From Candidatus Hydrogenedentota bacterium (GTDB lineage Bacteria; Hydrogenedentota; Hydrogenedentia; Hydrogenedentales; SLHB01): a stretch of DNA of 50,678 bases. The DNA lies in the NCBI GenBank assembly GCA_016209895.1, contig JACQVH010000148.1, positions 1-50,678 on the forward strand, given 5' to 3'. The notes under the pieces are model-generated. The model searched no databases. It was not told the DNA's origin and saw only the letters and a program-made list of their open reading frames with translations. The position numbers and the translations under genes are program-made. Positions within the stretch are counted from its first letter, which is position 1, and every line of letters begins with the position of its first letter. This document shows, piece after piece, positions 1-50,678 of the stretch.

Positions 1-2
1 CC

Positions 3-485
3 GCCCGGGCCTCGCTGGAATTGGCGGAATTCCTGGCGGAAGACCAAAAGCGGCGCGTCTTGATCGTAGATGCGGGATTTGGGGAAAACCTGTTGAGCCG
101 GCAATTTCAGGTGGCGTCCACTCCGGGATTTCTCAACATGCTCAACGGTACGCAGGAACAGACTACGTCGCTCGCGGTGGGAACGGGTCATCCCCAGGTC
201 TTCTTTCTGCCGGGTGGGGAAACGTCACAAGGCGTGACGCAGTTGCTGATGTCCGAGCGGCTACACGAGCGGATCGCGGAGATGAAGCAGCACTATGACT
301 ACGTGCTGTTGACCTGTCCATCCTTGATCGAGGATTCGGCCAGCCTGGCCTTTCCGTCCGTGGTGGATTGCGTGCTGGTGCTGGTCGTACCCGGCACCAC
401 GCGGTTGTCGGAAGCCGAAACGTGCCGCAAGACGTTGGAACACTGCAAAGCGAGGAAAGTGGGCCTGATCCTGGCCTCGCGATAG
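3..485 (+). CDS. Partial CpsD/Wzc-type tyrosine-kinase-like ATPase (C-terminal part)
   Basis: The reading frame is open to the left edge, so the true start and the Walker A loop lie outside the window. The visible part has a Walker A'-like strand (VLIVDAGF, where family members usually read VLLVDADLR), a core of about 100 residues, and a Walker-B-like strand (YDYVLLTCPSL) before a hydrophobic VVDCVLVLVVPGTTR strand. This is the layout of the ParA-like BY-kinases that control exopolysaccharide chain length. The C-terminus (KVGLILASR) is short, with no tyrosine cluster, so autophosphorylation as in Wzc is unlikely from this end. The next gene, an O-antigen ligase-like protein 12 nt downstream, supports an exopolysaccharide export role. 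Family call is fairly secure; kinase activity is inference. Confidence 0.7.
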   Translation, partial: ARASLELAEFLAEDQKRRVLIVDAGFGENLLSRQFQVASTPGFLNMLNGTQEQTTSLAVGTGHPQVFFLPGGETSQGVTQLLMSERLHERIAEMKQHYDYVLLTCPSLIEDSASLAFPSVVDCVLVLVVPGTTRLSEAETCRKTLEHCKARKVGLILASR

Positions 486-497
486 CGCAGCGCCGTC

Positions 498-2003
498 ATG
501 CATCGTACTGCTACACGCAACGGAACACCCCCGATATTCAGCGGCCTGCTGGTGGTGTCTTTTGGAATCGTGGGGGCCGCGGCCCTGGTCTATTCGTTCA
601 TCGCGCAGAAGGTCATTGGCATCTCCCTTCTGGTAGGTGTGCTGATCCCCATCCTCGCCCTGATATCGGGCAACCCGAGGATGTTCTTTCTGGTCGGCTT
701 CGTACTGGCGTGTCCGCTGGACCTGAGCAAGTATTTCCGGTCGTACCCTCATTTTGGAGGGGAATGGGCCCTGCGCATCGAAGCGGCGGACCCGTTTCTG
801 GCCGTCTTGCTCGCGTTCCTGCTCAAGGACCTGTTTTCTCACAAGCTGAAGGAGATTCGCATTCCCGGCATTGCCATGTGCTGGCTGTTGCTGCTCATCA
901 TGGGCGTCGGTAGCTATTACATTACGGTATTCCGCACGCTGGTCGGGTATGAAGTAATCCGGATGACCAAGATGCTGATTCTCTACCTGTACATCGTCAA
1001 TCACGTGTTGCGGCGCAAGCAGATCGAGTACGTGGCGGCGACCATTGTCCTGGCCGCCCTCATTCAGGTTCTCTATGGAATTACGCAGTACTTCGGGATT
1101 AGCCTGGGCCTGGAACGGCTCGGCGAGAGTTCCCAGATGACGACGGAGGTGCTGGGTCTGCGCACGACCAGCCGCGTGGGCGCCATGCTGGGCCATCCCA
1201 ACATGTTCGCCTCATATCTGGTCATGGTCTTGCCGCTCGCGTTTGCGATGCTCTTCGCCCGTATCTCGCCAATGTACAAGGGACTTTGCCTCTCGACGCT
1301 CCTCTTGGGAGTCGTGACGCTTATCCTCACGTTGTCACGCGGCGGATGGATTGGATTCTTGTGCGCGGTAATGGCGCTGTTGGTGCTTTCCTTCTTTCAT
1401 CCCACGTTGCGAAAGCAGGCCGTCGCGGTGCGGCTGTTCGTGTTGGCCTCCCTGCCCATCATCGTGCTGGCGCTGTCCGGGCCCATTGTGAAGAAATTCA
1501 CGCTCAGCGACCCGGCCTCAGTTTTTTCCCGCATGGAACTGATGAGGATAGCTTACCGTATGATTCGCCAGAACCTGTGGACGGGCGTGGGTTTGAATTC
1601 GTTCACTTACGTCCTGCCCGAGTACGATTTTTCCGGGATTGTGTGGGGCGAAATGGACCCGCCGGTGCACAATGTATACCTGTTGGTGGGGGCCGAACAG
1701 GGCATTTTCGGTCTGCTGCTCTTCCTGTTGATGTGCTTCCTAATTGTCTATACCGGCATGAAGAACCTGAAATGCACGGACGACCTGCTCCTGACCGTCA
1801 ACATCGGGATTCTCGCGGGTATCAGCGGCGTATTGGTCCAATGGATGGCCGACTGGACGCTGCGGGTGAACGCCGTGCAGCGGGAGTTCTTCCTTCTGGT
1901 CGCGATGTTGACCGTCATCCATTACTGGAACGTTTCGCAGGAAGTAACCGCCGTCGAGGAAAAACCTGAGACGCTGCCGGCCGCCGTGCCTCAACCGACG
2001 TAA
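498..2003 (+). CDS. O-antigen ligase / Wzy-type polymerase, integral membrane
   Basis: A 501-residue protein with about 12 hydrophobic segments. It carries the hallmarks of the Wzy_C/O-antigen ligase family (PF04932): a GHPNMFASYL stretch near residue 233, a TLSRGGW motif near 278, and a large periplasmic loop ending in PPVHNVYLLVGAEQG near 388, which contains the family's conserved His and Glu positions. Such proteins polymerise or transfer undecaprenyl-linked glycans on the periplasmic face of the inner membrane. It lies 12 nt after the chain-length ATPase, consistent with co-transcription in an exopolysaccharide locus. Whether it is a ligase or a polymerase cannot be told from sequence. 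The start ATG at 498 follows the previous stop closely. Confidence 0.85.
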   Translation: MHRTATRNGTPPIFSGLLVVSFGIVGAAALVYSFIAQKVIGISLLVGVLIPILALISGNPRMFFLVGFVLACPLDLSKYFRSYPHFGGEWALRIEAADPFLAVLLAFLLKDLFSHKLKEIRIPGIAMCWLLLLIMGVGSYYITVFRTLVGYEVIRMTKMLILYLYIVNHVLRRKQIEYVAATIVLAALIQVLYGITQYFGISLGLERLGESSQMTTEVLGLRTTSRVGAMLGHPNMFASYLVMVLPLAFAMLFARISPMYKGLCLSTLLLGVVTLILTLSRGGWIGFLCAVMALLVLSFFHPTLRKQAVAVRLFVLASLPIIVLALSGPIVKKFTLSDPASVFSRMELMRIAYRMIRQNLWTGVGLNSFTYVLPEYDFSGIVWGEMDPPVHNVYLLVGAEQGIFGLLLFLLMCFLIVYTGMKNLKCTDDLLLTVNIGILAGISGVLVQWMADWTLRVNAVQREFFLLVAMLTVIHYWNVSQEVTAVEEKPETLPAAVPQPT

Positions 2004-2004
2004 A

Positions 2005-2039
2005 GGAAGTATGAAGTGGGAAAGAGGAAGGATGAAGTA
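2005..2039. repeat. Degenerate heptanucleotide array, five 7-nt units
   Basis: Directly after the stop of the O-antigen ligase gene the sequence falls into five exact 7-nt steps: GGAAGTA, TGAAGTG, GGAAAGA, GGAAGGA, TGAAGTA. It sits between two convergent genes (ends at 2003 and 2060). No hairpin or U-tract is visible, so it is not an obvious terminator. Its form matches other short-period arrays in the window. Confidence 0.7.
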
Positions 2040-2059
2040 GACCGGTACAGGGTTGCGTT

Positions 2060-2833
2060 CTACAGGATCGTGGCTAACGGCTTCCGCTGGTCGATCAGTT
2101 CTCGCAGCCGCTGTGCATTGACGACCGCGAAACCATCCATGTCGTTGTTGAAATAGACGTAAACTTCCCGACCTTGGCCGATCCAGGAGCGGATGCGGTC
2201 GGAGTCTCTTACCAACACCTCTTCCGGGTAACACCCTCGATAGCGCCCTTGGGCGCCGTGGCGTCGAATGTAGATGAACTTGGCTTGGTTTGGTTCCGTC
2301 ACCGCATACCGGGGCAGGTCGGCCAGACACAGTGCGGCGGCATTCCGATCGAGGACCGCGTTGGATTCCGGACATAACCATGAGGTATGTCGGAACTCGG
2401 CCGCGACACGAACGCGGGGACGGCCCATGTGTTCGCGAAGCACGTCCAAGAATTCTTCGAGGAGCGTCTCATTTAGGCGAAGCGAAGGCGGTAGTTGAAC
2501 GAGCAAGGCGCACAGGCGGGCACGGATCGGTTCGATGCTGTCGAGGAACAGGCGTAAATCGTCGCGGCAGTTCGCGAGTCGCCGCTCATGCGTGATCCGC
2601 CGCCACGTCTTCACAGCAAAACGGAATCGCCCGGGTGTAGCGTCCCGCCAGCGCTCGAGCAACTCCCGCCGAGGCAGCCGGTAGAAGGACATATTCACCT
2701 CGACGGTATCGAAGTGCTGCGCATAGAACCCCAGCCACTCGCCCGGCTTCATTCCCCGCGGATAGAAGCGACCCTTCGCCCAGTGCGGATAACTCCACCC
2801 GCTGGTCCCGATGTGGTACGTTCCCTTTTGCAT
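2060..2833 (-). CDS. DUF72 (YecE-like) TIM-barrel protein
   Basis: The protein opens with YHIGTSGWSYPHW and continues with FDTVEVNMSFYRLP and FRFAVKTWRRITHERR, the diagnostic stretches of the DUF72/YecE family (PF01904). Near the C-terminus YVYFNNDMDGFAVVNA matches the family's conserved YFNND..G.A..NA end. Length (257 residues) is typical. The family has a TIM-barrel-like fold and no established biochemical role. The start at 2833 is chosen over 2848 because a GGGAG Shine-Dalgarno lies just upstream and family members begin close to the IGTSGW motif. It is convergent with the O-antigen ligase gene and seems to be a single-gene unit. Confidence 0.85.
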   Translation of the reverse strand: MQKGTYHIGTSGWSYPHWAKGRFYPRGMKPGEWLGFYAQHFDTVEVNMSFYRLPRRELLERWRDATPGRFRFAVKTWRRITHERRLANCRDDLRLFLDSIEPIRARLCALLVQLPPSLRLNETLLEEFLDVLREHMGRPRVRVAAEFRHTSWLCPESNAVLDRNAAALCLADLPRYAVTEPNQAKFIYIRRHGAQGRYRGCYPEEVLVRDSDRIRSWIGQGREVYVYFNNDMDGFAVVNAQRLRELIDQRKPLATIL

Positions 2834-3026
2834 ACGGCGCTCCCACACCTCAGGATTCTATCACGGCACGCCCGGTAGATTGCTCTCTGGGTCCAAGCTT
2901 GGTGGCGATGACGGGAGCGGATTCTCGGCTTGACATTGCCAAGCACGACGATGGTAGGGTACCGAAGTCTTGTTAATCAACAAAGGTCGCGGACTGAATG
3001 GCCGCATGGGGCAGTTTATAAATCCT

Positions 3027-5267
3027 ATGGAAACCCAATGCAATCCGGCAAATGCCGCTCGAAAAACACCAACCGCGAACGAAATACTTCAAGAATTCCG
3101 CGGTCATATCGCGCCCGTTCCTGCGTCGTTACTTTATCGTGTCGGGCTTTTGGTCGTCACGGTGGGTATGGCCCTCTTGCCACTGTTATATGTCGCAATC
3201 ATTGTCGCCGTTGCAGGACTGGTCACGTACCATGCGATCGTGAACGTGAGCATGTTTTCACGCCGCGCATCGTTTCGCGGGATTCTCCTCGGTTATTTCG
3301 GACCTATTATTGCCGGCCTGATACTGATTGTCTTCCTCATGAAACCGCTATTCGCGCAACGCGCCAAACGGCTGACTCCGCAATCGTTGGGCGAACGGGA
3401 CGAGCCACTGGTCTTTACGTTTATTACACGCATTTGTGAAGTCGTGGGCGCGCCCATGCCGGTACGCGTCGATCTGGATTTGAACGTCAACGCTTCCGCC
3501 TCGTTCCGGCACGGATTTCTCAGCTTTCTTGGCAACGATCTCGTTCTAACCTTGGGCCTTCCACTCGTGGCCGGACTTTCCATGCGGGAACTTGCCGGCG
3601 TGTTAGCCCACGAATTCGGCCATTTCGGGCAACGCTTCGGCATGCGGTCAACGTATGTCATTGGGGCCGTCAGCCATTGGTTCGAACGGGTGGTATATGA
3701 ACGGGACTTGTGGGACGAACTACTTGCCGCGGCCGCACGGCAGACTCGGTATTCGATTCCGGGCGTCATCCTGAACTTGGCACGATTCTGCGTATGGCTC
3801 AGCCGTCGTTTGCTGTGGGCCTTGATGATGGTAGGGCGTGGAATGAGCGCACTATTGCTTCGACAGATGGAATTCAATGCCGATCGCTATGAGGCTCGAC
3901 TCGCTGGAAGTCAAGCATTCTCGAAAACCGCGAGCAAACTCCTCCGCCTTCATTTCGCTGAAGCGGACACGCGCCAGCGTTTGAACGAGACCTGGTTGGA
4001 CCGGCGTCTGGGGGATAATTATGTTTCTCTCGTCCTGGTAAGAGCGCAGGACCTCACCAAAGAGATGGAGGACATGATCCATCACGCGTTATGCGAAGAG
4101 AAGACCGGCTGGTTCGACACGCATCCGGCGGATGCGGACCGGATTCGCGAGGCGCAGGCCGAGCAGGCCGACGGCATCTTTCACCTGGAGCGTCCCGCCA
4201 CTGACCTTTTCTCCGATTTCAGTGACTTGTCCCATCGAGCGACCTTGGGATTTTACCGCGAGGCCCTCGGATCGGAATTTACCGAACAGAGTTTGGTTCC
4301 CACGGACGATCTTGTGAGGTCAATGAAGCGGCAGGAGACCCATCGAGCGGCTGCGGAGCAGTTCTTTTGCGGAGTGTTACCGGGGCTCCACGCGTTTGGA
4401 AGTTGCCCGAAGGATATTGACCTGACCACCAGCTACGACGTTCTGGTCGAAACCATTAAACAGACTCGAGGCACAATGTCTTCATTGGCGGGCGTGGCGC
4501 GCGAGGCGATGGCCCATTTTGATTCTGCGGAATCCAACCTGCGCGAAGCCGACCAAGCTCAGACACTGCTGGACGCGAAAATGCGTCCGGCTAAGCGCAC
4601 CTTCAGAATTCCGGTAAAGAATCAAGAGTCCGTTGCCCGGGCCGTGGGAGACGCCCAACAAAAACAACGCGAGGCCGCGGATATTCTGGCACCGTTCTAC
4701 GACGCGGCCTGGGCTCGTTTGCGCGCCGCACTTCAATTGTTGCAGACTCCGGCCTTCGCGACACGAGTCCCCGAGGCGGACGCGCTCTTGGCCCGAGCGC
4801 GTCATTGTCTACCCGCACTTCGGACCTACTTCGATGTCATTCCTTTGGTAAACCAGCTAGAGGCAGCTTATGTATCGCTACTCGTGCTCGTCCGCAATGC
4901 TTCAACGTGTGGTGGGACGCAGGCCTTTGACTCGGAACTGCACCGGCAGCAATACAAAGTCCACCAAATTCATAACGATATCCTAGCGGCCTTCTCGCAG
5001 GTCGCCTATCCCTTCGAGCACGCCGCTGAATCCATTTCCGTTAGCCGATATCTCTGTGAACGTGCTCCGGACCCTACGGACGTTGATGAAGTCGGTGCGG
5101 CAGCGTATTGCCACCTGGAGCGACTGCCGGTCATGTATTTGCGATTGCTGGGATCCCTCGCGGATGTGGCAGAACATGTCGAGTCCGCTCTCGGACTACC
5201 TCCCTTACACGGAGATTCACATCCGACTAATCCTTTCCAGAGCTTGCCTACGCACGGGGTGGGCTAG
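3027..5267 (+). CDS. Membrane M48-family zinc metallopeptidase with long C-terminal domain
   Basis: Two hydrophobic segments near residues 30-60 and 80-105 precede a cytosolic-type M48 catalytic domain with the zinc motif HEFGH (His195, His199) and a downstream EFNADRYEA segment that supplies the third ligand, Glu282. This is the arrangement of HtpX/Ste24-like membrane proteases that degrade damaged membrane proteins. The protein is about 745 residues, far longer than HtpX (about 290). The extra 400 residues are mainly alpha-helical, partly coiled-coil-like (ESNLREADQAQTLLDAKMR), and I do not recognise them. The start at 3027 (METQC) is preferred; an open frame extends upstream to a TTG at 2970, and 3006 is another option. 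It stands alone between unrelated genes. Confidence 0.8.
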   Translation: METQCNPANAARKTPTANEILQEFRGHIAPVPASLLYRVGLLVVTVGMALLPLLYVAIIVAVAGLVTYHAIVNVSMFSRRASFRGILLGYFGPIIAGLILIVFLMKPLFAQRAKRLTPQSLGERDEPLVFTFITRICEVVGAPMPVRVDLDLNVNASASFRHGFLSFLGNDLVLTLGLPLVAGLSMRELAGVLAHEFGHFGQRFGMRSTYVIGAVSHWFERVVYERDLWDELLAAAARQTRYSIPGVILNLARFCVWLSRRLLWALMMVGRGMSALLLRQMEFNADRYEARLAGSQAFSKTASKLLRLHFAEADTRQRLNETWLDRRLGDNYVSLVLVRAQDLTKEMEDMIHHALCEEKTGWFDTHPADADRIREAQAEQADGIFHLERPATDLFSDFSDLSHRATLGFYREALGSEFTEQSLVPTDDLVRSMKRQETHRAAAEQFFCGVLPGLHAFGSCPKDIDLTTSYDVLVETIKQTRGTMSSLAGVAREAMAHFDSAESNLREADQAQTLLDAKMRPAKRTFRIPVKNQESVARAVGDAQQKQREAADILAPFYDAAWARLRAALQLLQTPAFATRVPEADALLARARHCLPALRTYFDVIPLVNQLEAAYVSLLVLVRNASTCGGTQAFDSELHRQQYKVHQIHNDILAAFSQVAYPFEHAAESISVSRYLCERAPDPTDVDEVGAAAYCHLERLPVMYLRLLGSLADVAEHVESALGLPPLHGDSHPTNPFQSLPTHGVG

Positions 5268-5338
5268 CAATTTTGTCCCATGGTGTTGAGAAAGGAGAAT
5301 GGTGTTGGGCGGCCGCTCCGTCTTACCTTGGTCAGACT

Positions 5339-6271
5339 TTAACGTGCACTTTTCGGCTCTCGATCGCCTCCCTTCGTAATGGCCTTATACAACTTCGGGC
5401 GACGGTCTTCGAGGTGGTTGTCGTCGCGGGCTTGGGTGAGGTCTAGGTCGCAGATGAGGACACCGGGTTGATCGTCTTCGCGCTTGGCGATAACTTGGCC
5501 CTTGGGTCCGGTGACGAGACTGGTCCGGGGATGGGCGAACGCGATGAAACATTGGTTCTCGTAACTGCGGGTGCGCATCATCGCTTCGTTGAATTCGCCA
5601 CAAAAACCGTACGTCGGATTGAGGATTAATCGCGCGCCTTGGAGACGCAGCGTGCGCGCCGTTTCCGGCCACCGCCGGTCAGCGCAAATCATGATGCCGA
5701 TCGGGCCCCAGGACGTGGGCCACACCGGTATAAGTTTGCCGGGCGAGAACTGCAAGTCGTGAGTTTGTAAATGAGTCTTGTGATAGACGCCGACTAGTTT
5801 GCCGCAAGGAGCCCAAAGCCCAGCGGCATTGTAAATCTTGCCTTTTTCCAGTGAGGTGAAGCCGAAGCAAACGTACATCGCACGCGTTCGCGCCTCTTCG
5901 GCCACGCGCGCGAGATAAGGACTGTTCTTGAGGTCTTGGGCAACCGTTCGCAATCTTTCGGGCGAATAACGCTCCTTGTCCGGCGCGGCATAGCCGTCCA
6001 GCCAACATTCCGGCGTTACGAATACGTCCACTTGTTTGCCTCCGGTTTCGCTGAGGAGCCGGAGGAAGACTTCGAAATTGGCCTCCAAGCCCCACTTTTC
6101 GGGAACGGCCTTCATCAGAGCCAATCGAATGACCGTGTCGTTGGGTCGGGGTGAATTCGTAGCCCGTTTGCCCGGACGCTCTGCGGCCGCAGCGTGGAGG
6201 CCCATCGAGAATACCGTCATCACTCCCACCGCCAACAAGAACACGACGAATGAAACCGAGTATGGATGCAT
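5339..6271 (-). CDS. Exported nitrilase-superfamily carbon-nitrogen hydrolase
   Basis: A hydrophobic N-terminal segment (residues 5-25) ending in HAAAAERP looks like a Sec signal peptide. The rest is a complete nitrilase-superfamily (CN_hydrolase) domain with the catalytic triad: Glu88 in VTPE, Lys165 in YHKTHL, and Cys196 in IMICADRRWPE. Members hydrolyse amide or nitrile C-N bonds; the substrate cannot be read from the sequence. Export is unusual, since most family members are cytosolic (apolipoprotein N-acyltransferase is a membrane exception). It is convergent with the M48 gene and divergent from arsR, with its start facing the repeat array at 6363-6434. Confidence 0.85.
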   Translation of the reverse strand: MHPYSVSFVVFLLAVGVMTVFSMGLHAAAAERPGKRATNSPRPNDTVIRLALMKAVPEKWGLEANFEVFLRLLSETGGKQVDVFVTPECWLDGYAAPDKERYSPERLRTVAQDLKNSPYLARVAEEARTRAMYVCFGFTSLEKGKIYNAAGLWAPCGKLVGVYHKTHLQTHDLQFSPGKLIPVWPTSWGPIGIMICADRRWPETARTLRLQGARLILNPTYGFCGEFNEAMMRTRSYENQCFIAFAHPRTSLVTGPKGQVIAKREDDQPGVLICDLDLTQARDDNHLEDRRPKLYKAITKGGDREPKSAR

Positions 6272-6362
6272 TGCCTTGTCCTTTACATAGTCCAGATCAG
6301 GTTTCTTGGGAGCACGTTAACGGCGTGCGTGGATGAAATCAACATGACGGCCCTCAACAGAA

Positions 6363-6434
6363 GTCGGACGCACCGGACCTGTCAGACCCGTCCGACAGGT
6401 CCGTTGCGCCCAACGAGTCCGACCGATCAGGGTC
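6363..6434. repeat. Nonanucleotide GTCGGACNN-type array, about eight units, with internal inverted repeat
   Basis: Units keep a strict 9-nt phase from 6363: GTCGGACGC, ACCGGACCT, GTCAGACCC, GTCCGACAG, GTCCGTTGC, a degenerate unit, GTCCGACCG, ATCAGGGTC. The array switches from GTCGGAC-like to GTCCGAC-like (its complement) at 6390. As a result 6374-6387 and 6390-6403 form a 14-nt inverted repeat with one mismatch and a 2-nt centre. It ends 7 nt before the -35 box of the arsR promoter. The same 9-nt family recurs at 37392, 48842 and 49269. Confidence 0.75.
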
Positions 6435-6440
6435 GCTCAC

Positions 6441-6469
6441 TTGACAATCATTTGGCGATTTGGTAAAAT
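6441..6469 (+). promoter_or_regulatory. Sigma-70 promoter of arsR-arsM with possible ArsR operator
   Basis: TTGACA (6441-6446) and TAAAAT (6464-6469) are separated by exactly 17 nt, the best promoter in the window. Between them AATC (6446-6449) and GATT (6457-6460) form a short dyad where an ArsR-type repressor could bind. The start codon of arsR follows 20 nt after the -10 box. Operator assignment is inference. Confidence 0.75.
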
Positions 6470-6489
6470 GCCTAATAAGGAGAGCATCC

Positions 6490-6810
6490 ATGAACGCCAA
6501 GAGCCTCGCGCGATTCGAAGCGCGCGCCAAAATCATCAAGGCCATGGCCCATCCGACACGCCTGTTTATCGTGACGGAACTGGCCGGGCGCGAGCGTTGC
6601 GTCTGCGAGTTGACCGGCCTGATCGGCGCGGATATTTCGACCGTCTCCAAGCACTTGTCGATCCTGAAATCGGCGGGTATTGTCGAAGACGAAAAGCGCG
6701 GGGCGCAAGTGTACTACCGGTTGCATTGTCCATGCATCTTGCAGTTCTGCTGTTGCGCCGACGAAGTGGTGAAGACCGTCGCCAAAGAACAATTGGAATT
6801 GTCCAAGTGA
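6490..6810 (+). CDS. arsR: ArsR-family metal(loid)-responsive repressor
   Basis: A 106-residue winged-helix protein. MAHPTRLFIVTELAGRERCVCELTGLIGADISTVSKHLSIL is the ArsR/SmtB DNA-binding region; the CVCEL motif equals the ELCVCDL arsenic-sensing site of ArsR. The wing (EDEKRGAQVYYRL) follows, and a second cysteine-rich tail (CPCILQFCCC) may add thiol ligands for As(III). The start at 6490 is chosen for its GGAGA Shine-Dalgarno and ArsR alignment; an upstream in-frame GTG at 6460 lies inside the -10 region and is excluded. It leads a two-gene operon with arsM, 15 nt downstream, and probably represses its own promoter until arsenite binds. Confidence 0.9.
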   Translation: MNAKSLARFEARAKIIKAMAHPTRLFIVTELAGRERCVCELTGLIGADISTVSKHLSILKSAGIVEDEKRGAQVYYRLHCPCILQFCCCADEVVKTVAKEQLELSK

Positions 6811-6825
6811 AGAGAGGAGGACGTC

Positions 6826-7689
6826 ATGGTTCCGGTTTTGGACACGAAGGATAGCGAGGCCGTACGCGAGGCCGTACGCAAAGGCTACGGCCAGATTGCG
6901 GTAGAAGAGAAGTCCTGCTGTGGAGCCACCCCTCGCTGTGGGACGTTGCCGCCCAGGGATCTTGCCCAGCGCGTTGGATACACTGAAAACGAATTGGCCG
7001 CCCTTCCCGACGGCGCCAATATGGGCTTGTCCTGTGGGAACCCCACGGCTTTAGCCGCGTTGCGGCCCGGCGAGATCGTGCTCGATTTGGGCAGTGGGGG
7101 CGGTCTCGATGTTTTTGTCGCTGGGCAGAAAGTCGGACCTGACGGGCGGGCCATTGGCGTGGACATGACGCCGGAGATGATTACCAAAGCCCGGAGGAAC
7201 ATCGCCGCGTATCGCGAGCGGACCGGCCTCGACAATGTAGACTTCCGCCTGGGCGAGATCGAGCACCTGCCGGTTGCCGACCAGACTGTGGACGTGGTCA
7301 TCTCGAATTGCGTGATAAATCTCTCCCCGGATAAACCGCAGGTATGGCGCGAGATCGCCCGCGTGCTCAAACCCGGCGGGCGCGTTGCCGTTTCCGACCT
7401 GGCACTGGTCCGATCCCTGCCACAAGCGGTTCGAGAAATGGTCGAGGCGCTGATCGGCTGTGTCGCGGGAGCCGTGCTCATCGAGGAAACGGAACGAATG
7501 GCCCGGGCCGCAGGTCTGGCGGACATCGTGTTGACCCGCAATGACGGCTACGTGGACGCGATGAACGATTGGCAGGACCCGCTTTACCAGCAGATCATGC
7601 GGCACTTGCCGGAGGGCATGAAGGCCAGTGATTTCGTCACCAGCCTCGCGATCGCCGCGCGAAAACCGTCAATGGGTGTAACTGGGTAG
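6826..7689 (+). CDS. arsM: Arsenite S-adenosylmethionine methyltransferase
   Basis: A 287-residue class I methyltransferase. The SAM-binding glycine loop is VLDLGSGGGLDV (residues 85-96), followed by an acidic loop (IGVDMTPEMI). The three cysteines used to bind As(III) in ArsM are present: Cys70 (LSCGNPTAL), Cys162 (SNCVINLSPDK) and Cys212 (IGCVAGA). An N-terminal Cys-rich stretch (SCCGATPRCG) precedes them, as in many ArsMs. It methylates arsenite to mono-, di- and trimethyl products in the cytoplasm. It has a strong AGAGAGGAGG Shine-Dalgarno and lies directly after arsR. No arsenite efflux pump or arsenate reductase is adjacent. Confidence 0.93.
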   Translation: MVPVLDTKDSEAVREAVRKGYGQIAVEEKSCCGATPRCGTLPPRDLAQRVGYTENELAALPDGANMGLSCGNPTALAALRPGEIVLDLGSGGGLDVFVAGQKVGPDGRAIGVDMTPEMITKARRNIAAYRERTGLDNVDFRLGEIEHLPVADQTVDVVISNCVINLSPDKPQVWREIARVLKPGGRVAVSDLALVRSLPQAVREMVEALIGCVAGAVLIEETERMARAAGLADIVLTRNDGYVDAMNDWQDPLYQQIMRHLPEGMKASDFVTSLAIAARKPSMGVTG

Positions 7690-7769
7690 CGAAACTCGCC
7701 GAAAGACATCAGCCCGCGACCGATATATGCGGAATGCCCGACGGCTAGCTGCGTCCGGCCAGAGCGTTC

Positions 7770-7964
7770 TCATACGAGTACAAAACTGCCGTCCGGCCGC
7801 ATCTCAATCCGAGCTCCGAGTTCGAGTGCCGCTTGCGCGAGCCCGTGGTCGAAGTATGCCTTCTTCCCCTCGAAATCTAAGTTTTTGATATCCTCGTAAA
7901 CGCGGTTCTTCCATTCCCAGACTTCGAGGAGCGCCTTGGGTATTGCTTCGTCAGTCTTCTTCAT
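7770..7964 (-). CDS. Small protein partnered with PIN toxin; putative antitoxin
   Basis: A 64-residue hydrophilic protein (MKKTDEAIPKALLEVWEWKNRVYEDIKN...) with no DNA-binding motif that I can recognise. Its ATG overlaps the end of the PIN-domain gene by 14 nt, so the two are translationally coupled. Small proteins with a related VWEWK..VYED segment are, as I recall, often encoded beside PIN genes, which supports an antitoxin role, but the order here is toxin first, the reverse of classic VapBC. Function is inference from context. Confidence 0.6.
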   Translation of the reverse strand: MKKTDEAIPKALLEVWEWKNRVYEDIKNLDFEGKKAYFDHGLAQAALELGARIEMRPDGSFVLV

Positions 7965-8436
7965 AAAGTAATTCCATCGGATTTGTCATCGTCAGCGGAT
8001 AGTAGTATCCATTCTTCTCGTTGACGACTCTCACGGCAAGTTGCTTCTGAATATTCGCGAGATGACGAAAGTTCCACGATAACAGGATGTCCATCTGATG
8101 GCATGTGGCAATCGCGATGTGCTGTGCATCTTCCAATTTACGAGGCGGAACAACCCGTTCGGCAACGTAAGCGGCGGCGAGACGATTGGCCTCTTCACCA
8201 AAAGTCAGAATTCGAAGCCCGCAACTCCTTGTTATCTCCAACATGCGGTTTTTCTTGATGGCATCGGAAGTCTTCTCGATTTCTCTGAGTACCACTGTCG
8301 AAACGAATGTATCATAGCGATTTGCCCGGACGTAATTCCCAAAAAAATCCTCGGTAACTCTCCGAAATTCAGGACTATCTTCCGCGAAGAGAAAGCTCAG
8401 TACGGATGTGTCCAGATACACTTTTAACGGCTTCAT
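7951..8436 (-). CDS. PIN-domain ribonuclease, VapC-like toxin
   Basis: A 161-residue PIN domain: VYLDTSVLSFLF gives the first acidic residue (Asp9), VVLREIEK the second (Glu52), and KLEDAQHIAIA the third (Asp103). The late motif LLSWNFRHLAN has Asn where other PIN subfamilies have Asp, which is normal in the 'WNFRH' subgroup. PIN proteins of this size usually cleave tRNA or other RNA and are held in check by a co-encoded partner, here the 64-residue product. It begins just after the end of the HD-GYP gene (23 nt gap, same strand). The RNA target is unknown. Confidence 0.8.
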   Translation of the reverse strand: MKPLKVYLDTSVLSFLFAEDSPEFRRVTEDFFGNYVRANRYDTFVSTVVLREIEKTSDAIKKNRMLEITRSCGLRILTFGEEANRLAAAYVAERVVPPRKLEDAQHIAIATCHQMDILLSWNFRHLANIQKQLAVRVVNEKNGYYYPLTMTNPMELLYEED

Positions 8437-8459
8437 GACAAGCCCTTGTTACGCGAAAG

Positions 8460-9230
8460 TCATGATGTATTTGTTTCTCCCAAGCTAGCTTCGACGAAAA
8501 CACGCACCAGTTCCGGGTCGAATTGCTTGCCGACCTCATCCTGCAGGTGGGCAAGGGCCTGTTCGCGACTGCTGGTACGTTCGCGATAGTGGCGCGGGCT
8601 GGTCATCGCGCAATAGACGTCCAGAATCTTCATGATGCGGGCAGGAAGTGGAATCTTTTCTCTTTCGAGACCTTCCGGATAGCCGGACCCATCAAAGCAT
8701 TCGTGATGGTAGCGCACGATATCCACCGTGTCCTTGAGCACGTCGGTCACGAGCACCAAGTTAGCGCCGAGATTGGTGTGCTGGCGAATGGTATCCCACT
8801 CGTCGTAGGTCAATAAGGCGTCCTTCAGGAGTATTTCATTCGGTATTTTGAGCTTGCCGATGTCACGAACCAGTGCGCCGCGCTCCAAGGTCAACTGGTC
8901 ATCGGCATTCAGGCCCAGCGCTCGAGCGAAGCTTGTGGCCAAGTCTTGAACACGGACCGAACTTCCCGGCATGAACGCCTCGCGGCAGTCAATGGCCTCG
9001 GCCAATAGCAGCAGCAACTGTTCGTGCCGTTCGCCCAGAACGAGCGCCGCTTCGACGGCCACCGAAATTTCCGAACTGCCGGCTATCACCACCGCCGTCG
9101 CGGGCGGCAATTCCTCGCGCGGGTCTACCCGAACAACCGCGACCTCCTTACTTCTCGAGGCCTCTGCCGCGGCCTTTTGTAGGCGGGTGTTCTTCCCCAC
9201 TACGGCAATCCGTTTGAGCATATCAACCAC
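8460..9230 (-). CDS. HD-GYP-type protein with altered HD motif
   Basis: Residues 1-65 form an unrecognised alpha/beta N-terminal region (VAVVRVDPREELPPATAVVIAG), possibly a degenerate receiver-like fold. From about residue 70 an HD-GYP domain follows: RDIGK (122-126) where the family has HDIGK, QHTNLGAN, HHECFDGSGYPEGL (the GYP motif), ILDVYCAMTSPRHYR. HD-GYP domains are metal-dependent phosphodiesterases for cyclic di-GMP. Here the His of the HD dyad is Arg122 (codon CGT), so one metal ligand is missing while the other motifs are intact. Activity may be reduced or lost, leaving a binding or scaffold role. It is on the same strand as the polysaccharide operon upstream, 126 nt away. Confidence 0.85.
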   Translation of the reverse strand: MVDMLKRIAVVGKNTRLQKAAAEASRSKEVAVVRVDPREELPPATAVVIAGSSEISVAVEAALVLGERHEQLLLLLAEAIDCREAFMPGSSVRVQDLATSFARALGLNADDQLTLERGALVRDIGKLKIPNEILLKDALLTYDEWDTIRQHTNLGANLVLVTDVLKDTVDIVRYHHECFDGSGYPEGLEREKIPLPARIMKILDVYCAMTSPRHYRERTSSREQALAHLQDEVGKQFDPELVRVFVEASLGETNTS

Positions 9231-9301
9231 CCTCCCTGCTCCCGCGCCATCTTATCAGGGCAGGAGACTCGTGGCAACCAAGTACAAAGGTATTGGCTCG
9301 T

Positions 9302-9365
9302 GACCAGTGGCTGGTGGGTAGTATCGCGCCCTCGTAATCGCGAATCTCGATTACGATTACGAACC
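9302..9365. repeat. Short-period repeats at 3' end of TPR gene (7-nt units, then GATTAC units)
   Basis: Three 7-nt steps, GACCAGT, GGCTGGT, GGGTAGT (9302-9322), are followed at 9331-9365 by CTCGTAATCG and its near-complement CGATTACGATTACGA. The second block is both a short direct repeat (GATTAC twice) and an inverted repeat with the first. The stop codon of the minus-strand TPR gene (9357-9359) lies inside the GATTAC block, so the repeat sets the C-terminus of that protein (RNRNY). Confidence 0.55.
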
Positions 9366-11225
9366 TTCGATTGGTTGGGGATTTTCGGAATAGTTCCGAT
9401 TACGAGCGGCGATACTTCCTGGGACTTCCACGGCGGGCGGGTCGAGTGGGATGATCAATACTGCGCCGAACAATGCAGCGCCCTGATCCTGGTAAATACC
9501 GAGGTTGGCCTGAACATAGGCGGCGTTTTCCGGTTGTTCAAGGTATTCCGTGTGCCACGACCATTGCGAGACCGTCCGTTGGTTGACGACGTTGTGCGTG
9601 AGCACCGCCCGGTCTTCGCCGTCGTACCAAGTCCACCCGGCAAACAGTTTCGCGCTCTCCGATTGGCAGCGCACCGCCAACAGATAGTTCTGTCGGAATT
9701 GCACCGGCACGCAGACCGATGAACAGCGGGCAATTCCGTTGGGGTCGCGGGAGACCAATCGCAAATAGTGTTCCTCGCTTACGGCTCCAGCCGCCATGCC
9801 CTCGCGGAGTTCGCCGGAATGTTGTTTTCGGTAGAGCGCGGGCCAGCCGGGGAACACCGGCGAGTCATCACGAAACGACTGGAAATCGCCGAACGGCGCC
9901 AAGTTCTCGACCCATCGCAGTTCCAAAACGGTGTTTCCAAAGGCCAATCGCATCGCTTTAATCTTGCGCGTGTCCAGTTTGAAAATCGTCGGCTCCGCCC
10001 CGCCGGCGAAATAGTCGCCATACCATTTCACGAGCACCCGGAACGGCCCGCTGAAATCGTAGCAGTCGGGAGGAATCTCGATGCCGGCCGGGCGCAAACC
10101 GGTGCTGGTGCTGCGCGTCGGTTTTGGAATCGTGGTAGCACGCGTAGCGATGTGGTGAAGTTCTTGCTCGAGGCCCTTCAATCTTGCCCGAAGCGCGCTG
10201 TTTTGATCGCCAACGGGTGGTTCTGCGCCGGCCGGTTCCGCTATCGAGACGGGTGTCTCCGCAGGTCCCGGCAACGCGAGACGGTCCCGCAAGAGCTTGA
10301 TGACCTTCGCGACTGCAAAGGGCCGGTACAAACTTGTCGAGGGAGTAGCGAGAAAGTGGTTCTCCGCCGGGATGCCGCGAGCCTCGCAGGTCAGACCGAG
10401 GAAAAACGAGGCATCCGGAGAACCCAGACGCGTCGCCTCGGTCAGTGATTCGAAGGCGGCATCGAAATCACCGCTGGCGAATCGCGCAATTCCTTCAAAG
10501 AGTTGCCCAACGACGCGCAAGTCCTCCTGTTGGCCAAGGATCTCACCCGCAGCACGGCAAAGCGCCCAGTCCTCATCGAAGATTGCGCGTCGCGCCAGCG
10601 CCTCGAGGGCGGAACCAGAAAGTCCTCTAATCTCTTCCGAAGTGGGCGCCGCCACGGCGAACAGCGAATCCCACAGACCCGCGCGTGCATACGCGTCCTT
10701 GAGCGAGGCGACACATTCGGGGCTGGGTTCTTCACCGAAAGCGCGCGCCAACTCGAACTGGTCTACGGCCCCCCAAGGGTCATCCTGTTCGAGCCAGAAT
10801 TTCCCGAGATCGCAACGCGCCTCAGGATAAAAAAACGGACGCTGGGTCGGCGACGTAGCGGGAGCCGCTTCGAAGATGTCCCCGGTCGGATTCGCGACGG
10901 ACACGCTCCTCATCGAAAAAAGTCGGGTGTACTCCTCGAGGGCCTGCTCCCGCTTTCCGGCACGCATCAGGGCCCGCGCATACCAATGGCGGGCGGCCGG
11001 CACGGCTGGTTCGCGTTCGCTGGCCAGCCGGGCGATCGTGACGGCGCGATCAATTTTCCCGGCGTCCAGGTATTGGGGAACCTTCCGGCTATAATCGCGA
11101 CTATCGCGCACCAGCCGCGTGAGGTATAAGCCGAATGGCATGAACAAGAGGAAGCTCAGACCACACAGCAACGCGGCCACGATAAGCGCCCGGCGTTGCT
11201 TCTGAGGCGTGATTTCGTCGGACAT
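9357..11225 (-). CDS. Membrane-anchored TPR protein of unknown function
   Basis: A 622-residue protein with one N-terminal transmembrane helix (residues 13-34, ALIVAALLCGLSFLLFMPFGL), then about 250 residues of helical repeats resembling TPRs (YLDAGKIDRAVTIARLASEREP; WYARALMRAGKREQALEEYTRL). A Pro/Ala-rich linker follows at about 300-390, and a C-terminal mixed beta domain (PFRVLVKWYGDYFAGGAEP) that I do not recognise. TPR proteins of this layout often help assemble polysaccharide export machines. It is the last gene of a minus-strand run with wecA- and wecB-like genes 69 nt upstream. Role is inference. The last residues come from a short repeat. Confidence 0.6.
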   Translation of the reverse strand: MSDEITPQKQRRALIVAALLCGLSFLLFMPFGLYLTRLVRDSRDYSRKVPQYLDAGKIDRAVTIARLASEREPAVPAARHWYARALMRAGKREQALEEYTRLFSMRSVSVANPTGDIFEAAPATSPTQRPFFYPEARCDLGKFWLEQDDPWGAVDQFELARAFGEEPSPECVASLKDAYARAGLWDSLFAVAAPTSEEIRGLSGSALEALARRAIFDEDWALCRAAGEILGQQEDLRVVGQLFEGIARFASGDFDAAFESLTEATRLGSPDASFFLGLTCEARGIPAENHFLATPSTSLYRPFAVAKVIKLLRDRLALPGPAETPVSIAEPAGAEPPVGDQNSALRARLKGLEQELHHIATRATTIPKPTRSTSTGLRPAGIEIPPDCYDFSGPFRVLVKWYGDYFAGGAEPTIFKLDTRKIKAMRLAFGNTVLELRWVENLAPFGDFQSFRDDSPVFPGWPALYRKQHSGELREGMAAGAVSEEHYLRLVSRDPNGIARCSSVCVPVQFRQNYLLAVRCQSESAKLFAGWTWYDGEDRAVLTHNVVNQRTVSQWSWHTEYLEQPENAAYVQANLGIYQDQGAALFGAVLIIPLDPPAVEVPGSIAARNRNYSENPQPIEGS

Positions 11226-11294
11226 GACGGGGTCAGGCCCGCCTATTCCGTCGGCTGCGGTTGGATCGGAACGAAGGATGGCAACAATACCCCT

Positions 11295-12359
11295 TCATGG
11301 CGCCCCATCGCTCCGCTCGGACTTGTTCCCGATAGCGACCAGGTAGAACGCCAGGAAGAGAAATAACCCCATGCTCAATAAGTAGAGACCGCGGTATTCG
11401 GGAGCGACATGCTTGTAAATCGTAGCCATGATGCCCATATATACGTTCATCGCATAAACGAACAGCACGACCTGCCGGTGGGTAAGTCCGAGCTCCAATA
11501 GACGATGATGCAAGTGGCTCTTGTCGGCCGCAAAGATATGCCGAGCCGCGCGCGCGCGCGTGACGATGGTGCGCAACATGTCAAAAATCGGAATGCCCAG
11601 GATGACAAGCGGCAGCAGCAATGCCGCCACGGCCGTTCCTTGCGATACGGAATCAAAGGTTTCTGCGGCCAGAACCAGGCCCAGGAACATCGAGCCGGTG
11701 TCTCCCATAAACACCTTGGCGGGATAGAAATTGTACCGCAAGAAGCCGAGCCCGGCGCCCATTACGATGACCAGTACGATACCGCCGGCCCAGGCCCCTT
11801 GCACAATCTTGTTAAACAGCAGGAAACCGCACATGATCACCACCGAACCGGCCGCTAAACCGTCCAGACCATCCAGCATGTTGATGGCGTTGATGATTGC
11901 CGCCGTGCCCACCACGGTAATCAAGAATGAAAGAGGACCAACCTCGACGACGTTGCTGACCCAAGGAATACCGATTTCCTGCATTTGGTACCCGAAGGCA
12001 AACAGCGCGGCTCCGGCCAGGAATTGGCAACCGAGCTTGATGGCCGGACGCATCCCGTAGATATCGTCCCACAGACCCGCGAGCGTTACAATGAGTGCTC
12101 CGCTTATTAGGCCGACGTACCGCTCGCGCCAAAACACTGGCCACAGGCTGAGCGTAACCCCCAGCGCGATCACCAGGGCCGGCAAGAATACCACTCCCCC
12201 GGCGCGGGCGACGGTTCCCGTATGTATTTTGCGCCAGTTCGGTTTGTCAATGATTCCAAAATGACGCGCCCACCACAGGACCAGCGGTTCAAGAACCAGG
12301 GCGAGAAGGCAACCCATCGCCATAGCCACGCCATATCGCGAGAGAAATTGGGCCGTCAT
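11295..12359 (-). CDS. wecA: WecA/MraY-family undecaprenyl-phosphate N-acetylhexosamine-1-P transferase
   Basis: A 354-residue polytopic membrane protein with the full set of family motifs: PNWRKIH (40-46) with RAGGVVF, WDD (97-99), NAINMLDGLDGLAAG (157-171), FMGDTGSMFLG (218-227), and a cytoplasmic SHLHHRLLELGL loop that corresponds to the HIHH motif of WecA. These bind Mg2+ and the UDP-sugar and transfer the sugar phosphate to the undecaprenyl carrier, starting O-antigen or exopolysaccharide synthesis. The SHLHH loop favours WecA-type over MraY. Its ATG overlaps the stop of the wecB-like gene by 4 nt, implying translational coupling. The exact sugar substrate is not certain. Confidence 0.88.
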   Translation of the reverse strand: MTAQFLSRYGVAMAMGCLLALVLEPLVLWWARHFGIIDKPNWRKIHTGTVARAGGVVFLPALVIALGVTLSLWPVFWRERYVGLISGALIVTLAGLWDDIYGMRPAIKLGCQFLAGAALFAFGYQMQEIGIPWVSNVVEVGPLSFLITVVGTAAIINAINMLDGLDGLAAGSVVIMCGFLLFNKIVQGAWAGGIVLVIVMGAGLGFLRYNFYPAKVFMGDTGSMFLGLVLAAETFDSVSQGTAVAALLLPLVILGIPIFDMLRTIVTRARAARHIFAADKSHLHHRLLELGLTHRQVVLFVYAMNVYMGIMATIYKHVAPEYRGLYLLSMGLFLFLAFYLVAIGNKSERSDGAP

Positions 12360-13477
12360 GAGTCGTCCAGCAAGTACTGTGAAATGGTCTCGACAATCCG
12401 CCCGGACGCCTGGCCGTCTCCGTACGGGTTCACCGCCGTGGCCATGCGCGCATACGCCCGTGGCTCTTCCAACAGCCGGGAGGCCTCCCGTACTATCTGG
12501 TCCGAGGCGGTTCCAACCAGCTTGGCGGTGCCGGCCGAAACACCTTCGGGTCGTTCCGTCGTTTCCCGCAATACCAGCACGGGTTTCCCCAAACTGGGCG
12601 CTTCTTCTTGAACACCCCCGGAGTCGGTAAGTATCAGGTGGCTGTCTCGCATCAGTTTCACGAACTCCGGATACGATTGTGGCGGAAGCAGATGAACCCG
12701 ATCATCCGCGACCAACGCGGCCGTCATGGCCTCCTGGACGTTGGGATTCGGATGCACCGGAAATACCACGTGGAGGTCCGGATACTTCTGGATGAGCGCC
12801 GATATGGCCCGAAACGTATTCCGCATCGGGTCGCCAAAACTTTCTCGCCGGTGGGTCGTCAACAATAGCATTCGCGGCATCTCCGCCAGGTTCAAAGCCT
12901 TGAACGGTTGACCTTGGAGCTTGCGCAGCGTGAGGAAGAGCGCGTCAATTACCGTATTGCCGGTCACCGTGACGCTTTCGGCAGTGATTCCGTTTCGAAC
13001 CAAGGCGTCTCTGGCCGCGGGCGTCGGGGCAAAATGAAGCGTACTGACCGCATCGGCCACCCAGCGGTTCAATTCCTCGGGAAACGGATTCCGCAGATTC
13101 CAGGTCCGCAGCCCCGCCTCGACGTGACCCACCGGAATTCCCAGATAGAATGCCGCCAGGGCGGAGGCCATTACTGTGGTAGTGTCGCCTTGAACCAGCA
13201 ACAAATCGGGACGGCTGGAGCGCAACGCATCGCTCATCCCCAACAACACCCGCGAAGTCAGTTCAGAAAGGCCCTGGCCTCGGGTCATGACGTCCAAATT
13301 CCGGTCGGCCGGGACTTCGAAGAAGCTCATCATCGAGTCGGCCAGTTCCCGATGCTGGCCGGTCAGACACACTTCGGTCCGGAATGCCCCATGGGCTCGT
13401 AACGCATGATAAACGGGCGCCATCTTGATGATCTCGGGGCGAGTCCCCATCACCAACAGGATAAACTTTTCTTCCAA
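12356..13477 (-). CDS. wecB: UDP-N-acetylglucosamine 2-epimerase (non-hydrolysing)
   Basis: A 373-residue protein that matches WecB/MnaA from end to end: VMGTRPEIIKMAPV, TGQHRELADSM, VQGDTTTVMASALAAFYL, GHVEAGLRTWN, FPEELNRWVAD, GNTVIDAL, TTHRRESFG, HPNPNVQEAM, LTDSGGVQEEAPSLGKPVL and ETTERPEGV. The enzyme interconverts UDP-GlcNAc and UDP-ManNAc in the cytoplasm, supplying ManNAc for cell-surface glycans. It is encoded just before the wecA-like gene (4-nt overlap) and 45 nt after an uncharacterised membrane protein, all on the minus strand, so substrate synthesis and carrier loading are coupled. Confidence 0.94.
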   Translation of the reverse strand: MEEKFILLVMGTRPEIIKMAPVYHALRAHGAFRTEVCLTGQHRELADSMMSFFEVPADRNLDVMTRGQGLSELTSRVLLGMSDALRSSRPDLLLVQGDTTTVMASALAAFYLGIPVGHVEAGLRTWNLRNPFPEELNRWVADAVSTLHFAPTPAARDALVRNGITAESVTVTGNTVIDALFLTLRKLQGQPFKALNLAEMPRMLLLTTHRRESFGDPMRNTFRAISALIQKYPDLHVVFPVHPNPNVQEAMTAALVADDRVHLLPPQSYPEFVKLMRDSHLILTDSGGVQEEAPSLGKPVLVLRETTERPEGVSAGTAKLVGTASDQIVREASRLLEEPRAYARMATAVNPYGDGQASGRIVETISQYLLDDS

Positions 13478-13522
13478 GGAGAACCTTCCTCCAATTCCGG
13501 CGACGCTGCAAAGCTCCCGAGG

Positions 13523-14461
13523 CTATGATGCCAACCGCAGGCCGGCGCGCTGCTTGAGAACCGCGATCAGTTTTTCCACGGTAGCCACGGTGAAATCCCC
13601 TTGGATCGTCGGACCCTCCAATTTCGGGACACCACTGAGCACGATGCCGTAGTCGGCTTTGAGCCGAGCCCGTAGTTCCTCGAGACCCATGTTGGCCAAC
13701 AAGAACATGTGTTCCGGGTTCTGCGCCCAGGTATTGCACTCCACGGAGAGATGCACATTCAGCGTATCGTTGGGCGCCAAGTCGGCATAGCCCGTGATCG
13801 TGCCGATGCCGCGGACGATGGTCAAGGTATCCTCGGCGACGGCCTGCTCCGGCGGGACTCCAGCGAACGGCCGCGAACCGAGGAACGCCGCGAACCCGGT
13901 GCCTTGCCGATTATCAAAGGCCAGACTCAGCAAATGACTCGCCTCGACCGCGGGCGCCGCGATCGCAGCAATCTGAGCCCAACGGGCCCGGATAGCCTTG
14001 ACCACCGCTTCCGGCAGCACACCGGTAACTTCACCTACTAACACGCCGCGCCTGCGAAGCGCCAGCGCACCTTCACTCCGTTGTGCGGCCAGCGGACCGA
14101 GTCGTTGTTCATTGATGAATACCACGGATTTGGTCTGCCCAGAGTCCAAAGCGGCTTCGGCCAATACGGCGATTTGATGAGGCAGCACCCTCGCCAAAGC
14201 CCAAGTCGGCACATTGTGCTCGGGCTGCAGAAATCTGGCCGCCAGTTCCGGAGCAAGCAATGGTTCCACGACGACTTGGACAGAGGTTTGCGGCGTTACC
14301 AACTCGCGGTACGAGATTCGCGGCGCGCCGCGAATAATCCCGAAACTATTGTCCGCTACAAACGCCACCACCATGACGATGCAAGACACGATCGCGAGAA
14401 CTACGAAAACAATCGAGCAACCCTTCTTCAATCGCGGAACTCCCACCCCGGCATCAACCAT
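13523..14461 (-). CDS. Uncharacterised single-pass membrane protein in polysaccharide operon
   Basis: A 312-residue protein with one N-terminal transmembrane helix (residues 15-36, CSIVFVVLAIVSCIVMVVAFVA) and a large, presumably periplasmic, domain of alternating strands and helices. I do not recognise the domain. No catalytic motif is apparent; LSVECNTWAQNPEHMFLLANM near 235 contains one of only two cysteines. It is the first gene of the minus-strand run leading to wecB, wecA and the TPR protein, 45 nt ahead of wecB, so a role in envelope glycan assembly is likely by context only. Confidence 0.6.
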   Translation of the reverse strand: MVDAGVGVPRLKKGCSIVFVVLAIVSCIVMVVAFVADNSFGIIRGAPRISYRELVTPQTSVQVVVEPLLAPELAARFLQPEHNVPTWALARVLPHQIAVLAEAALDSGQTKSVVFINEQRLGPLAAQRSEGALALRRRGVLVGEVTGVLPEAVVKAIRARWAQIAAIAAPAVEASHLLSLAFDNRQGTGFAAFLGSRPFAGVPPEQAVAEDTLTIVRGIGTITGYADLAPNDTLNVHLSVECNTWAQNPEHMFLLANMGLEELRARLKADYGIVLSGVPKLEGPTIQGDFTVATVEKLIAVLKQRAGLRLAS

Positions 14462-14593
14462 TCACCGTGGGCTATCGTAGTGACCCCGCCCGGACTTGTC
14501 AAACCAGAGTTTCTTCCGACGTCACAACCCATCATCGGCGCCTGGGGTCGTGGGAACGGCCGATAACAATCTCTAGGGGAAGCCGAATTACGG

Positions 14594-14622
14594 TTGCATA
14601 GATATTGGGTCTGTGTTATCAT
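14594..14622 (+). promoter_or_regulatory. Candidate sigma-70 promoter for the 14.7-23.5 kb cluster
   Basis: TTGCAT (14594-14599) and TATCAT (14617-14622) lie 17 nt apart within an AT-rich island between divergent genes. The first start codon of the cluster is 113 nt downstream, leaving a leader of about 105 nt with no structure that I can identify. Assignment rests on spacing and base composition only. Confidence 0.5.
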
Positions 14623-14735
14623 GAGACACGAGATATTGTACTCAATGACAATTGGTCACTTTTCAGCATCTATATGTTGTGTTTTGGGACCGCTGACCTG
14701 CCTACGTGTACGTCTGCACGACGCCTGGGGTCATC

Positions 14736-16421
14736 ATGAACTCGGTTAGTCGCCTACTGTATGTGCCGGGTGAAGTCTCCAGCTTTCGGCAACTGCTGCC
14801 GAATCCTCTCCTGGCGTCTATTGTGGGCTCGCTGACAGAAGCCGGTCATTCCTCGGAGATTTGGGACTACGGTACGGTGGCGACGCTGGCGCGATACTGT
14901 CCCGAAGGGGAATCGGTTCGACTCGATAGCGTGCGGAACGCACCGGGCACTCGCGGCGTGGCAGGATGGTGGGACAGGGCGTTGCAGTTTTGGAACCCGC
15001 GGCCACCGGGATGTACGAATCCGGTAGTGCAGGCTCAAGTCTTGAATGAAATCACGAACCGCTTGGCCGCGGTTCGGGGGCTGGGCTTTGTGGTTCTTGC
15101 ACTGGACAGCGCGAACACGTGCCGAACCGCACGAAAAGTCGCCGAGGGTCTGAAGCAAAGGCGCCCGGAGATTTGCGTTTTTGCGGTGGGTGATTTCGTG
15201 GAAGTACTGGCGCAATCCGCGCCGGAACATTGGGCTCCCTTCGATGGTCTATGCGTCGGCGATTGCGAACTTTCTCTGATTGATTTGGCCGCGTGCCTGA
15301 AACGGCGAACTGCTTGGCGCTCGATTTCCAATCTCGTGTTCCGCCGCGGTGATCGGGTGGTACACACGCCGCAAGAGTATCTTAGTAACTGGTCCACGTG
15401 GCCATTTCCAAGTTACGATCCGGGGCTCTATCCCGCGCTTCAAGGCATGCAGAAATTCCACTTCTTTGCCGTGGAAGAACAGCGAGCTCGGTCGTACCGC
15501 GGCAAGCAGCAAACTTCGACGGATGGAATGGCACCATGGAGTAATGTCAAACCCCCGGAGAGAATTGCAGAAGAAATGCGGCGGCTTTCCGACAGTTGCG
15601 GCGTGTATTGTTGTCGGCTTCACGGCTCGACGGCAAGTATGGCGCACGTTCACGGGCTGGCGAATCATCTGCTCGCCCGGGGCGTTCATGTGCTGCATAG
15701 TCGCGGCTGCGATGCCCCTATTCTCGATCAAGCCGCCTTGGAAAGACTGGCCAAGTCGGGCTGCGATACCGTGACGTTTCATGTCGAGAGCGGAAGCCAA
15801 CGACTCTTGGAGGATTTCTACGCACGGAGCTTCGGGATCAGTCAGGTAGAAACCGTCTTGCGGGCCAGTCGCGATGCCGGCCTGTTCACGGTCATCCACC
15901 TCACCTATCCCTGCCCACAGGATGATCGTCACACGAAAGCCGAAACACTTCGGCTACTGGAACGGACGCGTCCGCACGCTGCGGTAGTAAGTGTGCCCGA
16001 GTTCCGTCTCGGCTTGGTGTGGAGTCGGAATTTGCCATCGCAGCGATCCGGATTCGAGAGTTGCCCGCGGCATCGTGGATCACATTGGTTCGCGCCGCGC
16101 GGCCACGGTGTGAACGCTTACCTGCGCTCGTCGCGCAGAGGCGAAGCCCGTGCGGCGGATCAGGCGCGTCAGGCGCAAGAAGCGCTGCTTCTTGAGATTG
16201 AGGATCGGGGCATTCTAACATGCTTCTCGGAGGAGGCGATTCTGGCGGCTCGAGCGGGTGGCTATGTCGGGCGAGAGGGTCAATTCTTGCGGATGTTGCA
16301 GACGTGCGACGCGAGCGAACTCGCGGCGCTCGCCGGCGAGTTCAATGACCGTATCTGCTCTCCAGCGAGTCGTCCCGGATGGCATCCGTATGTGCCAATG
16401 CGCGCCGCCGCAGGGAACTAA
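14736..16421 (+). CDS. B12-binding/radical-SAM-like protein lacking the 4Fe-4S cysteine motif
   Basis: About 561 residues. The first 200 resemble a cobalamin-binding-type Rossmann domain (NPLLASIVGSLTEAGHSSEIWDYG; FVVLALDSANTCRTARKVAEGL; FDGLCVGDCELSLIDLA). From residue 246 the order of a radical SAM barrel follows: VEEQRARSYRGKQ, then NVKPPERIAEEMRRL, LAKSGCDTVTFHVESGSQRLLEDFY and ASRDAGLFTVIHLTYPCPQDD. In active enzymes the first of these carries CxxxCxxC; here there is no cysteine between residues 246 and 280. The protein therefore should not hold the SAM-cleaving cluster. The start at 14736 (MNSVSRLL) is preferred over an upstream GTG. It is 3 nt from the ketosynthase gene. A paralogue-derived binding protein is the best guess. 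Confidence 0.7.
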   Translation: MNSVSRLLYVPGEVSSFRQLLPNPLLASIVGSLTEAGHSSEIWDYGTVATLARYCPEGESVRLDSVRNAPGTRGVAGWWDRALQFWNPRPPGCTNPVVQAQVLNEITNRLAAVRGLGFVVLALDSANTCRTARKVAEGLKQRRPEICVFAVGDFVEVLAQSAPEHWAPFDGLCVGDCELSLIDLAACLKRRTAWRSISNLVFRRGDRVVHTPQEYLSNWSTWPFPSYDPGLYPALQGMQKFHFFAVEEQRARSYRGKQQTSTDGMAPWSNVKPPERIAEEMRRLSDSCGVYCCRLHGSTASMAHVHGLANHLLARGVHVLHSRGCDAPILDQAALERLAKSGCDTVTFHVESGSQRLLEDFYARSFGISQVETVLRASRDAGLFTVIHLTYPCPQDDRHTKAETLRLLERTRPHAAVVSVPEFRLGLVWSRNLPSQRSGFESCPRHRGSHWFAPRGHGVNAYLRSSRRGEARAADQARQAQEALLLEIEDRGILTCFSEEAILAARAGGYVGREGQFLRMLQTCDASELAALAGEFNDRICSPASRPGWHPYVPMRAAAGN

Positions 16422-16424
16422 AGG

Positions 16425-17666
16425 ATGAAACGGCCGATTGTGGTGACAGGGATCGGAGTGTTGGCCTGCAACGGCCTGGGCCGGGCGGCGTTTTGGAAGG
16501 CGCTCGAGTTCGGCGTTTCCGGGATTCGTAGCCTTGACCGTTTTGACGCTTCGGAATTTCCTTGCCGCATCGCAGGTCAACTCTGGGATTTCAACCCGGA
16601 AGACTTTATGAAGAAGAGCGACGTTCGACACTGGCATCGGCACGTCCATCAAGCGGTGGCTTGTTCGAAACTAGCCGTCGAGGACGGGGAATTGTCGAAA
16701 GCGAAGTACGATCCGGAACGGTTGGCGGTAGCCATCGGCACCAGTATCGGCAGCCCCAACGAAGCCTACGAGGCGGAACAGGAAGCGTACGAGTCGCACG
16801 GCTACCGCAAGGTCAGCAAATTGGCGTCGTCGGCGTTCTCCGGGCATTCCGCGACGGTCCACGTGAGCATTGATTTCGGCCTGCGCGGTCCGGCCATTAC
16901 TATTTCCAGCGGTTGCGCCACCGGCCTGGACGTGCTGGTCTGGGGCGTGAATCAAATCCGCGCCGGACGCGCCGATGCCGCGGTGGTGGGCGCCACGGAG
17001 TCGCCTATTTTTCCCATGTCGTTTGCCACGGCGTGTTCGTTGGGCATTTTGTCCAAGCACAACGATGCGCCCGAAAAAGCGATGCGGCCATTCGATCGAA
17101 ACCGCGACGGGATCGTGTTGAGCGAGGGCGCCGTGGCATTGATTCTCGAACCCGAAGAACGCGCGCGTGCGCGAGGCGCGTACATTTATGGCGAAGTTGC
17201 CGGTTTCGGTTCGGCCTCCGAGGGGCGCAATCCGCTGATCCTGGATCGCCAGGGGGCGGCTCTGGCCCGAGCGGTGGAAGGCGCCATCCGCGATGCCGGC
17301 GCATCCCCGAATGAGATTGACCACATTCAAAGTCACGGGGTCTCGCTCGAGATGTACGACCATTGCGAGGCCAACGCCTACAAGAAGGCCTTCGGCGAGA
17401 CCGTCTGCCGAATCCCGATCTCGGCCATCAAATCCATGACCGGCCAGGCTTATTCCGCCGGCGGTCTGCTGGGCGCCGCGGCCGCGCTGCTCGCACTGAA
17501 TAAAGGAATCGTACCGCCGACGATCAATCTGGAGGATCCGGACCCCGCCTGTGACCTGGATTTTGTGCCCGGTCGGTCGCGGTTAAACGATATCCGGACC
17601 GCGCTGGTGACGGCGATGAGTTTCGGCGGCACGCATGGCGCGGCCGTCCTGAGACGGAGGAACTGA
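16425..17666 (+). CDS. FabF-like beta-ketoacyl-ACP synthase with Gln at the second active-site His
   Basis: A 413-residue thiolase-fold condensing enzyme. Nucleophile Cys164 is in ISSGCATG (family: ACSTG); His304 is in IQSHGVSLEMYDHCEAN (family: EAHGTST..ND..E). The third catalytic position, normally KSxxGH, reads KSMTGQ, so Gln341 (codon CAG) replaces the histidine. C-H-H enzymes condense malonyl-ACP with an acyl chain and the second His helps decarboxylation; with Gln, activity is likely altered. Cys164 is kept, so acyl loading is still possible. The gene lies 3 nt after the radical-SAM-like gene and its TGA overlaps the kinase ATG by 1 nt. No acyl carrier protein or acyltransferase gene is nearby. 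Specialised lipid or polyketide chemistry, or an acyl sensor, is inferred. Confidence 0.8.
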   Translation: MKRPIVVTGIGVLACNGLGRAAFWKALEFGVSGIRSLDRFDASEFPCRIAGQLWDFNPEDFMKKSDVRHWHRHVHQAVACSKLAVEDGELSKAKYDPERLAVAIGTSIGSPNEAYEAEQEAYESHGYRKVSKLASSAFSGHSATVHVSIDFGLRGPAITISSGCATGLDVLVWGVNQIRAGRADAAVVGATESPIFPMSFATACSLGILSKHNDAPEKAMRPFDRNRDGIVLSEGAVALILEPEERARARGAYIYGEVAGFGSASEGRNPLILDRQGAALARAVEGAIRDAGASPNEIDHIQSHGVSLEMYDHCEANAYKKAFGETVCRIPISAIKSMTGQAYSAGGLLGAAAALLALNKGIVPPTINLEDPDPACDLDFVPGRSRLNDIRTALVTAMSFGGTHGAAVLRRRN

Positions 17667-20173
17667 TGCTTGCGCCCGTAACCACCGCGCTGCTCTTGTT
17701 CTCGGGCTTCTCGTCCTTCGCCCTGGGCGTGCTGGTGGTTGCGCGCAATCCCTATCGCCGACCGCACCGGGCTTTTGGGCTGCTGGCTTTGAACCTTTCC
17801 TTGTGGGCCGTCGGTGTAGCTTGCGTAACGTTGAGTCAAACCGAGGATAGCGCCAGGTTCTGGGTATCGGCCACGTTTGTCGTGGCCAGCTTTTTGCCCG
17901 CGACGTTCTATCATTTCATTGGGCTGTTTGCGCGCCCTCGCTTCGAAGGACTACGCGGGTTGTTGGCGGCATTCTATGTCGCGGGGCTGGTTCTCGCCCT
18001 CTATGCCGCGACGCCTTGGTACGTCAGTAGCGTTTCGGTCGCCCCCGGTCAGATTCCGAGAGTTCGCTTTGGTCCTGCCTTGCACGCCTACGGCGTCTGC
18101 GTAACGTTGGCCATGTTGTTCTCGGCAGCGAATCTGTTCAACAAGCTTCGTCAAGCCGAAGGCGTCGAGCGGCGGCAAATCCAGCACGTGATTCTGGGCG
18201 TTTTTCTTTCCACTTTGCTGGCCACCCTGACGAACATCATCGCGCCGATTCTGGGCATCACTTCATTGGAGCCGTATGGCGCCACTTTCACGACCCTCAT
18301 GATGATGATCTTCGCGTACGCCATGGTGCGGTACCACTTGCTCGACGTGTGGGTGATCATTTCACGCACCACGGTTTACGCCCTAATCACCGGCTTCGTC
18401 GTGTTGACCTTTTTCAGCATGGTGTCGATCGTGCATCTAACCCTGAAGGCGCGAGGTGGCGCGACCGAATTGTTGCCGACTATCCTCACAGCCCTGGTCA
18501 TCGCACTGGTACTGCAGCCCATGAAGGAACGAACACAACTCTTTCTGGACCGGCTCATCGTGAAGCGGCGTTACGATGTTCAGGGTCTGTTGGCGCGTGT
18601 CAGCCAGTACGCGGCCCAAATGGTGAAACTACACGAGTTGCTGCGAACCGTCGCTGCCGATATCCAGCGCACCATGGGGGTCACCGTTCTCCGCATCCTC
18701 CTCGTGGATGAGCAGGAGCCGACGTCCGTGGTCACTGAACATTCCAGCGAGTCCGGCGAGATTGGCTGCCTCCGGCGCGAGTACGAGCCCTTGCTCGAAC
18801 GGCTGCGCTCTGATCCCGCGCCCCTCGTGCTGGAACAACTGGTCCACGGCCGACCAAGCCGGGACCGTGCCCGGCTGGCGGAGCAACTCGCCGAACTGGA
18901 TGCGTACGTCTGTTTGCCCCTCCAAACCACGGCCGGTCTCATTGGTTTGCTCACGCTCGGTCAAAAGACCTCGCGCGACATGTATTCGCGCGACGATTTG
19001 CTGGTCTTTACCGCCTTGGCCGGGCCCCTGGCCACGTCAATCGAGAATGCGCGACTCTACCGCAAACTGGAAGAGGCCAATCTCCACCGCGCTCGCATCC
19101 TTAGCAACATGCGTGGTGGTGTCATCGCCGTGGATATCTCGGGCAAAGTGTCCACGGTTAATCAAGGGGCGATTGACCTCTTTGGTCCCGTCCGATTGGG
19201 CCAGCCCTTGGATGCTCTGAACGCGGACGTTGCCCATATCCTGGATCACACCTTACGGACCGAGCAGGTGGTCACCGACTTTGAAACCATTGTGGTACGG
19301 CCCGACGGCGCCAAGGTTCCAGTAGTGATCTCGTCGTCCTGTTTGACCACGCGGGACGAGCAGCTCACGGGGGCGATGGCGGTCGTCTACGACCTGACGC
19401 AAGTCAAACGTCTGGAGCAGAACGTGCAGCGCGCCGACCGCCTTCTGTCGCTCGGAACGCTCGCCGCGGGAATGGCGCACGAGATCAAGAATCCGCTGGT
19501 CTCGATCAAGACGTTCACCCAGCTTCTGCTCAACCGCTACGAGGATGCCGAATTCCGCAGCACCTTTGCGGAGATAATCCCGCACGAAGTGGAACGCATT
19601 GACTCGATTGTGACACGTTTGCTGCATTTTGCGCGGCCGCAGCCCGCGGCGTTCGCTCCGCAGAATCTGCGCGTCATTATCGAGGAGGTGTTGGCGCTGG
19701 TGGAGAACCAGGTTCGCACCGGACACGTTACGGTCGAGACCGAGTTTCCGGACCATGTGATCGAGGTGTACGGAGACGAACAGCAGTTGCATCAGGCGTT
19801 TCTGAACCTGTGTCTGAACGCGATCGACGCGCTACGCCTGAAACAAGGCGGCTTCCTTCGGATCAACGCGCAGTATGATCGCATGTACGTACGACGCAAC
19901 GGGTATAAGCCGCGCCTCGAGATCGAATGCGTAAAGATTACTATTTCGGACACGGGCTGCGGAATTTCCGAAGACAACTTGCGTCACATCTTTACACCGT
20001 TTTTCACCACGAAGGAAAACGGGAGCGGGCTCGGTCTGTCCGTGGTGCATAGCATTGTGGCTGAACATGGGGGCGAAATTGACGTTGCCAGCCTGCCGGA
20101 CGAAGGGACCACGTTCACTCTTCGGTTGCCGTCGGCGGCGGGTAAGCGTCCGGTGGGAGTTCCAAACGAATGA
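17666..20173 (+). CDS. Membrane sensor histidine kinase (multi-TM, GAF, PAS, HisKA, HATPase)
   Basis: 835 residues. About nine hydrophobic segments fill residues 3-285, similar to the N-terminal 7TM sensor regions of PrsK-type kinases. A GAF-like domain follows (about 305-460), a PAS domain (about 470-590, MRGGVIAVDISGKVSTVN), then HisKA with phospho-acceptor His605 in MAHEIKNPLVSIKTF, and HATPase_c with N box (NLCLNAIDAL), G1 (DTGCGI), F box (FTPFFTTK) and G2 (GSGLGLSVV). All catalytic motifs are intact. The NtrB-like catalytic core fits the sigma-54 response regulator two genes downstream. Start overlaps the ketosynthase stop (TGATG). Confidence 0.88.
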   Translation: MLAPVTTALLLFSGFSSFALGVLVVARNPYRRPHRAFGLLALNLSLWAVGVACVTLSQTEDSARFWVSATFVVASFLPATFYHFIGLFARPRFEGLRGLLAAFYVAGLVLALYAATPWYVSSVSVAPGQIPRVRFGPALHAYGVCVTLAMLFSAANLFNKLRQAEGVERRQIQHVILGVFLSTLLATLTNIIAPILGITSLEPYGATFTTLMMMIFAYAMVRYHLLDVWVIISRTTVYALITGFVVLTFFSMVSIVHLTLKARGGATELLPTILTALVIALVLQPMKERTQLFLDRLIVKRRYDVQGLLARVSQYAAQMVKLHELLRTVAADIQRTMGVTVLRILLVDEQEPTSVVTEHSSESGEIGCLRREYEPLLERLRSDPAPLVLEQLVHGRPSRDRARLAEQLAELDAYVCLPLQTTAGLIGLLTLGQKTSRDMYSRDDLLVFTALAGPLATSIENARLYRKLEEANLHRARILSNMRGGVIAVDISGKVSTVNQGAIDLFGPVRLGQPLDALNADVAHILDHTLRTEQVVTDFETIVVRPDGAKVPVVISSSCLTTRDEQLTGAMAVVYDLTQVKRLEQNVQRADRLLSLGTLAAGMAHEIKNPLVSIKTFTQLLLNRYEDAEFRSTFAEIIPHEVERIDSIVTRLLHFARPQPAAFAPQNLRVIIEEVLALVENQVRTGHVTVETEFPDHVIEVYGDEQQLHQAFLNLCLNAIDALRLKQGGFLRINAQYDRMYVRRNGYKPRLEIECVKITISDTGCGISEDNLRHIFTPFFTTKENGSGLGLSVVHSIVAEHGGEIDVASLPDEGTTFTLRLPSAAGKRPVGVPNE

Positions 20174-22089
20174 ATGTCTATCTGGCCATCGCCGAGGATC
20201 GTGCGGTGGGGGAATCGTTGCGTGCGGCCTTGCCGGAAAACGATCTGGTGTTGATCGAATCCAGCGTCGAATCCGCCTTGCGCCGCCTGATTTCCATCAA
20301 GCCGGACGTAATCATCTTGGACGACAGCGCGATACCCAGCACGCCCGCCATGGACCGCGTGCGTGGCGCGGCGGGCGACGTGCCCTTGTTGGCATTGTCC
20401 AGTCACGGCGATGCGGAAACCCTTGCGGGATACACGCTGGCCGGGGTACAAGCCTGTTTGGCCAAGCCATTCTCGTGCGAAGCTTTGCGTGCGGAAGTGC
20501 AGCGGCTGGCGTTCGTGGACGAACCGGCCCTAGTTCCGACCGCGGGCACAAGTCATCTGCCGGAGTGGAGCGGGGCGCTGAGCCGGCATCAGACGGCCGT
20601 CCGCTGGTTGAGCCGGGTGGCCAGCCATATCAAAGACCCGTTTCGTCTGAGCCAAAGCTTGCTCGATTCGGTGGTGGATATCTTTGATGTTGCGCGCGGC
20701 GCGGTATTGCTCGAATCGAACGGCGGTGTGCGGGTGGTGGCGAGCCAAGGTCTTCCCCCGAATCTGGCCGAATCGCTCCGCTTCGGTTTCGCAACCGGGC
20801 TCATGCGCTGGTTTGAATCCAACGTCCGATTGATTGACCGGCTTCAGACGCGCGACGCGGCCGGCGCGGTCAAAGAGATGAGCTTGCTGGGAGCCCGGCT
20901 GGGCGCGCCTATCCTGTGTAGCGGCCGCGTTCATGGCGCCGTGCTGGTCGGCGAAAAATCGTCCGGTCTGGAGTATGGTCCGGAGGAGCGCGACCTGCTC
21001 TCCATGGTGGCGCGTTGTGCCTCCATCGCCTTCGAGAATGCGAAGCTTTACCAGGATGCTTCTCGGCAGCGCGCTCGACTAGACGCGCTGCTCGCAACGA
21101 TCACGGCCGGGGTCGTGGTGGTCCGTCCGGACAAGACCGTTTCGCTTCTCAATCAGGGCGCCGAACGGGCCCTCCAGGTACGGGCTGGGGATGTCCTCGG
21201 ACGAAGTGTGCAGAAGTTGGGTTCCGCCTTCGCCGACGTCGTCTTGCACACGCTGGCCGACGGCAAACCGCGCCTGCGCCAGGAAATCTTTGACCGCGCA
21301 ATTGACGCCCGACTGGGCTTGAGCGTCACGCCGATGGGGAGCGAGGGCGTGGTCGTCATCTTCTCGCGGCTGCCCGATGAATCCGCCCGGACCGAAGACA
21401 TTGCTTACAGTCCTTTCTGGGAATATTTGGCTTCGCGCGTGGCCCAGGAAATCAAGAATCCGATGGTCGCCATCAATACCTTCGCGCAACTGTTGCCGCG
21501 CAAATACGATTCCACCGATTTTCGCGAGGCCTTCGGTGAAGTAGTGCAAAAAGAGATCAGTCGGATCAACCTCGTGGTGGAAACACTGTTTGAGTTCGCG
21601 CGCCATCCCCGGCTGGTCCTGCAGCGGACCAACGTCAATGACACGCTCCAGAACGTGCTGCGCACCTTCGAGGACAAACTGCGCGCACATTCGATCCGGT
21701 TGGAGACCTCGCTCGATCCGTCCGTGTCCGAAGCGGAGCTCGATCCCATATTTTTCTCGCAGGCGATTCATAACGTGGTGCAAAATTCACTCGAGGCGAT
21801 GCCTGAAGGCGGAACGCTTTCCATCCGTACTCGACAGACCGGCGATAGCTGCGAGATTCTTATCGCCGATTCGGGTCCCGGTATCGCCGAGAAAGACGCG
21901 CCCCACGTATTCAAACCGTTCTTCAGCACCAAAGAACAGGGCATGGGACTGGGACTAACGGTGGCCAGCCGGATCATGCGCCAGCACAAGGGCGAGCTTC
22001 GACTCGTGAGCAACCCGGAAGGCGGCAGCGCGTTCGCCTTCCATTTACCGATTTCAGGACAAATGCATGCAGACCATCCTGGCAGTTGA
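20170..22089 (+). CDS. Hybrid REC-GAF-PAS kinase with phospho-acceptor His replaced by Gln (pseudo-histidine-kinase)
   Basis: 639 residues, starting inside the previous gene's stop (ATGA). Residues 1-115 are receiver-like, with PDVIILDDS (Asp51) and CLAKPF (Lys99), though the acidic pair at the start is only AED. A GAF-like domain (about 145-295) and a PAS domain (about 303-400) follow. The HisKA helix reads VAQEIKNPMVAINTF: Gln426 (CAG at 21445-21447) stands where the upstream kinase has His605 in the same motif. The ATP-binding N, G1, F and G2 boxes (NVVQNSLEAM, DSGPGI, FKPFFSTK, MGLGLTVA) are intact. It cannot autophosphorylate in the usual way; it may regulate or phosphorylate its partner, or receive phosphate on its own receiver. 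Confidence 0.85.
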   Translation: MNVYLAIAEDRAVGESLRAALPENDLVLIESSVESALRRLISIKPDVIILDDSAIPSTPAMDRVRGAAGDVPLLALSSHGDAETLAGYTLAGVQACLAKPFSCEALRAEVQRLAFVDEPALVPTAGTSHLPEWSGALSRHQTAVRWLSRVASHIKDPFRLSQSLLDSVVDIFDVARGAVLLESNGGVRVVASQGLPPNLAESLRFGFATGLMRWFESNVRLIDRLQTRDAAGAVKEMSLLGARLGAPILCSGRVHGAVLVGEKSSGLEYGPEERDLLSMVARCASIAFENAKLYQDASRQRARLDALLATITAGVVVVRPDKTVSLLNQGAERALQVRAGDVLGRSVQKLGSAFADVVLHTLADGKPRLRQEIFDRAIDARLGLSVTPMGSEGVVVIFSRLPDESARTEDIAYSPFWEYLASRVAQEIKNPMVAINTFAQLLPRKYDSTDFREAFGEVVQKEISRINLVVETLFEFARHPRLVLQRTNVNDTLQNVLRTFEDKLRAHSIRLETSLDPSVSEAELDPIFFSQAIHNVVQNSLEAMPEGGTLSIRTRQTGDSCEILIADSGPGIAEKDAPHVFKPFFSTKEQGMGLGLTVASRIMRQHKGELRLVSNPEGGSAFAFHLPISGQMHADHPGS

Positions 22090-23467
22090 CGACGAAGCCG
22101 GAATCCGCGAATCGTACCGCTTCATCCTGTCCGACAAGTACCGCGTCCTCCTGACGGATAAGGGCGAGAGCGCGCTCCGAATCCTCCAGCAATCTCACGT
22201 GGACTTGGTGCTGCTCGATTTGATGATGCCGGGTATCAGCGGCATGGAGGTACTGGCCGAGTTGTCTCGGCGCGGCGAGTCCGTACCGGTCATCGTGATC
22301 ACGGCGCTGAACTCCGTCGCCAACGCGGTAGCCGCGATTAAGCAGGGCGCGCGCGAATACATCATCAAACCGTTCGACGTGGATCAGTTGCAGCGCGCCG
22401 TGGCCCGCACACTCGAAGAGCAGAAGCAGCGGCAGGAATTGCGTGTGCTGCGCGAGGAAGGGGTGCGGGGCTTCGAGTCGCTCATTGGCGACAGTTCGGC
22501 CTTCCAGGCTATGATCGCCTTAGCGCGCAAGGCCACGGCCGTGGACTCCACGGTCCTGGTCACCGGCGAGAGCGGTACCGGAAAAGACTTGCTTGCGCGG
22601 GCCATTCATTCCGGCGGCAAACGCAAGCGCGAGCCGTTCGTCGTGGTTTCGTGCTGTGCTATCCCCGCCACCCTCGTTGAGAGCGAATTGTTCGGTCACG
22701 AAAAAGGGGCCTTTACGGGCGCCACGGAGCGCCGCATTGGGAAAGTGCAGATCGCGGACCGCGGAACCTTGTTCCTCGACGAGATTGGCGAGATGCCGCT
22801 CGAAGCGCAGGCCAAGATGCTGCGCGTGCTTCAGGACGGGCAGTTCTATCCTATCGGCAGTTCAAAGCTCGTAGAAGTGGACGCACGGTTCATCTGTGCC
22901 ACCAACCGCAATTTGCGCGAGGCCGTAACGACGGGTATCTTTCGAGAAGACCTGTTCTATCGTGTGAACGTGCTGCCCATCGAGGTTCCGCCGTTGCGCC
23001 GCCGCCGGGAAGACATCCCGGGCCTCGTCACCCATTTCCTGGTCAAGTATGTCCCGCGGATTAACGCCCAAGCCCGGCAGTTCAGCCCGGAAGCGTTGTT
23101 GGCGCTCGCGAGCTACTCCTGGCCCGGGAATATCCGCGAACTCGAGAACGTGCTGCAGCGGGTCCTGGTGCATCACAACCAGGAGACGGTCATTCGTGCG
23201 GAACATTTGTCCGGTATCCTTCCAACCAGTCCCGCAGAAGACCTGTCCGACATCGCCGCCTTCGAAGGATTCCCGCTCGAAGAAGCCACCAGACGTCTCG
23301 AACGACACCTGATTCTGCGTGCGCTGAGTAGGTGCGGGTTCGTGAAGTCTCGCGCCGCGGAACTTCTGGGAACCACCCGCCGAATTCTGGGCTATAAAAT
23401 GGAACAACTGGGCATCGAGTCAAAGTCTAGCCCCGAAGAAGAGGAGGCGGACGAGAAAGCGTCATGA
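22067..23467 (+). CDS. NtrC-family sigma-54-dependent response regulator
   Basis: 466 residues: receiver domain ([13 protein letters not shown]; phospho-Asp in [10 protein letters not shown], Lys in YIIKPFD), AAA+ domain with Walker A GESGTGKD, the sigma-54 contact motif GAFTGA, Walker [12 protein letters not shown], arginine-finger region [22 protein letters not shown], and a Fis-type HTH near 415-445 ([22 protein letters not shown]). It activates RpoN promoters after phosphorylation. The gene overlaps the pseudo-kinase gene by 23 nt, so the two are made together. The partner kinase is presumably the product at 17666-20173. Targets are unknown; I found no clear -24/-12 element to assign. Confidence 0.93.
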
Positions 23468-23516
23468 GCGTTCAACTATTTCTCCGGGATACAGCAAACC
23501 GCCGCGAGATTCTTCC

Positions 23517-24413
23517 ATGGATGTGACGGTAGTCGGTTCCGTGGCGCTGGACACGGTGGAAACCCCTTCCGGCAGAATCCAAGACGCGCTCGGGGGCGCG
23601 GCCACCTTCTTTGCCCTGGCCGCCAGCAACTATGTCCCCGTCCACATGGTCGCGGTGGTCGGTGAGGATTTCCCGGAAGAACACCTGAATCTGATGAAAC
23701 GCCGGCCGATCAACCTGGAAGGACTCCAGCGCGCCCGGGGCCGCACCTTTCGCTGGTCCGGCCGCTATCATCAGGACCTGAACGTGCGCGATACCCTGGA
23801 CACGCAACTCAACGTGTTCGAGCATTTTCATCCCGAACTTCCCCCCGCGGCCCGCAGCGCGAAATACCTTTTCCTGGGCAACATCCACCCGGCACTGCAG
23901 CTCGAAGTCTTCGAGCAGACTGGCGCGACCTTTGTCGGACTCGACACCATGAACATCTGGATCGAGGGTGCGCCGGACACGCTGAAAGAGGTTCTGAGAC
24001 GCGTCAACGCCATCATCATCAACGACGCCGAACTCCGGCAATTGACCGGGGAACACAACCTCATCAAAGGCGCGCGCCAACTGCAGAAGCTCGGCCCGTC
24101 CATCGTCGTGCTCAAGAAAGGCGAACACGGTTGCCTGTTGTTCGCCGGCCACGAAGTGTTCTCCGCGCCGGCCTATCCCATGCCTGAAGTTGTTGACCCG
24201 ACCGGCGCGGGCGACTCGTTTGCCGGCGGTTTCATGGGCTACCTCGCCGGCCACGATATGACAGATACCGCGACGCTGCGGCAGGCCGTGATCCACGGCA
24301 GTGTGCTGGCCTCGTTCACCTGCGAGAGATTCGGCACCGAGCGTCTCGCCGAAATCGGCCCGCAAGACATTGCGGCGCGCTACCAAGCCTTCCGCGACCT
24401 GGCCACGTTCTGA
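23517..24413 (+). CDS. PfkB-family sugar/nucleoside kinase
   Basis: A 298-residue ribokinase-fold protein. It opens with VTVVGSVALDTVETP and GGAATFFALAASNY (substrate-binding N-terminal motif) and ends with VVDPTGAGDSFAGGFMGYLA, the PfkB signature 2 with catalytic Asp in GAGD. INDAELRQLTGE matches the conserved N..E..L motif. It transfers phosphate from ATP to a sugar or nucleoside hydroxyl in the cytoplasm; substrate is not evident. It follows the NtrC-type gene after 49 nt and precedes the sulfatase by 7 nt, so these two are probably co-transcribed. Confidence 0.88.
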   Translation: MDVTVVGSVALDTVETPSGRIQDALGGAATFFALAASNYVPVHMVAVVGEDFPEEHLNLMKRRPINLEGLQRARGRTFRWSGRYHQDLNVRDTLDTQLNVFEHFHPELPPAARSAKYLFLGNIHPALQLEVFEQTGATFVGLDTMNIWIEGAPDTLKEVLRRVNAIIINDAELRQLTGEHNLIKGARQLQKLGPSIVVLKKGEHGCLLFAGHEVFSAPAYPMPEVVDPTGAGDSFAGGFMGYLAGHDMTDTATLRQAVIHGSVLASFTCERFGTERLAEIGPQDIAARYQAFRDLATF

Positions 24414-24420
24414 ACGTGCG

Positions 24421-25764
24421 ATGCCCTCGAACCCACCCAAACCCAACATCCTCTTCATCTTGACCGACCAGCAACGGTGGGACACACTGCATTGCTACGG
24501 AAACTCCCTTGACATTTCGCCGCATCTGGACACGTTGGCGCGGGATGGCGTGCGCTTTGAATTCGCGTTTACGTGCCAGCCGGTGTGTGGCCCAGCGCGG
24601 TCATGTTTGCAGACGGGCCGGTACGCGACGGAGACCGGCTGTTGGCGCAACGGCATCGGACTGCCCCTCGACGCCCTAACGTTGCCGCGGCTCCTGTGTC
24701 CCGCCGGATACGAAATCGGCTACATCGGCAAGTGGCACCTCGCCTCGACGCCGCCGGATATCAATTTCGAAACGAAAGCTGTGCCGCCGGAGTATCGTGG
24801 CGGCTACGACGACTTTTGGCTGGCGTCTGACGTGCTCGAATTCACGTCGCATGGCTACGACGGCCACATGTTTGACAGTGACATGCTTCGCGTGGATTTC
24901 CCGCCGGGGCGATATCGGGCGGACGCATTGACCGATTTTGCGGTTGACTATCTGCGCACACGGTCTCGAAAGATACCATTCTTTCTGTTCTTGTCGTACG
25001 TCGAGCCACATTTCCAGAACGATCACCGGCATTTCGAAGGGCCACAAGGTTCGAAGCAACGATTCCGGGATGTCCCCGTTCCGGCCGATTTACGGGGCAA
25101 AGATGGCGATTGGCGCGAGGAGTATCCCGACTACCTCGGCTGTTGCGCCGGCCTGGACGAGAACGTAGGGCGTCTCCGGTCCGAACTTGCCGCGCTCGGG
25201 ATCGCGGAAAACACGTTGATCATCTATACGAGCGATCACGGCTGCCATTTCCGGACACGGAACCGCGAATACAAGCGCTCCTGCCATGAAAGCTCTATTC
25301 GCGTGCCGATGATTCTTCTCGGTCCGGGGTTTTTCGGCGGACACGTTATCACTGAACTCGCCAGCCTGATCGATCTCCCACCGACCGTCTTGAACGCGGC
25401 GGGAGTCGCACCGCCGTCTGCCATGCGGGGCCGTCCGCTGCAACCCCTGGTACGAGGCGAAGTTCGCGATTGGCCACAAGAAGTGTTCGTCCAGATCAGC
25501 GAATCACAGACCGGCCGCGCCCTACGGACCAAGCGGTGGAAATACTCGGTCTCCGTACCCGGACAGCCGGAAGGAACATCCCAGCCAACCGCAGAGGTGT
25601 ACCACGCGGAGTATCTATACGACCTGGAGAACGACCCCCACGAATTGGTCAACTCGGTGCGGGAACCCGATTTGAAAGAACTCCGCACCGACCTGGCCGA
25701 GCGGCTGAGAAAGCTAATGGTCGCGGCCGGTGAGAAGGAACCTGAGATACTGTCTGCGGGCTGA
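24421..25764 (+). CDS. Type I (formylglycine) sulfatase
   Basis: 447 residues in the alkaline-phosphatase-like superfamily. It starts with NILFILTDQQRWDTLHCYG (metal ligand Asp16), and the formylglycine site is VCGPARSCLQTGRY: Cys56, Pro58 and Arg60 form the C-x-P-x-R motif that is oxidised to the catalytic aldehyde. IIYTSDHGCHF supplies the later metal-binding Asp/His. No signal peptide is visible at the chosen ATG (24421), unusual for a sulfatase of environmental bacteria; the open frame extends upstream to 24301 but that stretch overlaps the kinase gene. It removes sulfate esters, perhaps from algal or host glycans. Coupled to the PfkB kinase gene. Confidence 0.9.
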   Translation: MPSNPPKPNILFILTDQQRWDTLHCYGNSLDISPHLDTLARDGVRFEFAFTCQPVCGPARSCLQTGRYATETGCWRNGIGLPLDALTLPRLLCPAGYEIGYIGKWHLASTPPDINFETKAVPPEYRGGYDDFWLASDVLEFTSHGYDGHMFDSDMLRVDFPPGRYRADALTDFAVDYLRTRSRKIPFFLFLSYVEPHFQNDHRHFEGPQGSKQRFRDVPVPADLRGKDGDWREEYPDYLGCCAGLDENVGRLRSELAALGIAENTLIIYTSDHGCHFRTRNREYKRSCHESSIRVPMILLGPGFFGGHVITELASLIDLPPTVLNAAGVAPPSAMRGRPLQPLVRGEVRDWPQEVFVQISESQTGRALRTKRWKYSVSVPGQPEGTSQPTAEVYHAEYLYDLENDPHELVNSVREPDLKELRTDLAERLRKLMVAAGEKEPEILSAG

Positions 25765-25835
25765 TTGGCCCGCTCTTTGGAAACAAGCCGCGTATTGGCG
25801 ACGGAACAATCCTGGACTCAGCCCTTGTTGGGGCC

Positions 25836-26942
25836 TCAAGAGCGGCGAATGGGAAGACAAGCGTTCTCCTGCGCCTGGACCTTCTCTGTCCTTGTGTCTG
25901 ATGGCGCTGGTAATGGTCGTGGAATGAATGGTTGGCTCTCTGGTTTAACGACCACATTCCGACAGAAATTCTGATATTGATAGACATCAACGCGAGTCAG
26001 CAGCTTGGTCGTTTCGAGAAGCACGTGGCCTTCCCCGGATAGCAGCCTGACTCGGTACGAGTTGTCCTTGACAAGATTTCTGGCGGCCTCTACCGAAGTA
26101 TGATAGCCGCGCTTCTCTTCCTGTCTCGTGCAAGCCGTAACAAGTATGAAGCTGATGTTATCGTAAGCATCGAGGTCCCATCCTTCCAGTTCAGCCAACT
26201 GTGACTCATAGCTGGCATTGGAAAGGTCAGGTGTTTCCACCAGGACAACGATGGGTGGAGACCGGCGTTTGTACTTCCCCGCGAATTCCTCGAGCACAAG
26301 TGTGGAGTGATACTTGCGTTCGCTGGACGCATAGGAATAATCAAAATCGAGCACTTCCGGCTTCATCGGAAAGCGTTCCTGGGTGGTCTCGTGTTTCTGC
26401 GTGTCCACGTGATAGGATTCGATCTCGACGATCAAAGTATTGCCTTCAATACCGACGATATCCGTGCTTAGATACCGTCCCTCTGCTCGCGCCGCCGCGC
26501 GGACCTCGGGCAGAGGAGTTACAAGGGTCGCTTTTTGATGCGCGAGATCCAATTCGAATAGGCCGCCATCACCATAAATCTCCGACGTGGAAACGTACAG
26601 ATACCACCCGGATGGCGACCACGCAATTCCGGTCACGTCCGACGCCCACAGGGGGTCCTGCCAGAACAAACTTGGCCCTCCCCATTTGCAGTCGGGAAGC
26701 CCTTCCACGACCAATCCTTCAACCCCGGTCAAAATGACACCGATATATTCGCCGATGGCGTCTGCGTCGAAGACATACACGCTGAAAGGGCTGTTGGCGA
26801 CCGAGTGTAATCCATGGGTCAGGCTTTTGCCTGTGACTACTAGCTTGTCGCTTGGCGGAGGAGTTTCGGAAGCGTTCAGCGAAACCCCAAAAACCAGCGA
26901 AATGAAGGTAACCATCATGGCGCTCACCCATATCCGCTGCAA
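25836..26942 (-). CDS. Exported protein of unknown function
   Basis: 368 residues with a Sec-type signal peptide (WVSAMMVTFISLVFGVSLNASE). The mature part is rich in beta strands and contains TGIAWSPSGWYLYVSTSEIYGDGGLFELDLAHQKATLV, which resembles one blade of a WD40/TolB-like beta propeller, but a full propeller is not evident. I do not recognise the family. It is divergent from the beta-helix protein gene (97 nt apart) and convergent with the sulfatase gene. Confidence 0.6.
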   Translation of the reverse strand: MQRIWVSAMMVTFISLVFGVSLNASETPPPSDKLVVTGKSLTHGLHSVANSPFSVYVFDADAIGEYIGVILTGVEGLVVEGLPDCKWGGPSLFWQDPLWASDVTGIAWSPSGWYLYVSTSEIYGDGGLFELDLAHQKATLVTPLPEVRAAARAEGRYLSTDIVGIEGNTLIVEIESYHVDTQKHETTQERFPMKPEVLDFDYSYASSERKYHSTLVLEEFAGKYKRRSPPIVVLVETPDLSNASYESQLAELEGWDLDAYDNISFILVTACTRQEEKRGYHTSVEAARNLVKDNSYRVRLLSGEGHVLLETTKLLTRVDVYQYQNFCRNVVVKPESQPFIPRPLPAPSDTRTEKVQAQENACLPIRRS

Positions 26943-27039
26943 AGCGGTACCTTTTATCGGAGTATTCGTAACCTCTTGTATGATACCGCCCGTTGAGCAA
27001 GAGTTTCATCCGGTGGGCTGACTCTGATAGGCTCTACAT

Positions 27040-28992
27040 ATGGCACGCGGGGAGAATATCAACTGGCGGATAAGAATACGGGTTTGCTTCATGACCGCCA
27101 CGCTTATGCTGGCTTGGACCTCCGCCGGCACCAGAGCAGCCGCTGCCGATACCGCAGCACAAGGGGCGGGAACAGCTATGACGTTGTATGTCTCGAAACT
27201 TGGCGATAATTCTGATGGAACTTCGTGGGGCCGGGCTTTTCATACGATTCAAGCCGCGCTCTCGGCCATCCCGGACGACCGCGGCAGACACCGCATCATC
27301 ATCCGCCCGGACACCTATTTCGAAGCGAACCTGTTCCCGAAATATCCGGGCGCGCCCGGCGCGTATAACGTCCTCGAAGCGGATTGGGACGGCAGCCTTG
27401 GTTCCGGCGTGACTGGCTGGGCCGTGGTGGATTCGAGCGATCCCGACAAGGGTTTCAAGAGCGTGGACTGGTACGGCCCGTTTCGTGCCGACCCCGAATT
27501 CTCGGCCATCGGCTGGGACCGTTGGGTGCTCCGGCGCATGTACACCACCGGTGGCGACGCCGGGCTGTTCTGGGACCTAACCAACAAGCTCGGCAGCGAA
27601 TTCACGGTCGTGGTCGAGGATTCCGTCGGCATCGGACGGGCCTTCGGCGGCGGTGTAGGGGCATTCGTAGGACGCGAGAAGGAACCGGTCGTATTTCGCC
27701 GGTGCTGGTTGTGGTGCCTGGACTGGTGGGGCGACGCGGCGGGCGCGTACGTGCGGGCGGAACGCGAGAGTCTGCCGGAATTTCCCGACGTAGTGTTTGA
27801 AGACTGCACCCTGGTCGGGCCCGACAACGCCGTCCAAGCGGGCAATCCGGGCTATGCCGGCTACACGCGATTGAAACTCAAGAATTGCAAGCTCGCCGTG
27901 TTCAATTTCAGCCAGCCGCGCGGCACGCCTTCCACCGGAATCATTTGCAGCACCATCGAAGGCAAGCTTTTACACGTAGACCTCGAGGACTGCACGCTGA
28001 TGGGCTACAAAGTCTTCGGCGCGGGGAAGGGTGACGTAAGTTACTCCACCAAAGGCTGCGTCCGGGCGTACGTCCAATATGAGCAATCCTTGCCCGAAGG
28101 CTTTCTGCGCCTGGGCCATTGGCCGCAAGAGATTTTCCAAAGCCTCCTACCGCCCACGCCCGGACCCTGCCGCCCGATACTCGAAAAAGGCCCCGTAATT
28201 CGCCGCGACCGCTGCGAAACCTCGCCGATGGTGTGGCAGGACCGCGTGTGCCTGCTCGAGTCCATCCGGCCCGGCAGCGGCGGCTCCCGCGAAGAGTACT
28301 ATCTCATCATCACCGACGAGGAATCCGGCCAGGTGCTGGCCCGCTTCGCCGAAGGGCACAGTCTCGCCTCGGCGCTGGTTCACAACGGCGCGGTTTACGC
28401 TTTTGCGTCCCGCTTCGAGACCGAGGGTGGACCGTGGAACGACGTGACCATGTTCAAATCCTCCGACCTCAAACAATGGACCCCAACGATCGTCATTAAG
28501 CAGGAAGGTAAAGAGCACTTATTCAACAGTTCCGTTTGCGCGGACGACAAGGGATTCGTCATGGCCTACGAATCGGACGATCCGGCCTACCCCGCCTTCA
28601 CGATCAAATTCGCCCGGTCGAACGACCTCGAAACCTGGACCAAACTGCCTGACGTATTCGGCCATGATCGCTACACGGCCTGCCCGAGTATCCGCTACGC
28701 CGATGGCTGGTACTACGTGCTTTATACCGAGCATCGCAAACCGCGCTGGTTCTTCGAGACCTTCCTCGCGCGCTCCCGCGATCTCAAGACCTGGGAACTC
28801 GCCCCCAAGAACCCCGTACTCACCCCCGAAGCCCTCGACGACGGCATCAACACCTCCGACCCCGACCTCATCGAATTCCGCGGCGCCACCCGCCTCTACT
28901 ACTCCGTCGGCGACCAACGCACCTGGATGCACCTCAAACGCGCCGCCTACCTCGGCCCCCTCGCGCAGTTTCTTGCCGAATACTTCCAGTAA
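27040..28992 (+). CDS. Exported beta-helix plus beta-propeller glycosidase-like fusion
   Basis: 650 residues. A signal peptide (ends near AAAADTAA, residue 37) is followed by a parallel beta-helix-like half: LYVSKLGDNSDGTSWGRAFHTIQAAL (residues 46-72) is the typical start of right-handed beta-helix proteins such as pectate lyase-like ones, then VVFEDCTLVG and LKLKNCKLAVF coils. The second half (about 380-640) has propeller-like blades: MFKSSDLKQWTP, KFARSNDLETWTKLP, LARSRDLKTWELAP and SDPDLIEFRGATRLYYSV, as in GH32/43/68/130-like five-bladed propellers. This suggests an extracellular glycan-active or glycan-binding protein. Which half is catalytic, if either, is not clear. The start codon ATG at 27040 is plausible but an internal start nearer the signal is possible. 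Confidence 0.65.
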   Translation: MARGENINWRIRIRVCFMTATLMLAWTSAGTRAAAADTAAQGAGTAMTLYVSKLGDNSDGTSWGRAFHTIQAALSAIPDDRGRHRIIIRPDTYFEANLFPKYPGAPGAYNVLEADWDGSLGSGVTGWAVVDSSDPDKGFKSVDWYGPFRADPEFSAIGWDRWVLRRMYTTGGDAGLFWDLTNKLGSEFTVVVEDSVGIGRAFGGGVGAFVGREKEPVVFRRCWLWCLDWWGDAAGAYVRAERESLPEFPDVVFEDCTLVGPDNAVQAGNPGYAGYTRLKLKNCKLAVFNFSQPRGTPSTGIICSTIEGKLLHVDLEDCTLMGYKVFGAGKGDVSYSTKGCVRAYVQYEQSLPEGFLRLGHWPQEIFQSLLPPTPGPCRPILEKGPVIRRDRCETSPMVWQDRVCLLESIRPGSGGSREEYYLIITDEESGQVLARFAEGHSLASALVHNGAVYAFASRFETEGGPWNDVTMFKSSDLKQWTPTIVIKQEGKEHLFNSSVCADDKGFVMAYESDDPAYPAFTIKFARSNDLETWTKLPDVFGHDRYTACPSIRYADGWYYVLYTEHRKPRWFFETFLARSRDLKTWELAPKNPVLTPEALDDGINTSDPDLIEFRGATRLYYSVGDQRTWMHLKRAAYLGPLAQFLAEYFQ

Positions 28993-29095
28993 CGACCGGC
29001 ATGTAAGCCGGTCAGCAGAACCCGGATAACGTGCATAAAACCAGGCTACTCGTGCGTGGTATGATCGGATTTCGAAGGGCTTGTTTGGGGTTCCG

Positions 29096-29578
29096 ATGCA
29101 CAACGGTTTCGTCGAGCACTTGCGCGTATTCTATGAGAGCACAAAACAGGAACTCTTTGTGTACGCCTTGGCATTGACCGGGCAGTTTACGGCGGCGGAA
29201 GATGCCGTCCACTCCGCGTTTAGCGGCGTCTTACGGCGAGGTAAAACGCCGACGCAATTGCGTCCATATATGTTTCGCTGCGTGCGAAACGCGGCCATGG
29301 ACGAACGACGGCTGGTAGAACGTGAGACACGAGAAGCGTCGGTTTTTGGGCAGGTTTCCTCCGACAGCGCGGGAAATCTCGAACAATTGAAGCTGGATTT
29401 GGAGGATGCACTCTCAACACTGTCGGACGACGAGCGCGAGTGTATCATCCTGAAGATATATAGTGGCTTGACCTTTCGGGAAATCGCACAAGTCAGAAAC
29501 GTTCCGCAGGGCACGGCCGCCGCCTGGTACTCGCGCGGCCTCGCGAAGGTCCGTTCGCAACTGGAAGGATACCGATGA
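29096..29578 (+). CDS. ECF-type sigma-70 family RNA polymerase sigma factor
   Basis: 160 residues. Region 2 (FYESTKQELFVYALALTGQFTAAEDAVHSAFSGVL) and region 4 (LSTLSDDERECIILKIYSGLTFREIAQVRNVPQGTAAAWYSRGLAKVRSQL) are present and region 3 is absent, the two-domain ECF layout. It directs RNA polymerase to a specific promoter set, probably in response to an envelope signal. The ATG at 29096 is chosen over a TTG at 29081. Its stop overlaps the ATG of the next gene by 4 nt, and that gene encodes a single-pass membrane protein that may act as anti-sigma factor. Confidence 0.88.
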   Translation: MHNGFVEHLRVFYESTKQELFVYALALTGQFTAAEDAVHSAFSGVLRRGKTPTQLRPYMFRCVRNAAMDERRLVERETREASVFGQVSSDSAGNLEQLKLDLEDALSTLSDDERECIILKIYSGLTFREIAQVRNVPQGTAAAWYSRGLAKVRSQLEGYR

Positions 29579-30000
29579 AGGACCAAGAACGACTATTGCG
29601 CAAACTTCCGCTCGCACCTGTGTCAGAGAACCTGGACCGGCGAATTGAACAATTGCTGGCAACCGTGCCCGCGAACGCGTCCCCGAACCTGCTAAAGCGG
29701 CCGATTCTATTTTGGCACGCGCTCGCTATGGCGGCATTCGGCGCGATTATCAGTTTCTCCATTGGATGGTACATCTCACCGGAATCGGTTCAGTCCGATC
29801 CGACACCTGTGATCTATCACGTCGTAAATATGCCTGCGGCCGAAACCGCGCGCTGGCTCGACTGGACGCAGCCTCCGGCCCGGCAGGATTTGCGGGACCT
29901 CTTACGAAGTGCAAGCCCTCAGCTCCGCCAGGCGCCGACTGAGAAAGGTCCCTACGTAAACGACGCCGGCACGGTCGCCGGCTCCGAGAAGGAGATATAA
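29575..30000 (+). CDS. Single-pass membrane protein, possible anti-sigma factor
   Basis: 141 residues: a 45-residue hydrophilic N-terminus (cytoplasmic), one transmembrane helix (about 47-66, WHALAMAAFGAIISFSIGWYI) and a 75-residue periplasmic tail rich in Pro. Translationally coupled to the ECF sigma gene. This is the layout of a membrane anti-sigma factor, but the HxxxCxxC zinc motif of the ZAS family is absent and no other anti-sigma fold is evident. Assignment is by position and topology only. Confidence 0.5.
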   Translation: MKDQERLLRKLPLAPVSENLDRRIEQLLATVPANASPNLLKRPILFWHALAMAAFGAIISFSIGWYISPESVQSDPTPVIYHVVNMPAAETARWLDWTQPPARQDLRDLLRSASPQLRQAPTEKGPYVNDAGTVAGSEKEI

Positions 30001-30002
30001 AC

Positions 30003-30698
30003 ATGCGTCAACATCGGACCACCCTCATGCTAATAGCCACCATGCTTGCCGGCATCCCGCTCACGTCCAACGCGCAGGAGACTATAACCCAGTTCAAAGT
30101 AGAGTTACGCATGTACCAAGTCACGACAAGAATCACCGGAAACGGGCTGACTTCTCAGACGTTGCCGGGCATTAATGGGTTGCTTCACGTCATCCACGAA
30201 AAACTGGGCGAGACCGAATTGGTGATGGATGGGAAGCAGCTTACATGGAACGGCGCAGATGCGCCATCGGACAAGAATATCAGCATCTCGGCAAATCCTG
30301 TCGTGATTACGATTGAAAATAAGAAAGCCTCCATCGAGATCGTCAAGGACGGTCCCGTTCAGTACTTTGCGCGGACTCCAGACGGCCATTTTGAACTTCA
30401 GGCACTCAATGACGAGGACCCACGGAACAAACTCGGAATTGTTATCGGCCTCACACCGCGTCGAGTAGAGGGTAAGCCCGATGAATTAAACTGTGATTTC
30501 TCATTCCATTCCTCGTGGATCAAAGGACGTGAACCGTTGGAAGGGGTGGGTCTCGACGTCGGGAAACCTATTCTTGAAACGGTTACCGCCGAAGGTCCCC
30601 TCGGTGCCCGGCTCGGCGAATGGGTATGTTATCGGACAATCGCAGAAGGGCAAGGCGCGATCTACCTCTTCATGAAGATAACCCTTCCCGAACAATGA
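30003..30698 (+). CDS. Exported protein of unknown function downstream of sigma/anti-sigma pair
   Basis: 231 residues with a signal peptide (TTLMLIATMLAGIPLTSNAQE, cleavage likely after NAQ). The mature part is beta-rich (TQFKVELRMYQVTTRI; LGIVIGLTPRRVEGKPDEL) and its pattern of an N-terminal strand pair and a C-terminal LGEWVCYRTIAEG segment is somewhat like short secretin-associated domains, but I cannot assign a family. It starts 2 nt after the membrane protein stop, so it belongs to the same operon and could be the sensed or regulated component. Confidence 0.55.
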   Translation: MRQHRTTLMLIATMLAGIPLTSNAQETITQFKVELRMYQVTTRITGNGLTSQTLPGINGLLHVIHEKLGETELVMDGKQLTWNGADAPSDKNISISANPVVITIENKKASIEIVKDGPVQYFARTPDGHFELQALNDEDPRNKLGIVIGLTPRRVEGKPDELNCDFSFHSSWIKGREPLEGVGLDVGKPILETVTAEGPLGARLGEWVCYRTIAEGQGAIYLFMKITLPEQ

Positions 30699-30866
30699 TG
30701 AAATCCAGCGTCATGTTTTGGCGACAGAATGAAAGTCCAACGATCTAACCCTTACAGTGTCTGGCGGGATTTGGTGTTTCGATCCAGGGCGGCGTACCGG
30801 TGGGAGCGGGAGTGACCCTGGACCACCGTATGAAGCTCCTTCGGGGTAGTCGGGGACGCGATTAGG

Positions 30867-30884
30867 ACCGCATTGTCGTGCGGT
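30867..30884. other. Small hairpin between convergent genes
   Basis: ACCGCA (30867-30872) and TGCGGT (30879-30884) pair as a perfect 6-bp stem with a 6-nt loop in the gap between the exported protein (stop 30698) and the minus-strand coiled-coil gene (end 30892). Neither side has a U-tract, so a classical intrinsic terminator is doubtful. The rest of the 193-nt gap shows nothing I can assign. Confidence 0.3.
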
Positions 30885-30891
30885 TCTCGTG

Positions 30892-31233
30892 TCAGTCCGT
30901 GTGACCAGACATAGTCACGGGGTCATTCTGTACGAAGACCACCTGGCCGTAGTGGTTCTTGAAAAACTCGAAGTCCCATGATCCGCGAGGTGTGGATTTC
31001 CGAGTTCGATCGGGAAGTACGAGGCTTCCTTTGAGGCTGCCGGGAGGCAGTATCCGAGTCGTCGAACTCTCCTCTAGGCTCTTGACCTTGGCTTCGAGTT
31101 CGCCCAGTCGCTGCTCCAGTAACTGGATGCGCTCCTCCGCAGGTTCGGCCTTGTCGTTGTCGGCGATAACCACTCCCTGACCCGCCGCGACCGCCAATGC
31201 CAGCAACAAACTCGCAACCAATGCTGTCTTCAT
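30892..31233 (-). CDS. Small exported coiled-coil protein
   Basis: 113 residues from the second Met (MKTALVASLLLALAVAAGQG), which begins a clear signal peptide. Then an acidic heptad stretch, AEERIQLLEQRLGELEAKVKSLEES, predicts a short coiled coil (about residues 30-57), followed by a 50-residue tail (GSWDFEFFKNHYGQVVFVQNDP). Probably an envelope or periplasmic protein that trimerises or tethers. No family is recognised. The start at 31233 is preferred to 31248, which would add MEGRA before the signal. Confidence 0.55.
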   Translation of the reverse strand: MKTALVASLLLALAVAAGQGVVIADNDKAEPAEERIQLLEQRLGELEAKVKSLEESSTTRILPPGSLKGSLVLPDRTRKSTPRGSWDFEFFKNHYGQVVFVQNDPVTMSGHTD

Positions 31234-31575
31234 CGCTCTACCCTCCAACCAGAATTGGCCGTCGCGCGGTATCCACCCGTCCGATCAGCTTTCCCATCAT
31301 TATTCTAACAGATTTTGGCTCGAATTAGATGACCTTCGGTAGAGAGTCTGGAAATCCGGAAGACAAAAAAGGCGGAACATTCATGCTGTGGCGACACGAA
31401 CTAATTCGAGGTTCGACTATGTCGAATTGGCACTACTTCCTGCTGCTGTATTCCGTGGGGCAAACTTTCCAGTCTGCCTCGCCTTGACGACATCATGGGT
31501 CTGATGCAATCATCGCGCTGCGCCAGAGAGCAATCGTGGCTTGGGCATACATCGAACATTGTGGAAGGAGTCGTC
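31234..31575. other. Intergenic region between divergent genes
   Basis: This 342-nt gap holds the promoters of two divergent genes. A 10-bp inverted repeat, CTCGAATTAG (31319-31328) and CTAATTCGAG (31401-31410), encloses 72 nt. A weak promoter for the ThuA-like gene could be TTGGCA (31427) with TATTCC (31449), spacing 16. A stretch near 31381 (TCATGCTGTGGCGACA) resembles one near 30712 (TCATGTTTTGGCGACA). No open reading frame or RNA gene was recognised. Confidence 0.4.
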
Positions 31576-32319
31576 ATGAAGCTTCGGTTCGTTTGCATTC
31601 TATTGATCGCGGGTCTGCTTGTCGCGTTTGGTTCCGACGCTGCGAAGAAGCCGCCCGCGGGGCTGCCGCCCGTCCGGTGCCTGATGATGGGTATGGGTCC
31701 GCATAAGGACGACACCATGACCGAGGTACTCAAGGTAGTCAAAGAGAAATACCCGACCGTGGCAATCACGGCGACGGAGAACCTCGAAGACCTGCGCATT
31801 GAGAACTTGAAGAAATACCAAGTCCTGCTCATGGTGCAGATGAAGGTCGAAGACGGCAATCCGCCCGACTTCGTCAAAGAAGGCGTCCTTCAATTCCTGA
31901 AGGAAGGCGGCGGGCTGGTAGTGACGCATTTCGCGGTGGCCAACGTACAGAACTGGCGGGATTCGATTGACCTCTACGGCGCGATGTGGGTGAGCGGGAA
32001 ATCCACGCACGGCCCGTATCACCAGTTCCGCGTGGATATGAAAGACGAAGCGCATCCGATCGTTCAGGGCGTGCGACCGTTCACCACGAACGACGAGCTA
32101 TACTTCAACTTGCTGATGCGGCCCGACCTGCACGTCATCATGACCGGGTACGAAGAACGTTTCGGACACACCGTCGCCGAGCCGCTGCTTGCCACGCACT
32201 ACGTGCACAACGCGCGCTGCGTCTACTTCGCGTTGGGTCACGACGCCCAGTCCTGCAAAACGCCCGAATTCGTCCAGATTCTGGTCCAGTCCATCGAATG
32301 GGCCGCATGCCGGCGCTGA
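31576..32319 (+). CDS. Exported ThuA-like (glutamine-amidotransferase-fold) protein
   Basis: 247 residues from the ATG at 31576, which has a GGAAGGAG Shine-Dalgarno and starts a signal peptide (LRFVCILLIAGLLVAFGSDA). The mature domain has the ThuA pattern: a flavodoxin-like first strand VRCLMMGMGPHKDD, a middle KYQVLLMVQMKVEDG, FLKEGGGLVVTHFAVANVQNW, HPIVQGVRPFTTNDELYF and C-terminal GHDAQSCKTPEFVQILVQSIEWA. ThuA proteins are linked to disaccharide (trehalose-type) use; the biochemical role is not settled. The downstream alpha/beta hydrolase gene begins 22 nt later and is probably co-transcribed. Confidence 0.8.
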   Translation: MKLRFVCILLIAGLLVAFGSDAAKKPPAGLPPVRCLMMGMGPHKDDTMTEVLKVVKEKYPTVAITATENLEDLRIENLKKYQVLLMVQMKVEDGNPPDFVKEGVLQFLKEGGGLVVTHFAVANVQNWRDSIDLYGAMWVSGKSTHGPYHQFRVDMKDEAHPIVQGVRPFTTNDELYFNLLMRPDLHVIMTGYEERFGHTVAEPLLATHYVHNARCVYFALGHDAQSCKTPEFVQILVQSIEWAACRR

Positions 32320-32341
32320 CGCCTCCGGCCATTGCTTTCAC

Positions 32342-33253
32342 GTGCGCCCTTACTTGCTCAAAGCCTGGTTCACATTGGTGGACCGGCTCGCGCGCTGGTT
32401 GGTCTACAATCGCGACGCGCCGCCGGTCGCGGACTATATCTGCGATGTACCGTACGACGTAATTGACCCGCGCCAGTGTTGCGATATCGCCGTTCCCGAG
32501 GGTCAGCCGCCGTTTCCGGTCCTCATCGTTATCCACGGCGGCGGCCTACTCAGCGGCGACAAGAAGAGCTACACCCGCATCTGCAAGTGCTTCGCCAAGG
32601 CCGGATTTCTGGCCTTCAACGTGAACTATCGGCTCGGTCCCAAGTACACCTATCCCGTGCAGTTTCAGGATGCGGCCGCGGCCGTATACTGGATTTTCGC
32701 GCACGCCGGCGAATACGGCGGCGATTGCACCCGTCTCTTCCTCGCCGGAGACTCCGCCGGTGCGCATCTGGCGTGCTGGTACGTGGCTGCCTTGTTTAAC
32801 CATGACTTACTCAAGGCAACAGAAGTAAAAGACACCATCCCGCACGACTTCTTGAAAGGCATCTTGCTTTTCTACGGCATTTACGACATGGAGACCTGTC
32901 TACGCTGCGGCTATCCCGGCATGCGAACCACCGCCGAAGTCTTCCTCGGCAAAGACCCAGCCCGATATGCTGAGTTGAGCCAAGTCGCGTCCCCCATTCG
33001 CCATATCCGGCCATCCTTCCCGCCGACCTTCATTTGTTCCGCGACGCGCGACAAACTGCACGCGCAATCTGCCGACCTCGCGGCGGCCCTCGAACGCGCC
33101 GGAGCGCCCTGCCGCACGATCTTCTTTACCCCGGAACAACACCCCGAGGCCGACCACGCCTTCCTGAACTTCCACCAGAAATCCTGTTCGCAGATCGCTA
33201 TGGCGGAAGCGCTCAATTTTCTGCGGAGTTTGACTGAGGCGGCCAATCCGTAG
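32342..33253 (+). CDS. Alpha/beta hydrolase, HSL/esterase type
   Basis: 303 residues from a GTG at 32342, just after the ThuA stop; the open frame extends further upstream but overlaps ThuA. It has the oxyanion-hole motif VIHGGGLLSGD, nucleophile elbow LAGDSAGAHLA, and the final His in EADHAFLNFH; the acidic residue is probably Asp in SATRDKLHAQ. These are features of the hormone-sensitive-lipase/carboxylesterase group (BD-FAE-like). No signal peptide is visible, so it may act in the cytoplasm on acetylated or other esterified substrates. It is likely in one operon with the ThuA-like gene. The start codon is uncertain. Confidence 0.75.
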   Translation: MRPYLLKAWFTLVDRLARWLVYNRDAPPVADYICDVPYDVIDPRQCCDIAVPEGQPPFPVLIVIHGGGLLSGDKKSYTRICKCFAKAGFLAFNVNYRLGPKYTYPVQFQDAAAAVYWIFAHAGEYGGDCTRLFLAGDSAGAHLACWYVAALFNHDLLKATEVKDTIPHDFLKGILLFYGIYDMETCLRCGYPGMRTTAEVFLGKDPARYAELSQVASPIRHIRPSFPPTFICSATRDKLHAQSADLAAALERAGAPCRTIFFTPEQHPEADHAFLNFHQKSCSQIAMAEALNFLRSLTEAANP

Positions 33254-33360
33254 CACGCGACGCAATCCTATGACACCGTCCTTAGGCGTGGCTGTAGGGC
33301 TTCACGATTCTGCGTTGGCGATTGCCAACCACGACTACTACCCGCGCGGCAGATAGCGGC

Positions 33361-33389
33361 TTGACCGGCAAGTCGCCAGGGACTAGAAT
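33361..33389 (+). promoter_or_regulatory. Sigma-70 promoter of the RHH-MazF operon
   Basis: TTGACC (33361-33366) and TAGAAT (33384-33389) are separated by 17 nt and lie 35 nt before the GTG start of the antitoxin gene. No other strong promoter is visible in this 171-nt gap. Confidence 0.65.
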
Positions 33390-33424
33390 GACTATAGGAA
33401 TCCTCATTAGAATGTGGAGAGATT

Positions 33425-33658
33425 GTGCGCACGATTCAGATGACTCTTGATGACGAGTTGGTCCGTATTGTAGACCGGCTTACCAAGGAGCTTAAGACAA
33501 CTCGCTCGGCGTTCACGCGCACTGCATTGCGAGAAGCCATTGCAAGATATGACACCCGACGTCTGGAAGAACAACACCGGCGGGGCTATCAGCGACATCC
33601 GGTCAAGAAGGGGGAGTTTGACGTATGGGTGAAGGTACAACGTTGGGGAGAGGAATGA
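33425..33658 (+). CDS. Ribbon-helix-helix antitoxin, MazE/CopG-like
   Basis: 77 residues starting at GTG. The first 45 form an RHH domain: TIQMTLDDELVRIVDRLTKELKTTRSAFTRTALREAIARY. The C-terminal 30 residues (RRGYQRHPVKKGEFDVWVKVQRWGEE) are the toxin-neutralising tail. Its TGA overlaps the ATG of the MazF-like gene by 4 nt. The dimer is expected to bind its own promoter and repress the pair. Confidence 0.85.
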   Translation: MRTIQMTLDDELVRIVDRLTKELKTTRSAFTRTALREAIARYDTRRLEEQHRRGYQRHPVKKGEFDVWVKVQRWGEE

Positions 33659-33966
33659 GGAGGGGCGAAATTCGATGGTTTCGCTTCAAGCACCCGGATA
33701 GGAGGCGACCCGTCCTGCTGCTAACACGTGACTCAGTCCTTGACTATCTTGGCGACGTGACTGTGGCGCCCGTCACCTCCACGATTAGGGGTATTCCCAG
33801 CGAGGTTGTCCTCTCGTCCAGGGATGGCGTACCGCACGATTGTGCGATCAACTGCGACCATATTCAGACCGTGCCACAATCCCAGATCGGGTCCCTGATT
33901 GGCACGCTCCCATCGGACAAACTCCGCCAAGTCCGGCAAGCGATTTTGTTCGCATTAGATTTGTAG
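33655..33966 (+). CDS. MazF/PemK-family endoribonuclease toxin
   Basis: 103 residues from the ATG at 33655, which overlaps the antitoxin stop. MRRGEIRWFRFKHPDRRRPVLLLTRDSV is the start of PemK/MazF (R-G-x-I/V ... RRPVLVL); VTVAPVTSTIRGIPSEVVLS and INCDHIQTVP are conserved core segments. Members cleave mRNA at short sequences. The N-terminus of an upstream in-frame ATG at 33625 would fall within the antitoxin gene and is not used. Confidence 0.88.
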   Translation: MRRGEIRWFRFKHPDRRRPVLLLTRDSVLDYLGDVTVAPVTSTIRGIPSEVVLSSRDGVPHDCAINCDHIQTVPQSQIGSLIGTLPSDKLRQVRQAILFALDL

Positions 33967-34037
33967 ATGCCTCGCAAAGCCCAGGCACGAACGGCGACGG
34001 CGCCAGCGACTTGCAGGAATACCTCGAAGTAACCCAA
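33966..34037 (+). pseudogene. Remnant of a Ca-binding-repeat/secreted protein coding region
   Basis: In the frame of the next gene but upstream of its start, the bases read DASQSPGTNGDGASDLQEYLEVTQ. The core NGDGASDLQEYLEVT resembles the DxDGDGxSDLxEYLxGT repeats found near the C-termini of secreted proteins in planctomycete-like genomes. No start codon of its own or companion coding is seen, so it looks like a leftover gene end between the toxin gene and the gspA-like promoter. Weak evidence. Confidence 0.35.
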
Positions 34038-34079
34038 GTTTCCCGGGCCACGGCTGGAGCGATTTCGACTCACCAGCCA

Positions 34080-34108
34080 TTGACACGCCTTGTGTTACGT
34101 GATATTCT
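34080..34108 (+). promoter_or_regulatory. Sigma-70 promoter of the gspA-gspB pair
   Basis: TTGACA (34080-34085) and TATTCT (34103-34108) have a 17-nt spacer and lie 43 nt before the ATG at 34152. This supports 34152 as the real start and excludes the longer open frame from 33840. Confidence 0.7.
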
Positions 34109-34151
34109 ACTTTGTCAAGAATTAACCGGTTGGGGTGGCGGAAGTAACCCG

Positions 34152-36290
34152 ATGTACGAGGCCTTTTACGGATTAGCGGAAAAACCGTTCAACCTGACGC
34201 CCGATCCCCGCTTCCTTTATTTGAGCGAAAAGCATAAGGAAGCGTTCGCGCATCTGCTTTTCGGCATTAAGAACCGAAGCGGGTTCGTGATGGTGAGCGG
34301 TGAGATCGGCACGGGCAAGACCACGATTTGTCGCACGCTTCTGAACCAATTGGACCCCGATACGGAAGTGGCGTTTATCTTCAATCCCTGTCTGTCGCCG
34401 GAGGAATTACTACGAAAGATTAACGAGGATTTTGGCATTGATTCCCGGGCCGAGACCCTAAAGGGCTTGATTGACGAACTCAATGCCTACCTGCTGGATC
34501 GGAATGCGTCGGGTAAGAATTGCGTGCTGGTGATAGACGAAGCGCAGAACTTGACTCCGGCGGTACTGGAACAGGTCCGGCTCCTTTCGAATCTCGAGAC
34601 CGAGACGCAGAAGCTTCTGCAAATCGTGCTGATCGGCCAGCCGGAACTGGCGCAGCATCTCCAGTTGCCGGAATTGCGGCAGCTCAATCAACGAATTACG
34701 GCGCGGTATCATCTGAAGCCGCTCAATTTCGAAGAGACAATCCAATACATCGCGTATCGGCTGCGAGTCGCGGGAGGGCGCCGGAAGCTCCATTTCACGC
34801 GCCCGGCATTAAAAGCGGTTTTTCGACTTTCGGACGGCACGCCACGAGTCATCAACGCGATCTGCGATCGCGCGTTACTGATCGGATATACCCGGGAAAC
34901 GCGGGAAATTGCGAAGCCCATCATCCGTCAGGCGGCGCGCGAGATTCGCGGTGAACGCGTCGGGCAAACGAAGCGTTCGTACGTGTGGAAGTACGTACCC
35001 ACACCGACGCTTCTCGCGGCCGCGATCCTGATTGTGCTGGCGGGCAACTTCCTGGTAATGCCTTGGGCCAACCGTCCCGTGGTTCATACCGTAACGGCGC
35101 CAAACCACGAGGCTTGGTTGTCTCGAACGACGATGGCGCCTAGTGGCGAATTGGCGGAGGCCGCAACCAAAACCGAAGCCGCGCGGGCGGTCGAAGTAAA
35201 GGAAACGCCGGCGCCGGATATTGTGCTGGACGCGTTGGACCCGGTTTCCGCCCGAAACGCCGGCGCCTTGGCTATTTTGCGGGCCTGGAATACCGCCATG
35301 GTAAGCGGGTACCCGACCGACGATACCCCGGAAAGTCTGGCGGCATTTGCGACCGCTAACGGCCTCGACTACGAGTCACTTTCGCCGACGTTCGAACAGT
35401 TGTTGAAGATCAATCTGCCCTCCTTCATCAAACTTGCGACCAATCGGCAACAGATTTGGATAGCGTTGCTCGGCGTCGAAGGCGAGAACGTCCGAATCAG
35501 TCCGGAAATCGGCAAGACGGTTGTCGTCCCGCGTGCCGAACTGGAACCGCGCTATCTGAGCCAAGCCGTGATCCTTTGGCGCGACCCGACACCGACCGCG
35601 CCGGTCTTGCAGGTCGCGATGACGGGGGACGTGGTGCGGGACTTTCAGACACGCTTGAGGCTACTGGGGCTACTCAGTGATGATCCATCCGGCACATTCG
35701 ACGATCTCACCGTGGCCGCCGTGACAAATGTTCAGAAGGTGACTGGACTGACGACGGACGGGAAAGTCGGAAAGCAGACGCGAATGGTGATGACCAGTTG
35801 GCTGCCCGAATTCGCCGCGCCTTCGCTGGCGGTCAAAGCCCTCCCGGTTACGCTGAACTCCGATAATCCGAATCCAGCCGTCGAGACCGCGATGCAGGTG
35901 GACGTTCCGATGCCGCCGGCAGCGACCGAAGCACCGGCCCCAAATCTCGAAGATGTTTCGCCGGACGCATCCGACGGTACCGCCCCGCCGGTTGAAGCGC
36001 CGGCCACGGCCGAAAACACCACGGCGAGTCTCATACCGGAACCGTCGGGCGACAGCCAAGCCACGACTTCGTCTTCCTCCGACCCCGTTCCGGCTCCCCA
36101 GGAAGTGGCGACGACGCAGACGGGCGCAGTGACCGTGGGAGAACTACAACCGCCCCAAGCCACCGAGGAGAAGCTGGCGCCACGCGTCAGTGAAACGGAT
36201 AAGGAAATCACCGAGCCCGCTAATAGTGGACTAGCCTTTGTTCCGAGCGAACCGGAATCCGGCGCCGAGGTGGAAGCTCCCGCGCGATGA
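34152..36290 (+). CDS. GspA/ExeA-like AAA+ ATPase with peptidoglycan-binding domain
   Basis: 712 residues. The N-terminus (MYEAFYGLAEKPFNLTPDPRFLY) is the ExeA/GspA signature. AAA ATPase: Walker A SGEIGTGKTT (49-58), Walker B VLVIDEAQN (126-133). A transmembrane helix lies at about 283-303. A degenerate C39-peptidase-like region follows at about 370-475, then a PG_binding_1 domain at 485-546 (FQTRLRLLGLLSDDPSGTFDDLTVAAVTNVQK). The last 160 residues are a low-complexity Pro/Ala/Thr tail, not part of classic ExeA. GspA with GspB helps insert the secretin through peptidoglycan. No other type II secretion gene is in the window. The gene's TGA overlaps gspB's ATG by 4 nt. Confidence 0.85.
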   Translation: MYEAFYGLAEKPFNLTPDPRFLYLSEKHKEAFAHLLFGIKNRSGFVMVSGEIGTGKTTICRTLLNQLDPDTEVAFIFNPCLSPEELLRKINEDFGIDSRAETLKGLIDELNAYLLDRNASGKNCVLVIDEAQNLTPAVLEQVRLLSNLETETQKLLQIVLIGQPELAQHLQLPELRQLNQRITARYHLKPLNFEETIQYIAYRLRVAGGRRKLHFTRPALKAVFRLSDGTPRVINAICDRALLIGYTRETREIAKPIIRQAAREIRGERVGQTKRSYVWKYVPTPTLLAAAILIVLAGNFLVMPWANRPVVHTVTAPNHEAWLSRTTMAPSGELAEAATKTEAARAVEVKETPAPDIVLDALDPVSARNAGALAILRAWNTAMVSGYPTDDTPESLAAFATANGLDYESLSPTFEQLLKINLPSFIKLATNRQQIWIALLGVEGENVRISPEIGKTVVVPRAELEPRYLSQAVILWRDPTPTAPVLQVAMTGDVVRDFQTRLRLLGLLSDDPSGTFDDLTVAAVTNVQKVTGLTTDGKVGKQTRMVMTSWLPEFAAPSLAVKALPVTLNSDNPNPAVETAMQVDVPMPPAATEAPAPNLEDVSPDASDGTAPPVEAPATAENTTASLIPEPSGDSQATTSSSSDPVPAPQEVATTQTGAVTVGELQPPQATEEKLAPRVSETDKEITEPANSGLAFVPSEPESGAEVEAPAR

Positions 36291-37357
36291 GCTCCATTCT
36301 CGATGCACTGAAAAAGCTGGAAGACGACAAGGCGGACGCGGTACGCCCGGAAGACCTCGAATTGGACCGGGAAGTAGCCGAGCGAGACTTAACCGGCTAC
36401 ACGGCGGCTGCTCGCCGTACGACGGACAAGGTAACGCCCCTGGCGGCGGCGGTTGTCGCAAGTTTGATTACCGCGGCGCTTCTCCTCATCGCGGTGTTGG
36501 GCATTCTGGCAATGCGGCGCGGGGAAAGCCAAACGGCGGACACGCCACAAGTTTCACTTCCGACGGGGGCGACCTCGACGAGCACGCCGGCAATGGCCGC
36601 TCGAACTGTGACGAAGGAAATTCCCTTGGACGTCACTACACTGAATGCTGAACGCGCATCCGTGCCGATGACCAAGTCGTCAACGACCGAAACCAAAGAG
36701 GTTGGGACTCATCAAGAATTCCCGGCTTCCGACGCGCCGGCCGCGCCAAGTCCAGTGACGACCACCGGATTTGAACCGGCCGCGACACCCCCCGCGAATC
36801 CTCGAACGACCCCGGAGGCGCCGCCGACGCGCATGGCCGAAGCGAACCCAGATCGCACGGTGGTTGCCCGCGCGCCCACCATCAACTCGACGGACAATCC
36901 GCAGTCCACAGTCCGCAGTCCGCAGTCCCGTGACGCGATGGAGGCTCCAAAATCGCCGAGCGAGGATCGAACTTCTTCCCTGACCGATGGGCCGCTGCCG
37001 GGCCATTCTGGCCGTAGGTCTCCGACGCCGGCATTCCCGGCGGCGCCGGGATTGCCGGAACGTACCGAGCAGAATTCATCTCCTAAAGCGGCGGCCCGCA
37101 ATGTGGACTTACACGCGCTCCCGGAATTGGCCGATCCCGACCGTGTGCGACTGGGGCTGGAAGGTCTACAATTGAACATGCCGCGCATGCGGAACCAGTA
37201 TCGTCCATACGATTCCGCGATTATTAACTTCCGGACGGTGCGGGTCGGACAGACCATTCCGGGCACTTCGGCAATTCTGATTGCGGTAGACCTCACCGGA
37301 ATCGGCATCGAGATTGAAACTACGGGCGAGCAATTCTACCTACCACCCGGCCGATAG
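36287..37357 (+). CDS. GspB-like inner-membrane protein
   Basis: 356 residues. It begins MSSILDALKKLEDDK, the conserved start of GspB/ExeB, has one transmembrane helix (about 48-75, VTPLAAAVVASLITAALLLIAVLGILAM), a long disordered Pro/Ser/Thr-rich linker (80-280), and a C-terminal GspB domain (LPELADPDRVRLGLEGLQLNMPRM ... YDSAIINFRTVRVGQTIPGTSAIL). It works with GspA at the periplasmic face. The linker includes the product of a 7-nt repeat (PQSTVRSPQS at DNA 36895-36929). Confidence 0.8.
   Translation: MSSILDALKKLEDDKADAVRPEDLELDREVAERDLTGYTAAARRTTDKVTPLAAAVVASLITAALLLIAVLGILAMRRGESQTADTPQVSLPTGATSTSTPAMAARTVTKEIPLDVTTLNAERASVPMTKSSTTETKEVGTHQEFPASDAPAAPSPVTTTGFEPAATPPANPRTTPEAPPTRMAEANPDRTVVARAPTINSTDNPQSTVRSPQSRDAMEAPKSPSEDRTSSLTDGPLPGHSGRRSPTPAFPAAPGLPERTEQNSSPKAAARNVDLHALPELADPDRVRLGLEGLQLNMPRMRNQYRPYDSAIINFRTVRVGQTIPGTSAILIAVDLTGIGIEIETTGEQFYLPPGR
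36895..36929 (+). repeat. Heptanucleotide CAGTCCG array inside the gspB-like gene
   Basis: Five contiguous 7-nt units: CAATCCG, CAGTCCA, CAGTCCG, CAGTCCG, CAGTCCC. Because 7 is not a multiple of 3 the array is read in all three frames and encodes PQSTVRSPQS in a disordered linker. A length change of one unit would shift the frame and cut off the GspB domain. Confidence 0.7.
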
Positions 37358-37391
37358 CGGTAGATAATTCTTGCGGAGCGTGGTTGGATGG

Positions 37392-37436
37392 GTCGGACCC
37401 GTCGGACCGACTGGACCTGTCGGACAATTCGGACGG
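37392..37436. repeat. Nonanucleotide GTCGGACNN array, five units
   Basis: Units at exact 9-nt steps: GTCGGACCC, GTCGGACCG, ACTGGACCT, GTCGGACAA, TTCGGACGG. It lies between two convergent genes (stop at 37357, minus-strand end at 37452). No terminator hairpin is evident in the same gap. Confidence 0.75.
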
Positions 37437-37451
37437 ACGGGCGGCGGGCCT

Positions 37452-38171
37452 TTATCGGTGCAGTCCGGTCAACTGCCGCAGCTTGAGCACCTCGCTGTCG
37501 CTGAGTCGCCGCCATTCCCCGGGTTTTAGTCCTTTCACGCGGACGTTTGCGATCGCTACTCGCCGCAATTCCCATACCGGATGGCCGACGCTTTCGCACA
37601 TGCGTTTCACCTCCCGTTTCCGTCCTTCGCGCAGGGTGAGTTGGATGAGAGTATCTCGCGCGCCTCGATTCAGGATCCGCGCCTTGGCGGGCGCGGTCGC
37701 GCCGTCTTCCAAGACTACGCCCTTTTCCAGCCGCATGGCGGTCTCCGGGGACATCGCGCCTTTGACCCGCGCCAGGTAGACCTTGTCCACTTGATACCGT
37801 GGATGGGTTAGGCGGTACGCGAGTTCACCGTCATTGGTCAGCAGCAAGGCGCCCTCGACGTCCAAGTCCAGCCGGCCCACGGGGAACACGCGCGCGTGTA
37901 CGCCCGTTAAGCAATCCAGCACAGTTTTCCGGTGATGAGTGTCGCGCACACTACTGATAACGCCCGGAGGCTTGTTCAACAGGATATAGACTTTCTTCTC
38001 GGAGGAGACGGGTTTGCCGTCAAAGAGGACTTGGTCGCTCGTGGGATCGATTGAGTCACCAAGTTGCGCGGTCTTGCCGTTAACCGTCACCCGGCCGGAG
38101 GCCACGAGTTGTTCGGCGGTACGTCGCGAAGCCAGACCGCACTCCGCCAGGAATTTCTGCAGCCGGATCAC
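37452..38171 (-). CDS. rluB: RsuA/RluB-family rRNA pseudouridine synthase
   Basis: 239 residues. An N-terminal S4 RNA-binding domain (IRLQKFLAECGLASRRTAEQLVASGRVTVNG) precedes the catalytic domain, with VFPVGRLDLDVEGALLLTNDGELAYRLTHP containing the catalytic Asp of the GRLD motif, and KVYLARVKG and GRKREVKRMCESVGHPVWELRRVAIANV further on. It converts specific uridines of rRNA to pseudouridine; RluB (23S) is most likely, but RsuA or RluE cannot be excluded. It follows scpB by 5 nt, an arrangement common in bacteria. Confidence 0.9.
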   Translation of the reverse strand: MIRLQKFLAECGLASRRTAEQLVASGRVTVNGKTAQLGDSIDPTSDQVLFDGKPVSSEKKVYILLNKPPGVISSVRDTHHRKTVLDCLTGVHARVFPVGRLDLDVEGALLLTNDGELAYRLTHPRYQVDKVYLARVKGAMSPETAMRLEKGVVLEDGATAPAKARILNRGARDTLIQLTLREGRKREVKRMCESVGHPVWELRRVAIANVRVKGLKPGEWRRLSDSEVLKLRQLTGLHR

Positions 38172-38176
38172 TCCGG

Positions 38177-38779
38177 TTAACCCATTTCGCGAATCTCTTG
38201 CATCGAAGGCAATTCCTTCAGGCTCTTGATGCCGAAGTGGATGAGGAATTCGTCCGTCGTGCGATATAGCTTCGGCCGACCCGGCGTTTCCGCCACGCCG
38301 GATACCTTGATCAGTCGCCTCTCCTGCAGGATTTCAAAGGTGTGAGATACACTCACTCCGCGAATAGCCTCGACTTCCGCCCGGGTCACCGGCTGCTTAT
38401 ACGCGATAATGGCCAGCGTTTCCAACACCGCTTTTGACAACCGGTTGTTCTTCTTCACTTGGAGGAAACGGCGGATGTGCGCCCCAAACTCAGGCTTCGT
38501 CGTGAGTTGATACCCGCCGGCAATCTCACGCAGGATGTACGGGAGCGCCTTACTCTCCAACTCTTCGCGCAGTTCCGACAGCAGGTTTACCACTACCTCG
38601 CGATCCACGTCACCGAGCGACTCCGCCAGCCGGTCCGCGCTTACCGGCCGGTCGCTGACAAACAACAGCGCGTGCAACGCCCGACGCGACTCGTCGCGAT
38701 TCAGCGTCTCGATCGGTTCGAGGACTTCGTCGTCGAGTTCCAAGGTTTCGTCGTTCGGCTCTTCGTAAACGGGGGTCAC
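38177..38779 (-). CDS. scpB: Segregation and condensation protein B
   Basis: 200 residues with the twin winged-helix fold of ScpB: ALHALLFVSDRPVSADRLAESLG, YILREIAGGYQLTTKPEFGAHIRRFL, LSKAVLETLAIIAYKQPVTRAEVEAIRGV and AETPGRPKLYRTTDEFLIHFGIKSLKELPSM. The last two stretches are the family's strongest signatures. It joins ScpA and SMC in the kleisin complex for chromosome condensation. The start overlaps the DAHP synthase stop by 4 nt. scpA is not adjacent in this window. Confidence 0.95.
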   Translation of the reverse strand: MTPVYEEPNDETLELDDEVLEPIETLNRDESRRALHALLFVSDRPVSADRLAESLGDVDREVVVNLLSELREELESKALPYILREIAGGYQLTTKPEFGAHIRRFLQVKKNNRLSKAVLETLAIIAYKQPVTRAEVEAIRGVSVSHTFEILQERRLIKVSGVAETPGRPKLYRTTDEFLIHFGIKSLKELPSMQEIREMG

Positions 38780-39789
38780 AAAGTCTTTCCCATTACCGCG
38801 ATCAGTGGCGCGATTTCCTGCATCATTTGGACAAATCTTTTTGGCTTCAGCGACTGCGCGCCGTCAGAAAAAGCGTCTTCGGGACGGGGATGCATTTCGA
38901 CCATGATCCCGTCCGCGCCGGCGGCCACGGCCGCTTTCGCCATCGGAATGACCATGTCCCAATGGCCGGTTGCATGGCTCGGATCGATTATCACCGGCAG
39001 ATGGGACAGTTTCTTAATTACGGGGACCGCGCTGATGTCCAAAGTGTTTCGGGTCTCGGTCTCGAAAGTACGGATACCCCGTTCACAAAGCATGACCCGG
39101 GAATTCCCTTCCGCCAGAATGTATTCCGCGGACATCAGGAGTTCCGTGATCGTGGACATCATGCCGCGCTTCAGGAATACGGGCTTCCGCGCCTTACCCA
39201 CTGCACGCAGGAGTCCGAAATTCTGGATGTTACGCGCGCCGATCTGCAAGATATCCGCGTGTTCTTCCACTAGTGGCACCTGGTCGGGGGTCATCACCTC
39301 GGTTACCAACGGCAGACCGTGGGCGGCGGCGGCTTCTCTCAGGAGCCGGAGACCTTCTTCTTCCAGGCCCTGAAACGCATAGGGGGAAGTGCGCGGTTTG
39401 TAGGCGCCGCCGCGTAGGACGTGCGCACCTGCCTCTTTGACGATGCGGGCGGCTTCGAAAATCTGCTCACGGGACTCGACGGAACACGGGCCGGCCATTA
39501 CACAGAACTTGCCGCCGCCGATTTGTACCGCACCCACGTGGATGACCGAGTCTTCGTGTTTCAATTGGCGGCCGGCCAACTTGAAAGGTTTGAGGATGGG
39601 AACGACCTGATCTACTCCGGGCATGGATTCCAATGATTGGAGCCGCGCCTTGCCGCGCTCGTCGCCAATCGCACCAATGACGGTGCGTTCAACGCCGTAT
39701 AGGACATGCGCCCGGTAGCCGAGTTCCTCGACTTTCTTGACGACCCGGTCCACGTCCTCCTGGTTCCGGGACGACATTACGATAATCAT
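38776..39789 (-). CDS. aroF: 3-deoxy-7-phosphoheptulonate synthase (DAHP synthase)
   Basis: 337 residues. An N-terminal ferredoxin-like regulatory domain of about 70 residues (MIIVMSSRNQEDVDRVVKKVEELGYRAHV) precedes the type I-beta DAHP synthase barrel: FCVMAGPCSVESREQI, LRGGAYKPRTSPYAFQGL, LPLVTEVMTPDQV, QIGARNIQNFGLLRAVGK, PVFLKRGMMSTITE and PVIIDPSHATGHW. It condenses PEP and erythrose-4-phosphate, the first step of aromatic amino acid synthesis. Similar N-terminal domains give feedback inhibition by Phe or Tyr. First gene of a minus-strand operon with scpB and rluB. Confidence 0.95.
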   Translation of the reverse strand: MIIVMSSRNQEDVDRVVKKVEELGYRAHVLYGVERTVIGAIGDERGKARLQSLESMPGVDQVVPILKPFKLAGRQLKHEDSVIHVGAVQIGGGKFCVMAGPCSVESREQIFEAARIVKEAGAHVLRGGAYKPRTSPYAFQGLEEEGLRLLREAAAAHGLPLVTEVMTPDQVPLVEEHADILQIGARNIQNFGLLRAVGKARKPVFLKRGMMSTITELLMSAEYILAEGNSRVMLCERGIRTFETETRNTLDISAVPVIKKLSHLPVIIDPSHATGHWDMVIPMAKAAVAAGADGIMVEMHPRPEDAFSDGAQSLKPKRFVQMMQEIAPLIAVMGKTL

Positions 39790-39897
39790 AGGTTTAGCAT
39801 TCTCAGTTAAGGGCTAGCGGGGATGCACTTGAGGAAAACGAGTATATCCCGCGACCGATTTGAATGCAAAACGTAATCTCAACCCTCGATGTTACTT

Positions 39898-40755
39898 CTA
39901 CTTGCGGTCGTCCGGCCGCGAGACGTCGGTGGCCTGCTTGAAGCATGGCGAGAAATCGTGAGTCATGAGGAACTGTTCCAGCGCGCGGGTCACCGCTTCG
40001 GGTTCTTCGATCGTGGACGAATGGCCGGCGCCCGCGATGATCACCAGCTTCGACCCGCGGATGCGGGCATGGATGCGCTCGGCCTTGGACGGAACCGTCG
40101 CCACGTCCTGGTCGCCGACGATGATGAGCGTGGGCGCGGTGATCTTATCGAGTTGTTCGTACACGCCATCGCGGCTGAATACGCCCGTTACGGCGCGCGT
40201 GATACCAACTCGGTGGTTGGCGAGCAGTCGTTTGCGCCATTCCTGCCTTAGCTCCACGCGTCCGGGGTCTTGCAGGAATTTCCGACCGAACATGATGGGC
40301 ATAACTTGGTTGGCGACCAATCTCAAACCGAACCAGCGCGCGATAAAGTTCATAAGGCGATAGCGACCTACGTTGTTTTGCGGTTCTGGGTCAGCCGATG
40401 TTTCGAGCAGCATGAGGGATTTGATTAGTTCAGGATGACGGATGGCCAAGCGCATCGCCACGAAGCCGCCCATCGAAAGACCGAGGAAATGACAGGGGGC
40501 ACAACGCAAGGATGAAATGAGGGCAGCGGCATCTTCCGTAAGGGTGTCCATGTCATAGCCGGAGGCCGTGATTTCGCTCTGGCCCTGGCCGCGGAAATCG
40601 AAGGTGATGCAACGATAGCGGTCTTTGAGGGCATTGACTTGGTCATCGAACATGCGGCCGCTCCAAAGCAGGCCATGCGCGAAAACAATGGACTCCGGGC
40701 CGATCCCGTGTTCTTCGTAGTAAATCTCCGCACCGTTAACTCGCATCCTCGGCAT
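39898..40755 (-). CDS. Alpha/beta-fold hydrolase
   Basis: 285 residues from the ATG at 40755 with a GGAGGACGATGCT leader as Shine-Dalgarno. Motifs: oxyanion loop VFAHGLLWSGRMFDD, FDFRGQGQSE, nucleophile elbow HFLGLSMGGFVA, catalytic acid in IIVGDQDVATVP and His in IAGAGHSSTIEEPE. This is the 3-oxoadipate enol-lactonase-like/MhpC-like group; substrate is not determinable. It lies 57 nt after the glycoside-hydrolase-like gene and could end that operon. A 108-nt gap to the DAHP synthase gene shows nothing notable. Confidence 0.85.
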   Translation of the reverse strand: MPRMRVNGAEIYYEEHGIGPESIVFAHGLLWSGRMFDDQVNALKDRYRCITFDFRGQGQSEITASGYDMDTLTEDAAALISSLRCAPCHFLGLSMGGFVAMRLAIRHPELIKSLMLLETSADPEPQNNVGRYRLMNFIARWFGLRLVANQVMPIMFGRKFLQDPGRVELRQEWRKRLLANHRVGITRAVTGVFSRDGVYEQLDKITAPTLIIVGDQDVATVPSKAERIHARIRGSKLVIIAGAGHSSTIEEPEAVTRALEQFLMTHDFSPCFKQATDVSRPDDRK

Positions 40756-40812
40756 AGCATCGTCCTCCGGGAGGGTCGGCGTCCCCGCCGACCTCGTAGC
40801 CTCTAGCGACAC

Positions 40813-43755
40813 CTATTCGGGCATGATGACCACCGTCTGATTCAGGCGCGGGGCCGTGGGCGGCCAGTGCAGAGTCGTGCCGTCCTCGAACTTGACCCGG
40901 ATGTAGTATTCCAAGTCACGATCTCGGATTTGCCTGGCCGAAAGTTGACCCACTAAAGTGCTGCGCGCCGCAACCGCGAGCGGTTGCTTGTGCCACATAC
41001 GCGCGCCCATCGTTCGCCAAAGGAGCGTCCCCTCTCGCGCCGCTGCTTGATGAAGTGCCACGGCTCGTATGTTTAGCGGCTCGCCCGAGGCGAGCGACGT
41101 ACGAACGGTCGGCAGAAATACACGCCCAATACCCTGATACTCATTCGTAAGTTTCGCCGCGTCAGGCAACGGCTCGCCGAGCCGCGCCTCGAGTTCCGCC
41201 CCCGGCGCGTCCCATAGCTTCGGAAAGGTGTGTTGCTCCAAGTTGCAGACGGTACCCATCGCCCCGGAATCGGTCACGGATTGCAGCAAATGTCTATATG
41301 CCTTCTCAATCGTCCTGGCCAACTTCTCCCGGCTCGGCAGTGTCATCGTTCGCGTCGCGTCACTGCGGTTCTTTTGCGAAGACACTGTCGTAAGGTGTGC
41401 CAGCGTACGATTGTACTCTGCCCAGACGCAACACATCTCGGCGGTGGCGCGCATAAATTCGAAAGTGTTTAGCCAGTAATCGAATCGTTCGCGATGGCCC
41501 GCACCCACGATGCTTGCTTGCAGGGCCGCCAGCTCATCCACAAATGCGTAGTCCTTCCGCACTTCATCCCACGGTCGTACGTCCGGCGCATAGCCGCCCG
41601 GACCGTTGATCCAATTGGAGGGACGAGGCAATCTGCCGTCCATGTGAGCGAAAATGCGGGCGGCTTCTGCGGCGGCCTCCGGCCCGAATTCGTGCCATGC
41701 CCAGTCCAAATAATAATCATCGGCCGGCCGATGCGGCGGCAACGGGTCAGGGTCGGCGGCGAAGTCTTCGTACTTGGGCCCGCCACAATTGATCTTCATG
41801 ACGATTTGCTCGCCGTGTATTTCCAGCGCGGCGATGGATGGAAACTCGACTTGTTTCACGAAGTCAATGTCGAGCCGCTGGTCCGCCACGTTCACCTCAT
41901 CGAATGTAAGATCGAGTGCGCGGTTGTGTCCCACCCGCGCGAAGATATCAAGCGAGTCCAACACCGGCTTGTCCTCTAACCTTACACCAAACACGCGCTT
42001 GCCGGCGGCTTTGTAGAATGGCTCACAGAAGCGAAGCGTCACCTGATAGCGCCCGTTGGGAACGGCGAAGCGATAGGCGCTCACGTCGTAGCGCACGTCG
42101 CGATAGAGCGGGTCCGCGTCGGTATCGGCGATTTCGGCGCTCGGAAACGGGGCGACTTGGCCGCCCACCGGTCCGGACGTATCGTTGGCCGCTTCGAGCC
42201 AGTCACCTTGAGTCCATGCCGCCTGTGCCAGGGCCGAAACGTTGGGGCCGAGAATTCGCTTGCGCCAATGAATGCCCAGGAGTCCGGTGCAGCCGTAGCG
42301 CAGGGCGTCGCTCGCATCGCGGCGCATGCGGCCCACCCAGAGTTGCGGCGAGGTCATCGCGGGATCGTCCTCCAACCACGGGATGGCCCACTTGTCGTGC
42401 CGCGCGGCGTTCGCGAAGCCCGGCTCCACCGGGTCATGGCCTACTTGGCGGCTGATGCAACTCAGCGCAATGTCTTTAGGGAGCGAACGATCGAACAGCG
42501 CCCGGTCGTATTGCGGTCCGAGAACCCAGCCGCATGTGGCCAGTTGGATCGGCGCATTCACACGGCGGAGGGCCTCATAAGCAGATGTGATATCCTTTAG
42601 GGTCGCCTGAACTTGTTCTTCTTTTACGCTTTCCCAAGTCCAATTTTCCGGCGTCCAGAGCCAGTAATAATCGAGTGGGTGGGTCCGCATGATGCGAACG
42701 AAAAGGCCCTCGTACAGTTTTCGCACCATATCGTCACTGGCTCCCATTCGCGCTCGGACCGGTTCCGGGACGACCAGCGGCGTTTCCGTTCCCACACACG
42801 TCTTTACGCCCAGTCGCTGGGCCAGCGTGAAGGCCTCATGAAACATCCTGCCGACGCGGTTGAACATCTCATTGGAATCGGCGGCGGTCGCTGGCTCCGG
42901 TGTCAGCCCACGCATGACGTCCGAACTGAAGTCGTCGCGGTCAAAAAGCCTCGCGCCGCCGCAGGCGTAAGCGCTCGTGGGCTTGGCTGAGAATCCCCAT
43001 CCGACGGTTTGCGCCGTATTGAAGTAGCGCGTGGGATAGCTGAAATTCACCGAGCCGTCGGGTGAGACATCATCCGATTTTCCAATCCACACCGTCGGCT
43101 CGACGACGGGATAGGTGTGAAGTCCGATAAAGTTCATGCGCAGCTTGGGCAATTGCGCGATAATCGCCTTGTAGTCGTCGGGATTCCACCAATCCGGGCC
43201 TTCGGGAAAATCATGGAACGGCTGGATGCCGCGCAGTTCGAATAGCGGAGACCCACGCTCCTCGAGTGGCGACAGAATCCGGTCCGTCGGTTCATCAGGA
43301 ATGACGTCGCCGTGAAGATAGAACCGGACTCCCAGGTGTTCCGCGAACCGGTACACCGCGTAAAGTGTGGATACGTCGCTGCCCCCGGCCAATAAAAGAT
43401 GCTGGCAGCCATTCTCTTTGGTAATAGTCTTCAGCAAATACCCCTGAGGGCCCAGACCGCTAATCATGCGAGCTGATTCTTCGCCGACATACTTGGGATC
43501 GAACACCCCAGAACTCTTGCTACCAATGACAATGCCGTCGGCGTCGTCTGAAGCGGCATCGCGGAGGCGCAAGAAACGGTCGGTGCGGAGATAGACGTAG
43601 CGCCTTACTTCACGGGCCGCGAACTGTTCCAGCGGCGTGGCGTTCTGATCGTGAATAATGACCGTTCGGTTATTCGCGGCCGCACTCGATACGCCGAAGG
43701 AGATTGAGAACGAGAGAATTGCGAGTAGAACTGACCACGAAACTCTGGTTTTCAT
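40813..43755 (-). CDS. Large exported glycoside-hydrolase-like protein with malectin-type domain
   Basis: About 980 residues from a Met that starts a signal peptide (MKTRVSWSVLLAILSFSISF...SSAAA). Residues about 30-140 resemble the N-terminal domain of alpha-glucuronidase (GH67N: TPLEQFAAREVRRYVYLRT, IVIGS, TLYAVYRFAEHLGVRFYLHGD). A barrel-like region follows (about 150-530; LPKLRMNFIGLHTYP, YYWLWTPENWTW). A malectin-type carbohydrate-binding segment is at about 535-640 (YRFAVPNGRYQVTLRFCEPFY, KRVFGVRLEDKPVL), and a second malectin-like start at 652 (INCGGPKYEDF). The C-terminal 300 residues are helical and unassigned. I cannot assign catalytic acids with confidence. Same strand and probable operon with the two ABC permeases. 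An upstream open frame (to 44118) overlaps the permease gene and is rejected. Confidence 0.7.
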   Translation of the reverse strand: MKTRVSWSVLLAILSFSISFGVSSAAANNRTVIIHDQNATPLEQFAAREVRRYVYLRTDRFLRLRDAASDDADGIVIGSKSSGVFDPKYVGEESARMISGLGPQGYLLKTITKENGCQHLLLAGGSDVSTLYAVYRFAEHLGVRFYLHGDVIPDEPTDRILSPLEERGSPLFELRGIQPFHDFPEGPDWWNPDDYKAIIAQLPKLRMNFIGLHTYPVVEPTVWIGKSDDVSPDGSVNFSYPTRYFNTAQTVGWGFSAKPTSAYACGGARLFDRDDFSSDVMRGLTPEPATAADSNEMFNRVGRMFHEAFTLAQRLGVKTCVGTETPLVVPEPVRARMGASDDMVRKLYEGLFVRIMRTHPLDYYWLWTPENWTWESVKEEQVQATLKDITSAYEALRRVNAPIQLATCGWVLGPQYDRALFDRSLPKDIALSCISRQVGHDPVEPGFANAARHDKWAIPWLEDDPAMTSPQLWVGRMRRDASDALRYGCTGLLGIHWRKRILGPNVSALAQAAWTQGDWLEAANDTSGPVGGQVAPFPSAEIADTDADPLYRDVRYDVSAYRFAVPNGRYQVTLRFCEPFYKAAGKRVFGVRLEDKPVLDSLDIFARVGHNRALDLTFDEVNVADQRLDIDFVKQVEFPSIAALEIHGEQIVMKINCGGPKYEDFAADPDPLPPHRPADDYYLDWAWHEFGPEAAAEAARIFAHMDGRLPRPSNWINGPGGYAPDVRPWDEVRKDYAFVDELAALQASIVGAGHRERFDYWLNTFEFMRATAEMCCVWAEYNRTLAHLTTVSSQKNRSDATRTMTLPSREKLARTIEKAYRHLLQSVTDSGAMGTVCNLEQHTFPKLWDAPGAELEARLGEPLPDAAKLTNEYQGIGRVFLPTVRTSLASGEPLNIRAVALHQAAAREGTLLWRTMGARMWHKQPLAVAARSTLVGQLSARQIRDRDLEYYIRVKFEDGTTLHWPPTAPRLNQTVVIMPE

Positions 43756-43771
43756 TTTGCATACCCCTTTT

Positions 43772-43800
43772 GTCATTCTGAGCGCAAGCAAAGAATCTCG
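43772..43800. repeat. CATTCTGAGCG-type dispersed palindromic element
   Basis: GTCATTCTGAGCG (43772-43784) followed by CAAGCAAAGAATCTCG (43785-43800) matches a short element that I recall as highly repeated in several bacterial phyla, with ATTCT and AGAAT as imperfect inverted ends. It sits in the 80-nt gap between the permease and glycoside-hydrolase-like genes. A role in mRNA stability or as a mobile or regulatory element is not known. Confidence 0.5.
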
Positions 43801-43835
43801 CATACCAAAATCTTGGATATGAAAGATACTCCGCC

Positions 43836-44669
43836 TCACTTGATCGCCCCGGCGGTCAGTCCCTTGATGAACCGGCGCTGCATCACGATAAACAGCAAGG
43901 TCACTGGCATGGAAAGTACCACCACCCCGGCAAAGATGTGGTTCCAATTCTTTACGTACTTGTCTGAAAGGAATCGCCAGAGTTGCACAAAAACCAGTTG
44001 TCCCTTGGTCGGTCCCATAACAATAAACGCCTGCATGAAATCGTTCCAAATCCAGAGGCCCCAGAAGATAATGACGGTGGCCGTGCACGGCGTCAAGAGC
44101 GGGAAGATAATCCGCCAAAACACGGCCACTGGACCGCAGCCGTCAATCACTGCCGATTCCTCCAGTTCTCTGGGGATCGAGGACATAAAACCGCCATAAA
44201 TGAATATGCAGAGCGGCAGTCCCCAAGAAACGTAATGCAATAAGAGCGCACGATACGTGAACGGGATGCCGAGCAGGCGGAGTTGCTGCAATAAGGGTAC
44301 CATGATGATTTGGAACGGTATCGTGAGTCCCGCGAGAAAGAACAGCCGCAGGAACGGGCCCGTCACCATTGGCCGCCGCATCAGCGAATAGGCCGCCATG
44401 GGTGCGGTCGCAATAAGGCAGAGAACGACCGCAACACACATCAGGAAACTATTCGCCATCGGCCGAGCCAATCGTACGCCGGTGAACAAATATCGGTAGT
44501 TCTCGAAGGTTAACGGCTCCGGCCAGCCGAGCGGCGATTGAATGATGGCCGGCAACGTTTTCAACGAATTAAGGATGGCCAGGAAGCAGGGAGTAACAAA
44601 CAACACACCGATCCCCAAAAGGACCAAGTCCATCCACGGTAGCCGGATTGACCGCCGGGCCGGGTTCAC
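43836..44669 (-). CDS. Sugar ABC transporter permease, MalG type
   Basis: 277 residues from a GTG that overlaps the previous gene's TGA (GTGA). Six transmembrane segments; the EAA loop EESAVIDGCGPVAVFWRIIFPLLTP is where the ATPase docks. FLMCVAVVLCLIATAPMAAYSLMRR and LDLVLLGIGVL-like N-terminus agree with CUT1 carbohydrate permeases. It forms a heterodimer with the preceding MalF-type permease. No substrate-binding protein or ATPase is encoded nearby. Residues upstream of 44669 belong to the upstream gene. Confidence 0.88.
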   Translation of the reverse strand: MNPARRSIRLPWMDLVLLGIGVLFVTPCFLAILNSLKTLPAIIQSPLGWPEPLTFENYRYLFTGVRLARPMANSFLMCVAVVLCLIATAPMAAYSLMRRPMVTGPFLRLFFLAGLTIPFQIIMVPLLQQLRLLGIPFTYRALLLHYVSWGLPLCIFIYGGFMSSIPRELEESAVIDGCGPVAVFWRIIFPLLTPCTATVIIFWGLWIWNDFMQAFIVMGPTKGQLVFVQLWRFLSDKYVKNWNHIFAGVVVLSMPVTLLFIVMQRRFIKGLTAGAIK

Positions 44670-45544
44670 AGCGACACCTCTTTGCGTCGAAGCAAAGTCA
44701 CCTGCACCGCGGCTATTCCGATGAGCGCCACAAAACATACGAAAGAAACGGCTGCTGCATATCCCTGCCGGTCATTCAAGACCCCCAGCCAGTAGATGTA
44801 GTAGCCCACGGTTGCCGTCCGGTAGCCGGGACCGCCTTGGGTGGTAACCACGATTTGCGGAAAGAGGTTGATACCGGTGATGAGCGCGAGGACGGAGTTG
44901 ATGGTAAGCGTAGGCAAGAGCATCGGGAACTGGATTCGTCGGAATACCGAGAGCGCGCCGGCGCCATCTATGCGTGCCGCCTCGTAGAGTTCGGTAGGAA
45001 TGGCCTGAAGATTCGCCACGTAGAGCGTCGTGAAGAAGCCCAGCCCGCTCCACGCCACCAGCGAGAAGATAAAGTACGGCGCCCACTGTGGGTCGCCCAT
45101 CCAATCCTGGGTCCACGCCTCGAGGCCCAGGGCGCGCAACCCAACATTGATCGCGCCTTCCCGGTAGTTCGCCAGATATTGGAACAGCAACGCGCTGACG
45201 AGAATGCTTAACACGTACGGATAGAAGAAAAGGCCACGCACCAATCCCCTCAGCACGCGGAGATTGTCTAAGAAGATCGCTAATACCATCGCGCCGAACG
45301 TGAAAAAGACAACAATGAGCAGCGTCTCGAACAGGGTGAACCGTATCGCAGAATAGAATCGGGCGTCGCTCATCAATTCTGCGAAGTTGGAAAGACCGAT
45401 GAATTCCGGGCGCCGGTTCCAACCGCTCCAATTCGTCAGACTGTAAGCGAAGCCCAGAAATGCTGGAAGCACGACAAATCCGGCATACAGCGCTATCGCC
45501 GGGCCGCAGAGAATCATGGACGCCAGGATATTCTGTCGCCGCAT
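44666..45544 (-). CDS. Sugar ABC transporter permease, MalF type
   Basis: 292 residues from MRRQNILASMILCGPAIALY, a typical CUT1 permease start and length; the open frame runs further upstream to 45712 but that part is hydrophilic and lacks conservation signs. Six transmembrane helices and the EAA loop ELYEAARIDGAGALSVFRRIQFPMLLPTL are clear; INLFPQIVVTTQGGPGYRTATVGYYIYW matches the conserved loop of MalF-type proteins. It precedes the MalG-type gene with a 4-nt overlap. It is divergent from the SMP-30 gene (gap 45545-45711, with no strong promoter that I can call). Confidence 0.85.
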   Translation of the reverse strand: MRRQNILASMILCGPAIALYAGFVVLPAFLGFAYSLTNWSGWNRRPEFIGLSNFAELMSDARFYSAIRFTLFETLLIVVFFTFGAMVLAIFLDNLRVLRGLVRGLFFYPYVLSILVSALLFQYLANYREGAINVGLRALGLEAWTQDWMGDPQWAPYFIFSLVAWSGLGFFTTLYVANLQAIPTELYEAARIDGAGALSVFRRIQFPMLLPTLTINSVLALITGINLFPQIVVTTQGGPGYRTATVGYYIYWLGVLNDRQGYAAAVSFVCFVALIGIAAVQVTLLRRKEVSL

Positions 45545-45711
45545 TCGGGACGCTGCTATCTGCACCAGCTTGTGGTTCTCCCCAAACGGTTGTGGCCTGG
45601 GGTCATTCTCGCACAAAGCGGGCGACCGTTTCCCGAAATAGGGATTTGCATTTCCCATGGACAACGTGCCACACTTCCGTTCTGCATTCCCCATTCGGGG
45701 CATTAAGGCCA

Positions 45712-46560
45712 ATGATAATGTCAGTAATCGTGGTAGGTTCTATTCTGTCGAGCGTTGCGGGAAATTCGGTTTCAGGTGCGGTCGAGTTGGTCGCGGACGG
45801 ATTTCTATTCACCGAAGGTCCGGTCTGGCTCAAGGCCGGCGTTCTGGTTTTCAGCGACATCCCTGCCGACGCCATTTATCGCGCCGATAAGTCCGTCTAC
45901 CGGAAGCCGAGCGGAAAATCCAATGGACTTACCATGGACAACGAAGGTCGGCTCATCGCCTGTGAGCATTGGAATCGCCGCGTTACCCGCGAAGAGCCGG
46001 ACGGAACCGTCACCGTGTTGGCGGAACGATACGAGGGTAAACGTCTGAATAGCCCTAACGACGTGGTGGTCCGTTCTGATGGCGCCGTTTTCTTTACGGA
46101 CCCGCCGTACGGCTTGGAGGGCCGTCCCGCCGAGTTGGATTTTGCCGGAGTATACCTGCTCCGTCCGGACGGGACATTACGCCTATTAATCGCGGATTTC
46201 GTAAAACCCAATGGATTGGCGTTGTCGCCCGATGAGAAAACCCTTTACATTGCGGATACGGATGGCGGCCATATTCGAGCGTTCATGGTCGCCTCGGATG
46301 GTACAATTAGTGACGGGCGGCTTTTTTGCAATCTGCCCCGCCCCGATGGTATGAAAGTGGACGTGGCCGGCAATGTCTGGTGCACAGCGGAGGACGGGGT
46401 GCGCGTAATGCAGCCGGATGGAAGCTTGTTAACCACGGTGCGCTGTCCCCAGGCGCCGGCAAATTGCGCTTTTGGAGACCAAGACTTTAAGACACTTTAC
46501 GTGACAGCTCGAACTGCCGTATACCGAGTGCGGACCACTGTGGCGGGAATCTCGCCGTAG
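45712..46560 (+). CDS. SMP-30/gluconolactonase-family protein, probably exported
   Basis: 282 residues from ATG at 45712 (a second ATG at 45718). A hydrophobic N-terminus (SVIVVGSILSSVAGNSVSG) is a likely signal. The rest is a six-bladed SMP-30/Gnl propeller: FLFTEGPVWLKAGVLVFSDIP, SNGLTMDNEGRLIACEHWNRRVT, LNSPNDVVVRSDGAVFFTDPPYGL, VKPNGLALSPDEKTLYIADT and RPDGMKVDVAGNVWCTAEDGV, with the Glu/Asn/Asp metal ligands of the family. It probably hydrolyses a sugar lactone, consistent with the neighbouring sugar transport genes, though the strand differs. Confidence 0.85.
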   Translation: MIMSVIVVGSILSSVAGNSVSGAVELVADGFLFTEGPVWLKAGVLVFSDIPADAIYRADKSVYRKPSGKSNGLTMDNEGRLIACEHWNRRVTREEPDGTVTVLAERYEGKRLNSPNDVVVRSDGAVFFTDPPYGLEGRPAELDFAGVYLLRPDGTLRLLIADFVKPNGLALSPDEKTLYIADTDGGHIRAFMVASDGTISDGRLFCNLPRPDGMKVDVAGNVWCTAEDGVRVMQPDGSLLTTVRCPQAPANCAFGDQDFKTLYVTARTAVYRVRTTVAGISP

Positions 46561-46591
46561 GGTACGCGAGGGGTAGCATCGCACGCCGCGC

Positions 46592-46648
46592 CATCTTAAG
46601 ATGCCATCATACAATTATGTTGACGAGTCAGGTGTGGCAGCGATAAAT
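46592..46648 (+). promoter_or_regulatory. Candidate promoter and palindrome upstream of the PP2C gene
   Basis: A perfect 12-nt palindrome, CATCTTAAGATG (46592-46603), lies 16 nt before a possible -35 box TTGACG (46620-46625); ATAAAT (46643-46648) is 17 nt further and the ATG is at 46694. Base composition and spacing are the only evidence. Confidence 0.4.
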
Positions 46649-46693
46649 CCGCAACACATCGAACAATACCGATTACGGCAGGGAAAAGATTGA

Positions 46694-47599
46694 ATGGCAG
46701 TAATTCCGCTTACGGTCACAGGGCCGGAAAACGGCGGTAACTACGAGTATCAGTGGTCAAGCAAAGGGCTTCAAGCCCATTTGCTTTCGGACGTGGGCAA
46801 GAAACGCGCCCACAATGAGGATTGTTGTACCCTCTGCGCTCCGGACGATGACCACGTACTCCGCGAACGCGGACTCCTCCTCGCCGTCGCCGACGGCATG
46901 GGAGGTGTGAAGGGCGGCGAATTCGCCAGCCACCTCGCGCTCCAGACGCTGGGGGAAACGTACTATTCCCTGCCCAATAGCACCATTCCGGGCCGGCTGC
47001 AGGCCGCGATCGACCAAGCCAACCGCCGCATTTTCGAAGAAGCCGAGCACAACCCCGAGTACCACGGCATGGGCACCACCGTGTCTGCCGTGGTCATCCT
47101 TGGCGACTATGCCTATATCGCCCAAGTCGGGGACAGCCGCGTCTACGTCGCGCGCGGCAACGCCGGCGTTTGGCAGATTACCGACGACCACTCGCTCGTG
47201 GCGGAACAAGTTCGGAACGGCTACATCTCCGAAGACGAAGCCCGCAAACACGCGCTGAAGAACCTGATCACCCGGGCGGTCGGCACCAAAGAAAGCATCA
47301 AGGTGGATTTGTTCTCATTCCACGTCAAGCAAGGCGACACCCTCCTGATTTGCTCCGACGGCCTTTCCAATTTGGTAGATGACCGCGAGATCGGCCGATG
47401 CCTGGCCGGCGAAAGCCTGCAAGGCGCGGCGCGTATCCTCGTGGGTCGAGCACTGGAAGGCGGCGGCTCGGACAACATCACCGCCGTGCTCCTCCGCATC
47501 ACCAAACCCCCGGAAAAAAAAGAGTTGGAAGCCGGCGCCGTCCGCGTTACCTTCCCCAAAATGGGCCTCTTCGGCCGCCTCAAGAAATTCATCGTCTGA
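46694..47599 (+). CDS. PP2C-family (PPM) serine/threonine protein phosphatase
   Basis: 301 residues. All bacterial PP2C motifs are present: SDVGKKRAHNEDCC (metal ligand in NED), LLAVADGMGGVKGGEFAS, GMGTTVSAVVI, YIAQVGDSRVYVA, QITDDHSLV, ITRAVGT, LLICSDGLSNLV and GGSDNITAVLL. It dephosphorylates Ser/Thr residues using Mn2+ or Mg2+ in the cytoplasm and normally opposes a Hanks-type kinase, but none is encoded nearby. The C-terminus (KKELEAGAVRVTFPKMGLFGRLKKFIV) has an amphipathic, basic end of unknown purpose. Confidence 0.93.
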   Translation: MAVIPLTVTGPENGGNYEYQWSSKGLQAHLLSDVGKKRAHNEDCCTLCAPDDDHVLRERGLLLAVADGMGGVKGGEFASHLALQTLGETYYSLPNSTIPGRLQAAIDQANRRIFEEAEHNPEYHGMGTTVSAVVILGDYAYIAQVGDSRVYVARGNAGVWQITDDHSLVAEQVRNGYISEDEARKHALKNLITRAVGTKESIKVDLFSFHVKQGDTLLICSDGLSNLVDDREIGRCLAGESLQGAARILVGRALEGGGSDNITAVLLRITKPPEKKELEAGAVRVTFPKMGLFGRLKKFIV

Positions 47600-47642
47600 C
47601 CTTGTATAATCCCTCTGCGTAGATTCGGGAGCGGAAGTACTC

Positions 47643-48065
47643 ATGTCTCTGGATTTAACCAGCTTGAAAAAGGCGGTTTCTTCGCTGCAAAAAGCGATGA
47701 AGGTAGCAAGTTCTCCTGAGAGTGTACGCAGACTGGGGGACGACGAGCGTGAAGTCGTCAAAGCGGGCGTCATCCGAAACTTTGAGTTTACTTTCGAGCT
47801 CTGCTGGAAATTCATGCGGCGCTGGATAACAGCGAATCTGGGGGCGGCGCGCATTGACGGCATTACCCGGCGCGAACTTTTCCGTTTGGCGGTCGAGAAC
47901 CGTCTCATTTCCGATTTCGCCCGATGGGATGAGTATTACGAAGCGCGAAATCTGACGTCTCACACCTACGATTCCGACACAGCCGATGAAATCTTCCGAC
48001 TAGCGCAAGAATTTTCTGTGGACGCCAAAAGTCTGTTGACAGCATTGGAAGAAAGGAATGATTAG
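47643..48065 (+). CDS. HEPN-domain protein (HI0074-like), toxin partner of MNT
   Basis: 140 residues of the HI0074 nucleotidyltransferase-substrate-binding family. The HEPN ribonuclease motif R-x4-6-H is present as Arg102-NLTS-His107 in EARNLTSHTYD. The preceding FEFTFELCWKFMRRW is also typical. HEPN proteins act as RNases and are inactivated by their MNT partner, often by AMPylation. The stop overlaps the MNT gene's ATG by 8 nt. Order HEPN then MNT is one of the two known arrangements. Confidence 0.85.
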   Translation: MSLDLTSLKKAVSSLQKAMKVASSPESVRRLGDDEREVVKAGVIRNFEFTFELCWKFMRRWITANLGAARIDGITRRELFRLAVENRLISDFARWDEYYEARNLTSHTYDSDTADEIFRLAQEFSVDAKSLLTALEERND

Positions 48066-48378
48066 TTTGCCGCCGGAACATCTTGCGACCATTACCGCGA
48101 TCCTCGCGGAGCATGTCCCGGAAGCCGAGGTCCGCGCCTTCGGCTCGCGAATCGGGGGGACGGCGCGCCAGTACTCCGACCTCGACCTTGCGATCGTCGG
48201 CGAGAAGAAGGTAGAGCTTCGAGTCATGGCGCGGCTTCGCGACGCCTTTCAAGAATCGAAGTTGCCCTTCCGCGTAGACCTGCTCGACTGGCGCCGCATC
48301 TCCCCCGAATTCCGCGCCCGCATCGAGCAGAATTATGTAGTCATCCGCGAAGCGGAAAAGGTTACGGCCGCGCACTGA
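48058..48378 (+). CDS. MNT-type minimal nucleotidyltransferase (HI0073-like)
   Basis: 106 residues with the polymerase-beta-like signature FGSRIGGTARQYSDLDLAIVG: Gly29-Ser30 and Asp41-x-Asp43. A C-terminal acidic strand (FRVDLLDW) supplies the third carboxylate. Such minimal proteins modify and silence the HEPN partner. Overlaps the HEPN gene by 8 nt. Confidence 0.88.
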   Translation: MISLPPEHLATITAILAEHVPEAEVRAFGSRIGGTARQYSDLDLAIVGEKKVELRVMARLRDAFQESKLPFRVDLLDWRRISPEFRARIEQNYVVIREAEKVTAAH

Positions 48379-48443
48379 CCGGGCGAGACGCAGCGTAAGG
48401 AGTTTTGCTGAGATTAACGAAGCCGAACAGGCATGGTAGAGAC

Positions 48444-48746
48444 GTGAACACAAACGTAAATATCCAGATTCCAAGTGAGGATATCGCGGCGCTTTGTCGG
48501 CGCATTCGCCGGCTGGCGTTCTTCGGCTCGGTGCTGCGCGATGATTTCACGCCGGAGAGTGACGTGGACGTGTTGGCGGAGTCCGAACCGGGCACGCGCG
48601 TAGGGCTGATCGGTTTCGCGGGAATGGAAAACGAACTGAGCCGACTCCTTGGCCGGAAAGTTGATCTCAGCACGCCCGGATTCCTCAGCCCCTATTTCCG
48701 TGACGAGGTGCTTCGCGAGGCGGAGGTCGTCTATGAGACGACGTGA
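48444..48746 (+). CDS. Second MNT-type nucleotidyltransferase
   Basis: About 100 residues from GTG at 48444. FFGSVLRDDFTPESDVDVLAES carries Gly28-Ser29 and Asp40-x-Asp42; LGRKVDLSTPGFLSPYFRDEVLREAEVVYET is the usual C-terminus of the MNT genes that precede DUF86-type HEPN toxins. The HEPN gene expected next is truncated (see 48733-48786). It is separate in sequence from the MNT at 48058. Confidence 0.8.
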   Translation: MNTNVNIQIPSEDIAALCRRIRRLAFFGSVLRDDFTPESDVDVLAESEPGTRVGLIGFAGMENELSRLLGRKVDLSTPGFLSPYFRDEVLREAEVVYETT

Positions 48747-48786
48747 CGATGGTCTACGGATTTCGACGTTGAAAAACTTAGAGTAG
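48733..48786 (+). pseudogene. Truncated DUF86-type HEPN toxin remnant
   Basis: An ATG overlapping the end of the MNT gene starts a 17-codon frame MRRRDDGLRISTLKNLE then TAG. The opening resembles MxRDDxLRLLDML, the usual start of DUF86 HEPN proteins that follow such MNT genes by overlapping them. No HEPN continuation is seen in any frame before the repeat array at 48842. I read this as an eroded toxin gene, leaving the antitoxin-like MNT. Confidence 0.5.
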
Positions 48787-48841
48787 CCAATTCGTGGGAC
48801 GTTGACGTGGGCGGGGTCACCGGTGAGGTAAAAGGGTCGAG

Positions 48842-48886
48842 GTCGGATCCGTCGGACATGTCTGAATTGTCGGACGGGTCGGACAA
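48842..48886. repeat. Nonanucleotide GTCGGACNN array, five units
   Basis: Units at strict 9-nt steps: GTCGGATCC, GTCGGACAT, GTCTGAATT, GTCGGACGG, GTCGGACAA. It lies between the eroded HEPN gene and the four-helix-bundle gene. Same family as 6363, 37392 and 49269. Confidence 0.75.
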
Positions 48887-48915
48887 ACCAAGGTGCCGTC
48901 AAGGAGGGGGAGTAC

Positions 48916-49500
48916 ATGAACGACAAGCGGGATTTGATTCCGCCGCATGGCGGGTACCGGAAGTTGCGGAGCTTTCAGTGTGCGCAGTTGGCGTATGACG
49001 CGACAGTCATTTTTTGAGATCGCTTCTTGGATAAGCGTTCTCGCACGCGCGAGCAGATGGTGCAGGCCGCGCGTAGCGGGGTGCAGAATATCGCAGAGGG
49101 GAGTATGGCCTCGGCGACTTCCAAGAAGACCGAACTCAAGCTGACCGGCGTGGCGCGGGCGAGCCTGGAAGAGTTGCTACTGGATTACGAGGATTTTCTA
49201 CGCCAGCAGGGGCTGCGGCTGTGGGAAAAAGATTCACCGGAAGCGCTGGCGGTGAGGAGAAAGTATTTGTCGGACCAGTCGGACGGGCCGGACAGGTCAG
49301 ACGGGTCAGACAGGTCCGACCCCTACGGAATTCGCGCCGCTACCGCTGAGGTCGCGGCGAACACGCTGATTTGTCTGATCAACCAAGCCAGCTACTTGCT
49401 GGGCCGGCAGTTGCGGAAACTGGAGCAATCGTTCCTGGATGAGGGTGGATTTACGGAGCGGCTGTATCGCGAGCGGCAAGCGCGGCGGGGAAAAGCGTGA
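48916..49500 (+). pseudogene. Four-helix-bundle (suffix domain) protein gene with in-frame TGA at codon 34
   Basis: A strong Shine-Dalgarno (AAGGAGGGGGAG) precedes ATG at 48916. The frame reads MNDKRDLIPPHGGYRKLRSFQ ... AYDATVIF, then TGA (49015-49017), then continues in the same frame as DRFLDKRSRTREQMVQAARSGVQNIAEGSMASATSKK and on to a stop at 49500 (194 codons in all). Related four-helix-bundle proteins, as I recall, read ...FCxRFIDRRSRT..., so TGA takes the place of a Cys codon. The rest looks intact and keeps the family's helix pattern. The linker before the last helix is built by a 9-nt repeat. Nonsense mutation is most likely; translation may also restart at 49027. Confidence 0.75.
49269..49322 (+). 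repeat. Nonanucleotide GTCGGACNN array, six units, inside the four-helix-bundle frame
   Basis: Units: GTCGGACCA, GTCGGACGG, GCCGGACAG, GTCAGACGG, GTCAGACAG, GTCCGACCC. In the coding frame it gives the tripeptide series SDQ-SDG-PDR-SDG-SDR-SDP between the third and fourth helices. Because 9 is three codons, unit number can change without a frameshift. Confidence 0.8.
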
Positions 49501-49577
49501 ATAAAAATACGTGGGAAAGCGTCTATTTTGGCAGATTCTCGTGTGTTCACGGTTTCGCGTGGGCTGGAGTTATCGCT

Positions 49578-50114
49578 ATGAAACGCTTAGGGTTAGCACT
49601 TGTGGCGGGTATGCTGGCGTGCATGGTCGCCCATGCGGATGCGACTCAAGATCGGGACCGTCAGGCCGGGGTGGCCTCGAAATCAGCCGCTTCCGGGAGC
49701 GTGACGCAGAGCCAGAGCAGCGCGCCCATCAGCCACTCGTCGTTTCTCCATGCTTTTGGCGACAATAACGTGGTCAACCGCCAAGTGGTGTCGCGGACGG
49801 TTGTACGTCCGGTTCCGGGTCAGACGTTTCGGGCGTGGGGTCCGGGGTTCTTCCTGGCGGGGACCGGTGGTCATTTTCACGGACCGTTGTGTCAATGGAT
49901 AGCCGGGCACTATGAGTGGCAACATCAGTATGTGTGGGTGCCGGGTGGGATTGCCCGGCGGTATATCCCTCCGATCTATGACACGCGCTGGGTGAATGGC
50001 CGCGAAGTCCTCATTCTGATTGCGGGCGGGCGTTACGAGACCATTCAGCTTCCCGGACGATATGAGCCCATTCCGGTCCAAGTCTGGGTGCCCGGCTATT
50101 GGCGCTGCTGCTGA
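49578..50114 (+). CDS. Exported protein of unknown function
   Basis: 178 residues from MKRLGLALVAGMLACMVAHADA, a clear signal peptide. The mature part has a low-complexity Ser/Gln region (ASKSAASGSVTQSQSSAP) and then WIAGHYEWQHQYVWVPGGIARRYIPPIYDTRWVNG, an aromatic W-x-PG-type segment seen in several envelope proteins of unknown role. The frame extends upstream to 49497 but the signal start at 49578 is preferred. No family is recognised. Confidence 0.6.
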   Translation: MKRLGLALVAGMLACMVAHADATQDRDRQAGVASKSAASGSVTQSQSSAPISHSSFLHAFGDNNVVNRQVVSRTVVRPVPGQTFRAWGPGFFLAGTGGHFHGPLCQWIAGHYEWQHQYVWVPGGIARRYIPPIYDTRWVNGREVLILIAGGRYETIQLPGRYEPIPVQVWVPGYWRCC

Positions 50115-50150
50115 CAATCCTGCTATCCCCAAAATTCTCACCCATCATTC

Positions 50151-50206
50151 GTAACTCATTGCTCGTTGCTCAGTACTCGGTACTCGTCACTCGGAACTCG
50201 GAACTT
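50151..50206. repeat. Heptanucleotide array, eight 7-nt units ending in CTC
   Basis: Exact 7-nt steps between two convergent genes: GTAACTC, ATTGCTC, GTTGCTC, AGTACTC, GGTACTC, GTCACTC, GGAACTC, GGAACTT. The last three bases (CTC) are constant in seven units while the first three vary. Neither a hairpin nor a coding role is apparent. Confidence 0.8.
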
Positions 50207-50210
50207 ATTA

Positions 50211-50570
50211 CTACCTCTTCCGCGGTCCCCGGCGTCGCTGATGCGGGCGTTTGCGGTGGGACGGGTTGCGCCGTAATTCATGCGCTGGTTCCGGCTCCGG
50301 TTCGGTACGAGCGGAATCCAGGGGAATCGCCCGGGCATTCTTATCTTCAACCGAATTGAAGTTGTGACAGCGGGGACACTGGGAAAGTGTTTCGGCCTCC
50401 TCATCGAGATAGCTGTAGCCACAGAAGATACAGCGCCACAGGTCTTGTTTACCGAGTACTCGTTGGTAGCGGTGGACGGCGATCTCCGTGTAGATCCAGA
50501 TTCCCAGGATCAACACGCCCAGGAGCGAACTGTACAGAATCAGCGCGTGAGGCAATTCGAGCGGGATCAT
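50211..50570 (-). CDS. Membrane protein with zinc-ribbon
   Basis: 119 residues: one transmembrane helix (about 9-30, ILYSSLLGVLILGIWIYTEIAV), then a zinc ribbon with two CxxC pairs (WRCIFCGYSYLD ... LSQCPRCHNFNS), then a basic, disordered C-terminal tail (RKRPHQRRRGPRKR). It may bind nucleic acid or a protein partner at the membrane. Its start overlaps the stop of the next upstream gene. No family is recognised beyond the ribbon. Confidence 0.6.
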   Translation of the reverse strand: MIPLELPHALILYSSLLGVLILGIWIYTEIAVHRYQRVLGKQDLWRCIFCGYSYLDEEAETLSQCPRCHNFNSVEDKNARAIPLDSARTEPEPEPAHELRRNPSHRKRPHQRRRGPRKR

Positions 50571-50677
50571 AGCTCGGGTGGCGCCGCACGGAGGATGAAG
50601 GTGCCGCGCTGGTCTCCGGCCGAAGGTTCGGTCAATGGCTCGAACCGGTATTTCAGAAGCGTCTTTTCCGCGCTGCC
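50567..50677 (-). CDS. C-terminal fragment of a gene running off the right edge
   Basis: An open frame enters from the right edge and encodes GSAEKTLLKYRFEPLTEPSAGDQRGTFILRAAPPEL before a TGA that overlaps the zinc-ribbon gene's ATG by 4 nt. Only 36 residues are visible and no family can be named. The overlap suggests that both are made from one mRNA. Confidence 0.4.
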   Translation of the reverse strand, partial: GSAEKTLLKYRFEPLTEPSAGDQRGTFILRAAPPEL

Positions 50678-50678
50678 G

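Follow-up and report, generated by a model that had tools for sequence, protein, structure and literature searches.

What becomes of a radical SAM protein once the motif that holds its cluster is gone? The question is raised by one gene in a 50,678-nucleotide stretch of DNA (the window; contig JACQVH010000148.1) from a Candidatus Hydrogenedentota bacterium whose genome amounts to 5.34 Mb on 312 contigs. The cluster is the defining feature of radical SAM proteins. A sequence-only reading of the window had noted that the start of the barrel in this gene is free of Cys, and had proposed a natural radical SAM pseudoenzyme. We conclude that an enzyme seems to have been converted here to another purpose, a binding or regulatory role being the most likely.

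A radical SAM fold without the cluster motif

The gene and its former cluster loop are located as follows.

14736 to 16421, + strand: radical-SAM-fold protein without CxxxCxxC (open reading frame from GTG at 14706, 571 amino acids)
15471 to 15527, + strand: former [4Fe-4S] loop, V256 to D274 of the 571 residues, without Cys, placed by homologue alignment and model

The start codon is probably the ATG at 14736, giving 561 amino acids, and residue numbers here (V256, S364, D407 and so on) follow the 571-residue numbering unless stated. Read in frame with the open reading frame at 14706-16421, positions 15471-15600 translate to VEEQRARSYRGKQQTSTDGMAPWSNVKPPERIAEEMRRLSDSC, and the first Cys after V256 is C298. 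The Cys-free barrel start is thus confirmed, the CxxxCxxC motif of the superfamily is absent from the window protein, and the later radical SAM landmarks described with it are present in the translation. In line with the earlier claim that a frameshift restores no cysteines, the overlapping frame on the same strand (15349-15774) is likewise without CxxxCxxC.

The profile search and structure prediction proposed with that reading were both performed. The Pfam profile Radical_SAM (PF04055) matches residues 276-409 with 30.5 bits, above its gathering cutoff of 29.5. Its match begins only at profile position 22 of 166, so the profile start with the Cys motif is left unmatched. An AlphaFold2 model, run with a 50-sequence alignment, reached a pLDDT of 83 and a pTM of 0.87, with values below 50 in the C-terminal tail and in the former Cys loop (residues 255-266 in 561-residue numbering). 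The best Foldseek matches of this model in the PDB are the radical SAM enzymes TsrM (E 4e-16), AprD4, MgmA, OxsB, CysS, and TokK, and a profile search gave an E of 1.9e-15 to CysS. As modelled, the protein has a B12-type (class B-like) radical SAM fold, with the Rossmann-like N-terminal half, the barrel, and the C-terminal helices of these six enzymes. All six bind a [4Fe-4S] cluster via CxxxCxxC, whereas this motif is missing from the window protein and 50 relatives, which have a derived site, GSQR / PxPxDDxHTxxE.

Among NCBIfam models, the matches to B12-type radical SAM families are below cutoff. The best named one, rSAM_ApyD (NF050148), scores 54.9 bits and is matched by 37 of 50 family members, but this is far under its curated cutoff of 750 bits, and the window, unlike rSAM_ApyD and the other B12-type equivalogs, offers no RiPP context. 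The sequence-only reading had suggested that the protein might serve as a passive carrier of SAM, B12, or a substrate. A B12-binding-like N-terminal half and a retained SAM-type barrel, in a fold that agrees with B12-type enzymes, are in keeping with such a role. On the other side, the B12-binding Pfam (PF02310) reaches only 11.6 bits against a cutoff of 32.1 in the window protein and is matched by just 11 of 50 family members, and the residues after strands β4 and β5 have been replaced. This replacement favors a changed ligand, and we consider a passive carrier improbable.

Repeated loss of the cysteines under purifying selection

The family is nearly universal among the 68 Hydrogenedentota genomes, and our sample comprised 59 gene copies from this phylum and seven from other phyla. 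In the alignment, CxxxCxxC is absent from 51 of the 59 Hydrogenedentota homologues, and three Cys are kept in the other eight. By comparison, all seven homologues from other phyla have three Cys in place, with canonical spacing in six (CIYTCPFC, CPNKCHFC, CPNRCFFC, CPNSCFFC, and CPYSCAFC) and CAWGKCNFC in the divergent G114, and an aromatic residue precedes Cys3 in every one of them. Relative to these active-type relatives, the catalytic residues have been lost. The aromatic residue is missing from all eight three-Cys members of the phylum (CDKTCNHC, CDQTCNHC, CVNTCNDC, CLDHCRAC, CGGSCRGC, CDFTCHGC, CPRLCYSC, and CSQQCPAC). Single cysteines also survive: Cys1 alone in G038 and G043 and, within one genus, Cys2 alone in G009 and Cys3 alone in its sister G021. 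Among the Cys-less copies, the former loop varies in both length and sequence.

Motif-bearing homologues, which the sequence-only reading had named as evidence against itself if found at the same place, thus do exist, and homologues in the phylum lack the motif in most cases rather than all. There is, however, no sign of the assembly error that it had named alongside them. An assembly error or frameshift as the cause of the missing Cys is rejected, as 51 genes share the loss, and the contrast between 51 of 59 Cys-less homologues inside the phylum and seven of seven three-Cys homologues outside it places the loss beyond chance.

In a gene tree built with the motif columns excluded, the Cys state changes at least four times (3-4 in bootstraps), and in a tree of four partner proteins it changes twice. 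Since the outgroups all bear three Cys, these changes are losses. On these trees, the motif was lost at least two times; two is a safe minimum, and we claim no higher number because several inner branches are open.

The Cys-less copies could also be functionless enzymes in decay, that is, pseudogenes in slow loss, and the variable loop and the piecemeal loss in G009 and G021 would fit such a course. The selection data contradict it. Nei-Gojobori dN/dS estimates between close gene pairs gave ω values of 0.095 (G004-G020), 0.12 (G009-G021), 0.10 (G036-G041), 0.16 (G026-G034 and G061-G065), and 0.18 (G033-G067) for Cys-less pairs with measurable dS, with one outlier at 0.33 (G037-G055, dS 1.6). 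Cys-bearing Hydrogenedentota pairs gave 0.14-0.16 and the canonical-motif pair G082-G100 gave 0.10. The values of the Cys-less pairs are therefore those of working genes, with no measurable relaxation after the loss, and by this measure the Cys-less genes are under purifying selection just as the Cys-bearing ones are. In most pairs the neighboring ketosynthase and first histidine kinase (HK1) are more constrained still. Reading frames are open in nearly the whole phylum, new residues are invariant, and the promoter and C-terminus are conserved. Neutral decay is thus rejected by ω, and we give decay almost no credence.

Taken with the confident fold, the repeated loss and ω values near 0.1 give good support to a pseudoenzyme in the sense of a selected protein with no canonical cluster site, and within the radical SAM superfamily we rank the family as a branch of pseudoenzymes. 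A literature search limited to one collection found no papers on radical SAM pseudoenzymes or on this Hydrogenedentota operon. A cluster-free fold kept under selection across a phylum would be a clear series of natural pseudoenzymes whose stages can all be seen in living lineages: canonical, three Cys without the aromatic residue, one Cys, and none. It also calls for caution in annotating such Cys-less genes as radical SAM enzymes.

Invariant polar residues after strands β4 and β5

Two conserved segments follow strands β4 and β5, and strand order places them at the barrel end that holds SAM in radical SAM enzymes.

15792 to 15803, + strand: GSQR after strand β4, with S364 and Q365 invariant in 59 of 59 phylum homologues
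15909 to 15944, + strand: PxPxDDxHTxxE after strand β5, with D407, H409, and E413 invariant in the phylum

Among the Cys-less members, S364 and Q365 are found in 51 of 51 and D407, H409, and E413 in 50 of 50. The eight three-Cys members of the phylum share all five residues, whereas D407 and H409 occur in none of the seven homologues from other phyla. From strand order, the five residues would adjoin one another at the top of the barrel. They are retained even in orphan copies, encoded outside the operon described below and only about 20-28% identical to the window protein. This conserved set is our chief reason for assigning the barrel a new function without radical chemistry. We propose that, on the stem of the phylum, the cluster site would already have been relaxed, with the aromatic residue before Cys3 gone, and that the new, strictly conserved polar set (S364-Q365 after β4 and D407-x-H409...E413 after β5) would have arisen there, the three cysteines then being lost at least twice through piecemeal decay.

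A catalytic Fe-S cluster might still be held by other ligands, either non-canonical Cys and His or cysteines of a partner. C353 (49 of 51 Cys-less members) and H409 (50 of 50) could be cited in its favor. Yet C353 is the only near-invariant Cys left, one such residue being too few for a cluster, and by strand order it precedes β4, away from the cluster end of the barrel. C403, found mainly in Cys-less members (36 of 50, against one of the eight three-Cys members), is not universal. An alternative site built from the remaining conserved Cys is therefore rejected, and a cluster held by any such ligands is very improbable.

The D-x-H...E site could equally be catalytic or metal-binding. Indeed, the protein may have become a non-radical enzyme with a new active site (Asp-x-His...Glu and Ser-Gln), performing polar and perhaps metal-dependent chemistry on the ancestral substrate and feeding the adjoining ketosynthase. 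This would account for acid/base residues at the C-terminal ends of β4 and β5 that are invariant in 50-51 of the 51 Cys-less members, orphans too, and the ketosynthase itself retains its nucleophile Cys and first His. Nevertheless, family searches found no known enzyme with such a motif set, and the remaining operon genes are for signaling, so that we regard a new enzyme activity as rather unlikely.

Operon, proposed role, and control region

Four genes follow the radical-SAM-like gene.

16425 to 17666, + strand: FabF-like ketosynthase, Cys-His-Gln (C164, H304, and Q341 replacing the second His), from profiles and alignment
17666 to 20173, + strand: HK1, sensor histidine kinase, 7TM-GAF-PAS-HisKA-HATPase, His kept (MAHEIKNP), from profiles and alignment
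20170 to 22089, + strand: HK2, REC-GAF-PAS-HisKA-HATPase, phospho-acceptor His replaced by Gln (VAQEIKNP, Q426), from profiles and alignment
22067 to 23467, + strand: NtrC-type sigma54-dependent response regulator, phospho-acceptor Asp present (LLDLMMP), from profiles and alignment

The radical-SAM-like gene is the first gene of the operon in 37 genomes. The ketosynthase lies directly downstream on the same strand in 36 relatives, HK1, HK2, and the regulator come after it wherever the contig is long enough, and the first four genes stand in the same order in five genomes from other phyla. Two candidate ketosynthase operons without the radical-SAM-like gene (G001 and G008) were rejected, as their contigs end immediately before the ketosynthase on its upstream side.

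The ketosynthase matches FabF (KAS II) over its whole length (E 7.6e-88 to 1j3n), and its Cys and first His are kept in all members read. It differs from FabF in lacking the full Cys-His-His triad: in place of the second His, phylum members as well as G082 and G100 have Gln, and G319, G330, and G194 have Asn. A Cys-His-Gln/Asn ketosynthase may still be active. Another FabF-like gene, separate and more distant, occurs in most genomes with the operon ketosynthase.

From their sequences, HK1 and the regulator appear intact. They share the 7TM-GAF kinase and NtrC-type architecture of PrsK/PrsR of PEP-CTERM (XrtA) systems but fall short of the NCBIfam cutoffs (99.8 against 300 and 367.8 against 502.6 bits). 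HK2, in contrast, lacks the H-box His of a histidine kinase; at this position all 25 phylum members read have Gln, and all five members from other phyla have His. Pseudo-histidine kinases that steer signaling pathways are known, namely DivL (PMC4211667) and a ChrS variant (PMC9491836). HK2 resembles them in lacking the phospho-acceptor His while keeping the HATPase domain, and a true kinase is encoded in its own operon; it differs in lineage and input domains, and in being linked to a ketosynthase and to a radical-SAM-fold protein that lacks the cluster. Two of the five operon proteins, the radical-SAM-like protein and HK2, thus lost their defining residue within Hydrogenedentota.

The operon and the new invariant residues point to a ligand-binding, regulatory, or non-radical role rather than that of a plain carrier. 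The explanation that we favor, with moderate confidence, is that a radical-SAM-fold protein, now without a cluster, has been repurposed for ligand binding and, in most lineages, coupled to the lipid-type ketosynthase and the two-component cascade. Such a protein would no longer build the SAM-cleaving [4Fe-4S] cluster, and the top of its barrel would bind a small ligand without radical chemistry. Ketosynthases use acyl thioesters, and the nearest solved relatives, CysS and TokK, act on pantetheine-bound substrates and hold them in their structures. Because of this, and because the next gene encodes a ketosynthase, our best guess is that the ligand would be of the acyl-thioester type. In lineages with the operon, the state of this ligand would be relayed, with the ketosynthase and the His-less HK2, to HK1 and the sigma54 regulator. 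Against signaling coupling, the operon kinases carry sensor domains of their own (GAF, PAS, and 7TM).

A more specific scenario, which we offer only tentatively, is that the radical SAM enzyme and the histidine kinase of one operon were disarmed in the phylum ancestor and, together with the altered-triad ketosynthase, came to serve a sigma54 two-component cascade as its ligand-sensing input. If true, this would be a signaling operon largely of disarmed enzymes, with the radical SAM barrel as a cluster-free ligand-binding domain. The family, with a His-less kinase in the same operon, also provides a system for examining the cost, timing, and consequences of the loss of a metal cofactor.

Families f6, f10, and others have the radical-SAM-like gene alone, without the ketosynthase operon. 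As such orphan copies exist, the protein cannot be merely a part of the signaling system, and in these families it would retain its ligand role alone. In family f6 (L054, L055, L057, and L066), a sugar-kinase gene, PfkB-like by eye, directly follows the orphan.

The control region and the C-terminal tail are also conserved.

14589 to 14645, + strand: predicted promoter/operator, TTGCAT (-35) ... TGTTATCAT (extended -10), conserved in the upstream profile
16407 to 16418, + strand: C-terminal tail AAGN (family consensus AVGN-COOH), peptide kept with variable codons

The predicted promoter contains the direct repeats ATATTGGGT (14602) and ATATTGTAC (14633), with a further copy, ATATGTTGTGT, downstream of it at 14672, and the best autocorrelation offset in the region is 30 bp. 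Across the family, ATATnGTGT direct repeats lie 30 bp apart, often with a third copy further downstream. The promoter-like element TTTnCTTGCATATATATnGTGTTCGTGnTAnnATnnnnnCGAnATATTGTGT precedes family members throughout the phylum (48 upstream regions), orphan copies among them, and persists even where the genome lacks the regulator encoded in the operon. In a pattern search of the genome that contains the window, no clean match other than the window copy turned up, and five other genomes each had a single match to a longer pattern, in every case at the radical-SAM-like gene. An Rfam search of the leader region matched no family and no riboswitch, and a scan of the operon's upstream region for sigma54 sites generally gave nothing above shuffles.

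AVGN-COOH ends most phylum members and is absent or different in other phyla. We rejected the Shine-Dalgarno sequence of the next gene as the sole cause of this tail, because its codons vary and AVAN is kept in several orphans without a ketosynthase. The tail may serve in docking or insertion.

Elsewhere in the window, the open reading frames at 13523-14461 and 25836-26942 (both - strand; 312 and 368 amino acids) have no Pfam or NCBIfam match. An HD-GYP protein is encoded after both kinases in other phyla (L044, L121, L122, L123, and L125), and the window has an HD-GYP gene (8460-9230) about 5 kb upstream of the operon, on the opposite strand.
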